In this document: one piece after another, positions 1 to 64,000 of the stretch
How positions within the stretch are numbered: position 1 is the stretch's first letter
How the letters are laid out: each line of letters starts with the position of its first letter
From: Pseudomonas sp. B21-028
GTDB taxonomy: Bacteria; Pseudomonadota; Gammaproteobacteria; Pseudomonadales; Pseudomonadaceae
DNA length: 64,000 nucleotides
Assembly: GCF_024749045.1 (NCBI RefSeq)
Contig: NZ_CP087184.1
Span: 5,146,001 to 5,210,000 of the forward strand
Reading direction: 5' to 3'
The notes under the pieces: generated by a model
The model's input: only the letters and a program-made list of their open reading frames with translations
What the model was told of the DNA's origin: nothing
The model's database searches: none
Program-made: the position numbers and the translations under genes

Positions 1-469
1 CAAACAGGTATGGGCCGGCTTCGGTCGCCACGGCACGGCACTCGGCCCACAGCGCCAACATCCGCTCGATTTCCGCCTGGACATCGGCCGGCACGGGCGA
101 CAACGGCGCGTCGTGGGTCAGGTCAAATGGCATGTTGCTACGGAGCGCGAAGAAACCACTGTGCATTTGCGCACAAGCCGAACGCGCCTGGGCCCGGGCG
201 GCCACAGCCTTGGGCCATAGGCCGGCATTGGGAAACCGTTCGGCCAGGTATTCGGCAATCGCCAGGGAATCGGCGACAACCCCCGTTTCGGTCTGGAGCA
301 GCGGGACCTTGGCGGTGGCTGAATACTTGAGCAGTTTCTCCCGGGTGTCGGGTTGAAAGAGCCTGACCAGCTCTTCGGTGTACTTCGCGCCGGTCAAGTC
401 CAGGGCCAGCGCGGCGCGCAGGGACCAGGAGGATATTCTCTTGTCGCCGATGATCAGGTGCAGGCTCAT
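1..469 (-). CDS. Glutathione S-transferase family protein (C-terminus beyond window)
   Basis: The frame opens at an ATG (467-469) behind AAGGA and runs off the left edge, giving the first 156 residues. The N-terminus has the thioredoxin-fold layout of bacterial GSTs: MSLHLIIGDKRISSWSLRAA, then ATAKVPLLQTETGVVADSLA with the cis-Pro and the glutathione-binding D-S pair, then the start of the helical domain. The early S-S-W-S segment is where the catalytic Ser or Cys of the family usually lies. It probably conjugates or reduces small electrophiles with glutathione in the cytosol; the substrate cannot be told. It lies downstream of argJ on the same strand, separated by a palindromic repeat pair. 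Confidence 0.85.
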   Translation of the reverse strand, partial: MSLHLIIGDKRISSWSLRAALALDLTGAKYTEELVRLFQPDTREKLLKYSATAKVPLLQTETGVVADSLAIAEYLAERFPNAGLWPKAVAARAQARSACAQMHSGFFALRSNMPFDLTHDAPLSPVPADVQAEIERMLALWAECRAVATEAGPYLF

Positions 470-522
470 GTCTGGGTCCTTTCTTATGGCTATTCAGAAA
501 TATTGCAGTCTGTTCCGACGCC

Positions 523-617
523 ATCGCGAGCAGGCTCGCTCCCACAAGGAGATCTGCAGGCTGGCACAAGCCTGTTTCCAGCATAAATCCCTGTGGGGAG
601 CGAGCCTGCTCGCGATA
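523..617. repeat. REP pair, type A (inverted)
   Basis: Two inverted copies of a roughly 22-base element (ATCGCGAGCAGGCTCGCTCC and its complement) face each other across about 50 bases, between the GST start and the argJ stop. The same element recurs at many intergenic sites in this window. It matches the REP/REPIN palindromes of the P. fluorescens group. Confidence 0.85.
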
Positions 618-641
618 GGCACAACTCGGTCCCGAGCCTTG

Positions 642-1859
642 TTAAGTCCGGTACTCGGCGTTGATCTTCACATACTCATGGGACAGATCGGTGGTCCAGA
701 TCGTCTCGCTGCAATCACCGCGCCCCAGTTCGATGCGGATGGTGATTTCTTCCTGTTGCATCACCGCCGCCCCCTGGGCCTCGGTGTAGGTCGCGGCGCG
801 GGCGCCTTGGCTTGCGATGCAGACTTCGCCGAGGAACACATCGATCTTGCTCACGTCCAGGTCCGGCACGCCGGCACGGCCGACAGCCGCAAGGATCCGT
901 CCCCAGTTCGGGTCGGAGGCGAACAGCGCGGTCTTGATCAGCGGCGAATGCGCCACGGTGTAACCGACATCCAGGCATTCCTGATGATTGCCACCACCGT
1001 TGACCTGCACGGTCACGAATTTGGTTGCGCCTTCGCCGTCACGGACGATGGCCTGGGCCACTTCCATGCACACCTCGAACACCGCCTGCTTCAGGGCCGC
1101 GAACAGCGGGCCGCTGGCTTCGGTGATTTCCGGCAGGTTGACCTTGCCGGTGGCGATCAGCATGCAGCAGTCGTTGGTCGACGTATCGCCGTCGATGGTA
1201 ATGCGGTTGAACGACTTGTTGGCGCCGTCGAGCATCAGGTCCTGCAGCACCTGGCGGGAGACTTTGGCATCGGTCGCGATGTAGCCGAGCATGGTCGCCA
1301 TGTTCGGGCGGATCATGCCGGCGCCCTTGCTGATGCCGGTGACGGTGACCGTCACGCCGTCGTGCTGGAACTGACGGCTCGCGCCCTTGGGCAAGGTGTC
1401 GGTGGTCATGATGCCGGTGGCGGCGGCGGCCCAGTTGTTTTCCGACAGGTCATCGAGGGCGGCCTGCAGCGCGCCTTCGATCTTCTCGACCGGCAGCGGC
1501 TCACCGATCACACCCGTGGAGTACGGCAGCACCTGGGCGGCCTCGACACCGGTCAGCTCGGCCAGCTTGGCACAGGTGCGCTCGGCGGCGGCCAGGCCCG
1601 GCGCACCGGTGCCGGCATTGGCGTTACCGGTGTTGGTCAGCAGGTAGCGCACCGGCCCCTGGACACGTTGCTTGGCCAGGATGACCGGTGCGGCACAAAA
1701 GGCGTTGAGGGTGAACACGCCGGCAACCGTCGAGCCTTCGGCGCAACGCATGACCACCACATCCTTGCGCCCGGGGCGCTTGATGCCCGCCGAGGCGATA
1801 CCGAGTTCAAAACCGGCAACCGGGTGCAACGTTGGCAACGGACCAAGACCAACAGCCAT
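642..1859 (-). CDS. argJ: Bifunctional glutamate N-acetyltransferase / amino-acid N-acetyltransferase ArgJ
   Basis: ArgJ moves the acetyl group from N-acetylornithine to glutamate (cyclic arginine synthesis) and in bifunctional forms also uses acetyl-CoA. The protein is 405 residues when started at the ATG at 1857-1859, which has GAGGAG upstream; an upstream in-frame extension has no such site. The [14 protein letters not shown] block contains the conserved ATML motif at which the precursor cleaves itself (Ala188-Thr189), with Thr189 becoming the nucleophile. NTGNANAGTG and MTTDTLPK blocks are also present. It follows secA on the same strand but is separated by a clear terminator, so it probably has its own promoter. 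Confidence 0.97.
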
Positions 1860-1898
1860 GAATGCGCTCCTCAATAAATGTATGTCTGAATCAAATGG

Positions 1899-1932
1899 CA
1901 AAACGCCGCGACAGAGGTGGCCTGTCGCGGCG
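1899..1932 (-). terminator. Rho-independent terminator after secA
   Basis: CGCCGCGACAG (1904-1914) pairs perfectly with CTGTCGCGGCG (1922-1932). Read on the minus strand the 11-bp stem is followed by TTTT, directly after the secA stop and before argJ. Confidence 0.85.
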
Positions 1933-1959
1933 CGGGTCGTTCAGCGTTTGAGACGGGCG

Positions 1960-4701
1960 TTATTGGATCTGCCCGTGGCAATGCTTGTATTTCTTGCCCG
2001 AACCGCAATAGCACAGCTCGTTACGGCCCAGCTTCTGCTCGTTGCGCACCGGCGCGGTCGCCAGGGCTACATCCACATCGACACCCTCTTCCTGGGCCTG
2101 GGACACTTCCAGACCCGGGGCTTCGGCGTGTTCGAACTGCATGCGCGCGGCCAGGGCCTCGGCTTCCTGACGCAGTCGGGCTTCCTCTTCGGCCGGGTCT
2201 TCGCGACGGACCTGAACGTGGGACAGCACACGGATCGAGTCGCGCTTGATGGAATCCAGCAGCTCGGAGAACAAGGTGAAGGATTCACGCTTGTATTCCT
2301 GCTTCGGGTTCTTCTGGGCATAACCGCGCAGATGGATACCGTGGCGCAGGTGATCCATGGTCGACAGGTGGTCTTTCCACAGGTCGTCCAGTACCCGCAA
2401 CACGATCTGCTTCTCGAAGGAGCGCAGCGCTTCGGCGCCGGCCTGGTCTTCTTTCTCGTTATACGCGGCAATCAGTTCGGCCAGCAGCTTCTCGCGCAGG
2501 GTCTCTTCGTACAGATGGTCGTCTTCGTCGAGCCACTGCTGGATCGGCAACGACACGCCAAAGTCGCTGCGCAATGCAGCTTCCAGGCCGGCGATGTCCC
2601 ACTGCTCCGGCAGCGACTGCGGCGGAATGTGGGCGCTGACGGTTGCGTCGAGCACTTCCTGGCGGAAGTCGGCGATGGTGTCACCGATGTTGTCGGCGGC
2701 CAACAAACTGTTACGCATGTGATAGATCACTTTACGCTGTTCGTTGTTGACGTCGTCGAACTCGAGCAGTTGCTTGCGGATATCGAAGTTGCGTCCTTCG
2801 ACCTTGCGCTGGGCCTTCTCGATGGCGTTCGTCACCATGCGGTGTTCGATCGCTTCGCCAGGCTGCATGCCCAGGGCCTTCATGAAGTTCTTCACCCGGT
2901 CAGAGGCGAAGATGCGCATCAGGCTGTCTTCCAGGGACAGGTAGAAGCGGCTGGAACCGGCGTCACCCTGGCGACCGGCACGGCCACGCAACTGGTTGTC
3001 GATACGGCGCGATTCATGGCGCTCGGAAGCGATCACCTGCAAGCCACCGGACTCGAGCACCTGCTGGTGACGCTTCTGCCAGTCGGCCTTGATCTGTGCG
3101 ATCTGCTCGGGCGTCGGGTTTTCCAGGGAGGCGACTTCCACTTCCCAGTTGCCGCCCAGCAGAATGTCGGTACCGCGACCGGCCATGTTGGTGGCGATGG
3201 TCAGCGCACCCGGGCGACCGGCCTGGGCGATGATCTCGGCTTCCTTCTCGTGGAACTTGGCGTTGAGGACCTTGTGCTCGATGCCTTCCTTGTTGAGCAA
3301 TGCGGACATGTGCTCGGAGGTTTCGATGGTGGCGGTACCCACCAGGATCGGACGACCCTGGGCCATGCCGTCCTTGATGTCGTTGATGATCGCCGCGTAC
3401 TTCTCTTCGGCGGTCAGGAACACCAGGTCGTTGTAGTCTTTACGCGCCAGCGGCTTGTTCGTCGGAATCACCACCACTTGCAGGCCGTAGATCTGGTGGA
3501 ACTCGAACGCTTCGGTGTCGGCGGTACCGGTCATGCCGGACAGCTTGTTGTACAAGCGGAAGTAGTTCTGGAAGGTGGTCGAGGCCAGTGTCTGGCTCTC
3601 GGCCTGGATGTTCAGGCCTTCCTTGGCTTCGATGGCCTGGTGCAGGCCTTCGGACAGGCGACGGCCCGGCATGGTACGACCGGTGTGCTCGTCGACCAGC
3701 ACGACCTGTCCGTCCTGCACGATGTATTCGACGTTGCGATGGAACAGCTTGTGGGCACGCAAGCCGGCATAGACGTGGGTCAGCAGGCCCAGGTTATGGG
3801 CCGAATACAGGCTTTCGCCTTCGGCCAGCAGGCCGACGCGGGTCAGCATTTCCTCGATGTATTGGTGCCCGGCTTCGTTGAGCTCGACCTGGCGGGTCTT
3901 CTCGTCAACGGTGAAGTGCCCCTCCTGGGTCACTTCGCCCTCGACTTCCTCGACGTGAAGCTTGAGCTGCGGGATCAGTTTGTTGATCTCCATGTACAGC
4001 TTGGAGCTGTCCTCGGCCTGACCGGAAATGATCAGCGGGGTACGGGCTTCGTCGATGAGGATGGAGTCGACTTCGTCGATGACCGCGAAATTGAGTTCAC
4101 GCTGGAATTTTTCTTCCAGGCTGAACGCCATGTTGTCGCGCAGGTAGTCGAAACCGAATTCGTTGTTGGTGCCGTAGGTGATGTCGGCGGCGTAGGCGGC
4201 ACGCTTCTCTTCCGGCGGCTGGAATGGCGTGACCACGCCGACGGTCAGCCCGAGGAATTCGTAGAGCGGGCGCATCCAGTTGGCGTCGCGGCGGGCCAGG
4301 TAGTCGTTGACCGTCACCACGTGCACGCCCTTGCCGGACAGCGCGTTGAGGTAGACGCCCAGGGTCGCCACCAGGGTTTTACCCTCACCGGTGCGCATTT
4401 CGGCGATCTTGCCTTCGTGCAAGGTCATGCCGCCGATCAACTGGACGTCGAAGTGACGCATGCCCATGACCCGCTTGCCGGCTTCGCGGGCAACCGCAAA
4501 GGCTTCGGGCAGCAGTTGGTCGAGGGTTTCCCCCTTGGCGATGCGGTCCTTGAATTCGGCAGTCTTGGCGCGTAACTGATCGTCCGAAAGGGCCACCATT
4601 TGCTCTTCGAAGGCATTGACGATCTGTACCGTCTTGAGCATGCGCTTGACTTCACGCTCGTTCTTGCTTCCAAAGAGTTTCTTTAACAAAGGCGCAAACA
4701 T
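1960..4701 (-). CDS. secA: Preprotein translocase ATPase SecA
   Basis: SecA is the motor ATPase that pushes unfolded preproteins through SecYEG. The 913-residue product starts [20 protein letters not shown] at the ATG 4699-4701; upstream in-frame codons look like non-coding sequence. Visible motifs are Walker A MRTGEGKT (102-109), Walker B with DEVD (209-212), and the C-terminal zinc and SecB-binding tail [18 protein letters not shown] with C897, C899, C908 and H909. Length is normal for gamma-proteobacteria. It is transcribed divergently from dciA, as I recall from other Pseudomonas genomes, and ends at a strong terminator. Confidence 0.99.
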
Positions 4702-4998
4702 ATCGGCAGGATCTTCCACACTAAAGGGATGGAGGGCGGCCCCGTGAGTCGCCCGTGCAGCCCTCATGGCCGCATGCGAACGAGCATTCTACCCGGAAAC
4801 GATGGTGAGGAAAGTGGCGTTATCCACGATGCTGGCACAGCGCTGTGACGGGGCCTTCCTAAAATAAGGGCTTTTACGCGAAGTTCAACCCAAAAACTGC
4901 ATAAGTTCCTACTGTTTGTATGAGTAAGCGGCCATTGGCCGAGGCGTACCTGGCGCTTTCTGCTACCATGGCGCCTCTGTCACTCGCGGTATTCGTTC
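4702..4998. promoter_or_regulatory. Divergent secA / dciA intergenic region
   Basis: About 300 bases separate the divergent starts and must hold promoters for both genes. I see no convincing -35/-10 pair and no SecM-like regulatory ORF. A TGGCACAGCGCTG string near 4830 only superficially resembles a sigma54 site, since the -12 GC is missing at the right spacing. Confidence 0.4.
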
Positions 4999-5454
4999 AT
5001 GGCCTTCCGCCCTCTCCCAGCCAAGGCTCCCGCCGTTCTGTTGCGCGAAGCCAAACCGCTGAAAGCCATCTTCGGCCACGCCAAGCGCCTGGGCCACTTG
5101 CAACGCCTGCTGGACAGCCAGTTGCAGCCCGCCGCCCGCGAACACTGCCACGTGGCGTCCTGGCGTGAAGGCAGTTTGCTGTTGATCGTCACGGACGGTC
5201 ACTGGGCCACGCGCCTTCGCTATCAGCAGAAACGCCTGCTACGTCAATTGCAGGCATTCGAGGAGTTTGCCAGCCTGACGCGGATACTCTTCAAGGTGCA
5301 GCCACCCACCGTACAGGCCGGGGCCAAGGGGCATACCCTGGACCTGTCCACCGACGCCGCCGAAACCATCCAGGCCACCGCGGACGGCATCAGCGACCCG
5401 AGCCTGCGCGCCGCGCTGGAGCGGTTGGCCGCCCATGCCAGGGCCAAGCCCTGA
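4999..5454 (+). CDS. dciA: DciA-type (DUF721) replicative helicase loader
   Basis: The 151-residue basic protein belongs to the DUF721 family: LREAKPLKAIFGHAKRLGHL at the start, followed by the compact KH-like alpha/beta core (ASWREGSLLLIVTDGHWATR LRYQQ). DciA is the ancestral protein that loads DnaB helicase in bacteria lacking DnaC, and Pseudomonas uses it. The gene is divergent from secA. The Shine-Dalgarno sequence before the ATG is poor. The last third is variable in the family and cannot be interpreted here. Confidence 0.85.
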   Translation: MAFRPLPAKAPAVLLREAKPLKAIFGHAKRLGHLQRLLDSQLQPAAREHCHVASWREGSLLLIVTDGHWATRLRYQQKRLLRQLQAFEEFASLTRILFKVQPPTVQAGAKGHTLDLSTDAAETIQATADGISDPSLRAALERLAAHARAKP

Positions 5455-5479
5455 AGTTGCGAGTTGCCTGACCGGCCGC

Positions 5480-5576
5480 CATCGCGAGCAGGCTCGCTCC
5501 CACAGAGGATCTGGGGCTGGATGCAGACTTGTGCCAACTGAAGATCCCAGTGTGGGAGGCGAGCCTGCTCGCGAAA
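5480..5576. repeat. REP pair, type A (inverted)
   Basis: ATCGCGAGCAGGCTCGCTCC at 5481 and its inverted partner ending near 5576 enclose a spacer of about 50 bases. The pair sits between convergent dciA and the chemoreceptor gene. Confidence 0.85.
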
Positions 5577-5591
5577 GGGCCCTTGAGTGCG

Positions 5592-7481
5592 CTAGATCCG
5601 GAAACTGCCTACCAATTGTTTGAGCCGCGCCGCCTGCCGTTCAAGATCGGAACAGGCGCGCAAGGTGGATTGCAGGTTTTCCACACCTTCCTGGTTCAGG
5701 GTGTTGATCTCGGTGATGTCCACGTTGATCGATTCCACCACGGCCGTCTGTTCCTCGGTCGCCGTGGCCACCGACTGGTTCATGCCGTCGATTTCACCGA
5801 TGCGCAGGGTCACGCTGTTCAGGCGTTCGCCGGCCTGGTTGGCGATCTCCACGCTCTCCTGGCTGTGGCGCTGGCTGTCATTCATGGTCGTGACCGACGC
5901 CCGCGCGCCGACCTGCAATTCCTCGATCATGGTCTGCACCTGTTGCGCCGACTCCTGAGTGCGATGGGCCAGGTTGCGCACCTCATCGGCCACCACGGCA
6001 AAACCGCGCCCGGCCTCACCGGCCCGGGCGGCTTCGATCGCTGCGTTGAGGGCCAGCAGGTTGGTCTGTTGGGAAATGCTGGTGATCACTTCCAGGATCT
6101 GGCCGATGTTCACGGTCTTGCTATTGAGCGATTCGATGTTGCTGCTTGAGGTGCTCAGTAGGTCGGACAGCCGGTTCATCGCGGCAATGCTGCGGTCCAC
6201 CACTTGCTGGCCGTCTTCCGCCAGGCCCCGGGCATCGCTGGCCTGATGGGAGGCCTGGGCGGCGTTGCGGGCGATTTCCTGGGCGGCGGCACCCAGTTGG
6301 TTGATGGCTGCGGCGACGCTGTTGGTCCGGCTGGACTGTTCGTCGGAGTTGACCATTGACGAGTTCGAGGCGCTCACCACGCGCAAGGCGACTTCGTTGA
6401 CGTGCTCGGTGGCGGAAGACACTTCGCGGATCGACCCGTGGATCCGCTCCACGAAGCGGTTGAACGCGGTGCCCAGGATGCCGAATTCGTCCTGGTTCTG
6501 GATCGTCAGGCGTTTGGTCAGGTCACCCTCGCCGTCGGCGATGTCCTCCATGGCCCGGGTCATGACATGCAATGGCTGGATCAAGAGACGAATCAGCATG
6601 CTCAGCAGCGCGATGATGAAGACCACGGCAATGACGGTGGCGATCACCGCCGAGGTTCGGAAATTGCTGAGCATCGAGTAGGCCTGATCCTTGTCGACCG
6701 ACACCGCGACGTACCAGTTCACCGAGGGCAGGCCCTTGATCGGCGTGAAGGTGACGATGCGCGTATGGCCGTCGACCTCGACTTCGCTGATCTGGTCGCT
6801 GATTTTCGGTGTGTTTTGCGGATAGGCATCGGTCAGCGTCTTCATGACCAGGGCTTTGTCGGGGTGTACCAGGATCTTGCCATCGGCGCTGACCAGGTAG
6901 GCGTAACCCATGCCGTCGAAATCCACGGTCTTGAGGTTGTCGATGATGGTTTGCAGGCTCAGGTCGCCACCTACCACGCCGACATTTTGCCCGTTGTTCC
7001 TGGAGGCGCTGGCGATGGAGATGATCAGTCCGCCGCTGGCGGCATCGATGTAGGGTTCGGTCAGGGTAGCGTTGCCACTGCTTTCGGCGCCTTTGTACCA
7101 GGGGCGAACCCGCGGATCGAAGCCGTCGGGCATCTTCGCGTCGGGGCGTATGATGAAGCTGCCCTTGGCATCACCCAGGTAGGACGCCATAAAGGTGGAA
7201 GTCAGCGCTTTCTGTTCCAGCAGGCGGGTGACGCTGGCCTGGTCTGGCGTGGCGGCGATGTTCTGGGCCAGGTTTTCGATCAGCAGGATACGGCCGCTCA
7301 GCCAGGTCTGGATGTTGCTCGCCGTGACGTCGCTCATTTCATGCAGGTAGCTGTCGAGGTCGTCACGGATGGCGTTGCGTTGCAGGTAATCGTTGTAGGC
7401 GGTGAATGAAGCGAAAGCCGCGATGACGATCAGTGCGGCGGCAAACAGGATTTTGTGGCTGAAACGCAGGTTTTTGTTCAT
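5592..7481 (-). CDS. Methyl-accepting chemotaxis protein, PctA/CtaB-like amino-acid receptor
   Basis: This 629-residue transmembrane chemoreceptor has TM1 (about 10-29), a periplasmic double-Cache domain (about 35-275), TM2 (278-300), HAMP, and a cytoplasmic signalling hairpin with the conserved [20 protein letters not shown] tip. The N-terminus closely resembles P. aeruginosa PctA as I remember it. In the ligand pocket R126, W128, Y129 (FDPRVRPWY) and D173 (VVGGDLSL) match the amino-acid dCache signature in both identity and numbering. Position 121 is Phe, where I recall Tyr, which could shift the ligand range. It probably senses L-amino acids. It is a single gene facing away from the ATPase gene at 7670. 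Confidence 0.92.
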
Positions 7482-7669
7482 GGCTCGGGGTTCCGCGGAG
7501 TCTTATAGCTCTGGGCGTGCTTTTATATGAAAAGTTCGAAAAAAGGCGCCGTGTTGAAAGTTCTGATATTTCCTTCTCTCCCTGGGGAATTATCCGACCG
7601 TGTTTTCACTGAGGTCTGTCGCTTCTTATATCGGCCATACTTGGCTAAAAATTAATCACAGGTGACCAC

Positions 7670-9151
7670 ATGCCTGACTCACTGCAACTCGTTATCGGGG
7701 CCGATCTCGCCGGCCAGCCCATTGGCCAGGCCATGCGCCTGGCGAACCGTCATGGCTTGGTGGCAGGCGCCACCGGCACCGGCAAGACCGTCACCCTGCA
7801 ACGCTTGGCCGAGGCCTTCAGCGATGCCGGCGTGGCCGTATTCGCGGCAGACATCAAGGGTGACCTGTGCGGACTCGGCGCCGCTGGCAATCCCCAGGGC
7901 AAAGTCGCCGAACGTATCGCCGGCATGCCCTGGCTCGAACATAAGCCCCGGGCCTATCCGGTGACCCTGTGGGATGTTCATGGCCAGTCCGGTCATCCGC
8001 TGCGCACCACCCTGAGCGAGATGGGGCCGTTGCTGCTCGGCAGCCTGCTGGAGCTGACCGACAGCCAGCAGGCGGCGTTGTACGCCGCGTTCAAGGTGGC
8101 GGATCGCGAAGGCCTGTTATTGCTGGACCTCAAGGACCTGAAGGCCCTGCTCAACCACCTCAAGGACAACCCGGCGCTGTTGGGGGACGATGCGGCCCTG
8201 ATGACCACCGGTTCCAGCCAGGCGCTGTTGCGGCGCTTGTCCACCCTGGAACAGCAGGGGGCCGACGCGTTGTTCGGCGAACCGGCCTTGCAGCTCGAAG
8301 ACATCCTGCAACCGGACGGCGACGGCCGCGGCCGCATTCACTTGCTGGACGCCAGTCGCCTGGTCCACGAGGCGCCCAAGGTCTACGCGACGTTCCTGTT
8401 GTGGCTGCTGGCCGAGCTGTTCGAACAATTGCCCGAGCGCGGTGATGCGGACAAACCGCTGCTGGCGCTGTTCTTCGACGAGGCGCATTTGCTGTTCGCC
8501 GGTACGCCGAAGGCATTGCAGGAACGCCTGGAGCAAGTGGTGCGCCTGATCCGTTCCAAAGGCGTCGGGGTGTACTTCGTCACGCAGTCCCCCGGCGACT
8601 TGCCGGACGACGTCCTGGCGCAGTTGGGATTGCGCATCCAGCATGGCCTGCGGGCCTTTACCGCCAAGGAGCAGAAGTCCCTGCGGGCGGTGGCGGACGG
8701 CTTCCGGCCGAACCCACAGTTCGATGCCCTGGCGGTGCTTACCGAACTGGGCATCGGCGAGGCCCTGGTGGGCACCCTGCAGGAAAAAGGCACGCCGGAG
8801 ATGGTCCAGCGGGTGTTGGTGGCACCGCCGCAGTCGCGCATCGGACCGCTGACCGAGGCCGAGCGCGCCGGATTGATCGCCCGTTCGCCGTTGCAGGGAC
8901 GCTACGATAAACCCATCGATCGCGAATCGGCCTATGAAGTGCTGATGGGCCGCAAGGGCCTGGAGCCCGAGGTGGCGCCAGGCAAACCGGCGGCCGAGGA
9001 GCCGAGCCTTACCGAAAAGGCCGGGGAGTTTCTTGGCACGGCGGCGGGCCAGGCATTGAAATCGGCGATGCGCCAGGCGGCCAATCAATTGGGGCGGCAA
9101 CTGGTGCGGGGGTTGATGGGATCGTTGCTGGGAGGTAGCAAGCGGCGGTAG
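7670..9151 (+). CDS. HerA-type DUF853 P-loop ATPase
   Basis: The 493-residue protein has Walker A GATGTGKT (33-40), VFAADIKGDLCGLG, a Walker B FFDEAHLLF near residue 270, and FVTQSPGDLPDDVLAQLGLR, the sensor/arginine-finger region. These are the marks of DUF853 (YjgR), a FtsK/HerA superfamily ATPase. The C-terminus is Ala/Gln-rich and ends basic. AGGTGA lies just before the ATG. The family is widespread but its role is not established; DNA translocation is inferred from the superfamily only. It is monocistronic and flanked by a REP pair. Confidence 0.85.
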   Translation: MPDSLQLVIGADLAGQPIGQAMRLANRHGLVAGATGTGKTVTLQRLAEAFSDAGVAVFAADIKGDLCGLGAAGNPQGKVAERIAGMPWLEHKPRAYPVTLWDVHGQSGHPLRTTLSEMGPLLLGSLLELTDSQQAALYAAFKVADREGLLLLDLKDLKALLNHLKDNPALLGDDAALMTTGSSQALLRRLSTLEQQGADALFGEPALQLEDILQPDGDGRGRIHLLDASRLVHEAPKVYATFLLWLLAELFEQLPERGDADKPLLALFFDEAHLLFAGTPKALQERLEQVVRLIRSKGVGVYFVTQSPGDLPDDVLAQLGLRIQHGLRAFTAKEQKSLRAVADGFRPNPQFDALAVLTELGIGEALVGTLQEKGTPEMVQRVLVAPPQSRIGPLTEAERAGLIARSPLQGRYDKPIDRESAYEVLMGRKGLEPEVAPGKPAAEEPSLTEKAGEFLGTAAGQALKSAMRQAANQLGRQLVRGLMGSLLGGSKRR

Positions 9152-9170
9152 CTGAAAACCGAGTCGCCTT

Positions 9171-9264
9171 CATCGCGAGCAGGCTCGCTCCCACACAGGG
9201 GTCTTCAGTAGGCACAAGTCTGCATCCAGCCCCAATCCCTGTGGGAGCGAGCCTGCTCGCGATG
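9171..9264. repeat. REP pair, type A (inverted)
   Basis: CATCGCGAGCAGGCTCGCTC at 9171 and its inverted partner ending near 9264 enclose about 45 bases. The pair lies between the ATPase stop and the glycosyltransferase operon. Confidence 0.85.
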
Positions 9265-9371
9265 GGGCCCTCCAGCCCATCCATTGCTTCACTGCCCCAC
9301 CACAACCCAACCGAACATCTATTCTTCATAAAGGTCAACACAGGAGAACACAGACCGGAGGGATGTTCATC

Positions 9372-10484
9372 GTGCACATAGCGGACATAACCATGTTCTA
9401 CGCCCCCGCCAGCGGAGGCGTGCGCACTTATCTGGATGCCAAGCACCGTCGCCTGGGGGATCGGCCCGGTATCCGCCACAGTCTGCTGATTCCCGGCGCG
9501 CATTTGAGCGAGCAGGATGGGATCTACAAGGTCCCCGCCCCTGCGCTGCCTTTCGGCAAGGGCTACCGCTTTCCGCTTCGCCTGGCGCCCTGGCGCAACG
9601 CTCTGCGTGATCTGCAACCGGACCTGATCGAAGTCGGCGATCCCTACCTCACCGCCTGGGCCGCGCTGGATGCCCGACGCCAGCTGGACGTGCCCGTCAT
9701 CGGGTTCTATCACTCCGACCTTCCGCTGCTGGTGAGCAATCGCATGGGCAATTGGTTCACCCCCAACATCGAAGCCTATGTCAGCAAGTTATATGGCAAT
9801 TTCGACCGGGTCTTGGCTCCGAGCCAGGTCATGGCCGACAAGCTGACGGGGTTGGGTGTGCGCAATGTCCATGTGCAGCCTTTGGGCGTAGACCTGCAGA
9901 CCTTCAACCCCGGCGCCCGCGACCCGGAACTGCGGGCCGAGTTGGGCATTGCCGAAGACACACGCCTGCTGATCTTCGCCGGGCGCGGCTCCAGGGAAAA
10001 GAACCTGCCGGTGCTGCTCAAGTGCATGAAGCGCCTGGGCGAGCGCTACCACCTGCTGCTGGTGGGCTCGTCAATGCCCGCCATCGTGCCGGACAACGTC
10101 ACCGTGATCGATGCGTTCCGTCCGGCGCCACAAGTTGCCCGACTGATGGCCAGCGCCGATGCCCTGCTGCATGCCGGCGATCAGGAAACCTTCGGCCTGG
10201 TGATCCTCGAAGCCATGGCCAGCGGCATTCCGGTAGTGGCAGTCGCGGCCGGGGCATTCACCGAGATCGTCCACGAAGACTGCGGCCTGCTATGCGCACC
10301 GAACAATCCACAGGCCATGGCCAATGCCGTGCGACAGCTCTTCTCCGAAGGTTGCCAGCGCCGCGGCTTGCTCGCGCGCCGTCATGTCGAACGTCATTAC
10401 GCCTGGGATTCGGTAGTCAACAGCCTGCTGGGGCATTATTACGCCGTGCTGGGTGAACAGCTGCCGCTACAGGCCAATGGTTGA
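9372..10484 (+). CDS. GT4-type glycosyltransferase
   Basis: The product (about 370 residues) begins HIADITMFYAPASGGVRTYL, the GT-B N-domain with a glycine-rich loop, and carries the GT4 signature ETFGLVILEAMASGIPVVAV (E-x7-E) that binds the nucleotide sugar. I prefer the GTG at 9372 because GGAGGG (9357-9362) sits 9 bases before it; the in-frame ATG at 9363 touches that site. It is first of three genes transcribed together with a deacetylase-like and a flippase-like gene, so it probably glycosylates a lipid or envelope polymer. Acceptor and sugar are unknown. Confidence 0.88.
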   Translation: MHIADITMFYAPASGGVRTYLDAKHRRLGDRPGIRHSLLIPGAHLSEQDGIYKVPAPALPFGKGYRFPLRLAPWRNALRDLQPDLIEVGDPYLTAWAALDARRQLDVPVIGFYHSDLPLLVSNRMGNWFTPNIEAYVSKLYGNFDRVLAPSQVMADKLTGLGVRNVHVQPLGVDLQTFNPGARDPELRAELGIAEDTRLLIFAGRGSREKNLPVLLKCMKRLGERYHLLLVGSSMPAIVPDNVTVIDAFRPAPQVARLMASADALLHAGDQETFGLVILEAMASGIPVVAVAAGAFTEIVHEDCGLLCAPNNPQAMANAVRQLFSEGCQRRGLLARRHVERHYAWDSVVNSLLGHYYAVLGEQLPLQANG

Positions 10485-10494
10485 GGCGAGGTCC

Positions 10495-11268
10495 ATGCCG
10501 ATGAATCACTCACCCAGCGTATTACTGGTATTGCATGACGTGGCACCGCAAACCTGGCCCGACTACCAACCCTTCGTCGAAGCCGTTGACGCACTCGGTC
10601 ATGTACCGATGACCTGGCTGGTGGTGCCGGACTTCCATCACACCAACGCGCTGGACGATCACCCGGGTTTCCGGCGCCTGCTCGACAGCCGGGTCGCGCG
10701 CGGCGACGAATTGGTGCTCCACGGCTATTACCATTGCGACGACGGCCCACCGGCCCTTCACCCCAGGGACTGGTTCATGCGCCGGGTCTACACTCATGAA
10801 GGCGAGTTCTATTCGCTTTCCGAGGAGGCCGCCCTCGCCCGCCTGCGCGCCGGGATCGAAACCTTTGAGCGTTACCAATGGCCGCTGGAGGGCTTCGTCG
10901 CCCCGGCCTGGTTGATGAGCGAAGGTACGCGCCGAGCCTTGCGCCAGTTGCCGCTGAGCTATACCAGCGACACTCGGCATCTTTATCGCCTGCCGGATTT
11001 CACCCCGATCGACGCCCCGGGGCTGGTCTGGAGCGCCCGCAGCGCCTGGCGCCGCGGCTTGTCGAAAGTCATTAGCGATCAACGCGAACAACACTGGCGA
11101 AAGGAACAGGTGATTCGCCTGGGCCTGCATCCGGTGGACATGCGTCACCGGTTTTCCCGGGACTATTGGTTGCGAACCCTTGAGCGCCTGCTCGACGACG
11201 GTCGCGTACCGATGACCAAGGCCGGGTGGCTCGCCACCCAAGGCCTGCGGCTCAGCCGCGCTGCATGA
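10495..11268 (+). CDS. DUF2334 polysaccharide-deacetylase-like protein
   Basis: The protein of about 257 residues contains LLVLHDVAPQTWPDYQPF near its start, ELVLHGYYHCDD, and GFVAPAWLMSEGTRRAL, the pattern of DUF2334 members of the NodB-like (CE4) fold, in which HD and HG-x-H residues bind a metal. No signal peptide is seen, so it may act in the cytoplasm. It starts just after the glycosyltransferase stop (ATG at 10495, or 10501; both have purine-rich sites) and its TGA overlaps the next start as ATGA. It probably deacetylates a product of the operon. Confidence 0.82.
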   Translation: MPMNHSPSVLLVLHDVAPQTWPDYQPFVEAVDALGHVPMTWLVVPDFHHTNALDDHPGFRRLLDSRVARGDELVLHGYYHCDDGPPALHPRDWFMRRVYTHEGEFYSLSEEAALARLRAGIETFERYQWPLEGFVAPAWLMSEGTRRALRQLPLSYTSDTRHLYRLPDFTPIDAPGLVWSARSAWRRGLSKVISDQREQHWRKEQVIRLGLHPVDMRHRFSRDYWLRTLERLLDDGRVPMTKAGWLATQGLRLSRAA

Positions 11269-12260
11269 AGCGGCTGATCTGGCTGGCTGCGGCGCTGCTC
11301 ACGGCGCTGTTGGTGCCGCTGCTGGTGGGTGGCGGGGAAATGTGGTCACGGGTGCAGCGGTTTCCCATGTCTCTGCTGTTGAGCATGCTGGGCATGATCG
11401 GGCTGTGCTGGACGCTGAACGCCGTGCGCCTGCGGCTGTTGCTGGGGGAACAACGTGGGTGCATCGGCGGGCTGAAAAGCATCGGTGTGGTGATGTCCAC
11501 CGAGTTCGCCATGTGCGCAACACCCGGCGGCAGCGGCGGGCCGTTGACGCTGATGGCCCTGCTGGCCCGCAACGGCGTGCGCCCGGCCCACGCCAGCGCG
11601 GTGTTCGCCATGGACCAGTTGAGCGACCTGCTGTTCTTCCTCTGCGCCCTGGTGGGCATCCTGCTGTATGCGCTGTTCCAGAATCTCAGCCAGCGCATGG
11701 AATGGATGCTGGCGCTGAGCGCGTTTTCGCTGTTTGGCGGGCTGATCGGCTGTGCCTTGGTAGCTCGCTACCATCGCCGGCTGATCCTGCTGGGCGCCAG
11801 GCTGCTGCGACATCTGCGCGTGAAAGCCACTACCCGCCGCCGCTGGGGGCGCAAGATCCTGAATTTCCTGGCGGCGTTCACCGCGACGCTGAAACTGCCA
11901 CGGCAGACGCTCTTCCAGGTATTCGGCCTGACCTGCCTGCACTGGGCCCTGCGCTATAGCGTGCTCTACCTGGCGCTGAAAGGGTTGGGGGCGGATCTGC
12001 AATGGGCCTGGAGTTTCCTGGTCCAGATGCTGTCCCTCAGCGCGGGACAATTCAGCCTGCTACCCGGCGGCGCCGGGGCCGCGGAGGTGACATCGGCCGC
12101 GCTGCTAGCGCCCATGGTGGGCAAGTCCACCGCAGCGGCGGCAATTCTGATCTGGCGGGCAGTGACCTATTACTTCTATCTGGTGGCCGGCGGGCCGGTG
12201 TTCTTCCTGATGGTGGGGCGTCCGTTGATCAAGAAGCTGATGAAGCTGAGACAAGCTTGA
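11265..12260 (+). CDS. Lysylphosphatidylglycerol synthase-TM / flippase-like membrane protein
   Basis: The 331-residue polytopic protein starts MKRLIWLAAALLTALLVPLL at the ATG overlapping the previous stop. It has about eight hydrophobic helices, a NAVRLRLLL motif near residue 48, TPGGSGGPLTLMALLARNGV, and FSLLPGGAGAAEVTSAALLA, all typical of the LPG_synthase_TM (UPF0104) family related to the MprF flippase domain. It lacks a lysyl transferase domain. With the two upstream genes it forms a translationally coupled operon, suggesting that it flips or anchors a glycosylated lipid. Confidence 0.85.
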   Translation: MKRLIWLAAALLTALLVPLLVGGGEMWSRVQRFPMSLLLSMLGMIGLCWTLNAVRLRLLLGEQRGCIGGLKSIGVVMSTEFAMCATPGGSGGPLTLMALLARNGVRPAHASAVFAMDQLSDLLFFLCALVGILLYALFQNLSQRMEWMLALSAFSLFGGLIGCALVARYHRRLILLGARLLRHLRVKATTRRRWGRKILNFLAAFTATLKLPRQTLFQVFGLTCLHWALRYSVLYLALKGLGADLQWAWSFLVQMLSLSAGQFSLLPGGAGAAEVTSAALLAPMVGKSTAAAAILIWRAVTYYFYLVAGGPVFFLMVGRPLIKKLMKLRQA

Positions 12261-12273
12261 AACAGTCGATTGC

Positions 12274-12438
12274 CTACTCGGCATCGTCCTGGGGATGGGT
12301 CTGTTGCCACAGTTCGGCGGCGTCGGGAAACTCCGTGCCGTCCTCCGGCCCCAGCTCTTCGGGATCGTAGCGGCTCAGGCAACCCTCACCGAGGGTGGCC
12401 GGGGCTTTGGAGGTGGCTTTGTCCAGTGGGTCGGTCAT
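12274..12438 (-). CDS. Small acidic conserved-looking protein, function unknown
   Basis: A 54-residue frame starts MTDPLDKATSKAPATLGEGC at the ATG 12436-12438 with GATGAGG seven bases upstream, and ends in an acidic tail. It converges on the flippase-like gene with 13 bases between stops. I do not recognise a domain. A good ribosome site and its fit in an otherwise empty gap argue for a real gene. Confidence 0.6.
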   Translation of the reverse strand: MTDPLDKATSKAPATLGEGCLSRYDPEELGPEDGTEFPDAAELWQQTHPQDDAE

Positions 12439-12496
12439 GGCGTGCCTCATCATGAAAAGAGCCCTGTCCGTTAAATAACAGACAACACAGAACTTT

Positions 12497-12625
12497 GTGG
12501 CGAGGGGATTTATCCCCGCTGGGCTGCGCAGCAGCCCCAAGATAATCAATCGGCCCGCCTGACACACCGAGGTGTCGATTTTAGGGCCGCTTCGCGCCCC
12601 AGCGGGGATAAATCCCCTCGCCACA
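12497..12625. repeat. Type B palindromic repeat (about 130 bp)
   Basis: GTGGCGAGGGGATTTATCCC at the left end is inverted at the right end as GGGATAAATCCCCTCGCCAC. Inside each arm a second palindrome (GGGCTGCGCAGCAGCCC left, GGGCCGCTTCGCGCCC right) flanks a centre containing CCTGACACACCGAG. Five more copies lie in this window. Confidence 0.9.
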
Positions 12626-12667
12626 GGTGCGCGGGTTTATCCCCATTGTTGATCGCCAGCCGTTCGG

Positions 12668-13516
<849 letters not shown>

Positions 13517-13810
13517 TAGAGAACTCCAGAACTTCGCAAAGGCGGCCATTCTAGCCATTGCGCAGCAAAACTGCAGTATTGATGACAGGCCGAGCGCCTT
13601 CGGGCAGCGAGCAGGGCGAGTCAGGGGCAAGCGCTTATATTGTGAACGGATGTGAAAACCCGTGAAGGTATTTAACTGCAAGGCCCTGTTCTGTGGGCTG
13701 GCACTAAGTAATTAAATAAAAGCCTGCTTAAATGTTTACTTGATGAAACTGTCTGATTACTATTGCCACACTGTCTCCTTGTCCGCAGCGTCCTACATAA
13801 GGTAGTCCCC
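13517..13810. promoter_or_regulatory. Divergent purU / mvaT intergenic region
   Basis: The 294 bases become markedly AT-rich towards mvaT (13700-13770), as expected of a promoter under MvaT/H-NS autoregulation. I cannot assign a -35/-10 pair with confidence. AAGG sits about nine bases before the mvaT ATG. Confidence 0.4.
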
Positions 13811-14191
13811 ATGTCCTTGATCACTGAATACAACGCTACAAAACAAGCCATTGAAGAACTGCAACAGCGTCTGGCCGACCTGTCCAAAGACGATAAATTG
13901 CAAAAAGAATTGGAATTCGAAGGCAAACTGCGCACTCTGATGGGCGAATATTCCAAGTCCCTGCGCGACATCATTGGTCTGCTGGATCCAGAAGCCAAGT
14001 CGGGTAAAGCACCTCGTGGCGGCGCCGTGAAAACTACCGGCACCAAACGCGCTCGCAAAGTTAAGCAATACAAAAACCCGCACAACGGCGAAGTCATCGA
14101 AACCAAAGGTGGCAACCACAAGACTCTGAAAGAGTGGAAAGCCAAGTGGGGCGGTGACGTGGTTGAAGGCTGGGCAACCCTGCTGGGCTAA
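13811..14191 (+). CDS. mvaT: Xenogeneic silencer MvaT (H-NS family)
   Basis: MvaT coats AT-rich, often foreign DNA and silences it. The 126-residue protein begins MSLITEYNATKQAIEELQQR, a coiled-coil oligomerisation region, followed by the linker and the DNA-binding end RARKVKQYKNPHNGEVIETK GGNHKTLKEWKAKWG, which includes the AT-hook-like R-G-N type minor-groove segment (K-G-G-N). This matches MvaT rather than MvaU. As I recall from P. aeruginosa, mvaT is next to sbcB, as here. The AT-rich stretches near 29 kb and 54 kb are plausible targets. Confidence 0.97.
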   Translation: MSLITEYNATKQAIEELQQRLADLSKDDKLQKELEFEGKLRTLMGEYSKSLRDIIGLLDPEAKSGKAPRGGAVKTTGTKRARKVKQYKNPHNGEVIETKGGNHKTLKEWKAKWGGDVVEGWATLLG

Positions 14192-14223
14192 GCCTCGCCA
14201 GGTCCAGCGTGCTCGACGCACAT

Positions 14224-14251
14224 AAAAACGCCAGCCATTGCTGGCGTTTTT
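14224..14251 (+). terminator. Terminator between mvaT and sbcB
   Basis: AACGCCAGC-CATT-GCTGGCGTT forms a 9-bp stem flanked by AAAA on the left and TTTT on the right, so it can act in both directions between these convergent genes. Confidence 0.9.
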
Positions 14252-14281
14252 CATGCCTGTGTTTTTTCACTTCATCGCCAT

Positions 14282-15709
14282 TCAAAGGCTTAAACGTTTG
14301 CGCAGTTGCTGGCTGTAACCTTGCCACTCCATAAGCACCTCTCGCTGCAATGGCGTGGAAAGCGCCAGCCATTCTCCCATCGCCTCATCAAACCTTTCCA
14401 AGGTATTGGGTGCGCCCCATTGCGGTGATGACAGGCGTTGCTGGCAGAACAGCCTCCAGCGCCCCTGCTCTTCCGGATTCAAGGTATCTGGAAAGTTACG
14501 CGCACGATATCGGAACAATAATTCCGGCAAACGCTCATCATCGAAAGGCCAGCGTTCTTGTGCCAAATGAGCCGGATCCGCCATGCGCACTTGTTCACAT
14601 AAACGACGATCGCGATCACCGAGGAAGCCTGTGTATAACTGTTGCTCGGGGTCCTCGCTGGCGGTGAAATCCTCGCGGCCATAAATAGCCTGAAGTTTAT
14701 CCTGCCAAACTTGCCGGGCATCACTTAGCTGCAACGCCCGTTGCTGCAGTCCATCCATGTCCAGTTGCAATCGCTGCCGGTCCTCGGCACGCAGCACCGA
14801 CAGCGGCGCGACCACCGGACATTTATTGATATGAATGAGTTTGAGGGGCACTGGCAACTCTCCCTCGAGCAGTTCGTCGCGGCGGGTATATAAACGCTGC
14901 CGCAAGATATCCGCATCGTGGTCCAACAACCCTTGGGGATCCAGGTGCAGGTCGCAGACAATCAGGGCATTGCGGTTCTTCGGATGCCAGGCCAGTGGCA
15001 AAACCACACCGATGTAGTTTCGAGCGGCCGAGAAGCGCCCGGAGACATGCACCATTGGCTGCAACAGGCGGATCTGGTCCATCACCTTCTGCTTGCTGCG
15101 CAACTGGAACAGCCAGTCGTAGAGCCTGGGTTGCTTCTGGCGGATCAGGCGAGCCAGGGCAATCGTTGCGCGCACGTCCGACAATGCGTCGTGAGCCTGG
15201 CCATGGTCGATGCCATTGGCGGCGGTCAGGCGCTCGAGCTTGAGGGTGACCCGGCCGTCCTCTTGCGGCCAGGCAATACCATCGGGGCGCAGCGCATAGG
15301 CCGCACGGACCAGGTCGATCAAGTCCCAACGGCTGTTGCCACCCTGCCACTCCCGCGCATACGGGTCGAAAAAATTCCGATAAAGGCTGTAGCGGGTCAT
15401 TTCATCGTCGAAACGCAGGGTGTTGTACCCGGCGCCACAGGTACCGGGCGCGGCCAGTTGCTGGTGGACACGGGTCATGAAATCGGCTTCGCTCAAGCCT
15501 TTTTCAGCCAGGCACGTCGGGGTGATTCCCGTAATGGCACAAGCCGCCGGATGAGGCAGGATGTCATCGCTCGGCAGGCAATACAGGTTCACCGGTTCGT
15601 CGATTTCATTGAGTTCGAAATCAGTACGGATGCCCGCTACCTGCAAGGGCCGGTCACAACGCGGATCGATGCCGGTGGTTTCGTAGTCGTACCAGAAGAT
15701 GGAGGTCAC
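14282..15709 (-). CDS. sbcB: Exodeoxyribonuclease I SbcB
   Basis: ExoI degrades single-stranded DNA 3' to 5' in recombination and mismatch repair. I start it at the GTG 15707-15709 (VTSIFWYDYETTGIDPRCDR), with AGGA upstream, which gives 475 residues, the usual length. The DEDDh active site is visible: D-x-E in YDYETTG, the middle Asp in NTLRFDDEMT/SRWDLID, and HDALSDVRATIALARL. The C-terminal ExoI SH3-like and helical domains follow. It converges on mvaT. Confidence 0.96.
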   Translation of the reverse strand: MTSIFWYDYETTGIDPRCDRPLQVAGIRTDFELNEIDEPVNLYCLPSDDILPHPAACAITGITPTCLAEKGLSEADFMTRVHQQLAAPGTCGAGYNTLRFDDEMTRYSLYRNFFDPYAREWQGGNSRWDLIDLVRAAYALRPDGIAWPQEDGRVTLKLERLTAANGIDHGQAHDALSDVRATIALARLIRQKQPRLYDWLFQLRSKQKVMDQIRLLQPMVHVSGRFSAARNYIGVVLPLAWHPKNRNALIVCDLHLDPQGLLDHDADILRQRLYTRRDELLEGELPVPLKLIHINKCPVVAPLSVLRAEDRQRLQLDMDGLQQRALQLSDARQVWQDKLQAIYGREDFTASEDPEQQLYTGFLGDRDRRLCEQVRMADPAHLAQERWPFDDERLPELLFRYRARNFPDTLNPEEQGRWRLFCQQRLSSPQWGAPNTLERFDEAMGEWLALSTPLQREVLMEWQGYSQQLRKRLSL

Positions 15710-15895
15710 GGGCTGTTCCTGGGCAAAAGACTGGCGAAGTCTAGGGGGTCCCACCCGGCTTCGGCCAGTGGTCCGGGGATTGAATCACGTCACGATCCAT
15801 AAAATGACATACATAGTTGTATCGTTTGCCCGCACGAAGGCTGCTAGCATCTGCCGGAATTGAATGTTCGAACCGGCCCATCACTCAGGTTGCCC

Positions 15896-16621
15896 ATGCT
15901 CGAGACACCAGCACTGCAAAGGACCGCGACGCTGCCCCCGCCACTGGACACGCGGTATCAGGTCGAGACGCCCGAAGGCATCGACCTGCCACTGCGCCCG
16001 GCGGGGTTGATACCCCGCGCGCTGGCTTTTGCCATCGACCTGGGAATACGGGGGCTGATCCTGGGTTTTCTGTTCGGCATCCTCGCGTTTTTCGGTGACC
16101 TGGGTATCGGCCTGGGCTCCATCCTGCTGTTCGTGATCAGTTGGTGGTACATGGTGCTGTTCGAGGTATTGCACCAAGGGTGCTCTCCCGGCAAGCAAAT
16201 GATGGGGTTGCGGGTGGTACAGGACGACGGCCGTCCCATCGGCTGGTCCGCCTCGCTGATCCGCAACCTGCTGCGTTTCGTCGACATGCTGCCCTTCGGC
16301 TACACCTTCGGGGCGATCAGTTGCCTGCAGCACCCGGCGTTCAAGCGCCTGGGCGACCTGGCGGCCGGCACGCTGGTGGTGTATCGCGAGCAACCGGTCA
16401 AGCGCCCCGCCCTGCCATCAGTACTGCCGGTACGCCCACCCTTTGCCCTGAGCCTGAACGAGCAACGCGCGGTGCTCGGTTTCGCCGAGCGCCAGGCCGA
16501 ACTGTCCCAAGCCAGAGTCAACGAACTGGCGACCATCCTGGCTGCCCCCCTGAACGTCCAGCCACCGCGAGCCGTGGCCGAACTCAATGGCATCGCCCGC
16601 GGCCTGCTGGGGCCGACATGA
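15896..16621 (+). CDS. RDD family membrane protein
   Basis: The 241-residue protein has the RDD hallmark (R-ALAFAIDLGIRGLI, residues about 38-55, with the conserved Arg and Asp), several transmembrane helices, SPGKQMMGLRVVQDDGRPIG, and an RxxxxxxD helix (LRFVDMLPFGYTFG). The C-terminal tail is soluble. I start it at the ATG 15896 behind AGGT. It is the first gene of a six-gene operon with SpoIIM, DUF4129, DUF4350, MoxR and DUF58 genes; its stop overlaps the next start as ATGA. The family's role, possibly ion transport, is not settled. Confidence 0.88.
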   Translation: MLETPALQRTATLPPPLDTRYQVETPEGIDLPLRPAGLIPRALAFAIDLGIRGLILGFLFGILAFFGDLGIGLGSILLFVISWWYMVLFEVLHQGCSPGKQMMGLRVVQDDGRPIGWSASLIRNLLRFVDMLPFGYTFGAISCLQHPAFKRLGDLAAGTLVVYREQPVKRPALPSVLPVRPPFALSLNEQRAVLGFAERQAELSQARVNELATILAAPLNVQPPRAVAELNGIARGLLGPT

Positions 16622-17592
16622 AGCAAAGCCTGTTCGAAAGCCGTCACCAAGGGGAATGGGACCAGCTGTCCCGGCAACTCGATCAACTGGAGCGCAGCCG
16701 CAACGTGCCCCAGAGCAGCGATTTTCCCCACGCCTACCGCCGGCTCTGCCAGCACCTGGCATTGGCCCAGGCGCGGGGCTACAGCAGCCTGCTGGTCGAT
16801 ACCCTGCAACAACTTGCGTTGCGCGGACACCAGCAGCTCTACCGTGACCGCAGCCGGCCGTCGGCCAGCCTTTCGACGTTCATCCTGTTCGGTTTTCCCC
16901 GCCTGGTACGTGAACAATGGCGCTTCGTGCTGGCGGCCAGCCTGATGTTCCTCGGCAGCCTGGCCGGCATCGGGCTGCTGGTCTATCTGTTTCCGGACCT
17001 TGTCTATAGCGTGATGGATGCCGAAGAGATCAGCCAGATCCGCAGCATGTACGACCCGGCTGCCGGCCACCTGGGGCGCTCGATCGAGCGGGCGGCCAGC
17101 GAAGACTGGGCCATGTTCGGCTACTACATCATGCATAACATCGGCATCGCTTTTCAGACGTTTGCCAGCGGCATGATGTTTGGCCTGGGCAGTGCCTTCT
17201 TCCTTTTTTTCAATGGCCTGACCATTGGCGCGATCGCCGGGCACCTGACCCAGATCGGTTCCGGAGGCACCTTCTGGTCGTTCGTGATCGGGCATGGCGC
17301 CTTCGAACTCACCGCCATCAGCCTGGCCGGCGCCGCAGGCCTGCAACTGGGCTGGGCATTGATCGCGCCGGGACGCCTCACCCGGGGCGAAGCCCTGCGG
17401 CTCGCCGCGGGCAAAAGCGTGTCGATGATCGGCGGGGTCATGCTGTTCCTGCTCCTTGCCGCGTTCATCGAAGCGTATTGGTCCTCCAGCAGCGTGTCCC
17501 CCACCGTCAAATACACCGTCGGCGCCTTGCTGTGGCTGCTGGTGGTCAGTTACCTGCTGTTTGCCGGACGGATACGCCATGCGGCTGAGTGA
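16618..17592 (+). CDS. SpoIIM-type (stage II sporulation protein M domain) membrane protein
   Basis: The 324-residue protein begins MKQSLFESRHQGEWDQLSRQ, a soluble helical part, followed by about five to six hydrophobic helices including FGYYIMHNIGIAFQTFASGM and FVIGHGAFELTAISLAGAAG, the signature of SpoIIM-like (DUF95) proteins. In this non-sporulating lineage the family accompanies RDD, MoxR and DUF58 genes. It overlaps the RDD stop by four bases and the next start by 14, indicating translational coupling. Confidence 0.88.
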   Translation: MKQSLFESRHQGEWDQLSRQLDQLERSRNVPQSSDFPHAYRRLCQHLALAQARGYSSLLVDTLQQLALRGHQQLYRDRSRPSASLSTFILFGFPRLVREQWRFVLAASLMFLGSLAGIGLLVYLFPDLVYSVMDAEEISQIRSMYDPAAGHLGRSIERAASEDWAMFGYYIMHNIGIAFQTFASGMMFGLGSAFFLFFNGLTIGAIAGHLTQIGSGGTFWSFVIGHGAFELTAISLAGAAGLQLGWALIAPGRLTRGEALRLAAGKSVSMIGGVMLFLLLAAFIEAYWSSSSVSPTVKYTVGALLWLLVVSYLLFAGRIRHAAE

Positions 17593-19117
17593 TGCCACCG
17601 TTGCCATCCGTCCCCGTACCGCCTGGGAAGCCATGGACCTGGGCGTGCTGATGAGCCAGCAGCACCGACGGCTATTGATGACCAGTTGGGCCATTGTCAC
17701 GCTGCCGATCTACGCGCTGCTGTGCCTGTTGTTGTGGGACTCGCCGTCCCTGGTCGTGTTGGTGTTCTGGTGGTTGAAACCGGCCTTCGACCGCTTGCCG
17801 CTGTACATCCTGTCCAAAGCGCTGTTCGGCGAAACGCCGACCCTGAAGCAGGCCTTGCGCCAGTGGCCCGCGGTGCTCAAGCCGCAATTGTTCGCCAGCC
17901 TGACCTGGCGGCGCCTGAGCCTGAGTCGCAGCTTCCTGATGCCGGTGGTGCAACTCGAAGGACTCGCCGGGAATGCGCGAGGGCTGCGCCTGCAAGTGTT
18001 GCTGCAACGCAACGGCCGCGCGGCGCGGTGGCTGACGGTGATCGGCGTGCACCTGGAGACCGTCTTGTGGTTCGGCCTGATGGCCCTGTTCTATATGTTC
18101 ATACCGCAACAGGTCGAACTGGAATGGGATTGGCAGAAGCTGGTCGCAGCGACCGAGCACGACTGGTTGTGGTTCGAGCACTTGGTGAACGTCTTGTACC
18201 CCCTGCTGCTGATCATCTGGGAGCCGATATACGTCGCCTGCGGTTTCAGCCTCTACCTGAATCGGCGCACGATCCTTGAGGCCTGGGACATTGAACTGGT
18301 GTTCCGGCGACTGCGCCAGCGCCTGAGCAGCGCAGCCCCGGTGCTAATGCTGCTGGCGCTGCTCCTGCTGCCGCCGGCGCCCCCGGCCTGGGCCGACGAA
18401 GACAGCAGCGCCCCCGACAGCCCGCGCCTGCTCAACCAGCCCCTGACCAGCGAGGCCTCCAGGGACAGCATCAAGGCGATCCTCGAAGCCCCACCGTTCA
18501 AGAACCCGGAAACCGTCACCCGCTATCGTTTCGGCGAAGGCACCACCGAACCCACCGAAGCCAAGGAAACGCCGGGCTGGTTCAAGGCATTGTTCCAATG
18601 GTTGGGCCACCAGCGCTACGAATCTGCCGCCGCGCTGATCCAGGTCCTGCTCTGGGCCACTCTGGCGGGAGCGATTGCCTGGCTGGTCTGGCGCTACCGT
18701 GAACACTTCCAGGCCCTGGGCCAGCGTCGACCGACAAAACGGTCGCCCGTGGAACGACCGGCACCGCCCCGGATGTTCGGCCTGGATATTCGCGAAGAGA
18801 GTCTGCCGGACGACGTGGCGGCCCGCGTCGAGCAACTGTGGAGCAGTGATCCTCGTGACGCCCTGGGCCTGCTGTATCGGGCCTTGCTCAGCCGGTTGCA
18901 TCATCAGTTCGGCGTTGCCTTGAAACCGGCCGATACCGAAGGCCAGGTGCTGCAGCGGGTCGAACAGCTCCAGCACGAAAACCTGCTGGCGTTCAGCAAA
19001 CACCTGACCCTGCACTGGCAGAACATTGCCTATGGACACCGCACTCCGCCCCCGGATTTGCAGCGGGAGCTATGCGACGGCTGGCGCGGCTTGTTCGACA
19101 CGGGAGTATCCCGATGA
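17579..19117 (+). CDS. DUF4129 domain membrane protein
   Basis: The 512-residue protein has several N-terminal membrane helices (about 35-65 and 160-220), a proline-rich periplasmic stretch (ALLLLPPAPPAWADEDSSAP), another helix near 370, and a C-terminal DUF4129 domain (DPRDALGLLYRALLSRLHHQ ... FSKHLTLHWQNIAYGHRTPP). The start at 17579 overlaps the SpoIIM gene by 14 bases. Known genomic company with MoxR ATPases and DUF58 proteins suggests a membrane complex; no enzymatic activity is known to me. Confidence 0.85.
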   Translation: MRLSDATVAIRPRTAWEAMDLGVLMSQQHRRLLMTSWAIVTLPIYALLCLLLWDSPSLVVLVFWWLKPAFDRLPLYILSKALFGETPTLKQALRQWPAVLKPQLFASLTWRRLSLSRSFLMPVVQLEGLAGNARGLRLQVLLQRNGRAARWLTVIGVHLETVLWFGLMALFYMFIPQQVELEWDWQKLVAATEHDWLWFEHLVNVLYPLLLIIWEPIYVACGFSLYLNRRTILEAWDIELVFRRLRQRLSSAAPVLMLLALLLLPPAPPAWADEDSSAPDSPRLLNQPLTSEASRDSIKAILEAPPFKNPETVTRYRFGEGTTEPTEAKETPGWFKALFQWLGHQRYESAAALIQVLLWATLAGAIAWLVWRYREHFQALGQRRPTKRSPVERPAPPRMFGLDIREESLPDDVAARVEQLWSSDPRDALGLLYRALLSRLHHQFGVALKPADTEGQVLQRVEQLQHENLLAFSKHLTLHWQNIAYGHRTPPPDLQRELCDGWRGLFDTGVSR

Positions 19118-20280
19118 ACCGCCGCGCAGGGTGGCTGCTCACGATACTGATCGTCGTCGCGCTGGTGGGGGCGCTGGCCATGTACCTCTACCGGAACGCG
19201 GTGCCCTATCAGGAAACCGTCGATTACGGCCCGTCCCCCGAGGCCCAGGCCAATCCCTACCTGGCGGCCGAGCATTTCCTGCGCCAGCAGGGTGTGGAGG
19301 TCGAGCACGCCAACAACCTGGACGTCCTGCCTACCCTGGAACCCCGTCAGCGTACCCTGTTGCTGCTGGGTGAACGGACGAACATGACGCCACGGCAGGT
19401 CGACCAGTTGATGAACTGGACCCGTGCCGGTGGCCGCCTGCTGTTCGTGGCCGAAGCCTTGTGGGATGACAGCACCGGCAGCAGCGGCGACCTGCTGCTG
19501 GACCGCGTGCAACTGCACCAGCTCCTGAGCAAGGATCTCAAGGAGCCGTCCCCCGAGCTGATCAAGGATCCCTACCCCGAGCTGACCAAGTTGTACCTGG
19601 AAGACGAAGAGGCACCCGCCTATGTCGGCTTCGACACCGACTTTCACCTCGAAGACCCGAAGAACCTCGCCCAGGCCTGGGCCAACAGCGCGCTGTCGAC
19701 CCACATGATGCAGCTGAAACACGGCCAGGGCTCGATCACCGTGATCACCGACGCCGAGCTGTGGAAGAACGACCAGATCGAGCAGTACGACAACGCCTGG
19801 CTGCTCTGGTACCTGAGCGCCGACAGCACCGTCACCTTGCTGTTCAATATCGACCACGACAGCCTGCTGATCCTGCTGCTGCGTTATTTTCCCCAGGCAC
19901 TGGTGGCGCTGGCGGCCTTGATCGCCCTTTGGCTCTGGCGCTCGGCGATACGCCACGGCCCGCTGCAACAACCGGCTTCCAAGGCCCGGCGCCAGCTGGA
20001 AGAACATGTGCAGGCCAGCGCCGGGTTCCATCTGCGGCACAACGGCCGGCAGCATCTATTGCAGGCCTTGCGACAGGACGTGCTGCGCCGGGCGCGGCAT
20101 CGTCATCCCGGCTTCGAACAACTGGCCGTCGCCGAACAGTGGCAAGTGCTTGCACGGCTCAGCCGCCAATCCACCCGGGCCATCAGCCAGGCCTTGAGCC
20201 CCCGGCCGAAACAGCGCATGTCCAGCGCCGAGTTCTGCCGCCAGGTCGCCCATCTGCAAACCCTCAGGAATGCCTTATGA
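19114..20280 (+). CDS. DUF4350 domain protein, membrane anchored
   Basis: The 388-residue protein has an N-terminal anchor (GWLLTILIVVALVGALAMYL), a GATase-like DUF4350 region with YLAAEHFLRQQGVEVEH and LLLLGERTNMTPRQVDQLMN, and a second hydrophobic helix near 250-275 followed by a cytoplasmic basic tail. GGAG precedes the ATG, which overlaps the previous TGA (ATGA). The next gene starts at an ATGA overlapping this stop. Such proteins are thought to bind, not hydrolyse, ligands; that is inference from the fold. Confidence 0.85.
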   Translation: MNRRAGWLLTILIVVALVGALAMYLYRNAVPYQETVDYGPSPEAQANPYLAAEHFLRQQGVEVEHANNLDVLPTLEPRQRTLLLLGERTNMTPRQVDQLMNWTRAGGRLLFVAEALWDDSTGSSGDLLLDRVQLHQLLSKDLKEPSPELIKDPYPELTKLYLEDEEAPAYVGFDTDFHLEDPKNLAQAWANSALSTHMMQLKHGQGSITVITDAELWKNDQIEQYDNAWLLWYLSADSTVTLLFNIDHDSLLILLLRYFPQALVALAALIALWLWRSAIRHGPLQQPASKARRQLEEHVQASAGFHLRHNGRQHLLQALRQDVLRRARHRHPGFEQLAVAEQWQVLARLSRQSTRAISQALSPRPKQRMSSAEFCRQVAHLQTLRNAL

Positions 20281-21281
20281 CTGAACAGAACGAACCTGCC
20301 GGCAGCCAGGCCCATGCCGCCCAACAGCGCCAGCGCGCCAGTCAGCTGGCCCAGGCCATCCGCACCGAGCTGCACAAGGCGGTGGTCGGCCAGGCTGCGG
20401 TGATCGACGATGTGCTCACGGCTTTGATCGCCGGTGGCCACGTACTGCTCGAAGGGGTTCCCGGGCTGGGCAAGACGCTGCTGGTGCGTGCTCTGGCCCG
20501 CTGCTTCAGCGGCGAGTTCGCGCGCATCCAGTTCACCCCCGACCTGATGCCCAGCGATGTTACCGGGCATGCGGTGTACGACTTGCAGACCGAGCAGTTC
20601 AACTTGCGCAAGGGGCCGGTGTTTACCAACCTTCTGTTAGCGGACGAGATCAACCGTGCGCCGGCCAAGACCCAGGCCGCGTTGCTCGAAGCCATGCAGG
20701 AGCGCCAGGTGACCCTCGAAGGCCGTGCCTTGCCCATCGCCCAGCCCTTCATGGTGCTTGCCACCCAGAACCCCATCGAACAGGAAGGCACCTACCCGCT
20801 GCCGGAAGCCGAGCTCGACCGTTTCATGCTCAAGGTGCGCATGGACTACCCCGATGCCGAGCAAGAGTTGAACATGGTGCGCCAGGTCAGCCGCTCGACC
20901 CGCGCCGACATGCTCGATGTACAACCCTTGCGGACGGTGTTGCAGGCCAAGGACGTGCAAGCGCTGCAACGCATCGCCAGCGACCTGCCAATGGACGACC
21001 AGGTCCTCGACTACGCCGTGCGGCTGGCTCGCACCACCCGCAGTTGGCCGGGGTTGAGCCTGGGGGCCGGGCCACGGGCCTCGATCGCGCTGGTGCGTTG
21101 TGCAAGGGCCCGGGCGTTGCTGCGCGGCGGCGAGTTCGTGGTGCCGGACGACATCAAGGGCTGTGCCCTGGCGGTGCTGCGCCACCGGGTACGCTTGGCG
21201 CCCGAGCTGGACATCGAAGGGCTCTCGGTGGACCAGGTATTGGGACAACTGCTGGACCAAGTCCCGGCGCCGCGCTTGTGA
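20277..21281 (+). CDS. MoxR family AAA+ ATPase
   Basis: The 334-residue protein has Walker A GVPGLGKT (60-67), Walker B LLLADEINRAPAKTQ, sensor 1 MVLATQNPIEQEGTYPLPEA and the MoxR C-terminal lid domain. MoxR ATPases act as chaperones for partner proteins, often with VWA or DUF58 proteins such as the one encoded next. It begins at an ATGA overlap with the DUF4350 gene. Confidence 0.94.
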   Translation: MTEQNEPAGSQAHAAQQRQRASQLAQAIRTELHKAVVGQAAVIDDVLTALIAGGHVLLEGVPGLGKTLLVRALARCFSGEFARIQFTPDLMPSDVTGHAVYDLQTEQFNLRKGPVFTNLLLADEINRAPAKTQAALLEAMQERQVTLEGRALPIAQPFMVLATQNPIEQEGTYPLPEAELDRFMLKVRMDYPDAEQELNMVRQVSRSTRADMLDVQPLRTVLQAKDVQALQRIASDLPMDDQVLDYAVRLARTTRSWPGLSLGAGPRASIALVRCARARALLRGGEFVVPDDIKGCALAVLRHRVRLAPELDIEGLSVDQVLGQLLDQVPAPRL

Positions 21282-21309
21282 TGATGGATCTCCTGATGAC
21301 GCCGCATTC

Positions 21310-21418
21310 TGTGGCGAGGGGATTCGTCCCCGCCGGGCTGCGCAGCAGCCCCCTGGTTCTGCCTGACACACCGCAACGGGCTGCTTCGCAGCCAGCGGGG
21401 ATAAATCCCCTCGCCACA
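21310..21418. repeat. Type B palindromic repeat inside an operon
   Basis: GTGGCGAGGGGATTCGTCCC at the left and GGGATAAATCCCCTCGCCAC at the right enclose GGGCTGCGCAGCAGCCC, CCTGACACACCG and GGGCTGCTTCGCAGCC. It occupies most of the 184-base gap between the MoxR and DUF58 genes, the only non-overlapping junction in this operon. Confidence 0.9.
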
Positions 21419-21465
21419 AAAAGCATCCTCGCCTCAATGGACTTCCTGGACAAAGGAATGCACCC

Positions 21466-22797
21466 ATGAAGCCCTCGCGCCTGCTGTTGATCTGGCTGGC
21501 AATCCTGCTGGTCCTGGGCATTGGGCTGGGTACGTTGCAAGCGCTGGGCATCGTGGTGGCATCGGCGCTCGTGTCGATCAATTGGGGCTTGCAGCTCGCC
21601 CTGCTGGCCCTGGCGGTCCTCGACGCCGTGCGCCTCAGGCGTTTGCCGTCGCCCCGCGTGCAACGGCAAATGCCCGGGAGCCTGGCACTGGGTCGCTGGA
21701 GCGACGTTCACCTGATGATCATGCACGACGCTCACCAGCCGCTGAACGTCCAGGTCTTCGATCACGTACCCAATGGTCTGGATTTCGAATACCTGCCACT
21801 GTCGGTCGAGCTGCAACCCGGCCAGCACAGCCAGGTCGGCTATCGCCTGCGCCCCCTCAAGCGTGGGCATTTCAGCTTCGAACACTGCGAAATCAATCTG
21901 CCCAGCCCATTGGGCCTGTGGACCGATAAGCGCCTGCTGGATGCGGTCGATGAAGTTCGCGTGTATCCCGATTTCGCCAGGCTCTACGACGGCCAGCTCC
22001 TGGTGGTGGACAACTGGCTCAACCAGCTCGGCGTGCGCCAGCGCCAACGGCGGGGCCAGGGGATGGAGTTCCATCAACTGCGCGAATTCCGCGAGGGCGA
22101 CAGCCTGCGCCAGATCGACTGGAAGGCCACCGCCCGCCACCGCGCGCCGATCGCCCGGGAGTACGAGGACGAACGCGATCAGCAGATCATCTTCATGCTC
22201 GATTGCGGCCGGCGCATGCGCAGCCAGGACGATGAACTGTCGCATTTCGACCACGCTCTCAACGCCTGCCTGCTGCTCAGCTACACCGCGTTGCGCCAGG
22301 GTGACGCCGTGGGCCTGAGCACCTTCGCCAGCGAGCCGCCCCGCTACCTCGCCCCGGCCAAAGGCCAGGGCCAACTCAACGTGTTGCTCAACGCCGTGTA
22401 CGACCTCGATAGCAGTCAACGTCCCGCCGATTACCAGGCCGCCGTCAACGACCTGCTGACCCGCCAGAAACGCCGGGCCCTGGTGGTGCTGGTGACCAAT
22501 CTGCGGGATGAAGACGACGAAGACCTGCTGACGGCGGTCAAACGGCTGGGCCAGCAGCACCGGGTATTGGTGGCGAGCTTGCGCGAAGAAGCGCTCGACC
22601 GGCTTCGCCAGGCGCCGGTGCAGACCTTGCCGGAGGCGTTGGCCTATTGCGGGACGGTGGACTATTTGACTGCACGGGCCGAGCTGCATGAACGGATGAG
22701 CGCCCATGGCATTTCGGTGCTGCAAGCCCGGCCCGGGGAGCTGGGGGCCGAGCTGGTGACGCTGTACCTGGGATGGAAAAAGGCAGGGAATCTATAA
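21466..22797 (+). CDS. DUF58 domain protein
   Basis: The 443-residue protein has two N-terminal helices (RLLLIWLAILLVLGIGLG and the 25-50 region), a beta-rich middle, and the DUF58 signature GQGMEFHQLREFREGDSLRQ IDWKATARHR. A VWA-like fold follows (IFMLDCGRRMRSQDDELSHF), with the MIDAS-like D-C-G-R-R-M in place of DxSxS. DUF58 proteins pair with MoxR ATPases. It ends two bases before the convergent Tc A fragment. Confidence 0.9.
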   Translation: MKPSRLLLIWLAILLVLGIGLGTLQALGIVVASALVSINWGLQLALLALAVLDAVRLRRLPSPRVQRQMPGSLALGRWSDVHLMIMHDAHQPLNVQVFDHVPNGLDFEYLPLSVELQPGQHSQVGYRLRPLKRGHFSFEHCEINLPSPLGLWTDKRLLDAVDEVRVYPDFARLYDGQLLVVDNWLNQLGVRQRQRRGQGMEFHQLREFREGDSLRQIDWKATARHRAPIAREYEDERDQQIIFMLDCGRRMRSQDDELSHFDHALNACLLLSYTALRQGDAVGLSTFASEPPRYLAPAKGQGQLNVLLNAVYDLDSSQRPADYQAAVNDLLTRQKRRALVVLVTNLRDEDDEDLLTAVKRLGQQHRVLVASLREEALDRLRQAPVQTLPEALAYCGTVDYLTARAELHERMSAHGISVLQARPGELGAELVTLYLGWKKAGNL

Positions 22798-22798
22798 A

Positions 22799-24103
22799 TC
22801 AATGTTCCACCTTGAAAGGCAACCACCGTGGTGGCAAATAGGAATCCGGGCTGCGGAACTCCAACTCAAACTCACCGTAAGCCGCTGTCTTGGGAATAAT
22901 GGACCAGGATAAGGGAGCCCCCGTCACCGGCAGTGGTACGAACAGTGCTGGATCGAACCGTAACCCCAGAGCCTCCGGTGGGACTCCATACAAAGTGACA
23001 CTCGTCTCGTTGATCAAATTGCTGTCTTTCCTGACCCTCAGCTCCAGAATGCTGGGACTTGAATCCTTGATCACCATTCTCCAATTGGCCAGGTCGTCCA
23101 TGTTGATCGGACGTTCATCTAACCGAAGCGTAAATTCCTGCACCCAGGTATCTTCCGTTGCCAATACCCTGGATTCCAACCACTCCGCCTCCCACCCCAG
23201 CGCCCCCCTCACGGACGCACTCAGTGAATAACGCCCTATCCTCGACGGCAACTCGAAGGTAATCCGCGCCTTGCCATTCGCATCGGTAACGACCGGCTCC
23301 AGCACAACACCCTTGTAGAACCAGTGCACCCGCACGCCTTGAACCGGCTCACCGCTGGCCGCACTGACCACCGTGGCCTCAGCGCTGACCTCTTCTCCCG
23401 GGAGCCCCTCGAGGTCAGCACTGGTCAGGCTTTGGATCACGCAAGCCTCATGGACGAGATACTCAAACGATACAACCTCGGTCCCACCGACTGCCCTGGC
23501 CGTCACGGTGCCCGGCCCGTCGACTGTCGCCACGAAATTGAAGCGTGCGACACCGTAGAAGTTGGTGAACGTGATCGTGTCCTCCATGGCCACGTCCGTG
23601 CCACGCCAGGACACCTCTACCTGTCGGGCCGGTTGACCGGTCAGTGCGTTGGTCAGGGTGATTTCGAAGGACAAGGTTTCGCCCCAGTCGACCACCGTCG
23701 GGTCTTGATGCGTGACCGCCAGGACATCCACCGGAATATGACTGCCGAGGGAAAAAGCATTCAGCGGCGAGCGCGCCAGCAGCCGCGAGGCCGACAGTTG
23801 CAAATAGAACGCCGCGTCGGTCCGGTCACCAGCCGCAAGACTCACCGGCAGGCCATCGACGGTCAATGGTCGGGGAAACCCTAGCCCTACCGGTCCGAAA
23901 TTCATGGCCGTATCCAGTTCATCAGCACCCTGGATCCCCAGCGTCAGCATCTGATCGAGCAACGGACTGCCCTCTGCGACCGACAGCCTCAAATCGAGCT
24001 TCTCCGCCCGTCGAGGGAAGAAGGTCTGTTCGCCCCAACGCTGCGTGGCTCCCGTACCGCTATGTACGTTCAGGTCGAGCCAGGGATCTTCTGCATAGCC
24101 CAT
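22799..24103 (-). CDS. C-terminal Ig-like part of the VRP1/TcaA-like protein (frameshifted from 24060-26333)
   Basis: The frame (434 residues if started at ATG 24103) reads GYAEDPWLDLNVHSGTGATQ and continues into at least two Ig-like beta-sandwich domains: HIPVDVLAVTHQDPTVVDWG ... VEVSWRGTDVAMEDTITFTN and GLPGEEVSAEATVVSAASGE ... KARITFELPSRIGRYSLSA, resembling bacterial Ig-like domains. The ATG has no Shine-Dalgarno sequence and overlaps the end of the upstream frame by 44 bases. Removing one G from a GGG run (24099-24101) joins both into one protein of about 1177 residues. So this is probably the severed C-terminus of that gene, though a coupled separate gene cannot be excluded. Confidence 0.7.
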   Translation of the reverse strand: MGYAEDPWLDLNVHSGTGATQRWGEQTFFPRRAEKLDLRLSVAEGSPLLDQMLTLGIQGADELDTAMNFGPVGLGFPRPLTVDGLPVSLAAGDRTDAAFYLQLSASRLLARSPLNAFSLGSHIPVDVLAVTHQDPTVVDWGETLSFEITLTNALTGQPARQVEVSWRGTDVAMEDTITFTNFYGVARFNFVATVDGPGTVTARAVGGTEVVSFEYLVHEACVIQSLTSADLEGLPGEEVSAEATVVSAASGEPVQGVRVHWFYKGVVLEPVVTDANGKARITFELPSRIGRYSLSASVRGALGWEAEWLESRVLATEDTWVQEFTLRLDERPINMDDLANWRMVIKDSSPSILELRVRKDSNLINETSVTLYGVPPEALGLRFDPALFVPLPVTGAPLSWSIIPKTAAYGEFELEFRSPDSYLPPRWLPFKVEH

Positions 24104-26333
24104 TGACCAGCCGCAGGTAATCGAGCAGCTGTGATTCGGGTTCCTGGCTGAGCGCGACGGCGCGGTTGTAGATCGTCAGGTAGTACAAAGCGCTGGGTGT
24201 GAAGGGACTGGTGGCGGGGGCGTTTTCGACGCCATCACCGATGACGAGGTAAAGCGCCAGGAACTCCGCGCTCAGTTTCAGCGCCTTCACGACCTCGCTA
24301 CGGCTGATAAAACTGTTGAGCATGCCCAGGAACGGGTCGCCGGGCTCATCCTCCTCACCGGCGCTTGACGGAGCGTCCGCCTTTGAGCGTCCCGACACAT
24401 AGGCCAGCACCTCTTGCACCGTACTGCCCGCCCAGGTCAGCACCGGCAATGCCAGGGGCGGGGCCAGTTCGCCAAACACCGCCAGGCTCTCCTGAACCAC
24501 ACCGCGCTGGCCGGCACGGCTGCTCAGCAACACTGCGACGATCTGTTCGACGGTCTGTGGATCGTCTTTACCGAGCACTCGCCGCACCACGCGCGCGACC
24601 ACTTCCCGGGCATGATCCTCATAAGCCGGGTCAGCGGATTCGTCGCGATGAATGACCAACCCCTGTTCATCGACCAGCTCCAGCAACTGTTGGGTCCATT
24701 GCCGGTCGTTGGACAACGGCGAGACACCGCCCATGCGCAACGCGGCTTCGGTAAACAGCACGGGCGTGAGCTGCGAGCGGATCTGATCGAACAGCCGGTC
24801 CTGTGCCTCTGACGGCTCGGTAGGGACGGACATCCGCAATGGCGGTGTGGACAGCACGTCGCGATTGAACACCCGGTCGAATTGCGACAGCTCGGTGCCC
24901 CGTCCGAAAATCGAAATATCGCCCACGAACGCCGCGAATTCTTCCGCCGAGCAGCGGTAGTCTTCCCGCAACATCTGAAACAGTCCCAGGGCCCGAACGG
25001 TGCTGCTGGTCATCCAGTAATCGGGCGGTTCCGTCGCTGACGCGCCGCCCTGCCGTGCCTCTGGAGCCAGCTCGGCAGCGATGATCGCCGCCAGCAGTGC
25101 ATCGGTTTCATGGCTGGGCAATTGCAACGCGTTGTCCAGCCGGATCTTGCGGTTGAGCCGATCGATTCTGTCATTGAAGCTCACGTCGTCAATGAGCCCG
25201 ATGATTCTATTGGTGCTGGCATGGCCGCCATAGGTGATGCTCATCGAGTCATCCGCCAACCCATTGTTGACGAACACCGAGCCCGCATGTCCGGGGGTGA
25301 TCACTGTATCGACTATCAGCACATGGTCGGACAGCGAGGGGGCAAACGACTCGACCGAAAGCAAGGCTTCCAGCCCACGCTGAGTCAGTTTGGTCCGCTG
25401 GTTGAAAAATGCCGTCTGGTTCAGGTTCTGCGGTTCAATGCCTCGCGCCCCGAAGTTCTTCTTGAACCAGTCCTCGGTGTCTCCCTCGGGGAAAGGCGAC
25501 TCTTCCACCATGACCTGCCGCAACGCCGGGCTGAGCCGGGCCGCCTGGGTCAGGGCAGCGCCGCTGGTGTCGCCCCAGGGCAGCGCCTGCAGGAAATAGG
25601 GAAACACTGGATCGCACAGCTGCACGACGCGACCAATGGAAAGTTTCAGGTCCCGGGTCCACTCATCCAGCGTGACCCACGGGTGATGATAAGGCAGCCC
25701 GTTGGGGTAGCGTCGCCGACTCAACATCTCATCCAGATCGACGCCCTCACTCAGGGAGTCTTCGATGGACTTTTCCAGCACGGCGCTGACCACCTCGACC
25801 GACGACACCACCCGATATGTCGTCACCGGGTCGACGCGCAGCAGTCCCAGGTCCTTGCGGCGCAGGGTGAGCGGGTAAGCGTGATCGGCCTCGGAAGGGT
25901 CGAGGCGGCGTTCGGACCAATGCTTGAGCCACACCGCATAGGCCACGGGCGAATGGATGGCTTCGATCGCATCCGCCGGGCATTTATTACTGAAGTTGGG
26001 CTTGAACAGCTCTTCATAAGTGGGCCCCGGAACCAACGCCAGCAGGCCTTGGCGCAGGTGCGGGGGAAGCGGTTCCTGACGGGTCAGTTGATCTTCGATG
26101 AAGCTGCGCAGCACCCACGTTGCCAAGCCGTTGAGGCGTAGTGTCAGCGCCTGGGCATTTTCGGGGTCCAGCCCGTACTCGTTCACCAGCCCGGATGCCC
26201 CTTTGCGTGCCAGCGCACACACCGAGCCGCCTGCCTCGAAATACTGCCCCAGGTCGGACAGAGGCTCGGACTGTCGCCCCGCCAAGAGCTGTTCGCAAAA
26301 AAGACTGGCAATTTGCGCCGGAGAATCTTTCAT
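24060..26333 (-). CDS. Tc toxin A-type protein with VRP1 (TcaA/SpvA-like) domain, 3' frameshift
   Basis: The 757-residue frame starts at ATG 26331-26333 behind GGAG. The N-terminus matches the VRP1 family of Tc A subunits: a helical shell and segments such as NDRIDRLNRKIRLDNALQLP, STVRALGLFQMLREDYRCSA and FVGDISIFGRGTELSQFDRV FN. After LLDYLRLVN744 it enters a short out-of-frame tail ending LCRRSLARPERT, while the sensible continuation lies in the +1 frame. Canonical Tc A proteins go on to neuraminidase-like, pore-forming and TcB-binding regions; none is found here. It is 35 bases downstream of the Ig-repeat gene in the same operon. Confidence 0.85.
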   Translation of the reverse strand: MKDSPAQIASLFCEQLLAGRQSEPLSDLGQYFEAGGSVCALARKGASGLVNEYGLDPENAQALTLRLNGLATWVLRSFIEDQLTRQEPLPPHLRQGLLALVPGPTYEELFKPNFSNKCPADAIEAIHSPVAYAVWLKHWSERRLDPSEADHAYPLTLRRKDLGLLRVDPVTTYRVVSSVEVVSAVLEKSIEDSLSEGVDLDEMLSRRRYPNGLPYHHPWVTLDEWTRDLKLSIGRVVQLCDPVFPYFLQALPWGDTSGAALTQAARLSPALRQVMVEESPFPEGDTEDWFKKNFGARGIEPQNLNQTAFFNQRTKLTQRGLEALLSVESFAPSLSDHVLIVDTVITPGHAGSVFVNNGLADDSMSITYGGHASTNRIIGLIDDVSFNDRIDRLNRKIRLDNALQLPSHETDALLAAIIAAELAPEARQGGASATEPPDYWMTSSTVRALGLFQMLREDYRCSAEEFAAFVGDISIFGRGTELSQFDRVFNRDVLSTPPLRMSVPTEPSEAQDRLFDQIRSQLTPVLFTEAALRMGGVSPLSNDRQWTQQLLELVDEQGLVIHRDESADPAYEDHAREVVARVVRRVLGKDDPQTVEQIVAVLLSSRAGQRGVVQESLAVFGELAPPLALPVLTWAGSTVQEVLAYVSGRSKADAPSSAGEEDEPGDPFLGMLNSFISRSEVVKALKLSAEFLALYLVIGDGVENAPATSPFTPSALYYLTIYNRAVALSQEPESQLLDYLRLVNGLCRRSLARPERT
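24099..24101 (-). other. Probable +1 frameshift site (GGG run) in the Tc A gene
   Basis: On the minus strand the junction reads GTC AAT GGG CTA TGC; with one G fewer it reads GTC AAT GGC TAT GCA GAA GAT and joins LRLVN to GYAEDPW. No slippery heptamer or nearby stimulatory structure is evident, so mutation or sequencing error is more likely than programmed frameshifting. Confidence 0.7.
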
Positions 26334-26368
26334 CGCAGTGCTCCGTTTCAGGTATTGGAGACGGGTGG

Positions 26369-29300
26369 CTACAGGTCCTGGGCCAAGTCAAAACGCGGGC
26401 TTTCTCCCCAGTCCGAGCCGGCCTGCCGCGCCTTTACCCAGTGCGGGCCAGGCGTCAATGGCTCCCGGGGTGAGCCCGCCCAAGTGCCGTCAGCCACCGC
26501 AAGGTCCGGGGCGATCACCTGCCGGACATCGAACCAGTGCGACACCTCAACGCGCTTGCCGCTCTCACCGGTGCCTTCGAAGAACGCCGTGCCCGCGAAC
26601 CAGTGCCCCGCCTCCGGCGTCGTGAAGGTTGGAGCCGCGGACAACAACAGCACCTCATGGGTCGCGCTCCACCCGGAGCTGTACCCGTCGCAGTCCTGCT
26701 GCACGATCAACGAGTGAGAACCGGCCGGGCGTTCGATAACCAGGGGAATCGACCAGGTCCGGTTCGCCTGCACCTGCACCCTGCCCAGCACCGTGTCGGG
26801 TGCATCGCTCCAGGCCACTTCGACCCAGTCGCCGGTGTAGCCATGCCCGGAAATCGTCACCGTTGCACCGAGGTGCTGCTGCAGTGCCGGCGACTCGATG
26901 ACCGGGGTGGCCGGCACGGCGGTGAAGGCATGGTCGGGGCTGAAGACAGATTCTTCATCTTGAAAAAACTGTTTGGCCCGCAGCGTATAGGTGCCCACCG
27001 GCAAGTGCGCGTCATAGAACCAGTAGCCATCGTTGCCTCTGGCCCGCACCCTCGCCAAAGGCTCTTCCGCACCGTCGAGCCACAACTCGACGATCGCGGT
27101 GTCCCACTGCGATTTTTGGCGGGCATAGCCGTCAATGACCGAGACCCGGGCAATGGCATCGCCCGGCTGGGGATGGTCGATGGTGGGGGGGAACAGGATC
27201 ACCTTGAAGCTGACGGGCTCGCTGTCCTCGGAGGGAAAGTCGCCGTATTGCTGGACCGCGTAAACCTTGTGATCGTCAAACGCAAGGTCCTCGGTAATGG
27301 GCACCGACCATTCGTTGTCGGTGACCTCGGCTTCGCCGAGAAGGGTTTCTGATACAAAGTCAAACACGCGCATCAAAGCCCCAGGGATACCACCCGTGCC
27401 CTGAATGATCGGGTTGTGGTCCACCTCTTCATCATTCAGCGGTGAGGTGATGACCGGCCGCAACACGACGACCTCGAACGGTTGGGACACCTCATCCGAG
27501 GTCTGGCCGCCGAAGGACTGGGTCACCCTGGCGGTATAAGTGCCGGGCATGAAAGGCTCCGTCCGGGTAAAACTCCAAGTGGCGCCGCTCACTTGCGCGG
27601 CATAGGGGGAATTCGGGTCCCCATCGAACTGAAGCTGCACCTGCGCACCATTCAGGCAGGTGCCGGAGAAGCGCGGAGTCAGGCCGTCCTGGCGAACCTC
27701 CACGGTGGGGACCGGGGCCCGGATGACGAATTGCCTTGAAGTGGGCTCGGAAGAGAGGTTATTGAACAACTGCCGGGCTTCGACAGAATAACTCCCCGGA
27801 TTCCAGGCTTCGGTCGCAGCGCTTGACCACCTGTTGTTGGCAACCTCGACCGTCGGCACGGCAGGCGTCGATTCGCCCACACGCAGCACCTCGATCTGCG
27901 CCGCAAGCTGTCCCGTCCAACTGTGACCGATACCGGAAAACTCCGGTTTGCGGTCCCCGCCAACCTGAACCTCCAAGGTCGGCATCGGCACAGGTATCGT
28001 GACCGTGAGCCTGTCGCTCCAATCCGAATGAATCCAGGCGGAACCGTCGGGGAGTTTTTGCCGGATATCCACCGAGTAGTTTCCCGGCGGCTGATCGGTC
28101 CATTCCACCGCCCACTGGCCGCCATTGACGCCCGTGCTGACCTGCGGGTCGTTAACGCCGGTTTTATGGACATCCACCGTGGCACCGACGTGACCGGTGC
28201 CGGAGAATTTCGCCGTGCCGGGGCTGGGGTAGGTGACCTGGATATTGAGCAGTTTCGGCGGTTTTATCTTGAACGCTCTAGGCGAACTACGAGCCGAGTC
28301 TTTCCCGTTCAATGTTTGCAAGACAACCAGCGAGACAGGCCCCCCCGGCACGGTCACGTCTGCATTCCAACTACCATTGTCCTGCGTGACCACCGTGTGA
28401 CCCACACTGGTTTCCGACAAGTCGCGATAGACCTTCACCGTTGCACCCTTGAGTGCGTTGTTACCGCTGAGGTTAAAGGTCTGTGCCTGAATACTATTGG
28501 CGGCAGGACCAGTGATGGTCGGCGTGCGTAATACGGTATAGATCACGGGTTCGGAAATAACGCTGGGGAAACCCGCCAACTCAAAGATTGCCACCACCGC
28601 GATAGAGCCTTCGGGTAGCACTACATCGATAGCCGTTTCCCAAGTGTCGTTCGCAGTCACCGTCACTTCGGGCGCCAATTGAAAACTCTGATTGTCCCTC
28701 ATGACCACTTTGACTTTACTTCCAGGGGCGCCAAAGCCCTTGAACTTGTCCCCAATGCCTAGAACAGCATTGGCGTCGGGTGCGGTGATGTAAGCCAGGT
28801 AGATGTCTTGACTGGCTGCACGTTCGGACTCTTTAAGGCTGCCGGCCATCTTCTGATAGGCGTCTAGCGTCATGTGCCGCCCGTCTGCCGAAAGACTGAC
28901 AAGGGCTTGCCAGGTTCCGTTTACCGTCGTTATCTGTGCAACGTGGTGGGCAGGGTCGATACTGGTTCGTACAAACACCGTTCCCCCGTTGAATATGCCA
29001 CCCGTTCCATACATATAAAACCTTCGGGCACTGACATTTCTGATCGGGGTTATGGAGGGCTTAGGAATGACGTACTCTACTCCGGCTTGTGCCGTCATGT
29101 TCTTGTCGGTCGTGTCGTCCCTGTCATATATAAAGTTGAAATGTATGATTGCATGATCGACATTCCCAGCCACGGAGCGACTCTTCACATAAGTGTGCCA
29201 TTGTCCGTCTTGGGTCGCATGTTTCTCCAGATGATCCCAACCGGTGTCAACTGCTGAAACCAGCCCTAGTTTAATATCCCCCCCAGTCCGACCATTGTCT

Positions 29301-29593
29301 GCGGCCCTAAATCGTATGGTTTCTACCGTGAACGTTTTGCCATTCCCAGACCATATGGCGTTAAGTTCCAATTCAGCCCAATAAGCCGCACCACTACTGG
29401 CCCTCAGGGTTTTCACCGCGCGGGTTTCACCGACATGGGTGAGCCCATCGGCAATATTATCGTCGGGCTTCCCTGTGGACTCGCTCTGCTCAACACCGTC
29501 ATCACTTTGCATGACTACTCGCTCAACTATAAGAAAGTTTCGGTTGGCAACATCGCCTAAGCGCTTGAGCCAGTAGATGACAGGCGTGCTCAC
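26369..29593 (-). CDS. Ten-repeat Ig-like protein of the Tc locus
   Basis: The 1074-residue protein has a unique N-terminal region (about 1-175) followed by roughly ten beta-sandwich repeats of 85-95 residues. Each begins with a P-x-I/V strand, a G-T-G or G-x-G turn (SGTGHVGATVDV, SGIGHSWTGQLAAQ, EGTGESGKRVEV), a W near the middle (NGTWQ, NGSWN, NNRWS, DNEWS) and a Y-x-V/A-Q strand. No signal peptide or membrane helix is seen. The start is a GTG (29591-29593) with AGGTG upstream. It heads the operon with the VRP1 gene. The first third is noticeably less GC-rich than its surroundings. Function unknown; a receptor-binding or scaffolding role with the A protein is inference. Confidence 0.8.
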   Translation of the reverse strand: MSTPVIYWLKRLGDVANRNFLIVERVVMQSDDGVEQSESTGKPDDNIADGLTHVGETRAVKTLRASSGAAYWAELELNAIWSGNGKTFTVETIRFRAADNGRTGGDIKLGLVSAVDTGWDHLEKHATQDGQWHTYVKSRSVAGNVDHAIIHFNFIYDRDDTTDKNMTAQAGVEYVIPKPSITPIRNVSARRFYMYGTGGIFNGGTVFVRTSIDPAHHVAQITTVNGTWQALVSLSADGRHMTLDAYQKMAGSLKESERAASQDIYLAYITAPDANAVLGIGDKFKGFGAPGSKVKVVMRDNQSFQLAPEVTVTANDTWETAIDVVLPEGSIAVVAIFELAGFPSVISEPVIYTVLRTPTITGPAANSIQAQTFNLSGNNALKGATVKVYRDLSETSVGHTVVTQDNGSWNADVTVPGGPVSLVVLQTLNGKDSARSSPRAFKIKPPKLLNIQVTYPSPGTAKFSGTGHVGATVDVHKTGVNDPQVSTGVNGGQWAVEWTDQPPGNYSVDIRQKLPDGSAWIHSDWSDRLTVTIPVPMPTLEVQVGGDRKPEFSGIGHSWTGQLAAQIEVLRVGESTPAVPTVEVANNRWSSAATEAWNPGSYSVEARQLFNNLSSEPTSRQFVIRAPVPTVEVRQDGLTPRFSGTCLNGAQVQLQFDGDPNSPYAAQVSGATWSFTRTEPFMPGTYTARVTQSFGGQTSDEVSQPFEVVVLRPVITSPLNDEEVDHNPIIQGTGGIPGALMRVFDFVSETLLGEAEVTDNEWSVPITEDLAFDDHKVYAVQQYGDFPSEDSEPVSFKVILFPPTIDHPQPGDAIARVSVIDGYARQKSQWDTAIVELWLDGAEEPLARVRARGNDGYWFYDAHLPVGTYTLRAKQFFQDEESVFSPDHAFTAVPATPVIESPALQQHLGATVTISGHGYTGDWVEVAWSDAPDTVLGRVQVQANRTWSIPLVIERPAGSHSLIVQQDCDGYSSGWSATHEVLLLSAAPTFTTPEAGHWFAGTAFFEGTGESGKRVEVSHWFDVRQVIAPDLAVADGTWAGSPREPLTPGPHWVKARQAGSDWGESPRFDLAQDL

Positions 29594-29599
29594 GCCAAC

Positions 29600-29617
29600 A
29601 CCTGTTGATTCTGACAG
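29600..29617 (-). promoter_or_regulatory. CTGT-N8-ACAG palindrome at the head of the Tc A operon
   Basis: CTGT (29602-29605) and ACAG (29614-29617) are separated by eight bases; on the minus strand CTGTCAGA is followed by ATCA and ACAGG. It resembles, less perfectly, the copies before the TcB gene and the second TcC gene, with the same spacing. It lies within 10 bases of the GTG start and overlaps the ribosome site. Confidence 0.5.
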
Positions 29618-29770
29618 TCCCGACGAGCGGCTCGGCTTGGAGAGGAAAAAACCGCTTGACTACAGCGCCTTGCGCAACGGACTACAGATCCGCCAGAATC
29701 CGCCGGCTTGTGTGCCTTGGCTGTGCCCCGTAACTTGATTCGTGTCGCTGATATCCAGCGGTCGGGTTTA

Positions 29771-29967
29771 GTCGCCCGGGAGGTATAACGAAGTGCATAA
29801 GCATCATCCAGTCGGGTTCCCTATTCCCGTGCTTAATGGTGGCTGTGCGCAGGGCGCCCTCGGGCGCGCCGGTTCTTTCGTTATCCTCCCGGTCGACTAA
29901 CCTGCGTTCAGCCGCCACCCTCGTTTAGTCGCGAGTCGGTGGCAGCCCATTTAATGGATAACGAAAC
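29771..29967 (+). promoter_or_regulatory. Structured leader of the DUF6124 gene with anti-SD and anti-anti-SD segments
   Basis: Segment 1 (29771-29793, GTCGCCCGGGAGGTATAACG then AAG) is complementary to segment 2 (29875-29897, CTTTCGTTATCCTCCCGG then TCGAC) with one mismatch and one bulge. Segment 2 also pairs perfectly over 11 bases (TTTCGTTATCC, 29876-29886) with segment 3 (GGATAACGAAA, 29956-29966), which is the ribosome site of the DUF6124 gene. Between them are a long stem (29838-29853 with 29901-29916, 13 of 16 identical to complement), a GCGCC-CTCG-GGCGC hairpin (29854-29867), and a GCCACC/CTCG...CGAG/GGTGGC hairpin (29914-29943). The pairings are mutually exclusive, so this looks like a translational switch. 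Confidence 0.65.
29793..29900 (+). CDS. Leader ORF (35 residues) upstream of the DUF6124 gene
   Basis: A GTG at 29793 lies nine bases after GGGAGG (29778-29783) and opens 35 codons closed by TAA at 29898-29900. The peptide starts HKHHPVGFPIPVLNGGC and ends GSFVILPVD; it has no recognised domain. Its ribosome site is segment 1 of the leader switch, and its last codons run through segment 2 (the anti-SD). A ribosome translating it would therefore free the DUF6124 ribosome site. That makes a regulatory leader peptide more likely than a free-standing protein. Alternative: a chance ORF within a conserved RNA. Confidence 0.45.
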   Translation: MHKHHPVGFPIPVLNGGCAQGALGRAGSFVILPVD

Positions 29968-30336
29968 ATGATCAAACCAACACCCAATCCCCCGCACACC
30001 GACCCACTGTCCCCCCACGAAACCCTCGACCCCGCCAAGCTCGATCAAGCCGCTCAAAGAGCCCTGGACTACTACCTCAAGCCCGACAACGGCCAACCCG
30101 AGCAGAAAACCGCCAAACACCTGGACTACTTCATCGTCGCCCCCGACGCCGACCCCGAAGGCATGCTCGCGCACACTTACGAAACCTTCTGCTCGGTCAG
30201 CACGCTGATTCTGGATTTATCGGAAGATCTGGAAGGCGCCCCGCGCAACCTGGCCCTGGCGATTCACCAGATGGGCGAGATGGGGGTGTTGTTGCTGGAG
30301 AAGCTGCTGGACGGCGAAGAGAAGATCCAGCGCTGA
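29968..30336 (+). CDS. DUF6124 family protein
   Basis: The 122-residue acidic protein has a Pro-rich N-terminus (MIKPTPNPPHTDPLSPHETL), AAQRALDYYLKPDNGQPE, LDYFIVAPDADPEGMLAHTY, and two predicted helices with ETFCSVSTLILDLSEDLEG and LALAIHQMGEMGVLLLEKLL. I recognise this as the Pseudomonas-specific DUF6124 family, which has no known function. Other members, from memory, carry a similar leader. It is divergent from the Tc A operon and is followed by a REP pair. Confidence 0.85.
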   Translation: MIKPTPNPPHTDPLSPHETLDPAKLDQAAQRALDYYLKPDNGQPEQKTAKHLDYFIVAPDADPEGMLAHTYETFCSVSTLILDLSEDLEGAPRNLALAIHQMGEMGVLLLEKLLDGEEKIQR

Positions 30337-30358
30337 AGATCAGGATTCACGAAGGACT

Positions 30359-30448
30359 TGTGGGAGCGGGCTTGCTCGCGAAGAGGGCTGCACATTCAAT
30401 ATCGATGAAACTGGCCGACCGCTATCGCGAGCAGGCTCGCTCCCACAG
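30359..30448. repeat. REP pair, type A (inverted)
   Basis: TGTGGGAGCGGGCTTGCTCG at 30360 and ATCGCGAGCAGGCTCGCTCC near 30424 face each other across about 40 bases, between convergent DUF6124 and PilZ genes. Confidence 0.85.
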
Positions 30449-30510
30449 GGGATCGGCTCGCCCTCTCCCGTCATTGGTTGAAGTACATCTGTAAAAAGTC
30501 AGGTAAGGCA

Positions 30511-30870
30511 TCAAGCCGACGCCGGCAACGAGTGGAAACTGAAATAATGCTGCAGCGCACTGACCAGCTGGCTGTACTCCGGTGGCGCCCCATGGAGGCT
30601 GAAGCCGGCGTCGAAATGCTGTGGCGTCACGTCTTCGTGGCACCACAGGCAAGTGGCCTTCAGCTTGATGTTCCTCTGCGGCCCTTCGTCGGCGGGAATT
30701 TTCAGGTGCAGCTCAAAGTCTGCGCCAATCATCAACGGCAACGTGCTGATCAGCATCAGGCCATGTTCAGAAACGTTCCCCAGAAAACCGATGGGCCTGT
30801 CGTTGACGCCGTTGAACACTTTCAAGAAGCACGGCAGATCCTGCCGATCAATTCGACGCTTTTTGTACAT
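30511..30870 (-). CDS. PilZ domain protein (cyclic-di-GMP binding)
   Basis: The protein (119 residues from ATG 30868-30870; a TTG start at 30897 would add nine) carries both PilZ ligand motifs: R-x-x-x-R as R5-R6-I-D-R9 (KKRRIDRQDLP) and N-x-S-x-x-G as N32-V-S34-E-H-G37 (GNVSEHGLML). It should bind cyclic-di-GMP. Neither start has a clear Shine-Dalgarno sequence. No output domain is fused, so it probably acts on a partner. The diguanylate cyclase gene four kilobases away is a possible source of ligand. Confidence 0.85.
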   Translation of the reverse strand: MYKKRRIDRQDLPCFLKVFNGVNDRPIGFLGNVSEHGLMLISTLPLMIGADFELHLKIPADEGPQRNIKLKATCLWCHEDVTPQHFDAGFSLHGAPPEYSQLVSALQHYFSFHSLPASA

Positions 30871-31141
30871 GTCTTGTATCGCTTTTTCCAGCCCCAAACA
30901 GAGGCCAACCCAATGCTTCGGAACGAGCCCAAGCCAGCCCGCTCTCCCCGATCCCGGTGCCAGACGCCCGTAAGCGCCTTGAGCCTGCTCCTGCCGGTCA
31001 CAGGTGTTGCCTCGCGATTAGAGAATCTGCTCTAGCCACGAGTTGTACAAATATAGCTCAAGCCTGGACAGAAGCCAGTCCCCAGCGATGCCGCTCCTCG
31101 GCTGGGAAATATTCCCAGACGCGGCTTCGCTGCGGTGGCGA
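30871..31141. other. Intergenic region before the PilZ gene
   Basis: The stretch between the PilZ start and the lipoprotein stop holds only a near-palindrome CTGGGAAATATTCCCAG (about 31105-31121). No gene or clear promoter is seen. Confidence 0.3.
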
Positions 31142-31516
31142 TCACAATGCAGTCGGGCGGACCGCCGTGGCGCTACGGGTCGGGTAGTGCCCCAGGCTTT
31201 CAAGGGTTTCGAGCCGGGCACGGGCGCGGAAGGCGTATTCGCTGGTGGGGTATTGGGTAATGATGAACTGGTAGGTCTGCGCCGCGTCGACGAAGAGTTT
31301 CTGCCGCTCCAGGCACTGGCCGCGCAGCATCGAGACTTCCGGCTGCATATAGCGGCGGGCCCGGCTGGCGCGGTCGACCTGGGACAGTTCGAGCATCACC
31401 TGTTCGCAATTGCCACGGTCATAGGCTTTGTAGGCCAGGTTCATGTGATGGTTCATCGACCACCGGGTGCAGCCCGTGACACTCAGGGCCAGGGCAATAA
31501 AAAGCACGAATCGCAT
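31142..31516 (-). CDS. TPR-like lipoprotein
   Basis: The 124-residue protein starts MRFVLFIALALSVTGCTRWS at ATG 31514-31516 behind AGGAGA. Hydrophobic residues 4-13 and a lipobox-like VTGC point to lipid attachment at Cys16. The rest forms helical pairs of the tetratricopeptide kind: HMNLAYKAYDRGNCEQVMLE, EVSMLRGQCLERQKLFVDAA and YQFIITQYPTSEYAFRARAR. It would sit in the periplasm on a membrane. Partner and role are unknown. Confidence 0.8.
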   Translation of the reverse strand: MRFVLFIALALSVTGCTRWSMNHHMNLAYKAYDRGNCEQVMLELSQVDRASRARRYMQPEVSMLRGQCLERQKLFVDAAQTYQFIITQYPTSEYAFRARARLETLESLGHYPTRSATAVRPTAL

Positions 31517-31597
31517 GGGAAGGTTCTCCTGTCTTGAGCGCTGTATCGGCCTGAGTGGAAAAATCTTCAACCCTATATATGGCACCGGGCTTGCTCC

Positions 31598-31803
31598 TGT
31601 GGCGAGGGGATTGTGGCGAGGGGATTCATCCCCGCTGGGGCGCGAAGCGGCCCCAAAGTGGCCGACTCAATTCTGCCTGATGCACCGAGTGGTCTGGTTT
31701 TAGGGCTGCTTCGCAGCCCAGCGGGGATAAATCCCCTCGCCACAGATACATCCCCTCACCACAGATAAATCCCATTGCCTCAGATGAATTCTCATGGCCA
31801 CAG
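31598..31803. repeat. Type B palindromic repeat with duplicated arms
   Basis: The left end carries GTGGCGAGGGGATT twice in tandem (31599-31640). The right end carries GATAAATCCCCTCGCCACA followed by further degraded units (GATACATCCCCTCACCACA, GATAAATCCCATTGCCTCA, GATGAATTCTCATGGCCACA). The core has GGGGCGCGAAGCGGCCCC, CCTGATGCACCGAG and GGGCTGCTTCGCAGCCC. It lies between the lipoprotein and pyk starts. Confidence 0.88.
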
Positions 31804-31945
31804 GAGTGTGTGTAGGCCAGAGAGGTGTGAAAATCTTCGGGAATGTTCATTTCGAAAAAGAAACGAATAAGTAGTGCACATGAACAATGACTACACCCAA
31901 AGACCATAGTAGCCTTCGCTGGCGCTTGAACTTGAGGAGTCTTGC
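31804..31945 (+). promoter_or_regulatory. Upstream region of pyk
   Basis: These bases hold the only non-repeat sequence before pyk and presumably its promoter; I do not see a convincing HexR site (TTGT-N7/8-ACAA). GAGGAG precedes the ATG by eight bases. Confidence 0.35.
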
Positions 31946-33397
31946 ATGTCCGTCCGTCGCACCAAAATCGTCGCTACCCTTGGCCCGGCCAGTAATTCGC
32001 CGGAAGTTCTCGAACAGCTGATTCTGGCTGGCCTGGACGTTGCCCGTCTGAACTTTTCCCACGGCACCCCCGACGAGCACAAGGCTCGTGCCAAGCTGGT
32101 GCGCGACCTCGCCGCCAAGCACGGCCGCTTCGTTGCCCTGCTGGGTGACCTGCAAGGCCCCAAGATCCGTATCGCCAAATTCGCCAACAAGCGCATCGAG
32201 CTGAAGATCGGTGACACCTTCACCTTCTCCACCAGTCATCCGCTGACCGAAGGCAACCAGCAGGTGGTCGGCATCGACTACCCGGACCTGGTCAAGGACT
32301 GCGGCGTGGGCGACGAGCTGCTGCTCGACGACGGTCGCGTGGTGATGCGCGTCGACACCGCTACCGCCACCGAACTGGTCTGCACCGTGACCATCGGCGG
32401 CCCGCTGTCGGACCATAAAGGCATCAACCGTCGCGGCGGCGGCCTGACGGCACCGGCCCTGACAGAAAAAGACAAGGCCGACATCAAGCTGGCCGCGGAA
32501 ATGGAAGTCGACTATCTGGCCGTGTCCTTTCCCCGCGACGCCGCCGACATGGAATACGCCCGTCAACTGCGCGACGAAGCCGGCGGTACCGCCTGGCTGG
32601 TGGCGAAGATCGAGCGCGCCGAAGCCGTGGCCGACGACGAAACCCTCGACGGCCTGATCAAGGCGTCCGACGCCGTGATGGTGGCCCGTGGCGACCTCGG
32701 CGTGGAAATCGGCGACGCCGAGCTGGTGGGCATCCAGAAGAAGATCATCCTGCACGCACGCCGCCACAATAAAGCGGTGATCGTGGCGACCCAGATGATG
32801 GAGTCGATGATCCAGAACCCGATGCCGACCCGCGCCGAAGTGTCCGACGTAGCCAACGCCGTGCTCGACTACACCGATGCCGTGATGCTCTCGGCCGAAA
32901 GCGCCGCCGGCCAATACCCGCTCGAAGCGGTGCAAGCCATGGCACGTATCTGTATAGGCGCGGAAAAGCACCCGACCGGCAAGACCTCCAGCCATCGTAT
33001 CGGCAAGACTTTCGAGCGCTGCGACGAAAGCATCGCCCTGGCAACGATGTACACCGCCAACCACTTCCCGGGCGTGAAGGCGATCATCGCCCTGACCGAA
33101 AGTGGCTACACGCCGCTGATCATGTCGCGCATCCGTTCTTCGGTGCCGATCTACGCGTTCTCCCCGCACCGCGAAACCCAGGCCCGTGCCGCCATGTTCC
33201 GTGGCGTCTACACCGTGCCGTTCGACCCGGCCGCCCTGCAACCGGGCGAGGTCAGCCAGGCGGCGGTGGACGAGTTGGTCAAGCGCGGCGTGGTGCAGAC
33301 CGGTGACTGGGTCATCCTGACCAAGGGCGACAGCTACCACACCATCGGCGGCACCAACGGGATGAAGATCCTGCACGTCGGCGACCCGATGGTCTGA
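31946..33397 (+). CDS. pyk: Pyruvate kinase (type II, PykA-like)
   Basis: Pyruvate kinase converts phosphoenolpyruvate and ADP to pyruvate and ATP. The 483-residue protein begins MSVRRTKIVATLGPASNSPE, with the substrate-binding RLNFSHG, the active-site block VDYLAVSFPRD and WLVAKIERAEAVADDETLDG, MVARGDLGVEI and ATQMMESMIQNPMPTRAEVS DVANAVLDYTDAVMLSAESA. The last quarter is the allosteric domain. Sequence and position, upstream of the reductase/GGDEF/fumarase genes, correspond to P. aeruginosa pykA as I recall. A terminator follows. Confidence 0.96.
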   Translation: MSVRRTKIVATLGPASNSPEVLEQLILAGLDVARLNFSHGTPDEHKARAKLVRDLAAKHGRFVALLGDLQGPKIRIAKFANKRIELKIGDTFTFSTSHPLTEGNQQVVGIDYPDLVKDCGVGDELLLDDGRVVMRVDTATATELVCTVTIGGPLSDHKGINRRGGGLTAPALTEKDKADIKLAAEMEVDYLAVSFPRDAADMEYARQLRDEAGGTAWLVAKIERAEAVADDETLDGLIKASDAVMVARGDLGVEIGDAELVGIQKKIILHARRHNKAVIVATQMMESMIQNPMPTRAEVSDVANAVLDYTDAVMLSAESAAGQYPLEAVQAMARICIGAEKHPTGKTSSHRIGKTFERCDESIALATMYTANHFPGVKAIIALTESGYTPLIMSRIRSSVPIYAFSPHRETQARAAMFRGVYTVPFDPAALQPGEVSQAAVDELVKRGVVQTGDWVILTKGDSYHTIGGTNGMKILHVGDPMV

Positions 33398-33414
33398 GTG
33401 TCCCGCTGAAAGAT

Positions 33415-33450
33415 AAAAGCCCTGCCATGTGAATGGCGGGGCTTTTTTTT
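33415..33450 (+). terminator. Terminator after pyk
   Basis: AGCCCTGCCAT-GTGA-ATGGCGGGGCT forms an 11-pair stem (one G-T) followed by eight T residues. Confidence 0.93.
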
Positions 33451-33469
33451 ACTTTGCCTGGGCGGACGC

Positions 33470-33682
33470 CATCGCGAGCAGGCTCGCTCCCACAGTGGAT
33501 CTGCGGCGTACGCAGCATCTACAGACATCACCCGACTCTGTGGGAGCCGGGCTTGCCCGCGAAGGCGGCGGTACATTCAACCTCTCAGTGACAGATCCAC
33601 CGCTATCGCGAGCAAGCCCGCTCCCACAGTGAATCTGCGAAATACCACAAGACCCTGTGGGAGCGAGCCTGCTCGCGATAGC
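33470..33682. repeat. Cluster of four type A REP units (two inverted pairs)
   Basis: ATCGCGAGCAGGCTCGCTCC (33471), TGTGGGAGCCGGGCTTGCCC (33540), ATCGCGAGCAAGCCCGCTCC (33604) and TGTGGGAGCGAGCCTGCTCG (33656) alternate in orientation. They fill the gap between the pyk terminator and the convergent reductase gene. Confidence 0.88.
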
Positions 33683-33688
33683 GGTAGC

Positions 33689-34636
33689 TCAGCCCCCGTC
33701 GCCCTCACGGGTAAGAAAAACATCCGCCAGCAACTGATTACGCGGCAAGCCGGCCAGGTAGAGGCGTTTGGCGAAGGCTTCGACCCGCTCGGGGTGGCCG
33801 CAGGCCAGGGCCTGGGTGTGTCGGGAGGCCAGCCGCAGTTGCGCCAGGGCTGAAGGGGCCTCGACCGAGGTCAGCAGTTGAACGCTGAGTTGCGGGTACT
33901 TGGCGGCCAGCGCCGCCAGGGGTTTGCCCAGGTAATGCCCGCTGGCGTCATGGGCGACATGCACAAGATGAATCGCCCCTCGATGCTGCTGGCGCAGGGC
34001 TTCGCGCAGGATGCCGAACAACGGCCCCAACCCGGTACCGGCGGCCAGCAGCCACAGCGGCCTGTCGTGCCAGGCTGGATCGTAATGCAGCGCACCGCCG
34101 CGCAGTTCACCCAGGCGGATGGGGTCCCCCACGTTCAGGGAGCGAGCCCTGTCGACAAATTGCCCGGGCTGGCGGCAGTCGAGGTGAAATTCCAGGAAAC
34201 GGTCTTCCTCCGGCAGGCTCGCCAGGGAATAGGGTCGGGCGACGTCACCAAGCCACAGCACCAGGTGTTGCCCGGCCTGGTAACGCAGCGCCCGTTCAGG
34301 GCTGACGCGCAAACGCAGCACGTCGGGCCCCAGCCAGTCCGCCGCCACTACCTGGGCCGCCTGACCGTCGCGCTGCGGATCGAACGTGTGGATCCGCACA
34401 TCCTCGACTACCTGGCACTGACAGGCCAGCCGCCAGCCCTGATCGCGCTGCGTCGGGCTCAAGGCATCGGGCCGAGCGTCGCGCACATCGCCGCCGGTGC
34501 ATTGCACTAGGCAGGCATGGCAACTGCCGGCGCGGCAACTGTAGGGCACCGGCACCCCGGACTGATTCAACGCGTCCAACAGGTTACTGCCGGGCGCGAC
34601 GGTCCATTGCCGGCCGGCGACCGTCAGTTCAGGCAT
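33689..34636 (-). CDS. 2Fe-2S ferredoxin / NAD(P)H reductase
   Basis: The 315-residue flavoprotein has an N-terminal plant-type ferredoxin domain with cluster ligands in CRAGSCHACLVQC and a fourth Cys in GWRLACQC. An FNR module follows, with the FAD motif RPYSLASLP and the NAD(P) motif AAGTGLGPLFGILR. It would pass electrons from NAD(P)H through FAD to the cluster. GGGAGAG precedes the ATG (34634-34636), which overlaps the stop of the upstream GGDEF gene by eight bases. In P. aeruginosa, PA4331 occupies this place as I recall. The partner oxygenase or acceptor is unknown. Confidence 0.9.
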   Translation of the reverse strand: MPELTVAGRQWTVAPGSNLLDALNQSGVPVPYSCRAGSCHACLVQCTGGDVRDARPDALSPTQRDQGWRLACQCQVVEDVRIHTFDPQRDGQAAQVVAADWLGPDVLRLRVSPERALRYQAGQHLVLWLGDVARPYSLASLPEEDRFLEFHLDCRQPGQFVDRARSLNVGDPIRLGELRGGALHYDPAWHDRPLWLLAAGTGLGPLFGILREALRQQHRGAIHLVHVAHDASGHYLGKPLAALAAKYPQLSVQLLTSVEAPSALAQLRLASRHTQALACGHPERVEAFAKRLYLAGLPRNQLLADVFLTREGDGG

Positions 34637-35750
34637 CGACACTCTCCCAGGCGGCGGCACATCGATTCCGGCCGTCTCGCTTGGCACGGTACAAGGCCTG
34701 GTCGGCACGTTGCAACGCGCTGTCCAGATCATCGTCCATTTCCAACAGTGTCATGCCCGCCGACAGGCTGAGGGCCCCCACCCGTAGACCGGTCAACTCG
34801 ACGGCGGCAAACGCCAGGCGCAACCGCTCGCAACAAGCGGTCAGGCGCGCGGGGTCACAGGCGGGCAGGAGCATGACGAACTCTTCGCCGCCATAGCGCG
34901 CCAACACATCGCCTTCACGCAGGCAGGCCGTGGCAACGCTGGCGAAGGCCTGGAGCACCTGGTCGCCGGCAGCGTGGCCGTGCAGGTCGTTGATGCGTTT
35001 GAAATGGTCAAGATCGATCAAGGCCAGGCCATGGGCCATGTCCGGCTTGAGCGTGTTGAGTTCACGGGACGCCAGGCGCAGGAAATGCCGGCGATTGAAC
35101 AGGCCGGTCAGTTCGTCGGTGGCCACCAGGTCTTCGAGCTGGCGCATCATGCCGCGCAGAGTGTCCTGGTGCGCCTGCAAGGCAAACCGTCGTTGACGCA
35201 TGCGCTGGCGCGACGTCTGGACATAGCGGGCGTACAGCACCAGCCACACCAGCACGATAAACAGCACGCACACCTGCAAGCCGGCCAGCGTGGGGTCGGA
35301 AAGCCGGAAGAACCAGGCGTCCCATAAGGTGAGGCCGGTGAAACTGAAGAACACCAGCATCGCGCAACGCACAAAAGCCCGGCGCGACAGATGAAACAGC
35401 CCGAACAGCAGGATCAGTACATAGAACACCAGGAACAGGCCCCGGGCCTGGTCCAGGTGCCCCATCATCCAGGTCTGCCAGCCCAGGCCGATCAGGACTT
35501 GCACTTCGGTGAGACTGGGGTCGGCGAAACGCAGGTTGCGACCGCTGATGAACACTGCAAACAGCGCACCCTGGCACAGCACCACCAAGGCGCTGCCGAT
35601 GATGACGCCGCGTAACGAGTCGAGGTAATGCCCACTGAAAAATGCCAGCCACAACAACACCAGCGCCAGCGCGTAAGTCGCGGCCGCCAGGGCGAAGCGT
35701 TTGAGCAGGAGACGTTGAATGGCGTTATGGGTCAATCGTTGACTCACCAT
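34629..35750 (-). CDS. sadC: Membrane GGDEF diguanylate cyclase, SadC-like by position
   Basis: The 373-residue protein has five to six membrane helices (about 19-176), a short coil and a GGDEF domain. The active site reads GGEEF (287-291) and is intact. R278-E-G-D281, five residues upstream, is an RxxD product-inhibition site. It should make cyclic-di-GMP at the inner membrane. The pyk / reductase / GGDEF / fumarase order matches PA4329-PA4333, where PA4332 is sadC. SadC is longer in P. aeruginosa as I recall, so the name rests on synteny. The ATG 35748-35750 lacks a good ribosome site. Confidence 0.82.
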   Translation of the reverse strand: MVSQRLTHNAIQRLLLKRFALAAATYALALVLLWLAFFSGHYLDSLRGVIIGSALVVLCQGALFAVFISGRNLRFADPSLTEVQVLIGLGWQTWMMGHLDQARGLFLVFYVLILLFGLFHLSRRAFVRCAMLVFFSFTGLTLWDAWFFRLSDPTLAGLQVCVLFIVLVWLVLYARYVQTSRQRMRQRRFALQAHQDTLRGMMRQLEDLVATDELTGLFNRRHFLRLASRELNTLKPDMAHGLALIDLDHFKRINDLHGHAAGDQVLQAFASVATACLREGDVLARYGGEEFVMLLPACDPARLTACCERLRLAFAAVELTGLRVGALSLSAGMTLLEMDDDLDSALQRADQALYRAKRDGRNRCAAAWESVDA

Positions 35751-35902
35751 GGGAAAGGAAACTGACAGGAGGCGTCCTACGCTACAGGCCAGACGCCACT
35801 TTAGTGGCGTGTAGGACAAATGACCATTCAATTCTGGAGCAGAAAAATGGCGTCAAAGCAATGACCCATATTGACGCAGTGTTCATTGCCCGACGCACAC
35901 CC

Positions 35903-36189
35903 CTGTGCTGAGGGATTTATCTGCGGCAAGAGAATTTATCTGTGACTAGAAGATTTATCTGTGGTTAGAGGATTTATTTGTGGCGAGGGGATTTATCCCC
36001 GCTGGGCTGCGAAGCAGACCTAAAAGCTGCCGCTGCGGTGTGCCAGGTTAATGTGTACCCATCATTTAGGGCCGCTTCGCAGCCCAGCGGGGATAAATCC
36101 CCTCGCCACAGACAAATTCTGTTGCCACAGATAAATCCTATTGCCACAGATAAATCCCCTCGCCACAGGGGCTGCTTGCTCCCACAGGG
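35903..36189. repeat. Type B palindromic repeat with arms multiplied to 5 and 4 units
   Basis: On the left, about 19-base units end in GATTTATCT: GTGCTGAGGGATTTATCT, GCGGCAAGAGAATTTATCT, GTGACTAGAAGATTTATCT, GTGGTTAGAGGATTTATTT, then the standard GTGGCGAGGGGATTTATCC. On the right the standard arm is followed by GACAAATTCTGTTGCCACA, GATAAATCCTATTGCCACA and GATAAATCCCCTCGCCACA. The core spans GGGCTGCGAAGCAG to GGGCCGCTTCGCAGCCC. It fills most of the 580-base gap between the GGDEF gene and fumarase. Confidence 0.88.
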
Positions 36190-36202
36190 TGTCCGCCTGC
36201 GA

Positions 36203-36208
36203 TATACT
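36203..36208 (+). promoter_or_regulatory. Candidate -10 box for fumarase
   Basis: TATACT matches the sigma70 -10 well and sits 125 bases before the fumarase ATG. The matching -35 region (TCCCAC, 17 bases upstream) is poor and lies in a REP-type end (TTGCTCCCACAGG), so an activator or another promoter may be involved. Confidence 0.4.
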
Positions 36209-36332
36209 GCCGCGCCTTTTTAGCGTCGCGCCAGCATGCCCGGCGTGTCTTAAGAGGTGCCGTCCGTCGACCGATGCACCCAAACGAACGGTACCTTATT
36301 GAATGTTCCCGTCTTAGAGAGGAGCGCGACTC

Positions 36333-37856
36333 ATGACCGTGATCAAGCAAGACGACCTGATTCAGAGCGTTGCCGACGCCCTGCAGTTCATTTCCTATTA
36401 CCACCCCGTGGACTTCATCCAGGCGATGCACGAAGCCTACCTGCGCGAAGAATCGCCAGCGGCCCGTGACTCCATGGCGCAGATTCTGATCAACTCGCGC
36501 ATGTGCGCCACCGGTCATCGGCCGATCTGCCAGGACACCGGCATCGTGACCGTGTTCGTACGGGTGGGCATGGACGTGCGCTGGGACGGCGCGACCATGA
36601 GCCTGGACGACATGATCAACGAGGGCGTGCGTCGCGCCTACAACCTGCCGGAAAACGTCCTGCGCGCTTCCATCCTCGCCGACCCGGCCGGTGCGCGCAA
36701 AAACACCAAGGACAATACCCCGGCGGTCATCCACTACTCCATCGTTCCGGGCAACACCGTGGAAGTGGACGTGGCGGCCAAGGGCGGCGGCTCCGAGAAC
36801 AAGTCGAAAATGGCCATGCTCAACCCGTCCGATTCCATCGTCGACTGGGTGCTCAAGACCGTTCCGACCATGGGGGCCGGCTGGTGCCCACCGGGCATGC
36901 TCGGCATCGGCATCGGCGGCACCGCCGAGAAAGCCGCGGTCATGGCCAAAGAAGTGTTGATGGAATCCATCGACATTCACGAGCTCAAGGCCCGTGGCCC
37001 GCAGAACCGTATCGAAGAGATGCGCCTGGAGCTGTTCGAGAAGGTCAACCAACTGGGCATCGGCGCCCAGGGCCTGGGTGGCCTGACCACCGTGCTCGAC
37101 GTGAAGATCATGGATTATCCGACCCACGCCGCCTCCCTGCCGGTGTGCATGATCCCCAACTGCGCCGCCACCCGTCACGCCCACTTCGTGCTGGACGGCA
37201 CCGGCCCCGCAGAGCTCGAAGCGCCACCGCTGGACGCCTACCCGGAAATCGTCTGGGAAGCCGGCCCGTCGGCTCGTCGCGTGAACCTCGACACCCTGAC
37301 CCCGGAAGAAGTGCAGAGCTGGAAGCCGGGCGAAACCGTGCTGCTCAACGGCAAGATGCTCACCGGTCGCGACGCGGCGCACAAGCGCATGGTCGAGATG
37401 CTGAACAAGGGTGAAACCCTGCCGGTAGACCTCAAGGGCCGCTTCATCTACTACGTCGGCCCGGTCGATCCGGTAGGCGACGAAGTGGTTGGCCCGGCCG
37501 GTCCGACCACCGCCACGCGGATGGACAAGTTCACCCGCCAGATCCTCGAACAGACCGGCCTGCTGGGCATGATCGGCAAATCCGAGCGCGGCCCGACCGC
37601 TATCGAAGCGATCAAGGACAACAAGGCCGTCTACCTGATGGCCGTTGGCGGCGCCGCGTACCTGGTGGCTCAGGCGATCCGCAAGTCCAAGGTCCTGGCA
37701 TTCGCCGAACTGGGCATGGAAGCGATCTACGAGTTCGAGGTCAAGGACATGCCGGTGACCGTTGCGGTCGACAGCCAGGGCGAGTCGGTGCACATCACCG
37801 GCCCGGCCATCTGGCAGAAGAAGATCAGTGACAGCCTGGCGGTAGAAGTGCAGTAA
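36333..37856 (+). CDS. Class I fumarate hydratase (iron-sulfur)
   Basis: Class I fumarase hydrates fumarate to malate in the TCA cycle with an oxygen-sensitive [4Fe-4S] cluster. The 507-residue protein starts MTVIKQDDLIQSVADALQFI behind GAGAGGAG and has CQDTGIVTVFVRVG with the first cluster Cys, CPPGMLGIGIGGTAEKA, and PVCMIPNCAATRHAHF, then the swivelling C-domain with MAVGGAAYLVAQAI. It corresponds to PA4333 by position. A strong terminator follows. Confidence 0.95.
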   Translation: MTVIKQDDLIQSVADALQFISYYHPVDFIQAMHEAYLREESPAARDSMAQILINSRMCATGHRPICQDTGIVTVFVRVGMDVRWDGATMSLDDMINEGVRRAYNLPENVLRASILADPAGARKNTKDNTPAVIHYSIVPGNTVEVDVAAKGGGSENKSKMAMLNPSDSIVDWVLKTVPTMGAGWCPPGMLGIGIGGTAEKAAVMAKEVLMESIDIHELKARGPQNRIEEMRLELFEKVNQLGIGAQGLGGLTTVLDVKIMDYPTHAASLPVCMIPNCAATRHAHFVLDGTGPAELEAPPLDAYPEIVWEAGPSARRVNLDTLTPEEVQSWKPGETVLLNGKMLTGRDAAHKRMVEMLNKGETLPVDLKGRFIYYVGPVDPVGDEVVGPAGPTTATRMDKFTRQILEQTGLLGMIGKSERGPTAIEAIKDNKAVYLMAVGGAAYLVAQAIRKSKVLAFAELGMEAIYEFEVKDMPVTVAVDSQGESVHITGPAIWQKKISDSLAVEVQ

Positions 37857-37876
37857 CCCGCACTTTGGCACCGTAG

Positions 37877-37914
37877 AAAGGCCGGTGGGCGACAAGCCCA
37901 CCGGCCTTTTTTGT
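37877..37914 (+). terminator. Terminator after fumarase
   Basis: AAGGCCGGTGGGC-GACAA-GCCCACCGGCCTT is a perfect 13-bp stem followed by TTTT. Confidence 0.95.
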
Positions 37915-37954
37915 TGCACGCAGGTACGCCTACCACTTATCGGCCCACCCACGC

Positions 37955-37974
37955 ACCTGTCGGATCTGACAGGT
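37955..37974 (+). promoter_or_regulatory. Palindromic operator-like site before the TcB gene
   Basis: ACCTGTCGGATCTGACAGGT is a 20-base palindrome broken only at one central pair (7-bp perfect arms, inner GATC). It ends 76 bases before the TcB start. A near-identical site precedes the second TcC gene and a weaker one the Tc A operon. Confidence 0.65.
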
Positions 37975-38050
37975 TACCCATCGTTCATCTCTTGGCATCC
38001 TCATGTTCAGCCGGGTATTCCCTGACAATGCCTAACGAGAAGATCCCCCA

Positions 38051-41000
38051 ATGGCAGAACAAGCGCCCCTTCAGATTGTGCCCCCCACTATCGCCAACAG
38101 TGCATCCATTGCCACGCTGGGCAGCCGGATCGGCCCTGTCGGCACGCGAGGGGCAGCCTCTTTCGAATTGCCCTTGCCCCTTTCCAGCGCCCGCCACCTG
38201 ACCCCGGCCCTGGCGCTGCACTACAACAACCAGAGCGGCAACGGCACCTTCGGCATCGGCATGCAGTTGTCCCTGCCCAGCATCGCCCGCCGCACCAGCG
38301 AAGGCGTCCCGCACTATGGCGATGACGACGTGATGATCGATGCCGTCGGGGTCGAGCGCTGGCCCGAGTTCAACGACGGCGTGCCGGTCATTCGCACCCT
38401 GGCCGGGCCCGGTAGCCGGGCCTGCTCGGTGGTGCGCTACTACCCCAGGATCGAACGTGCATTCGATGTGTATGAACTCTGGAGCCCCGACGATGGCCAG
38501 GCGCCGTTCTGGCGGGTCCAGGGCAGTAACGGCCATTTGTATTGCTACGGCAACAGCGAAGCGTCGCGCATCGTAGACCCCGTTGCCGCCGCCGATCCCC
38601 AGAAGCCGGACCGCATCGCCGAATGGTTGTTGCTCGAAGAACTCGGCCCATCAGGCGAACACATCTTTTATGAATACGAAAGCGATCCCGGCCCGTTCGA
38701 CGGGCCCCATGACTATCGCGCCCAGCGCTACCTGCGGCGGGTGTGCTACGGCAACGCCACGGCCAGCGATAGCTTCTTCTGCTTCGAAGAGGACGACCCG
38801 GCCAACAGACACTGGCATTTCCATCTGCTGTTCGACTATGGGCAGCGCACCCTCGATCTTGCGCAAAAACCGACGTGGCACGCTCCTGAGGGAGCGCCAT
38901 GGCAACTGCGCAGCGACCCGATCCACGCCTACCGGTACGGTTTCGAAATCGGCACGCGGCGCCTGTGCCAGCAGGTACTGATGTTCCACCACTTCCCCGC
39001 CGAAGCGGGCACCGAGCCTGCGCTGGTCGCACGGTTGCTGCTGGAATACAGCGCCACCGCACTGGGCTACAACCTGCTGACCGCAGCCCATTATCAAGAC
39101 TGGGACGCCGAGGGCCGGGTCGATTACCGCCCCCCCGTCGAGCTGCACTACAGCGGTTTCGAGCTCAACCTGACACCTGAGCCGTTCTTTGAATTGCAGA
39201 CGATGCCCGCCATTGAAGACGGCAGTCGTTACCACTGCGTCGACCTGTACGGCGAGGGCGTTCCGGGCTTCCTGTGCCGCTACACCCAGGGCTGGTATTA
39301 CCGCGAGCCGGAACGCGGCGAGGCCGACGACAAAATCGCCTACGGTCCGTGGTCACGCCTGGAGAGCATCCCGGTCGCCGCCGACAACCCGGCGGTTTTG
39401 CAGGTGTTGACGGACCTGACGGGCAGGGGCCGCCTCAACTGGCTCATCGTCCAGCCCGGCATGAGTGGCTTCTACACCCTCAACCCGGACCGTAGCTGGT
39501 CCACCTTCACGGACTTCAAGCGTTTCCCGACGGAGTTCCTGCACCCGTCCGCGCAACTGGGCGACCTGAACGGCGACGGTTTGCGCTCCCTGGCCATGAT
39601 CGGTCCCAAGAGTGTGCGGCTGTACGCAAACCTTCGCGAGGAGGGGTTTGCCCCTGGCGTGACGGTGCCCCATGAACCGGACAGCGCCCTGCCCTTGTTC
39701 AGCGACCTGCACAGCGAGGTGGTGATGTTCGGCAACTTGCTGGGCAGCGACAGTACCGAGCTGTGCCGCATCCGCTGCAACGAGATCAAGTGCTGGCCGA
39801 GCCTGGGCCATGGGCATTTCGGCGAAGGCTTTGTCATGAGCGTCCTGCCCTTCAGCTACAGCCAGTTCGACGCCGACCGGGTCCGCATCGCCGACCTGGA
39901 CGGGTCCGGCGCGGCGGCGTTGATCTACCTCAAGAGCGAGTGCTTCGAGATCTACCTCAACCGCGGCGGCAATGGACTTGAACAGACCCCCGTGCAAGTG
40001 CCATGGCCCGAAGGCCTGCGGTACGACAATCTGTGCCAGGTTACCCTGGCCGACCTGCAAGGCCTGAGATGTGCCAGCCTGATCCTGAGCAAGCCGCACC
40101 TGACGCCCGACATGAAGACCGGGCATTGGCGCTATGACTTCGTCGCGGCCCGCCCCTATCTGCTCAGTACCATGAACAACAACATGGGTTGCAGCAGCAC
40201 CCTGACCTATCGCAGCAGTGCACAGTACTGGCTGGATGAAAAGCAGCAACGCCTGGCCAGCCGGGAGCCGCCAACCTGCTATCTGCCCCTGGCCTTGCCG
40301 CTGGTGGCGCGCCAACAACAACTGGACGAGATCACCGGTAGTTGCCTGACCCAACGCTTCACTTACTTCGAAGGCGACTATGACAGCCACCACCGGGAGT
40401 TCCGGGGCTTCGGCCGGCTGTACCAGGTCGACAGCGAAGTGCCCGCAGGCGAGACGTCAACCGGTTTGACCGCGCCAGTACTGGTCAAGACCTGGTTCCA
40501 CACCGGCCGCACCGTCGATCAACCCCTCAAGGACTGTTTCGCAGGCGACACCGACGCAGTGCCGCTGGGCCCGACGCTGCTGACCCGTTTCCATGAAAGC
40601 GATGAGGCCAACGAGATCATCAGCCCCGACCCGGACACCGCGCGGGAAATGGCCTATGCCCTGGGTGGCCATGTATTGCGCACCGAAACCCATCCCGCCG
40701 AACCGGCCGACACCGCCAAGCCTTACACCGTGACCCAACAGCGCTACCTGCTGCGCCATCCCCATGTCCACCACAAGAGCCTGCTGGTACTGGAACTGGA
40801 GACGATCACCTATCAATACGACGGGTTTATCGACGACCCGCAGATCCAGCATGGCCTCAACCTGAAGTGGAACCTGTTCGGCCAGCTTATCCACGGTTTC
40901 GCGGTCCACTACGCCCGGCGCCTCACCCCCCTCGACCCACCGCCCTTCGACGATGACGACGAGAACGACTGGTGGCGCGACGCCCATGACGATCAGCAAC

Positions 41001-42502
41001 AGGTATTCCACCTCGTCGAGAAACGCGCCGAGCATCGGCACCTGATCGATGACGACAGGCAGCGCCAGCGGCTGGGCCTGCCCTGGCGCTCCAGGGCCAA
41101 CGGGTTGCAACGTCCAAAAGGTGAACTGCCGTTGGGGCTCACCCCCGGGCAGGTCAGCTATGAAAGCTTCCTCGAACATCAGGACTCCGCGCAATGGGAC
41201 GCCGCCCGGCAACTGATCGCGCTCCAGGAACAGAACTACCTGCTGGACGAGCACGACGACATTGTCTTCCAGGCACTGCGCGGTCCACTGGAGGTGGCCG
41301 AGTTCGACAAGCTTGCGCTGCAAGCCTATGACGATCTGCCTCCCCCCTTCGACATTCGCGAGCAGTTGGAAACCATCGGCTTCGAGCCCATGAAGCTGTT
41401 TCTACCGGACGACCCGGATGAGGACGATCGCGAAAATCTCTGGTCCAGGAAAGTCGGGTTTGCGACCTACGAACCCCTCGGGGGCTTCTTCCAGCTGACG
41501 ACCCTGCGGGAAACCCAAAGCCACGGGGTGACCACCGTCGAGCACGACCCTTACCACTTGATGACCACCGCCGTGACCTTGCCGGACGGCTGCACGACCC
41601 GGATCGAGTACGATTACCACGCGTTGCTGCCGCGCAAGATCGTCGATGCCAATGACAATATCCAGCAAGCATTCTATGGTCCGGCGGGCGCTCCACTGGG
41701 CGTGACCTTTCATGGCACCGAGAGCGGCGCTCCGGCGGGCTTCGACGATATTGCTACCTACCAGCCGCCCGAAGACCTGACACCCGGCCATGCCATCGAC
41801 CATCCGGAAGCCACCCTGGGCCGGATCGCCAGTGCCGTGCGCAGCGATGCGCTCAGTTGGATGGGGTCCCTCGATCTCGCCCTGGTACTCCCCGCACAAC
41901 GCAGCGAGTGGATCAGCGAGCGCTACTTGTTGCCCGATGGCCATATCCGCGCCTCGGCGCGCACGCGTCTGGAACGACTGACCGAGCGCAGCGCCGCCCA
42001 GGCACTCCTGCGGGTGCTGGTGCAGGCAGCGACCCGGGAGCCGGTCCACAGCGTCGTGCTGAACGCCGATCGTTACCCGGACGATCCGTTGCAACAGATC
42101 CGCATCACCGTCAATGCCGTCGACGGATTCGGTCGTGCCCTGCAAAGCAAACAGCGGGTGGAAGCCGGACAAGCCTATGCCGTGGGTGAAGACGGCTCGC
42201 TGGTGTTGCAGGATGGCCAGCCGCTCCAGCACCTGGCCGAACGGCGCTGGCGTGTGAGTGAACGGGTCGAGTACGACAACAAGGGATTGGTCACGCGGGT
42301 CTACCGGCCCTACTTCGCCGATGCCTGGCGCTACATCAACGACGCGTCGCTGCGCGTGCACGGTTATCACGACCAGCAGTTCTATGATCCGCCAGGACGC
42401 CTGGTCAAGGCCATCAATGCCAAGGGACACGAAGCCTGGCATGTCTATCACCCCTGGTACCAATGCGACTTCGATTACAACGATACGGATCCAGGGGACT
42501 GA
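38051..42502 (+). CDS. Tc toxin subunit B (TcdB/TcaC family, SpvB N-domain)
   Basis: The 1483-residue protein begins with an SpvB-type domain (SIATLGSRIGPVGTRGAASF, LHYNNQSGNGTFGIGMQLSL). It continues through FG-GAP-like segments LGDLNGDGLRSLAMIGP (about 505-520) and IADLDGSGAAALIYLKS (about 613-630) of the beta-propeller, then TcdB middle regions and Rhs-like strands. TcB forms, with TcC, the cocoon that holds the toxic C-terminus, and docks by its propeller on the TcA funnel. Length and order are normal. GAGAAGA precedes the ATG. It is 24 bases upstream of a TcC gene. No signal peptide. Confidence 0.93.
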   Translation: MAEQAPLQIVPPTIANSASIATLGSRIGPVGTRGAASFELPLPLSSARHLTPALALHYNNQSGNGTFGIGMQLSLPSIARRTSEGVPHYGDDDVMIDAVGVERWPEFNDGVPVIRTLAGPGSRACSVVRYYPRIERAFDVYELWSPDDGQAPFWRVQGSNGHLYCYGNSEASRIVDPVAAADPQKPDRIAEWLLLEELGPSGEHIFYEYESDPGPFDGPHDYRAQRYLRRVCYGNATASDSFFCFEEDDPANRHWHFHLLFDYGQRTLDLAQKPTWHAPEGAPWQLRSDPIHAYRYGFEIGTRRLCQQVLMFHHFPAEAGTEPALVARLLLEYSATALGYNLLTAAHYQDWDAEGRVDYRPPVELHYSGFELNLTPEPFFELQTMPAIEDGSRYHCVDLYGEGVPGFLCRYTQGWYYREPERGEADDKIAYGPWSRLESIPVAADNPAVLQVLTDLTGRGRLNWLIVQPGMSGFYTLNPDRSWSTFTDFKRFPTEFLHPSAQLGDLNGDGLRSLAMIGPKSVRLYANLREEGFAPGVTVPHEPDSALPLFSDLHSEVVMFGNLLGSDSTELCRIRCNEIKCWPSLGHGHFGEGFVMSVLPFSYSQFDADRVRIADLDGSGAAALIYLKSECFEIYLNRGGNGLEQTPVQVPWPEGLRYDNLCQVTLADLQGLRCASLILSKPHLTPDMKTGHWRYDFVAARPYLLSTMNNNMGCSSTLTYRSSAQYWLDEKQQRLASREPPTCYLPLALPLVARQQQLDEITGSCLTQRFTYFEGDYDSHHREFRGFGRLYQVDSEVPAGETSTGLTAPVLVKTWFHTGRTVDQPLKDCFAGDTDAVPLGPTLLTRFHESDEANEIISPDPDTAREMAYALGGHVLRTETHPAEPADTAKPYTVTQQRYLLRHPHVHHKSLLVLELETITYQYDGFIDDPQIQHGLNLKWNLFGQLIHGFAVHYARRLTPLDPPPFDDDDENDWWRDAHDDQQQVFHLVEKRAEHRHLIDDDRQRQRLGLPWRSRANGLQRPKGELPLGLTPGQVSYESFLEHQDSAQWDAARQLIALQEQNYLLDEHDDIVFQALRGPLEVAEFDKLALQAYDDLPPPFDIREQLETIGFEPMKLFLPDDPDEDDRENLWSRKVGFATYEPLGGFFQLTTLRETQSHGVTTVEHDPYHLMTTAVTLPDGCTTRIEYDYHALLPRKIVDANDNIQQAFYGPAGAPLGVTFHGTESGAPAGFDDIATYQPPEDLTPGHAIDHPEATLGRIASAVRSDALSWMGSLDLALVLPAQRSEWISERYLLPDGHIRASARTRLERLTERSAAQALLRVLVQAATREPVHSVVLNADRYPDDPLQQIRITVNAVDGFGRALQSKQRVEAGQAYAVGEDGSLVLQDGQPLQHLAERRWRVSERVEYDNKGLVTRVYRPYFADAWRYINDASLRVHGYHDQQFYDPPGRLVKAINAKGHEAWHVYHPWYQCDFDYNDTDPGD

Positions 42503-42526
42503 AACATGTACAGGCAGGCCCACGCC

Positions 42527-45250
42527 ATGAGCACTGTGCACGTGCGTACGCCGCATCTGATCGTCGTCGAGGGGCGTGGCCTGCCGGCTCGGCAGATCGT
42601 TTATTTGCGCGACCAAGTCGCGACCCCGGCCAGGGCGCTGATCTCCCGACGCAGCCACGATGCCGCCGGCCGACTCGTCGAGCAATGGGACGCACGTCTG
42701 TTCGATAGCGCGCCCAAACCCAACCAGACCATCCGCTATGGCATGAGCGGGCATCCTTTGCGCACCGACAGCGTCGATGCGGGTTGGCGCCTGGTTCTAC
42801 CGGGCCTGGCAAGTGAGCTCCGGCAACGCTGGGACGAGCGCGGCAGCCACTGGCGCATGAGGCACGATGAGCAACTGCGGCCGGTGACACTGGAGGAGAA
42901 CGGCCAGGCCAATGCGGATACCTTCACCTATGGCGACAGTGCGGCGGATGCCGGTCACAACCTGCGCGGGCGCCTGTTCGAACAGACCGACCCCTCGGGC
43001 AGCCTGCGCCTGGACAGCTACGGCCTGCTCGGCCGGCCGCTGCGCGAAACACGTACGTTCCAGGATGACAAAGCCTTTACCAGCCGCTACCTCTACGATC
43101 CGCTGGACGCCGTCCTGGAGCAGACCGACGCCGGCGGCAACCGGAAGCGGTGGCGCTATGACCTGACCGGACAGCTTGCACAGGCCCAATTGCAGCTCAC
43201 GGGGCAGGCCGAATGGCTACCGATCCTGGAGAGTGCGCACTACAACGCCGCCGGGCAGATTATCGAACAGCGGATCAGCAATGGCATTATCAGCCACTGG
43301 CGTTACGATCCGGCCGATGCGCGCTTGCAGCGTCAATGGACGCTGAGCGACCAGACGGCCCTGCAGGATTTCGAATACGCGTATGACCCGGTGGGCAACA
43401 TCACCCGTATCCTCGATCAGGCCTTCACGCCCAGTCACTTCGCCAACCAGCGGGTCGAGGGTCATCGCGGGTTCAGCTATGACTCGCTGTATCGCCTGCT
43501 CAGCGCCAGCGGGTACGACGATGGCCCACCCTCGGACAATCCCGGCCTCCCGCAACCGACAGACCCCAATGACCGGCGCAACTACGTTCAGACCTACGAA
43601 TATGATCACGGCGGCAATCTGGTCAGGCTCCACCACGCACGCGACGGTGCCAGCCACACCCGCCAGATGTTCATCGACCCGCACAGCAACCGGGGGGCGC
43701 GCTGGGAGCCGGGCGATCCGGCACCGTCGTTCGACGTGCTGTACGACCGTCACGGTAACCTCCTGGCCTTGCAGCCCGGCCGGGACCTGGAATGGAACGC
43801 CCGTGACCAGTTGACGACCGTAACATTGGTCAAGCGTGATGCCGCGCCCAACGACGAAGAGCATTACCACTACAGCCAGGGCCAGCGGGTTTATAAATGC
43901 CACACCACCCATGCCGGGACTTCCCGTCATTTCCACGCGGTGCATTATCTGCCTGGCCTGGAAATCCGTACACGGGACTCGGGCGAGGAGTTGCACGTCG
44001 TCCAGATTGCCGCCGGCCCCGTCAACGTACGCTGCCTGCATTGGGTCAGCGGCAAGCCGGCCGGGATTGCCGACGACCAACTGCGCTACAGCCTCCAGGA
44101 TCATCTGGGTTCAAGCCTGATGGAGCTCGACCAGCAAGCCCGCTTGATCAGCCACGAAGGTTATTATCCGTTCGGGGCGACGGCCTGGATGAGCGCACGA
44201 TCGACCCCGGAGATCGGCTACAAGACCCGGCGCTATTCGGGTCGCGAAATGGATGTCAGCGGCTTGTATGCCTACAACGAACGCTACTACGCACCGTGGC
44301 TGCAGCGCTGGATCGCCGCCGATCCAGCGGGGGATGTGGACGGGTTGAACCTGTATGCGTTCCTGGGCAATAGCCCGTTGTGCTATGTGGACAGCGGAAC
44401 GAACCGAATCGAATGGCAGATTCTGAACTATTCGGATTTCATTTCAGAACTCGGGAAGGAGTCCGCAACGGCGCTGGCGCAGATCGACAACATCATCCAC
44501 AAGACGAACATCGGTAAGGAGCTGCTGAAAAACCTCGCGGGTGAGACTCTCGGCGCCGTGGTCGGTTTTTCGGGTGGCTACGTGGGGGCGGAGGGGTTCG
44601 GTTCAGTGATGCCATCGCTCAATGAAATCCCTTATCTGAGTGGCCTCACCGGTGGGAACATAGGCGCCGACATCGCTGACGTGACAGCCGAAACCAGCCT
44701 CCCGACTGCCCGCCTGTTACGGCCGCTCATCCCGCAGACGTCGGCCATGTCGATCAAGGCAATCGATAGCCGGCTAGGGTACGCTCGAGACGATTCTGCG
44801 GGCGCCTCGGTCCAGGACTTCTCGAATTTTTTCCTGAATCGAGTCGTAGGCTCGGTGGTCCCCGGCATCAACTTGCTGAAACTGGGTGCCCGGGCCCAGG
44901 AAGCCGAGGACATCAAGATGGGGCTCACCCCCATGAAGATCCAGAAGATCGACGCCATGCTCGCCGAATGGAAAAGCACCGTGGAACAGCGCTGGAGTAC
45001 CACGGACGCCGCCTTCAAAGCCCTGGGTCAATCGGTGGTCTACCCGGGCGACTTGCTGCCCAACGTCAACCACATGACGACACGGCAAACCCTGGCACCG
45101 ATCCACCATTCGGTCCTGCAGAGAAAGACCCAGGTCACGCTGGACTACATCGACCGGGCGCAGACAGGCATGACCTGGTACAAAGAGATGAGCACCACGG
45201 ACAATCAGTTCCTGTTGAAGCGGTCCCACGCCAAGGGCGCGGGAGGATGA
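42527..45250 (+). CDS. tccC: Tc toxin subunit C, TccC family (first copy)
   Basis: The 907-residue protein starts MSTVHVRTPHLIVVEGRGLP (ATG 42527, AGGCAGG upstream). Rhs/YD repeats form the shell, for example YDSLYRLLSASGYDD and HYSQGQRVYK. The Rhs-associated core runs from about R569 through YNERYYAPWLQRWIAADPAG to VD622, where autoproteolysis releases the C-terminus. Residues 623-907 are a separate, less repetitive C-terminal part, containing a Gly-rich stretch (GETLGAVVGFSGGYVGAEGF) and many helices; I recognise no toxin domain. Cleavage region D-S-G-T-N lacks the usual G-L. It pairs with the TcB just upstream. Confidence 0.92.
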   Translation: MSTVHVRTPHLIVVEGRGLPARQIVYLRDQVATPARALISRRSHDAAGRLVEQWDARLFDSAPKPNQTIRYGMSGHPLRTDSVDAGWRLVLPGLASELRQRWDERGSHWRMRHDEQLRPVTLEENGQANADTFTYGDSAADAGHNLRGRLFEQTDPSGSLRLDSYGLLGRPLRETRTFQDDKAFTSRYLYDPLDAVLEQTDAGGNRKRWRYDLTGQLAQAQLQLTGQAEWLPILESAHYNAAGQIIEQRISNGIISHWRYDPADARLQRQWTLSDQTALQDFEYAYDPVGNITRILDQAFTPSHFANQRVEGHRGFSYDSLYRLLSASGYDDGPPSDNPGLPQPTDPNDRRNYVQTYEYDHGGNLVRLHHARDGASHTRQMFIDPHSNRGARWEPGDPAPSFDVLYDRHGNLLALQPGRDLEWNARDQLTTVTLVKRDAAPNDEEHYHYSQGQRVYKCHTTHAGTSRHFHAVHYLPGLEIRTRDSGEELHVVQIAAGPVNVRCLHWVSGKPAGIADDQLRYSLQDHLGSSLMELDQQARLISHEGYYPFGATAWMSARSTPEIGYKTRRYSGREMDVSGLYAYNERYYAPWLQRWIAADPAGDVDGLNLYAFLGNSPLCYVDSGTNRIEWQILNYSDFISELGKESATALAQIDNIIHKTNIGKELLKNLAGETLGAVVGFSGGYVGAEGFGSVMPSLNEIPYLSGLTGGNIGADIADVTAETSLPTARLLRPLIPQTSAMSIKAIDSRLGYARDDSAGASVQDFSNFFLNRVVGSVVPGINLLKLGARAQEAEDIKMGLTPMKIQKIDAMLAEWKSTVEQRWSTTDAAFKALGQSVVYPGDLLPNVNHMTTRQTLAPIHHSVLQRKTQVTLDYIDRAQTGMTWYKEMSTTDNQFLLKRSHAKGAGG

Positions 45251-45276
45251 CGCGATCGACCGGCTTGCCCCGGGCA

Positions 45277-45296
45277 GCCTGTCAGACCTGACAGGT
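45277..45296 (+). promoter_or_regulatory. Palindromic operator-like site before the second tccC
   Basis: GCCTGTCAGACCTGACAGGT has perfect CCTGTC/GACAGG arms six bases apart and shares 17 of 20 bases with the site at 37955-37974. It lies 88 bases before the ATG at 45385, in the 134-base gap after the first tccC. Confidence 0.65.
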
Positions 45297-45384
45297 TCGG
45301 CACTGTTCTTTCGCGGGTATATTGCCCCCTCAGTGCGCAACCTCGTTAAAGATCGAAGCGATGCCCCCTGGAGGCCGTCGACTG

Positions 45385-48204
45385 ATGAGCGCCATCCATT
45401 ACCGCACTCCAAACGTCGTTGCCATCGACGGTCGCGGCTTGCCGGCACGGCAGAATGTCTATTTGCGCAGCCAGGTCGCATCCACCGTTACCGCATTGAT
45501 ATCCCGCCAACGCTACAACGCCGCCGGCCATCTGCTGGAGCAGTGGGACCCGCGTCTTTTCGGTCAGGCCCCCAAAGCCAATCAGGCCAGCCTGTACACC
45601 CTGACGGGCAACTCGTTGCGCTCCGACAGCGTCGATGCCGGGTGGCGCCTGCTATTACCGGGCCTGGCAGGTGAAGTCCTGCAATTGTGGAATGAACGCG
45701 GCAATCATTGGCGGATCACTTACGACCCTCGATTGCGTCCGCTGCTCCTTGAGGAGAACAGCCGGACAGAGCCCGAAACCGATACCTTCATCTACGCCGA
45801 CGCCACGGCCGACGCCGCGCATAACCGGCGCGGAGAATTACTGGAGCAGATCGACTCATCGGGTGTCGTGCGGCTGGACAGCTATGGCCTGTCGGGCGAA
45901 TCCTTGCGTCAGGTACGCCGCTTTGCCGACGCCACCGCCTACACCACCGAGCTGATCTACGACGCCCTCGGCACACCGATAGGCCGGGCTGACGCTGGCG
46001 GCCACCGGCAATTCCTGCAGTTGGACATCTGCGGGCAGCTCAAGCGGGTGGACCTGCAAATCAAGGGGCATGCCAGCGCGCAACAGATTCTGCTGGACGC
46101 CCACTACAATGCCGTCGGCCAGGTCGAGCGACAGGACACTGCCAACGGGGTGACCACTCACTGGACCTACGACCCGGCCAACGATCTGCTGAGTACTTTG
46201 AAGACAGGGAAACCCGATGGAGCCTTGCGCCAGGACCTCGCCTATTTCTACGACCGCGTAGGCAATGTGTTGCGCATCGAAGACCACAGCGTCGCCACGG
46301 TGTACTGTGCCAACCAGCGCGTGGACGGGCATCGAGATTTCACCTACGACTCACTCTACCGCTTGACCAGCGCCAGCGGCCTGGAGGGAGACATACCGCA
46401 TCTGCAACCCGGGCTCCCGCAGCCGCTCATTCCCATCGACCCCGGTCGTCGTTTCAACTACACCCAACGCTATGACTACGACACCGGTAATAACCTGACC
46501 CGCTTGCGTCATGTGCGTACCGGCAACAACCACACCCAGACGCTACGGATTGACCCCCACAGCAACCGGGGAGTGCGCTGGGCCGAAGGCGACCCCGAGC
46601 CGGTTTTCGACGCGCTGTTCGATGCCCACGGCAACCAACTGCATTTGCAACGCGGCGCGCAGCCGCTGACGTGGGACGCTCGCGACCAGCTCAGTAAAGT
46701 CACGCTGCTCAAACGCGACAACGGTTTGTCGGACGATGACGAAACCTACCTCTACAGCCAGGGTGAACGGGTCAGCAAGACCCACACCCGCGCGGGCGCC
46801 CGCCACGAGACACGCTACCTGCCAGGCCTTGAAATCCGTCTTGCCTCCAACGGCGAAGAACTGCACGTGATCACCTGCCTGTTGACCCACGGTCAGGTCC
46901 GTTGCCTGCATTGGGAAACCGGCCAACCCAGCGGTATCGAAGCCGATCAACTGCGCTACAGCCTGGATGACCACCTGGGCTCCAGCACCCTGGAACTGGA
47001 CCGTAATGCCGCGCTGATCAGCCTGGAACACTACTATCCTTTCGGCGGCACGGCCTGGCACGCCGCCCGCTCCGAGGTGGAGGCCGATTACAAGACGCTC
47101 CGCTATTCAGGTCAGGAGATGGACGCCAGCGGGCTGTATTACTACGGCGCACGCTACTATGCGCCGTGGTTGCAACGCTGGGTCAGCTCGGATCCGGCGG
47201 GAGATGTGGATGGATTGAACCTCTATGGGTTCGTCGGTAACAACCCGATCATCTTCACCGATTTCAGCGGACTGATGCTGGAGACACCGGCGCAACGAGA
47301 TGCCAGGAAAGCCCTGGCCGCTACGCAATTGCAGCGCTGGAAGACGCTTTCCCGGCTGAACAGGGAAGTCGAAAAATTCATTTACATCATGAAACTGACC
47401 TCACGCAGGGCCAGCGAAGCGCAATCTCAACTGGCCAACCACCGCTCGGCGGCGGACCACGCCCAATCCGCCGCGGTACGTATCGGCGCTCATGTGGGTG
47501 CCCAGGTCGTCAGCTATGGCATGGGTGTGGCGGTGGGGATTGGGAGCGCGGCGCTGGGCAGTGCCGCGGGGCCCCCGGGCATCATCATGGGCGCCGCGTT
47601 GGGGTTCGTGACCGGCAAAGCCGTGAGCGTTGGCCTGGACTATGCCCTGGAAAGGCTGAGCCTGAGCTCGGCAGTGAACTTCAAATCCCGCAAGCTGGAC
47701 CCTGATCGAATCGTGAGGAAAGGCGAATACAAATCCATGGTCTTTTCGTCCTATGCCCAGAGTAAAGTCCAGCACCTGATCGAAGCCACGTATGCGCCAA
47801 CCCAAAAAAACGTCTTGAAGCTGGGCAAGGAAGCGACGGTCATCGGTACCAAGGCCGCGCTGAAGGCCACCGGAAACATAGCGGCTAACGAAATCGGAGC
47901 GGTGGTCAACACCGTTGCGGGCGCCATCGAAATCATTCATGAGATCGGCAAGGCGGGACAAACCCTTTCCGAGGAAAAACTGGCCCGGGCAGACACCTAC
48001 ATCAACGACATGATTAATGTACTGAACCTGCAAATGGACTATGTCGATACCTTGTTCGACGAAGCGGGGGTCGAAGCGATCAATACCTACCGGCCATTGA
48101 GCAAGATGCTCGGCCCCACCAACGGCATCACGCGTCGATCCCTGCGCAGGGAAATGGAGGCCACCATCGGCCGACTGAGGCAGACCCAAACAGCGCTGCG
48201 ATAG
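45385..48204 (+). CDS. tccC: Tc toxin subunit C, TccC family (second copy)
   Basis: The 939-residue protein starts MSAIHYRTPNVVAIDGRGLP (ATG 45385 behind GGAGG). Its first 620 residues are closely similar to the preceding TccC. The Rhs core runs from R573 through ARYYAPWLQRWVSSDPAGDV to FTD626FSGLM. The C-terminal 313 residues are different: a helical basic region (RSAADHAQSAAVRIGAHVGA), a long Gly/Ala hydrophobic hairpin (VGIGSAALGSAAGPPGIIMG), then a Lys-rich helical end. No known toxin domain is recognised. With its own palindrome it is probably transcribed separately, providing an alternative cargo for the same TcB. Confidence 0.92.
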   Translation: MSAIHYRTPNVVAIDGRGLPARQNVYLRSQVASTVTALISRQRYNAAGHLLEQWDPRLFGQAPKANQASLYTLTGNSLRSDSVDAGWRLLLPGLAGEVLQLWNERGNHWRITYDPRLRPLLLEENSRTEPETDTFIYADATADAAHNRRGELLEQIDSSGVVRLDSYGLSGESLRQVRRFADATAYTTELIYDALGTPIGRADAGGHRQFLQLDICGQLKRVDLQIKGHASAQQILLDAHYNAVGQVERQDTANGVTTHWTYDPANDLLSTLKTGKPDGALRQDLAYFYDRVGNVLRIEDHSVATVYCANQRVDGHRDFTYDSLYRLTSASGLEGDIPHLQPGLPQPLIPIDPGRRFNYTQRYDYDTGNNLTRLRHVRTGNNHTQTLRIDPHSNRGVRWAEGDPEPVFDALFDAHGNQLHLQRGAQPLTWDARDQLSKVTLLKRDNGLSDDDETYLYSQGERVSKTHTRAGARHETRYLPGLEIRLASNGEELHVITCLLTHGQVRCLHWETGQPSGIEADQLRYSLDDHLGSSTLELDRNAALISLEHYYPFGGTAWHAARSEVEADYKTLRYSGQEMDASGLYYYGARYYAPWLQRWVSSDPAGDVDGLNLYGFVGNNPIIFTDFSGLMLETPAQRDARKALAATQLQRWKTLSRLNREVEKFIYIMKLTSRRASEAQSQLANHRSAADHAQSAAVRIGAHVGAQVVSYGMGVAVGIGSAALGSAAGPPGIIMGAALGFVTGKAVSVGLDYALERLSLSSAVNFKSRKLDPDRIVRKGEYKSMVFSSYAQSKVQHLIEATYAPTQKNVLKLGKEATVIGTKAALKATGNIAANEIGAVVNTVAGAIEIIHEIGKAGQTLSEEKLARADTYINDMINVLNLQMDYVDTLFDEAGVEAINTYRPLSKMLGPTNGITRRSLRREMEATIGRLRQTQTALR

Positions 48205-48278
48205 TCCGGTAGGACGCGTATTACGTCACGCTAGTGGCATGCTATGGTGCCAGTCCCGTCGGCCCTTGAAGCGCTCAC

Positions 48279-50045
48279 ATGCTCGCAATGCCTCGCCCCT
48301 TGCGCCTGTCCCTTGTCATTGTACTGATCCTCGCCGGCGCGGTAGGCGCCGCCGCCCTGGCCATGCGCCACGCCGAACGCCAGGCGTTGGAAGAGGACGT
48401 CAGCCGTGCGAACCAGCAACTGGCGCTGTACGCCAATTCCCTGCATACCCTGATCGACCGCTACCGCGCCCTGCCCGCCGTACTGGCCCTGGACCCGGAG
48501 TTGCGTTCGGCCCTGGCGGGACCGGTCAGCGCGGCGCAACAGGACGCGCTGAATCGCAAGCTGGAGAAAATCAACGACACCGCGCACTCCTCGACCCTGG
48601 AGTTGCTCGACCGGACCGGCCAGGCCGTGGCGGCCAGCAACTGGCGCCTGCCCAGCAGTTACGTCGGGCACAACTATGGCTTCCGGCCCTATTTCCTCCA
48701 GACCCGGACCCAGGGCACCGGGCGTTTCTATGCGGTGGGTGTGACCAGCGGCATTCCGGGTTATTTCCTGTCCAGCGCTGTGACCGGTGACAACGGCGAA
48801 TTCCTCGGAGCAATGGTGGTGAAGCTGGAATTTCCCGTGCTTGAACGTGAATGGCGCCAGGGCAGCGACACCCTGCTGGTCAGCGACGCCCGGGGGATCG
48901 TATTCATCGCCAACCGGCCGGGCTGGCGTTATCGCCATCTGCTGCCCCTGACCGACAGCGATCATGCCGAGCTCAAGGCTACCCGCCAATACGACAAGCA
49001 ACCGCTGCAACCGTTGGGCTACGAAGCACTGCGGCGTTTCGACGACAACAGTCAGTTGGCCCGGGTCGATACCCCTGATGGCCCGGCAGATTACCTGTGG
49101 GAATCCCTGCCACTGGCGGCCGAAGGCTGGACTCTGCATCTGCTGCGGCGCCCGCAGATCGCTTTCGAAGACCGCCGCAACGCCGGGCTCGCCGCCGCCG
49201 GGTCGTGGCTGGCGCTGGTGTTCCTACTGCTATTCCTCAACCAGCGCTGGCGCCTGGCGAAGCTGCGTCAACGCAGCCGCGCAGAGCTCGAACGCCTGGT
49301 GGAAGAACGGACCCGGGAGTTGCGTACCGCCCAGGAAGGCTTGGTGCAGTCGGCCAAACTGGCGGCGCTGGGGCAGATGTCGGCGGCTCTGGCCCATGAA
49401 ATCAATCAGCCGTTGACTGCCCAGCGCATGCAATTGGCAACCCTGCGCCTGCTGCTGGATCACGGTCGGGTCGACGATGCCTACAAGGCGCTCAAACCGG
49501 TGGATGACATGCTGACCCGCATGGCCTCCCTCACCGGTCACCTGAAAACTTTTGCCCGAAAAAGCCCCAGCGGCCTGCGCGAACGTCTGGACCTGGCGGC
49601 GGTGGTGGATCAGGCCCTGCAACTGCTGGACGCTCGCCTGCGGGACGAACAGGTCAGCACCGTGCTGCACCTGACCCGTCCGGCATGGGTGCGTGGCGAT
49701 GCGATCCGCCTCGAACAGGTGCTGATCAATCTGCTGCGCAACGCCCTCGACGCCATGGCCGGGCAACCGTTGAAGCGCCTGGAAGTGCGCCTGGAAGCCG
49801 ATGAGCAACTGTGGCGTCTGACGGTCAGTGACAGCGGCACCGGGATTGCCGAGGAACACTTGGCCCAGGTCTTCGATCCGTTCTTTACGACCAAGGCGGT
49901 GGGCGATGGCCTGGGCCTGGGGCTGGCGGTATCGTTTGCCATCATCCATGAGTCCGGCGGGCGGCTGACGGCTGACAATCATGAAGGCGGCGCCGTATTC
50001 TGCGTGGTACTGCCCATCGATCAGGAGACCCGGCTGCATGCTTGA
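48279..50045 (+). CDS. DctB/MifS-type sensor histidine kinase
   Basis: The 588-residue kinase has TM1 (about 8-28), a periplasmic double-Cache sensor (YVGHNYGFRPYFLQTRTQGT, GIPGYFLSSAV), TM2 (about 307-325), a coiled coil, and a kinase core: H-box ALAHEINQPLTAQRMQLATL, N-box LINLLRNALDAM, then DSGTGIAEEHLAQVFDPFFT and GLGLGLAVSFAI. The layout is that of DctB, which senses C4-dicarboxylates. Pairing with an EBP and a KgtP-type transporter instead suggests alpha-ketoglutarate, as for P. aeruginosa MifS. Its stop overlaps the regulator start by eight bases. Confidence 0.9.
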   Translation: MLAMPRPLRLSLVIVLILAGAVGAAALAMRHAERQALEEDVSRANQQLALYANSLHTLIDRYRALPAVLALDPELRSALAGPVSAAQQDALNRKLEKINDTAHSSTLELLDRTGQAVAASNWRLPSSYVGHNYGFRPYFLQTRTQGTGRFYAVGVTSGIPGYFLSSAVTGDNGEFLGAMVVKLEFPVLEREWRQGSDTLLVSDARGIVFIANRPGWRYRHLLPLTDSDHAELKATRQYDKQPLQPLGYEALRRFDDNSQLARVDTPDGPADYLWESLPLAAEGWTLHLLRRPQIAFEDRRNAGLAAAGSWLALVFLLLFLNQRWRLAKLRQRSRAELERLVEERTRELRTAQEGLVQSAKLAALGQMSAALAHEINQPLTAQRMQLATLRLLLDHGRVDDAYKALKPVDDMLTRMASLTGHLKTFARKSPSGLRERLDLAAVVDQALQLLDARLRDEQVSTVLHLTRPAWVRGDAIRLEQVLINLLRNALDAMAGQPLKRLEVRLEADEQLWRLTVSDSGTGIAEEHLAQVFDPFFTTKAVGDGLGLGLAVSFAIIHESGGRLTADNHEGGAVFCVVLPIDQETRLHA

Positions 50046-51372
50046 CTCTGTCATGGTCGTCGATGACGAAGGCACCATCCGCAGCGCCGTCGAACAATGG
50101 TTGAGCCTGTCGGGTTTCCAGGTGCAATTGTTCAGCCGCGCCGAAGCATGCCTGGCGGCGTTGCCGGCACATTTTCCGGGAGTGATCCTGAGCGACGTGC
50201 GCATGCCCGGGCTCAGTGGCCTGGAGCTGCTGGCCGAAGTGCGCCGGCGCGACGCGGATCTGCCGGTGATCCTGCTGACCGGTCACGGCGACGTGCCGAT
50301 GGCCGTGGAAGCCATGCGCGATGGGGCCTACGACTTTCTGGAGAAACCCTTCAGCCCCGAAGCCCTGCTGGGTAGCCTGCGCCGCGCCCTGGACAAGCGT
50401 TCCCTGGTGCTGGAAAACCGCCGGCTGCATGAACAGGCCGACGCCAGGGCCCGACTCGACGGGACGTTGCTGGGGGTCTCCCGGGCGCTGCAAAACCTGC
50501 GACGCCAGGTACTGGACCTGGCGGCCCTGCCGGTCAATGTATTGATCCGCGGCGAAACCGGCAGCGGCAAGGAGCTGGTCGCCCGATGCCTGCATGACTT
50601 CGGCCCCCGGGCGAACAAGCCCTTCGTGGCATTGAACTGCGCGGCCATCCCCGAACCGCTGTTCGAGGCGGAACTGTTCGGCCATGAAAGCGGGGCCTTC
50701 ACCGGCGCCCAGGGCAAGCGCATCGGCAAGCTCGAGTATGCTCATGGCGGCACGCTGTTTCTCGATGAAATCGAGAGCATGCCCCTGGCCCAACAGGTCA
50801 AGCTGCTGCGGGTCTTGCAGGAACAGAAGCTCGAACGCCTGGGCTCCAACCAGAGCATCGCCGTGGACCTGCGCATCATCGCCGCCACCAAACCCGACCT
50901 GCTGGACGAAGCCCGGGCCGGGCGCTTTCGTGAAGACCTGGCGTATCGCCTGAACATCGCCGAACTGCGCCTGCCGCCGTTGCGCGAACGGCGCGAGGAC
51001 ATTCCCTTGCTGTTCGAGCATTTCACCCACAGCGCCGCCGAACGCCTCGGCCGCCCCGCCACCCCCTTGAGCGGCCCGCAATTGAGCCATCTGCTGAGCC
51101 ACGACTGGCCGGGCAACGTGCGCGAACTGGCGAACGTCGCCGAGCGCCAGTTACTTGGGCTGGATCAGTCCCATGCCTTGGAGACGGACCCCGGCCAATC
51201 CCTCGCCGCCCAGCAGGAGGCCTTCGAAGCCCAATGCCTGCGCGCCGCCCTGACCCGACACAAAGGCGACGTGAAAGCCGTGCTCGAAGAACTGCAACTG
51301 CCGCGCCGCACTTTCAACGAAAAGATGCAACGGCATGGGTTGAGTCGGGAAATGTTCCTGCAGGACAGCTGA
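50038..51372 (+). CDS. DctD/MifR-type sigma54-dependent response regulator
   Basis: The 444-residue regulator has a receiver domain (VMVVDDEG, phospho-acceptor Asp in ILSDVRMPG, LLTGHGD, EKPF), then an AAA+ domain with Walker A GETGSGKE, the sigma54-contact loop ESGAFTGAQ, Walker B GGTLFLDEIES and a C-terminal Fis-type helix-turn-helix (KGDVKAVLEELQLPRRTFNE). The ATG 50038 has AGGAGA and overlaps the kinase stop. It would activate the permease gene downstream through the sigma54 promoter at 51582 and the paired palindromes at 51494-51539. Confidence 0.93.
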   Translation: MLDSVMVVDDEGTIRSAVEQWLSLSGFQVQLFSRAEACLAALPAHFPGVILSDVRMPGLSGLELLAEVRRRDADLPVILLTGHGDVPMAVEAMRDGAYDFLEKPFSPEALLGSLRRALDKRSLVLENRRLHEQADARARLDGTLLGVSRALQNLRRQVLDLAALPVNVLIRGETGSGKELVARCLHDFGPRANKPFVALNCAAIPEPLFEAELFGHESGAFTGAQGKRIGKLEYAHGGTLFLDEIESMPLAQQVKLLRVLQEQKLERLGSNQSIAVDLRIIAATKPDLLDEARAGRFREDLAYRLNIAELRLPPLRERREDIPLLFEHFTHSAAERLGRPATPLSGPQLSHLLSHDWPGNVRELANVAERQLLGLDQSHALETDPGQSLAAQQEAFEAQCLRAALTRHKGDVKAVLEELQLPRRTFNEKMQRHGLSREMFLQDS

Positions 51373-51391
51373 GAGTCGTGCCGCCTGTACT

Positions 51392-51473
51392 GGCCCCATC
51401 GCGAGCAGGGCTCGCTCCCACAGAGGGATGTACACCGTTCCACAGTGGGAGCGAGCCTGCTCGCGATGGGGCC
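51392..51473. repeat. REP pair, type A (inverted)
   Basis: TGGCCCCATCGCGAGCAGGG at 51391 and its inverted partner ending GATGGGGCC at 51473 form one long imperfect hairpin just after the regulator stop, where it may also stop or stabilise transcripts. Confidence 0.85.
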
Positions 51474-51493
51474 GGCACAAGCACCGCCTAATC

Positions 51494-51539
51494 AGCGGAT
51501 TCCCGCTCACCACCCGACCAAAATAAGCGGATTTCCGCT
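51494..51539 (+). promoter_or_regulatory. Two upstream activator palindromes for the sigma54 promoter
   Basis: AGCGGATTCCCGCT (51494-51507) and AGCGGATTTCCGCT (51526-51539) are palindromes of the form AGCGG-N4-CCGCT, each followed by CACC. They repeat with a 32-base period, about three helical turns, so two dimers would bind the same DNA face. They lie about 45-90 bases upstream of the -24 element. Confidence 0.75.
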
Positions 51540-51581
51540 CACCCCAGACGCCAAACCCCTCTAGACCGGCCCTCTACCACC

Positions 51582-51597
51582 TGGCACAGCTCCTGCT
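51582..51597 (+). promoter_or_regulatory. Sigma54 (-24/-12) promoter of the permease gene
   Basis: TGGCACAGCTCCTGCT has the invariant GG and GC separated by 10 bases and matches the TGGCAC-N5-TTGCT consensus at all but one defining base. It is 62 bases before the permease ATG. Confidence 0.85.
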
Positions 51598-51659
51598 ATA
51601 GCCCTGTCAGGCTGCGTTCCTACGCGCTTCACAAAAACAATTAAACGAAGGATCCTTCA

Positions 51660-52979
51660 ATGGATAACTCCAACGCCCTGCCCCTCGGGTCGGCTGCCGT
51701 GCCCGCCCGTGAAAGAACCACCGCCAGCCGGATCAAATCGATCTTCAGCGGTTCGGTCGGCAACATGGTCGAGTGGTATGACTGGTACGTCTACGCCGCT
51801 TTCTCGTTGTACTTCGCCAAAGCCTTCTTCCCCAAGGGCGACACCACTGCCCAGTTGCTCAACACCGCCGCGATTTTCGCCGTGGGCTTCCTGATGCGTC
51901 CGATCGGCGGATGGTTGATGGGCCTCTACGCCGACCGCGCCGGGCGCAAGCGGGCGCTGATGGCTTCGGTCTACCTGATGTGCTTCGGCTCGCTGATCGT
52001 CGCCCTGAGCCCCGGTTATGAAACCATCGGTGTCGGCGCACCGATCCTGCTGGTCTTCGCCCGTTTGCTGCAGGGCCTGTCGGTGGGCGGCGAGTACGGC
52101 ACGTCGGCGACTTACTTGAGCGAAATGGCGACCAAGGAACGTCGCGGCTTCTTCTCCAGCTTCCAGTACGTCACCCTGATCTCCGGCCAGCTCATCGCCC
52201 TCGGCGTGCTGATCGTATTGCAGCAGTTCCTCACCAGCGACCAGCTGTACGCCTGGGGCTGGCGCATTCCGTTCGCCATCGGGGCCTTGTGTGCGATCGT
52301 GGCGCTGTACCTGCGTCGTGGCATGGAAGAAACCGAGTCGTTCACCAAGAAGGAAAAGGCCAAGGAAAGCGCCATGCGCACCCTGCTGCGCCACCCGAAG
52401 GAATTGCTGACCGTGGTCGGCCTGACCATGGGCGGCACCCTGGCGTTCTACACCTACACCACCTACATGCAGAAATACCTGGTGAACACCGTCGGCATGA
52501 ACATTTCCGACTCCACCACGATTTCCGCCGCCACGCTGTTCCTGTTCATGTGCCTGCAACCGGTGATCGGCGGCCTGTCGGACAAGATCGGGCGCCGGCC
52601 GATCCTGATTGCCTTCGGCATCCTGGGGACGTTGTGCACCGTGCCGATCCTCACCACCCTGCATACCGTGCAGACCTGGTGGGGGGCATTCTTCCTGATC
52701 ATGGCCGCGCTGATCATCGTCAGCGGCTACACCTCGATCAACGCCGTGGTGAAAGCCGAGCTGTTCCCCACCGAGATCCGCGCCTTGGGTGTGGGCCTGC
52801 CGTATGCGCTGACCGTGTCGATCTTCGGCGGCACGGCTGAATACATCGCCCTGTGGTTCAAGAGCATTGGCATGGAGACGGGCTACTACTGGTACGTGAC
52901 GGCGTGCATCGCGGTGTCGCTGCTGGTGTACATCACCATGAAAGACACCCGCAAGCATTCGCGGATCGTGACGGACTGA
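51660..52979 (+). CDS. kgtP: MFS alpha-ketoglutarate permease (KgtP-like)
   Basis: The 439-residue transporter has twelve predicted helices and metabolite:H+ symporter motifs: GNMVEWYDWYVYAAFSLYFA, GFLMRPIGGWLMGLYADRAG RKRAL and LLQGLSVGGEYGTSATYLSE. It is strikingly close to E. coli KgtP as I remember it, including QYVTLISGQL and YMQKYLVNTVGM. It should import alpha-ketoglutarate or a related dicarboxylate with a proton. AAGGA precedes the ATG. A sigma54 promoter and the adjacent two-component genes indicate substrate-induced expression. Confidence 0.87.
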   Translation: MDNSNALPLGSAAVPARERTTASRIKSIFSGSVGNMVEWYDWYVYAAFSLYFAKAFFPKGDTTAQLLNTAAIFAVGFLMRPIGGWLMGLYADRAGRKRALMASVYLMCFGSLIVALSPGYETIGVGAPILLVFARLLQGLSVGGEYGTSATYLSEMATKERRGFFSSFQYVTLISGQLIALGVLIVLQQFLTSDQLYAWGWRIPFAIGALCAIVALYLRRGMEETESFTKKEKAKESAMRTLLRHPKELLTVVGLTMGGTLAFYTYTTYMQKYLVNTVGMNISDSTTISAATLFLFMCLQPVIGGLSDKIGRRPILIAFGILGTLCTVPILTTLHTVQTWWGAFFLIMAALIIVSGYTSINAVVKAELFPTEIRALGVGLPYALTVSIFGGTAEYIALWFKSIGMETGYYWYVTACIAVSLLVYITMKDTRKHSRIVTD

Positions 52980-52989
52980 CAGGTGTTTC

Positions 52990-53014
52990 TACAGTCACTG
53001 CTCTAGTGACTGTA
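52990..53014 (+). terminator. Hairpin after the permease gene
   Basis: TACAGTCACT-GCTCT-AGTGACTGTA is a perfect 10-bp stem 11 bases after the stop. No T-run follows, so termination strength is uncertain. Confidence 0.55.
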
Positions 53015-53015
53015 A

Positions 53016-53092
53016 TGCCCCTTTCGCGAGCAAGCCCGCTCCCACAGGATTTGCGCTAGGCCTGTGGGAGCGGGCTTGCTCGCGAAGGGGGC
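53016..53092. repeat. REP pair, type A, near-perfect long hairpin
   Basis: GCCCCTTTCGCGAGCAAGCC (53017) through CCCACAGG is repeated inverted as CCTGTGGGAGCGGGCTTGCT to GAAGGGGGC, with only a short spacer (ATTTGCGCTA). It lies between the convergent permease and DUF347 genes. Confidence 0.88.
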
Positions 53093-53101
53093 AACTCGGT
53101 C

Positions 53102-53860
53102 TTAGCTCAATTCCGCCGCACGCTCCCGGTTGCCATACCGATTCTGCGCATACGCCGCTCCAGCGATCATCACCACCAGTATCCCCGCCAGCACCGCCGA
53201 CGAACCGATGGTGCCGAAATCCAGGCCGCCCTGTTCATGGGATTTGGTCATCAGGTCACCCAGCGTTGCTCCCAACGGACGGGTCAGCACGAACGCGATC
53301 CAGAACAACACCACTGTCGATATTTTGGTGAGGTACTTGAGCAGCACGACCAGGGCAATGGTCGAGCCGATCAGCAACGCACCGCCGCCAAACCCAAGGC
53401 CCGAATCATCCGCCAGGTAGTCGCCAAGCGCGGTGCCCAGGGTGTTAGAGAACAGGATCGCCATCCAATAGAACATCTCGCCACGGAACGTCTGCACCTT
53501 GGTGACGTTGAGCGAATCACCGCTCAGGCGCCAGGCCGCGAAGATCGCCAACAGGATCGCGATCAGGATCATCGATCCGGTGGCATAACCCAGTTCGAGA
53601 GTGCGATCCATGAAGTCGGACATGGTGGTGCCGGCAGTGCTGGTGGACAGAATCACGATCCAGTACAGCAACGGCTTGTAGGTCTTGGCCATCAACTGCG
53701 TGACCAGGGTCAGGACGAACACGCTGATCAGGATCAGCGAGCTGAGGGCATAACCGACATCGAGGGTCATCGACAACAGGTCCCCTGCGGTTTCGCCCAG
53801 GGTCGTCGCACAGATTTTCATGACCCAGAAGGCCAGGGTGATTTGAGGCAGTTTATTCAT
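53102..53860 (-). CDS. DUF347 (COG4705) four-repeat membrane protein
   Basis: The 252-residue protein is almost entirely membrane helices and shows four internal repeats around a G-x-T/A-x-G/S-D motif: ATTLGETAGDLLSMTLDVGY, STAGTTMSDFMDRTLELGY, SNTLGTALGDYLADDSGLGF and TRPLGATLGDLMTKSHEQGG. This is the DUF347 repeat family. The acidic residues placed in each repeat suggest cation handling, but no function is established to my knowledge. It starts MNKLPQITLAFWVMKICATT and is divergent from the repeat-protein gene. Confidence 0.85.
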   Translation of the reverse strand: MNKLPQITLAFWVMKICATTLGETAGDLLSMTLDVGYALSSLILISVFVLTLVTQLMAKTYKPLLYWIVILSTSTAGTTMSDFMDRTLELGYATGSMILIAILLAIFAAWRLSGDSLNVTKVQTFRGEMFYWMAILFSNTLGTALGDYLADDSGLGFGGGALLIGSTIALVVLLKYLTKISTVVLFWIAFVLTRPLGATLGDLMTKSHEQGGLDFGTIGSSAVLAGILVVMIAGAAYAQNRYGNRERAAELS

Positions 53861-54200
53861 CGCAGGAGCGCTCCAGTGTGAGGCGGCCAGCCCTTGGTTT
53901 CAGGCCATGCGGAAGGCTGGCGTTGCGGCGGTGAAAAACAGGTCGGGAATACATGAAAATTCTGTCACATCCATCCGAGATCGAATTAATCGCCGATTAA
54001 TGTTGGCTTGGCATCCTCATCTCACTTGAATCGATACGTTTGCGATCTTCGCAATGGCTTGCAACGCCATGAGATGCGTCGGCCTTAATATCGAATTAAT
54101 CGATTATTTTTAGCATTATTTTGCGCTTTTTAATCAAATTTGCATGCGTAAAATGAAACCCATGCAAGACACACCCTCTCAACGATTTGGAGCTACGACC
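53861..54200. promoter_or_regulatory. AT-rich divergent control region with repeated TCGAATTAATCG
   Basis: The dodecamer TCGAATTAATCG occurs exactly at 53981-53992 and 54091-54102, and partial copies (GATTAAT, TCGATTA) adjoin both. The region is far more AT-rich than the rest of the window, especially 54080-54140, which is typical of MvaT-bound DNA. It separates the DUF347 gene from the secreted repeat-protein gene and must hold both promoters. Confidence 0.5.
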
Positions 54201-54611
54201 ATGAAAACCAAACTGATCCTTGCCCTGACCCTGTCCGTACTGGCTGCCAACACCTTCGCCGCCGACGGTTTCAATCGTACCGGTTCAGCTATCGCCGCCG
54301 ATGGTTATGAGCGCACCGGTGCTGCCACCGTCGCTGCAGACGGCTTCGATCGTACCAGCGGTGCCACTGTCGCCGCAGACGGCTTCGACCGTACCAACGG
54401 CGCCACTGTCGCTGAAGATGGTTTCGACCGTACCGGCGGTGCCACTGTCGCTGAAGATGGCTTCGACCGTACCGGCGGTGCCACTGTCGCTGAAGATGGT
54501 TTCGACCGTACCGGCGGTGCCACTGTCGCTGAAGATGGTTTCGACCGTACCAACGGCGCCACTGTCGCTGAAGATGGCTTCGACCGTACCGGCGGTGCCT
54601 CCATCAGCTGA
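54201..54611 (+). CDS. Secreted tandem-repeat protein (nine 13-residue repeats)
   Basis: The 136-residue protein starts MKTKLILALTLSVLAANTFA (ATG 54201 with GGAG eight bases before), a signal peptide cut after TFA20. All the rest is nine repeats of the form A/E-D-G-F-D-R-T-G-G-A-T-V-A; the first has 12 residues. It would be a small acidic periplasmic or secreted protein with D-G-F-D turns that could bind a cation. I recall similar AxDGxDRT repeat proteins in Pseudomonas, sometimes labelled phage infection protein, without proven function. Confidence 0.85.
   Translation: MKTKLILALTLSVLAANTFAADGFNRTGSAIAADGYERTGAATVAADGFDRTSGATVAADGFDRTNGATVAEDGFDRTGGATVAEDGFDRTGGATVAEDGFDRTGGATVAEDGFDRTNGATVAEDGFDRTGGASIS
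54261..54608 (+). repeat. 39-bp coding tandem repeat
   Basis: Nine units of 39 bases (first 36) encode the repeat protein. The middle units (about 54378-54569) are nearly identical, for example GGTGCCACTGTCGCTGAAGA, while the outer ones have diverged. The in-frame period and high identity mean copy number can change by slippage without frameshift. Confidence 0.92.
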
Positions 54612-54631
54612 TCCTCCAAAGGCGTCCCCAC

Positions 54632-54650
54632 AGCCCGGCTTCGCCGGGCT
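54632..54650 (+). terminator. Hairpin after the repeat-protein gene
   Basis: AGCCCGG-CTTCG-CCGGGCT is a 7-bp GC-rich stem 20 bases after the stop. The following TAGTCATT is only weakly T-rich. Confidence 0.6.
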
Positions 54651-54783
54651 TAGTCATTCAAGCCCCTGACAATCGCCGTTCCGGTGCAAAAGAACTCCTG
54701 CGAAGCTCCCTGCGGTACTGACAAAACCGACACGGCCCGGCACTATTCTCGAATCCCCCCAACCCCAGGATTTGAGCGCCTCC

Positions 54784-55404
54784 ATGCCCGACGACATTCA
54801 CTATTACGAACCCGCCAACGGCCATGGCCTGCCCCACGATCCGTTCAACGCCATCGTCGGCCCACGCCCTATCGGCTGGATCTCTTCCCAAGACGCCGAA
54901 GGCCGCCTGAACCTGGCGCCCTACAGCTTCTTCAATGCTTTCAACTACATCCCGCCGATCATTGGTTTTTCCAGCGTCGGACGCAAAGACAGCCTGAACA
55001 ACATCGAACAGACCGGCGAATTCGCCTGGAACCTGGCCACACGCCCGCTGGCCGAGCGAATGAACCAGAGCTGCGCGATGGTCGCGCCCGAGGTCGACGA
55101 ATTCGAACTCGCGGGTCTGACGCCAGCGACATCACGGGTAATCCAGGTGCCGCGGGTGGCCGAAAGCCCGGTGTCCTTCGAATGCAAGGTCACCCAGATC
55201 ATTCAGCTGCAGCGAGCGGACAAGGGGTTGGTGCCGAGCTGGCTGATCCTCGGCGAAGTGGTTGCGGTGCATATTGCCAAGTGGCTATTGAAGGACGGGA
55301 TCTACGACACAGCCGCCGCCGAACCGATCTTGCGCGGGGGCGGGGCGGCGGATTACTTCCAGTTGGGGGCTGAGGCGCTGTTCAAGATGAATCGCCCGCA
55401 ATAA
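54784..55404 (+). CDS. Flavin reductase-like (FMN-binding) protein
   Basis: The 206-residue protein has the FMN-binding split-barrel pattern PFNAIVGPRPIGWISSQDAE, NLAPYSFFNAFNYIPPIIGF, GEFAWNLATRPLAERMNQSC and later VPSWLILGEVVAVHI. Members bind FMN and may reduce flavin with NAD(P)H or act as oxidoreductases; the substrate is unknown. The ATG at 54784 is chosen; AGGA lies 13 bases upstream, which is far, and a TTG at 54772 is too close to it. A type B repeat follows. Confidence 0.85.
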   Translation: MPDDIHYYEPANGHGLPHDPFNAIVGPRPIGWISSQDAEGRLNLAPYSFFNAFNYIPPIIGFSSVGRKDSLNNIEQTGEFAWNLATRPLAERMNQSCAMVAPEVDEFELAGLTPATSRVIQVPRVAESPVSFECKVTQIIQLQRADKGLVPSWLILGEVVAVHIAKWLLKDGIYDTAAAEPILRGGGAADYFQLGAEALFKMNRPQ

Positions 55405-55421
55405 CGGCCTACACAATCCCT

Positions 55422-55552
55422 GTGGCGAGGGGATTCATCCCCGCTGGGCTGCAAAGCAGCCCCAAAGCAATCGCCTCCATTTGTCTGATGCACCGAGTAG
55501 CCTGTCTTCAGGGCTGCTTTGCAGCCCAGCGGGGATGAATCCCCTCGCCACA
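55422..55552. repeat. Type B palindromic repeat
   Basis: GTGGCGAGGGGATTCATCCC (55422) and GGGATGAATCCCCTCGCCAC (55532) flank GGGCTGCAAAGCAGCCC, CTGATGCACCGAGTAG and GGGCTGCTTTGCAGCCC. Compensating A/T changes in the two inner palindromes keep the pairing. Confidence 0.9.
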
Positions 55553-55574
55553 GAAAAGCTTTATTGGCTGAGGG

Positions 55575-55808
55575 TCACCAGAGCAACCCGCCCTCCTCGT
55601 CGACGCCCTTCAGGCGGGTCAGCTGCACAGCGGCAGCTTCATCAGCCTTGGTAGCGGTTTCGAAAGTCTGCTCCGTGAGTATCGTGTTGAAGCGTGGAGC
55701 CCCGGAGCCGCCGATGGCTTTGGTCGCAATGGCTGCATGGTAGCCACCACCCTCCCGGGGTTTGACGGCGGAAACAGCTTCAAAGGGTCCAAAGACTTTA
55801 CGTGCCAT
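55575..55808 (-). CDS. Small conserved-looking protein, function unknown
   Basis: The 77-residue frame starts MARKVFGPFEAVSAVKPREG at ATG 55806-55808, with CAGGATG eight bases upstream; another ATG three codons earlier has no spacing for it. The sequence has no membrane segment and ends GVDEEGGLLW. The Gly-Gly-Gly-Tyr-His turn and AAIATKAIGG suggest a small beta-rich fold. I do not recognise a family. It lies downstream of the monooxygenase-like gene on the same strand, 42 bases apart. Confidence 0.6.
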   Translation of the reverse strand: MARKVFGPFEAVSAVKPREGGGYHAAIATKAIGGSGAPRFNTILTEQTFETATKADEAAAVQLTRLKGVDEEGGLLW

Positions 55809-55850
55809 ATTGCGCATCCTGGCAATGAGAAATTGGCGGTCATTAAACCT

Positions 55851-56195
55851 TCATCCGGCCAGTTTGTGTACCGTCGCCAGTGTCGCCTGGGCAGCGGACA
55901 CTTCCCTGAAGGTGTGAAAATCCAGACTGCTTACCACCAGGTCCTGTACCAGCTCAGCGAAAATCCCCATGGCCGGGGAATTGAAATACGCATCCATCGC
56001 CTGCTGATCGACCCACAGCCCGGACATCAGCCACAAATCGGCATCGCATTGCGATTGTTGTAACGCAAAGTGCACGCAACCGGGGGCCTGGCGTGAAGGC
56101 GCGATGAGCTTGCTCAAGCGCGCGCCCAATGATTTGGAGCTTCCGGCGCGGGCTCGCACAAAAGCCATGTGACTGACGGGGATCTGTGTAGACAT
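55851..56195 (-). CDS. Antibiotic biosynthesis monooxygenase (ABM)-like protein
   Basis: The 114-residue protein starts MSTQIPVSHMAFVRARAGSS behind GGGAGGG. It has the ABM ferredoxin-like pattern: a first strand HMAFVRARAG, helix SKSLGARLSKLIAPSRQAPG, strand CVHFALQQSQCDADLWLMSG LW, and helix QAMDAYFNSPAMGIFAELVQ. Such proteins are cofactor-free oxygenases of small aromatics or quinones, or act as dimerisation modules. It is divergent from an AraC-type regulator that may control it. Confidence 0.8.
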   Translation of the reverse strand: MSTQIPVSHMAFVRARAGSSKSLGARLSKLIAPSRQAPGCVHFALQQSQCDADLWLMSGLWVDQQAMDAYFNSPAMGIFAELVQDLVVSSLDFHTFREVSAAQATLATVHKLAG

Positions 56196-56518
56196 GTTCA
56201 ACCCTCCCAGGTCATCCATTGTGCAGCCGGGGACAGCTGCGACAGGATTGAAGGTTAAGCGCCGCGACGCCAGGGTCGTTAGTCGATTTCTGCCGACGCC
56301 TTGCACAATCCTGCGCAAGAGGAGGCAGCAAAGCCGCAGCACCCCGACAGAACCGGACAATTTGAAACGAAAGATTTCAAGCAAGTTTCGGCAGCCATGC
56401 AACGATCCGGCGCGATAGCCATGCAGGATCAGGCAAGCTTTCAACAGGATGTGACTACCATTGGCCCTTGCACAAACATAAGCTTTGTCCATCGCTCCTA
56501 TTTTCCGAGGATCCTGGC
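56196..56518. promoter_or_regulatory. Divergent ABM / AraC intergenic region
   Basis: The 323 bases between the divergent starts hold no other gene that I can support. They must contain both promoters; the part near 56360-56400 (GAAACGAAAGATTTCAAGC) is the most AT-rich. No operator is identified. Confidence 0.4.
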
Positions 56519-57448
56519 ATGTCGCCGCTCGATCACGCCCACGCCCCCCTGGACCCGCATCTGGAACAACAGCGCGCCGAACTGGCGTCGATCATCGACC
56601 GCAATACCCGCGAAGACGGCAGCTACGCCACGGCGATCGGCTTATTGAATCTGTCTCGCCACAGCAAGCCCCATAAATTTGCACCAGTGCTGGCGCAACC
56701 AGCGCTGTGCATCATGGCCCAGGGCAACAAACAGGTGCGGCTGGCGGACGAACTGTTCAATTACGACCCGCTCCATTACCTGGTGGTCTCGGTGTCGATG
56801 CCGTTGAGTGGGTGCATCGCCGACGTTTCGCCCGAACATCCGATCCTGGCCCTGCGCCTGGACATCGACCCGGCGGAAATCACCGCGTTGATCGCCGATG
56901 CCGGCCCGCTGAGCGTGCCGACCCGCCCCGCCGGTCGCGGCCTGTATGTCGAACGCCTGGACACGTCGATGCTCGACGCGGTGCTGCGCCTGGTGCGCCT
57001 GCTGGACCACCCCAAGGATATCGCCATGCTCGCGCCCCTGGTGCGACGGGAAATCCTGTACCGCCTGCTGCGCAGTCCCCAGGGTTACCGGCTGTACGAA
57101 ATCGCCATTGCCAACAGCCAGAGCCATCGCATCGGCCAGGCGATCAAATGGCTCAATGGTCATTTCGAACAGCCGCTGCGCATCGACGAGCTGGCCCGAG
57201 AAGTGAACCTCAGCGTCTCGACCCTGCATCATCGCTTCAAAGCCATGACCGCCATGAGCCCGCTGCAATATCAGAAGCAATTGCGCCTGCAGGAAGCCCG
57301 ACGGCTGATGCTGGCCGAAGGGCTGGAGGCTTCGGCGGCGGGGTATCGGGTGGGTTATGAAAGCCCTTCGCAGTTCAGCCGCGAATACAGCCGGTTGTTC
57401 GGAGCCCCGCCGTTGCGGGATCTGGCGCGGTTGCGGCTGACGGTTTGA
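56519..57448 (+). CDS. AraC family transcriptional regulator
   Basis: The 309-residue regulator starts MSPLDHAHAPLDPHLEQQRA at ATG 56519 with GAGGA. An N-terminal cupin-type AraC_N domain (PALCIMAQGNKQVRLADELF, YDPLHYLVVSVSMPLSGCI) precedes two helix-turn-helix motifs (RIDELAREVNLSVSTLHHRF and AAGYRVGYESPSQFSREYSR LFG). The family responds to small molecules and often acts on neighbouring genes; the divergent ABM-like gene is the likely target. Confidence 0.92.
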   Translation: MSPLDHAHAPLDPHLEQQRAELASIIDRNTREDGSYATAIGLLNLSRHSKPHKFAPVLAQPALCIMAQGNKQVRLADELFNYDPLHYLVVSVSMPLSGCIADVSPEHPILALRLDIDPAEITALIADAGPLSVPTRPAGRGLYVERLDTSMLDAVLRLVRLLDHPKDIAMLAPLVRREILYRLLRSPQGYRLYEIAIANSQSHRIGQAIKWLNGHFEQPLRIDELAREVNLSVSTLHHRFKAMTAMSPLQYQKQLRLQEARRLMLAEGLEASAAGYRVGYESPSQFSREYSRLFGAPPLRDLARLRLTV

Positions 57449-57478
57449 TTGGGCTTTTGCGTTGGCTGTACCGGCCTC

Positions 57479-57503
57479 ATCGCGAGCAGGCCCGCTCCCA
57501 CAG
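57479..57503. repeat. Single type A REP unit
   Basis: ATCGCGAGCAGGCCCGCTCC at 57479 occurs without an inverted partner, between the AraC gene and the convergent hydrolase gene. Confidence 0.75.
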
Positions 57504-57532
57504 AGGAGCGCGTCTGATTCGGCAACGCTCTA

Positions 57533-58552
57533 TCAGAGCAGATTCGGCGCCTGCGCCGGTTCGACCTGCGCCCAGTGCGAGGTGTCTTCGCGATGCTGTT
57601 GCAGATAGGGCAACACCGCCCCCAGCAAGGGCTCCTTGAACGCCTCCTGGAAACGATGGGCCAGGCCCGGGATCAACTTCAACTGACTGCCGCGGATATG
57701 CGCCGCCAGATGGACGCCGTGCATGACCGGCAATAACGGGTCGGCGGTGCCATGGACCACCAGGGTCGGCACCTGCAATTGATTGAGCAGCTCGACGCGG
57801 CTCGGCTCGGCCATGATTGCCATGATCTGGCGTTGCACACCTTCGGGGTTGAACGCCCGATCATAAGCCACAGCAGCCTGATGCAGCAGGGCCTGGCGAT
57901 CATCGACCACCAGGGGGCTACCCAGGGCGGCCAGCAGGTCAGCCTGCTGCTCCAGCGCCACCGCGCGATTCGGCGCACTGCGGCGGGACAGTAATCGCAC
58001 CAGCGTTTCGCTGGGCGCTGGCAGGCCGGCGGCGCTGGAGCTGGACATGATCAGGGTCAGGCTTTCGACCCGCTGCGGCGCCATGGCGGCCATGTGCTGG
58101 GCGATCATGCCGCCCATGCTCGCCCCGAGCAGATGAAAATGCTGCACATGCAGCGCATCCATCAGCCCCAGCCCGTCATCGGCCATGTCGGTAAGGGTAT
58201 AAGGCGCGTCCACCGTCAACCCCAGCTTGTAGCGAAGCGCTTCAAAGGTCAGGTTGGCGCTGCCCGGTGCCTGCCGCCAGGTGGACAAGCCCACGTCCCG
58301 GTTGTCATAGCGGATCACCCGAAAACCCTGCTCGCACAGGGCAACCACCACTTCGTCCGGCCAATGGATCAACTGCCCGCCCAGCCCCATCACCAACAAC
58401 AAGGCCGGATCGGAGACCCGGCCAATGCTCTGGTACGCCAGGCTCACCTGATCCAGGTCGACCCGTTGGGTCGGGACGTTGACATCACAACGAGACGCCG
58501 CAATCGACGGCAGGCCGAACACCAGGACGGCCAGGAAAATAAACACACGCAT
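57533..58552 (-). CDS. Exported alpha/beta hydrolase
   Basis: The 339-residue protein has a signal peptide ([20 protein letters not shown]) and an alpha/beta hydrolase core: oxyanion-side [32 protein letters not shown], nucleophile elbow [19 protein letters not shown], acid region [16 protein letters not shown] and the catalytic His in IPGLAHRF. It would hydrolyse an ester or similar bond in the periplasm. Substrate unknown. It stands alone between the AraC gene and a type B repeat. Confidence 0.88.
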
Positions 58553-58672
58553 GAAGAAACACCAAAACGCAGAACCCCAGTAGAGCGCGAGTCTGATGAA
58601 ATTCGTTCAAGCGCGCTGCCACAGTTGCGTGACAGTTTGATGAAGATTGCCGAAAGGCCAGGCACTCCCCCT

Positions 58673-58838
58673 TGTGGCAAGGGGATTTCCGTGGCGAGGG
58701 GATTCATCCCCGCTGGGCTGCGCAGCAGCCCCACCAACTGCAACTCGGTGTGTCAGGCAAATTGAGTTGTCAGCATGGGGGCTGCTGCGCAGCCCAGCGG
58801 GGATGAATCCCCTCGCCACAGAAAGTCCCCTCGCCACA
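58673..58838. repeat. Type B palindromic repeat with duplicated arms
   Basis: Left arms GTGGCAAGGGGATTTCC and GTGGCGAGGGGATTCATCC are tandem; right arms GGATGAATCCCCTCGCCACA and GAAAGTCCCCTCGCCACA mirror them. The core contains GGGCTGCGCAGCAGCCC, an inverted centre (CTCGGTGTGTCAGGCA) and GGGGGCTGCTGCGCAGCCC. It lies in the 318-base gap between the hydrolase start and the metE stop; nothing else is seen there. Confidence 0.88.
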
Positions 58839-58870
58839 AAGGTGTTCACCTACAAGCACTTTGAAATCAT

Positions 58871-61183
58871 TCAGGCCAACTGCCCACGCAACTGCCGCGC
58901 CGCCGCTACCATGTTCACCAGCGCCGCTTCGGTTTCCGGCCACGCCCGGGTTTTCAGGCCGCAGTCGGGGTTGATCCACAGGTGCCCGGCGGGAATCCGC
59001 TTCGCGGCCTTGTTCATCAACCCGACCATTTCGGCCGTGTCCGGCACTCGCGGCGAGTGAATGTCGTAGACGCCCGGGCCGATATCGTTCGGGTAGTCGA
59101 ACGCTTCGAACGCCTCCAGCAACTCCATGTCCGAGCGTGAGGTTTCAATGGTGATGACGTCGGCGTCCATGGCCGCGATGGCCTGGATCACGTCATTGAA
59201 TTCGCTGTAGCACATGTGGGTATGGATCTGGGTTTCGTCACGCACACCCGACGCGCTCAAGCGGAAGGCTTCCACCGCCCAGTCCAGGTATTCCTGCCAT
59301 TGCCCGCGCCGCAGCGGCAGCCCTTCGCGGAACGCGGCTTCGTCGATCTGCACGATGCTGATCCCGGCCGCTTCCAGATCCACCACTTCGTCACGCAGGG
59401 CCAGCGCCAGTTGCTGTGCCTGGACCCGGCGCGACACGTCTTCGCGAGGGAATGACCACATCAGCATGGTCACCGGGCCAGTGAGCATGCCCTTCATGAC
59501 CTTGTCGGTCAGGTTCTGCGCGTAGCGGATCCAGTCGACGGTCATGGGCTTCGGCCGGCTGATGTCGCCATAGATGATCGCCGGTTTCACGCACCGCGAA
59601 CCGTAGCTCTGCACCCAACCGAAGCGGGTGAAGGCGTAGCCGTCCAATTGCTCGGCGAAATACTCCACCATGTCGTTGCGCTCGGCTTCGCCATGGACCA
59701 GCACATCCAGGCCGAGGCGCTCCTGGATCTGCACGGCGTGGCGGATTTCGGTGTGCATGGCGTCCTGATAATCGTTGGCCGACAGTCTGCCCTGCTTGTA
59801 GGCTTGACGCGCCAGGCGAATCGCCGGGGTTTGCGGGAAAGAGCCGATGGTGGTGGTTGGAAAGGCCGGCAATTTCAGGCGGTCTCGCTGCCGTCCGATG
59901 CGCTGGGCAAACGCTGAACGCCGCTGGCTGTCCTGCGGCTTGATGGCCGCCAGTCGGGCCTGGACCTCGGGCTTGTGAATGCGCGTCGAAGCGGCACGGC
60001 TCGCCTGAATCTCGCGGCTGGCGGCCAGCGCCTGTTGTACGCCGGGAGCTTGCGGGTCGTTCAATGCGTCACGCAACACCGCCACTTCGCCGCATTTCTG
60101 CACCGCGAAGGCCAGCCAGCTCTTGAGCTCGGGATCGAGCCGGTCTTCACGCTCCAGGTCCACCGGGCTGTGCAGTAACGAGCATGACGTGCTGACCCAG
60201 AGGTTGTCGCCAAAGCGTTCCTGGGCCGGCTGCAACTGTGCCAGGGCCTGTTCCAGTTCGCAGCGCCAGACGTTACGGCCATTGACCAGGCCCACCGAGA
60301 GAATCTTGTAGGTCGGCAGGCGATCCAACACCTGGCCCAGTTGCTCCGGGGCACGTACCGCGTCGATGTGCAAACCGTCCACCGGCAGGCTCACGGCCAG
60401 GCCGAGATTGTCTTCCAGGCCACTGAAATAAGTCGCTACCAGCTTCTTCAGCGGCGAATACTGGAGGATGTGGTAAGCCCGCTCGAAGGCACTGCGCCAG
60501 GCCAGGGGCAGGTCGAGGGTGAGGATTGGCTCGTCGATCTGCACCCACTCCACGCCCTGGGCCTTCAGGCGATTGAGGATTTCACCGTAGACCGGCAGCA
60601 GGCGTTCCAGCAGTTCGAGCTTGTCGAAATCCTGGCCCTTGGCCTTGCCCAGCCACAGATACGTCAGCGGGCCGATGATCACCGGTTTGACCCGGTGCCC
60701 CAGGGCATGGGCCTCGTCCACTTCATCGAACAGCTGTTCCCAGCTCACGGCGAAGGTCTGGTCGACGGAAAATTCCGGTACCAGATAGTGGTAGTTGGTG
60801 TCGAACCACTTGGTCAGTTCCTGGGCATGTTGCGTGTGGCCGTGGTCGGCATCGCAACAGGCCGGCGTGGCGCCACGGGCCATGGCGAACAGCGTATCGA
60901 GGGTCGGTCGACCCTGGGGGTTCAACGTATTGTGAAATCGCGCCGGCACCGCGCCCAGGGTCAGGGTGTGACCGAGCACCTGGTCGTACCAGGCAAAATC
61001 CCCCACCGGCAGCAGGTCGATCCCGGCGTCTTTCTGCAATTGCCAGTGCCGGGCCCGCAATTCGCGGCCGACACTCTGCAACGCGGTCGGCGCCAGGTCG
61101 CCCTTCCAGTAGGCTTCGAGGGCTTTCTTCAGTTCGCGGTCGGCGCCGATGCGGGGAAAACCGAGGGTGTGGGCCAGGGCCAT
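58871..61183 (-). CDS. metE: Cobalamin-independent methionine synthase MetE
   Basis: MetE transfers the methyl group of 5-methyl-THF triglutamate to homocysteine. The 770-residue protein starts [20 protein letters not shown] at ATG 61181-61183 behind AGGAGG. The catalytic C-terminal barrel carries the zinc ligands in [11 protein letters not shown] (His and Cys), the Glu of [16 protein letters not shown], and the Cys of [11 protein letters not shown]. It is divergent from metR, with a MetR-type box between them. Cobalamin-independent synthases are usually made when B12 is short. Confidence 0.98.
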
Positions 61184-61235
61184 GGTAAGAGTCCTCCTGT
61201 AAAAGATGACGCCATTGTCGACAGCCGACCCTGCA

Positions 61236-61248
61236 TGAGACAAACTCA
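61236..61248. promoter_or_regulatory. Candidate MetR box in the metE-metR gap
   Basis: TGAGACAAACTCA is a 4-N5-4 palindrome close to the MetR consensus TGAA-N5-TTCA. It lies midway in the 109-base divergent region, 53 bases before the metE start and 45 before the metR start. Confidence 0.65.
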
Positions 61249-61292
61249 ACCTTTTCGTGTTGATCACAAGTTTTATTCATGGAGAAACTCCG

Positions 61293-62210
61293 GTGCTTGA
61301 ACTCCGCCACCTCAAGACCCTGCACGCCCTGCGCGAAGCCGACAGCCTGGTAGAGGCCGCCGAACGCCTGCACCTGACCCAGTCCGCCCTTTCCCACCAA
61401 TTCAAGGAGCTGGAAGAACGCCTGGGAATGCAGTTGTTCGTGCGCAAGACCAAACCGGTGCGGTTCACCAGCGCCGGCCTGCGCTTGTTGCAACTGGCCG
61501 ACGCCACCCTGCCGTTGCTGCGCGGCGCCGAGCGGGACATCGCCCGGCTGGCCGGTGGTACCGCCGGACGTTTGCACATGGCCATCGAATGCCACAGTTG
61601 TTTCCAGTGGCTGATGCCGACCATCGACCAGTTCCGCGATGCCTGGCCGGAAGTCGAACTGGACCTGGCCTCGGGCTTTGCCTTCGCCCCGTTGCCGGCC
61701 CTGGCCCGTGGCGACCTGGACCTGGTGGTGACGTCCGACCCGCTGGAACTGGCGGGCATCACCTACGTGCCGCTGTTCACCTACGAAGCGATGCTCGCCG
61801 TGGCCAACCAGCATCGGCTGGCGGGCAAACCCTATATCGTGCCTGAAGACCTGCTCAGCGAAACCCTGATCACCTACCCGGTGGAACGGGACCGACTGGA
61901 CATCTTCACCCGCTTCCTCGAGCCGGCCGACATCGAACCGGCCCAGGTCCGCACGTCCGAACTGACGGTGATGATGATGCAGTTGGTGGCCAGCGGCCGT
62001 GGCGTCTGCGGCATGCCCCACTGGGCCCTGCATGAATACAGCTCACGGGGTTACGTGAAAGCCAAGCGGCTGGGGGAGAAAGGCCTGTTCGCCACGCTGT
62101 ACGCGGCGGTTCGCACCGACATGCTCGATGCACCGTACATGCGCGACTTCCTGTTGACGGCCAAGGACACGTCGTTTTCCACGCTGGATGGGGTCAGTGC
62201 GGTTCGGTGA
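61293..62210 (+). CDS. metR: LysR-type regulator MetR
   Basis: MetR activates metE and related genes with homocysteine as coinducer. I start it at GTG 61293 (LELRHLKTLHALREADSLVE), behind GGAG nine bases upstream, giving 305 residues. The N-terminal winged helix has AAERLHLTQSALSHQFKELE ERLG; the effector domain shows RLHMAIECHSCFQWLMPTID, very like E. coli MetR. Divergence from metE is the classical arrangement. Confidence 0.96.
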   Translation: MLELRHLKTLHALREADSLVEAAERLHLTQSALSHQFKELEERLGMQLFVRKTKPVRFTSAGLRLLQLADATLPLLRGAERDIARLAGGTAGRLHMAIECHSCFQWLMPTIDQFRDAWPEVELDLASGFAFAPLPALARGDLDLVVTSDPLELAGITYVPLFTYEAMLAVANQHRLAGKPYIVPEDLLSETLITYPVERDRLDIFTRFLEPADIEPAQVRTSELTVMMMQLVASGRGVCGMPHWALHEYSSRGYVKAKRLGEKGLFATLYAAVRTDMLDAPYMRDFLLTAKDTSFSTLDGVSAVR

Positions 62211-62223
62211 TACCCGGGCGCCG

Positions 62224-62318
62224 CTATCGCGAGCAGGCTCGCTCTCACAGGGAAGCTGTGTTGACCTCAATGCCTGCTACGGAAATCCAATTGTGGGAGG
62301 CGAGCCTGCTCGCGATGA
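62224..62318. repeat. REP pair, type A (inverted)
   Basis: ATCGCGAGCAGGCTCGCTCT (62226) and TGTGGGAGGCGAGCCTGCTC (62292) face each other between the convergent metR and acetyltransferase genes. Confidence 0.85.
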
Positions 62319-62322
62319 GGCC

Positions 62323-62820
62323 TTAGAGCTCGCGCCACATGTGGATCTTGTCGAAATACTCGTCGCCAACACGTATCGCCATCGGCTCCAGGCCATAGAG
62401 CACGAAACCGCAGCGTTGGTAGAGCTTGAGCGCCGGATCATTCCCCGCGGTGACGGTCAGTTGCACCAGACGCAGGAAGGGATGGCGACGGGCTTCGTCA
62501 AGCGCGGCCTCCAGCAATTGCTGGCCAAGCCCACGGTGACGATGGGCATCGACGACGTACATGCCGAACAGCGTCGCCTTGTGCCGGGCTTTCTGCCGGG
62601 GTTCCAGGGCCAGGCCGACGATACCGGCCAGTTCATTCTCGACGAAGGCCCCCAGCACCACGTCGAACCGGCTGGTCAGGCGAGACTCCCACCAGTTCAT
62701 GGGCATCGTCGCCCGCTCGCTGACGCTGGAGGTGAAGGCCTGCGGATGCAGCCCATAGGCCTGGAGCATCAGCTCGCGATAGGCCGGTGTATCGCCGGCC
62801 CGCAGCCGTCGGATGCTCAC
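62323..62820 (-). CDS. GNAT family N-acetyltransferase
   Basis: The 165-residue protein has the GNAT core: ELAGIVGLALEPRQKARHKA TLFGMYVVD, the acetyl-CoA loop HRHRGLGQQLLEAALDEAR (R/Q-x-x-G-x-G/A as R-H-R-G-L-G-Q), and QLTVTAGNDPALKLYQRCGF. It starts at GTG 62818-62820, overlapping the stop of the upstream LysE-type gene (GTGA). Substrate is unknown; pairing with an exporter suggests resistance to, or handling of, an amino compound. Confidence 0.9.
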   Translation of the reverse strand: MSIRRLRAGDTPAYRELMLQAYGLHPQAFTSSVSERATMPMNWWESRLTSRFDVVLGAFVENELAGIVGLALEPRQKARHKATLFGMYVVDAHRHRGLGQQLLEAALDEARRHPFLRLVQLTVTAGNDPALKLYQRCGFVLYGLEPMAIRVGDEYFDKIHMWREL

Positions 62821-63455
62821 GCGGCCCGCCGTTGCTCAAGCATCAGCCGCAACGCCAGCGCACCCAGCACAAACCCCATGAAATAACGCTGCACCGCCAA
62901 CCAGATGGGGTTATGAACGAACCACGAAGCAATGCCCGCAGCGAACAGCGCAATCAGCAGGTTGACGCTGAAACTGACGCTGATCTGGGTCAGCCCGAGG
63001 ATCAGGCTCTGGGTGAACAACGAGCCATGTTCCGGGCTGATGAACTGGGGAAATACCGACAGATAGAACACGGCGATCTTCGGATTCAGGGCGCTGGTGA
63101 GAAAGCCCATGGTGATCAGCTTGCGCGTCGAGTCCGCAGGCAACTGCTGCGCCTGGAACGGCGAGCGCGCACCCGGTTTCACGGCCTGCCAGGCCAGCCA
63201 CAACAGGTACAGCGCACCGGCCCATTTCAGGACTTCATAGGCCATGGGCACGGCCAGGAACACCGCCGTCAGCCCCACCGCCGCTGCGAACACATGCACA
63301 AAGAATCCCGCCACCACCCCCAGCAAGGAGGTGACCCCGGCCTTGCGGCCTTGGCAGATCGAACGAGAAATCAGGTAGATCATGTTCGGGCCGGGCGTAA
63401 GCACCATCAGCAGCGCGGCGGCGGCAAAAACCAGCAGGTCCGGCAAGGGAATCAT
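62817..63455 (-). CDS. LysE/RhtB family amino-acid exporter
   Basis: The 212-residue membrane protein has about six helices with the family marks LLMVLTPGPNMIYLISRSIC QGRKAGV near the start and MGFLTSALNPKIAVFYLSVF PQF in the middle. Such proteins export amino acids or homoserine-type compounds. AGGAC precedes the ATG 63453-63455. It lies five bases from the NUDIX gene and overlaps the GNAT gene, so the three form an operon. Confidence 0.92.
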   Translation of the reverse strand: MIPLPDLLVFAAAALLMVLTPGPNMIYLISRSICQGRKAGVTSLLGVVAGFFVHVFAAAVGLTAVFLAVPMAYEVLKWAGALYLLWLAWQAVKPGARSPFQAQQLPADSTRKLITMGFLTSALNPKIAVFYLSVFPQFISPEHGSLFTQSLILGLTQISVSFSVNLLIALFAAGIASWFVHNPIWLAVQRYFMGFVLGALALRLMLEQRRAA

Positions 63456-63460
63456 GTGGG

Positions 63461-63889
63461 TCAGTCCTTGAGGCGTGGGTTTGACAACTCTGAGGTTCGA
63501 TAAAACGGCAGGATGACCTCGCCTGTCAACGGTGCCAGCGGCAACCCGCCGTCGCCGGCCGGGTCGATCCAGCGAACCTCTTCAATCTCGGCAGCGGGGA
63601 GAACCGCTGAGTCGATCGTCAACAGGAACACCTCGGCCTCGACGACAAAGCCCGGCTCGTTGGCGGCCGGCGCGCTGAACGGGCCCAGGTAGCGAGCCTG
63701 TGCCGGATCGATTGTCAGCCCCAGCTCTTCCTCCAGCTCCCGGGCCAGGGCCTGGACCGGTTGCTCACGGGGCTCGATCTTGCCGCCCGGCTGCATGAAG
63801 GCCCGGGTCCCGCGCTTGCGCACCAGCAGGGTTCGACCGTCCGGCCCGATCAGCAGGGCGGCGGCGATGTGGATGAGGGGAGTGGTCAT
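63461..63889 (-). CDS. NUDIX hydrolase
   Basis: The 142-residue protein contains a complete Nudix box (GGKIEPREQPVQALARELEE ELGL, pattern G-x5-E-x7-R-E-x2-E-E-x-G), which binds Mg and cleaves nucleoside-diphosphate-X bonds. Its N-terminus HIAAALLIGPDGRTLLVRKR resembles the MutT-like group, but the substrate cannot be told. It is first gene of the NUDIX-LysE-GNAT operon, with GGGGAG upstream of the ATG. Confidence 0.92.
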   Translation of the reverse strand: MTTPLIHIAAALLIGPDGRTLLVRKRGTRAFMQPGGKIEPREQPVQALARELEEELGLTIDPAQARYLGPFSAPAANEPGFVVEAEVFLLTIDSAVLPAAEIEEVRWIDPAGDGGLPLAPLTGEVILPFYRTSELSNPRLKD

Positions 63890-63986
63890 GGATGATCGGC
63901 CTTGGCGGAAAAATGCCTGGGGAGATTACAGACCACAGAGGCTGGAGCAAAGCCTGCCCCCACTTGTACAGGCACAACACCACCCC

Positions 63987-64000
63987 CTGTGGGAGCGAGC
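63987..64000. repeat. Type A REP unit cut by the window edge
   Basis: TGTGGGAGCGAGC at the right edge is the start of another type A element. Confidence 0.6.

Follow-up and report, generated by a model that had tools for sequence, protein, structure and literature searches.

A three-segment element located ahead of a DUF6124 gene is a C4 antisense RNA, i.e. a member of the antisense family of phage P1/P7 immunity. In phage P1, the immI leader consists of a promoter, a1/b1, C4, a2/b2 over the ribosome site and then the gene. We consider, with a probability of about 0.85, that the element is a C4 antisense module with a comparable layout which silences the DUF6124 gene behind it. The features of the locus are collected in Table 1, where the a1/b1, a2/b2 and a'/b' names are taken from the P1 literature, a1/b1 also being used in an Rfam title.

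Table 1. Features of the C4-DUF6124 locus (positions within the window)
Feature	Coordinates	Strand	Basis
Probable promoter, TTGTGT-17 bases-TAACTT	29708..29736	+	read from sequence, conservation in relatives
a1/b1 leader	29744..29793	+	complementary to a' and b'
a1, TTAGTCG	29768-29774	+	7-base complement of a'
b1 (segment 1)	29778-29792	+	complement of b'
35-codon ORF, judged incidental	29793..29900	+	present, without conservation
C4 antisense RNA	29832..29922	+	RF01695 match, 73.6 bits, cut-off 45
GGT, base of C4 stem; possible RNase P cutting site	29838..29840	+	read from sequence
b' loop of C4 (inside segment 2)	29876..29886	+	11 perfect bases with 29956-29966
a' of C4, CGACTAA	29894..29900	+	7-base complement of a1 and a2
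a2, TTAGTCG	29925..29931	+	complementary to a'
b2, ribosome site of DUF6124 gene (segment 3)	29956..29966	+	b' complement; own-target match tested
DUF6124 gene, 122 residues; likely C4 target	29968..30336	+	PF19619, 87.3 bits, cut-off 27

The C4 module and its pairings

In the window (the whole stretch of DNA analysed, 64 kb), RF01695 was the sole Rfam family found above its cut-off. A first-pass annotation had proposed that three segments compete at this place and that no leader of such a design was described. The segments are indeed present, as read in the sequence, segment 1 being the b1 decoy copy upstream, segment 2 the b' loop of C4 and segment 3 the b2 target at the ribosome site, but the design is the one described in RF01695. 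Segment 2 pairs with segment 1 (b' with b1, -23.7 kcal/mol, one bulge), to which a' with a1 adds 7 bp, and it also pairs over 11 perfect bases with segment 3 (-15.1 kcal/mol). The annotation was right in taking the upstream copy and the DUF6124 ribosome site as exclusive partners of segment 2, pointing to translational control. Besides the three segments there is a second complementary trio, formed by a1, a' and a2; thus a'/b' is complementary to a2/b2 over the ribosome site of the next gene, and the upstream a1/b1 copy is recognizable by its pairing.

Folding of 29751-30020 to minimum energy (-110 kcal/mol; z -5.38) yields the pairing of segments 1 and 2, and none of 200 shuffles was equally stable. 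In the naked leader, we computed -113.1 kcal/mol with a1/b1 paired versus -93.7 kcal/mol with C4 enforced, the kissing contact not being counted; since the a1/b1 pairing is the more stable one, the off state would need cutting or a folding order. The pairings exceed chance, as they recur with altered letters in paralogues and relatives; they covary, compensated changes keeping them in relatives. Of the hairpins that the first-pass annotation had noted before segment 3, all are part of C4 or of its 3' flank. Among 35 C4 copies of the same genome, two-sided changes affect 16 of the 23 stem pairs; the consensus fold of these copies clearly displays the main stem and the first hairpin, and the window's copy also shows the second one of the Rfam model.

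Like c4-a1b1 (RF03163), the leader at 29744-29793 sits upstream of C4 and pairs with it, but with 23.4 bits it scores below the cut-off of this family (46.7). A faint likeness to the IsrK RNA of prophage Gifsy-1 (RF01394) at 29744-29822 gave 17.1 bits, far under the cut-off of 50, and membership is not claimed. A first alignment took in 15 of 30 relatives, in which the promoter letters TTGTG are kept in 15/15 and TAACTT in 12/15. Runs of at least five T within 60 bases ahead of C4, which might indicate a terminator between b1 and C4, were detected in 5 of the 35 modules of the genome, the window not being among them. As a sign of RNase P processing, the window shows only the GGT motif at 29838-29840; a GGW motif was reported for C4 of P1/P7 and of Acinetobacter baumannii in the available text of PMC5320573.

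The DUF6124 gene is flanked by genes for a 1074-residue protein with bacterial Ig-like domains (26369-29593, minus strand) and for a PilZ-domain protein (30511-30897, minus strand). Both neighbours of the cassette are on the opposite strand, so DUF6124 stands alone. A GC-rich inverted pair, gtgggagcgggcttgctcgcga ... tcgcgagcaggctcgctcccac, lies directly after the gene at 30359-30447 and resembles a Pseudomonas REP element. AlphaFold2 predicts three helices for the DUF6124 protein of the window (mean pLDDT 74.7, pTM 0.44); with this model, Foldseek returned no match in the PDB at E <=0.001, and no NCBIfam or PHROGs match was found for the protein.

C4 copies fit their own targets

We used as address score the longest perfect pairing of the b' loop with the ribosome-site zone, compared between own and foreign pairs with 20,000 shuffles. 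By this measure, a C4 copy on average matches its own target much better than the targets of other copies. In the own genome (n=35), the score was 7.49 for own versus 4.62 for foreign pairs, the own target tying with or beating all the rest in 26 of 35 cases. For the window gene and its relatives we obtained 8.80 versus 5.37 (n=30), or 8.11 versus 5.16 without repeated loops (n=19); for the genus, 7.97 versus 4.81 (n=60) and 7.82 versus 4.73 without repeats (n=39), the genus set being one C4 locus per genome from the top of the list for 60 genomes, a choice biased to high-scoring C4. When the non-redundant sets were pooled (n=89), the b' loop matched its own ribosome site over 7.72 bases versus 4.68 for foreign sites, and no shuffle of the 20,000 exceeded 5.18. 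The other pairings followed the same trend, with 6.93 versus 4.21 for a' with a2, 6.88 versus 4.45 for a' with a1 and 6.28 versus 4.35 for b' with b1. Among the relatives of the window gene a' is nearly invariant, so the a' test says little there (p 0.03-0.05). As a control, b' was compared with a coding stretch, giving 4.55 versus 4.43 in the pooled set (p 0.098), p 0.75 for the relatives and p 0.60 for the genus; the own genome showed a small background excess (p 0.0033).

When both parts of the address were required (at least 7 bases for b' and 6 for a'), 24 of 35 own pairs matched versus 6 of 1,190 foreign pairs, two of these six being the tandem copies 741014/741736; the remaining 11 own modules failed this joint match. 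Ranking by duplex energy was less favourable, placing the own target first in only 14/35 cases for b' against the ribosome zone (median rank 2) and in 4/35 for a' against a2, and against the upstream zone in 11/35 for a' and 3/35 for b'.

The addresses can differ between nearly identical genes. The paralogues 2761755 and 2759390 share 96% of their protein and 97% of their gene sequence, and their b' loops are only 33% identical; counting wobble pairs, they match their own targets over 8 and 6 bases versus 4 and 5 for each other's. For the 13 own pairs whose proteins share 80% identity or more, mean identities were 0.83 for the gene, 0.85 for the C4 scaffold, 0.80 for a', 0.56 for b' and 0.57 for the ribosome zone. 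A counter-case is the pair 1146187 and 5705039, with identical b' and different a'. Of the relatives, 12 exceed 80% identity to the window protein; seven of them have a clearly different b' together with a matching ribosome site (L059, L061, L062, L064-L067) and five keep or almost keep b' (L056-L058, L060, L063). In the mechanism proposed below, the leader would silence the DUF6124 gene that it precedes, and its address would be largely private to the locus.

Distribution of the cassettes and genes behind C4

The genome of the window (6.49 Mb, one contig) contains 35 C4 copies above cut-off and one fragment; since scoring covered 150 of 2,037 first-look candidates, 35 is possibly a lower bound. 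It has 29 DUF6124 genes. With a profile built in this analysis, a DUF6124 gene or remnant was detected directly behind 27 of the 35 C4s, two of the 27 (741736, 3097680) having lost their start. One of the 29 genes, 2185959, has no C4 that we could find, and another, 587291 (L052), has a weak C4 remnant (14.9 bits, 3' part only), which is preceded by a REP-like sequence. When at most 3 mismatches were allowed, a conserved box of 35 bases gave 19 matches in the genome, versus none for the reversed control, and 18 of them are upstream of a C4 above cut-off; the window's own version is too divergent to be counted among the 19. A single box copy has no C4 behind it (G000:C1:93045-93079, minus strand).

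In sampled genomes of the genus, C4 was present in 110/119 and DUF6124 in 95/119; 33 C4 candidates were scored per genome, so that the number of copies counted in one genome cannot exceed 33. In the family sample, C4 was found in 41 of 59 genomes and in 17 of 19 genera; DUF6124 was found in three of the 59, all from the window's genus, and in none of the 54 genomes of other genera. From these sequence counts, DUF6124 looks to have been recruited within the genus. The first-pass annotation was right that similar sequence lies ahead of other family members, and C4 is what we found there. In the set made up of the window gene and its relatives, C4 precedes the gene at all 30 loci; automatic start finding missed some of them (15/30 aligned, then 18/30 found) and all 30 were recovered by C4 position. 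C4 also precedes DUF6124 in 79 of the best 80 of 395 relatives on genome contigs (the exception is L176), the closest named ones, at 97%, belonging to P. mediterranea and P. corrugata, and in four of five loci on viral contigs of IMG/VR (the exception is L228). One locus, L205, has two C4 copies (749-836 and 1366-1450) within 620 bases.

DUF6124 is not the only gene type placed behind C4. At 60 genus C4 loci, the next gene was DUF6124 (17), a 52-residue family (17), a Bro-N type (8), a family of about 90 residues (5), DUF3077 (4) or unassigned (9), one member each of the 52-residue, Bro-N, 90-residue and DUF3077 classes having been scanned and the others grouped by likeness. The scanned Bro-N member (L096) matched PF02498 and a phage 'anti-repressor Ant', and L115 matched DUF3077. 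The scanned members of the 52-residue and 90-residue families had no Pfam match; for the former (L086, with 16 similar genus loci), NCBIfam and PHROGs also gave none. In phage P1, C4 controls the Ant anti-repressor, according to the available text of PMC8546580 and PMC8198154; the Bro-N/Ant-like genes behind some C4s therefore link these cassettes to the ancestral arrangement. In the own genome, the C4 at 870041 is followed by a 28-residue and then a 179-residue ORF (L026, 842-1600), neither being DUF6124. A shared origin of DUF6124 and DUF3077 was rejected, the profile comparison not being significant. DUF3077 is mentioned once in the available text of PMC9630843, and no mention of DUF6124 was found in the literature library searched.

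DUF6124 was also considered as a present phage or plasmid gene and rejected, since searches for its relatives returned one phage record (at its edge), no plasmid record and five IMG/VR loci, i.e. not the phage-borne situation of a P1-type immI. In the phage record (L230, EU982300.1), a C4-DUF6124 cassette lies beside prtR at the edge of the P. fluorescens Q8r1-96 prophage record.

Proposed mechanism, alternatives and known systems

In the mechanism that we propose, a single transcript would span the promoter-proximal a1/b1, C4, a2/b2 and the DUF6124 gene. C4 would fold into a long stem and two hairpins, and its a'/b' would bind a2/b2, covering the DUF6124 ribosome site and thereby stopping translation in cis. 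RNase P may free C4, which could then also reach additional copies of this mRNA in trans. A competitor for a'/b' would be the a1/b1 copy upstream; when it is paired, C4 could not form and the ribosome site would be open. The balance might be set by RNase P cutting at the GGT or by the folding order.

The first-pass annotation had instead put DUF6124 under the control of the 35-codon leader ORF, whose translation would open the ribosome site. This ORF exists as claimed, with a purine-rich stretch upstream, and it overlaps the b' loop; moreover, an ORF of some kind crosses this loop in 21 of the 30 loci (window gene and relatives, the window's own copy included), in 24 of 35 modules of the own genome and in 29 of 60 genus modules, with many different end points, these being raw counts. 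However, the same ORF is shared by only 4 of the 30 loci (L055-L058, with proteins 96-100% identical), nine loci have none across the loop, and start, frame, length and stop vary. Length differences of the b' loop among loci are not divisible by three. Since the start, frame and stop are not kept, control by this ORF is not supported, and we rejected such an attenuator as extremely improbable. The GGGAGG assigned as its ribosome site lies inside b1; its likeness to such a site would follow from the fact that b1, just as the true site, is complementary to the b' loop. As the element is a C4 antisense RNA, the effector is likely RNA and not a stalled ribosome. Of the switch model, the exclusive pairings and their recurrence in the family therefore stand and control by the leader ORF does not, and the C4 antisense identity had been missed.

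That C4 is a phage immunity RNA, and that Bro-N anti-repressor genes lie behind some copies, could also mean that the main role of the C4s is in anti-phage immunity or in a wider sRNA network, with phage or other RNAs as their trans targets, and that their match to the next gene is secondary. For A. baumannii, the available text of PMC5320573 mentions mRNAs of bacteria or of incoming phages as possible targets. The covariation of the b' loop with its own downstream ribosome site makes such a main role distinctly unlikely. Broken modules, i.e. the DUF6124 genes without start at 741736 and 3097680 and the mere C4 remnant at 587291, could suggest phage immunity leaders that have lost their function and are decaying, but the compensated pairing changes in relatives and the two-sided changes in the C4 stem point to selection, so we hold decay to be very improbable.

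Starting from the C4 antisense module, a broader picture would be that a phage immunity RNA became, in Pseudomonas, a part that the genome uses over and over, in dozens of cassettes per genome. Each would be a self-silenced small gene whose private two-part RNA address evolves more quickly than the protein, which would let duplicates escape mutual silencing. In a bolder form, the cassettes would be a sensing repertoire, each gene being released when a matching foreign RNA, e.g. a phage a1/b1-like decoy, soaks up its C4. We put this forward as a speculation with a small chance of being right.

A single strain would offer around 35 natural pairs of antisense RNA and target that share one scaffold and, in most cases, should not cross-react. 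Such a set would be useful for studying the divergence of RNA addresses once a gene has been duplicated, and as a source of regulators to build. In addition, the cassettes provide a regulatory handle on the DUF6124 family and a likely direct target for chromosomal C4 copies, a point left open in the available text of the A. baumannii work (PMC5320573).

C4 itself is already known, as are its prediction in Pseudomonadales, among others, by Weinberg et al. and the 21-member group of A. baumannii, both as given in the available text of PMC5320573; the c4 antisense RNA and c4-a1b1 are listed in that of Weinberg 2010 (PMC2864571). What is newer is that C4 cassettes with private addresses, which appear to be self-silencing, occur as a set across the genus. 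We found no paper on such a set, a weak statement since the literature search was incomplete and supplements were outside it.

With C4 of P1/P7 (RF01695, immI operon c4-icd-ant), the module of the window shares the fold, the pairing of a'/b' with a2/b2 at the ribosome site, the a1/b1 copy and the GGT at the stem base. It differs in being chromosomal, with many copies per genome that vary in both a' and b', in having DUF6124 as target and not icd/ant, and in that no phage context was seen at the locus. The Group 1 C4-like sRNAs of A. baumannii (21 members), for which evidence of processing was reported, likewise occur as many chromosomal copies in one genome; in that group, as far as the available text of PMC5320573 goes, variability is confined to a' and no target was identified, whereas in Pseudomonas the variation extends to a' and b' alike, and the two match the gene next to them.
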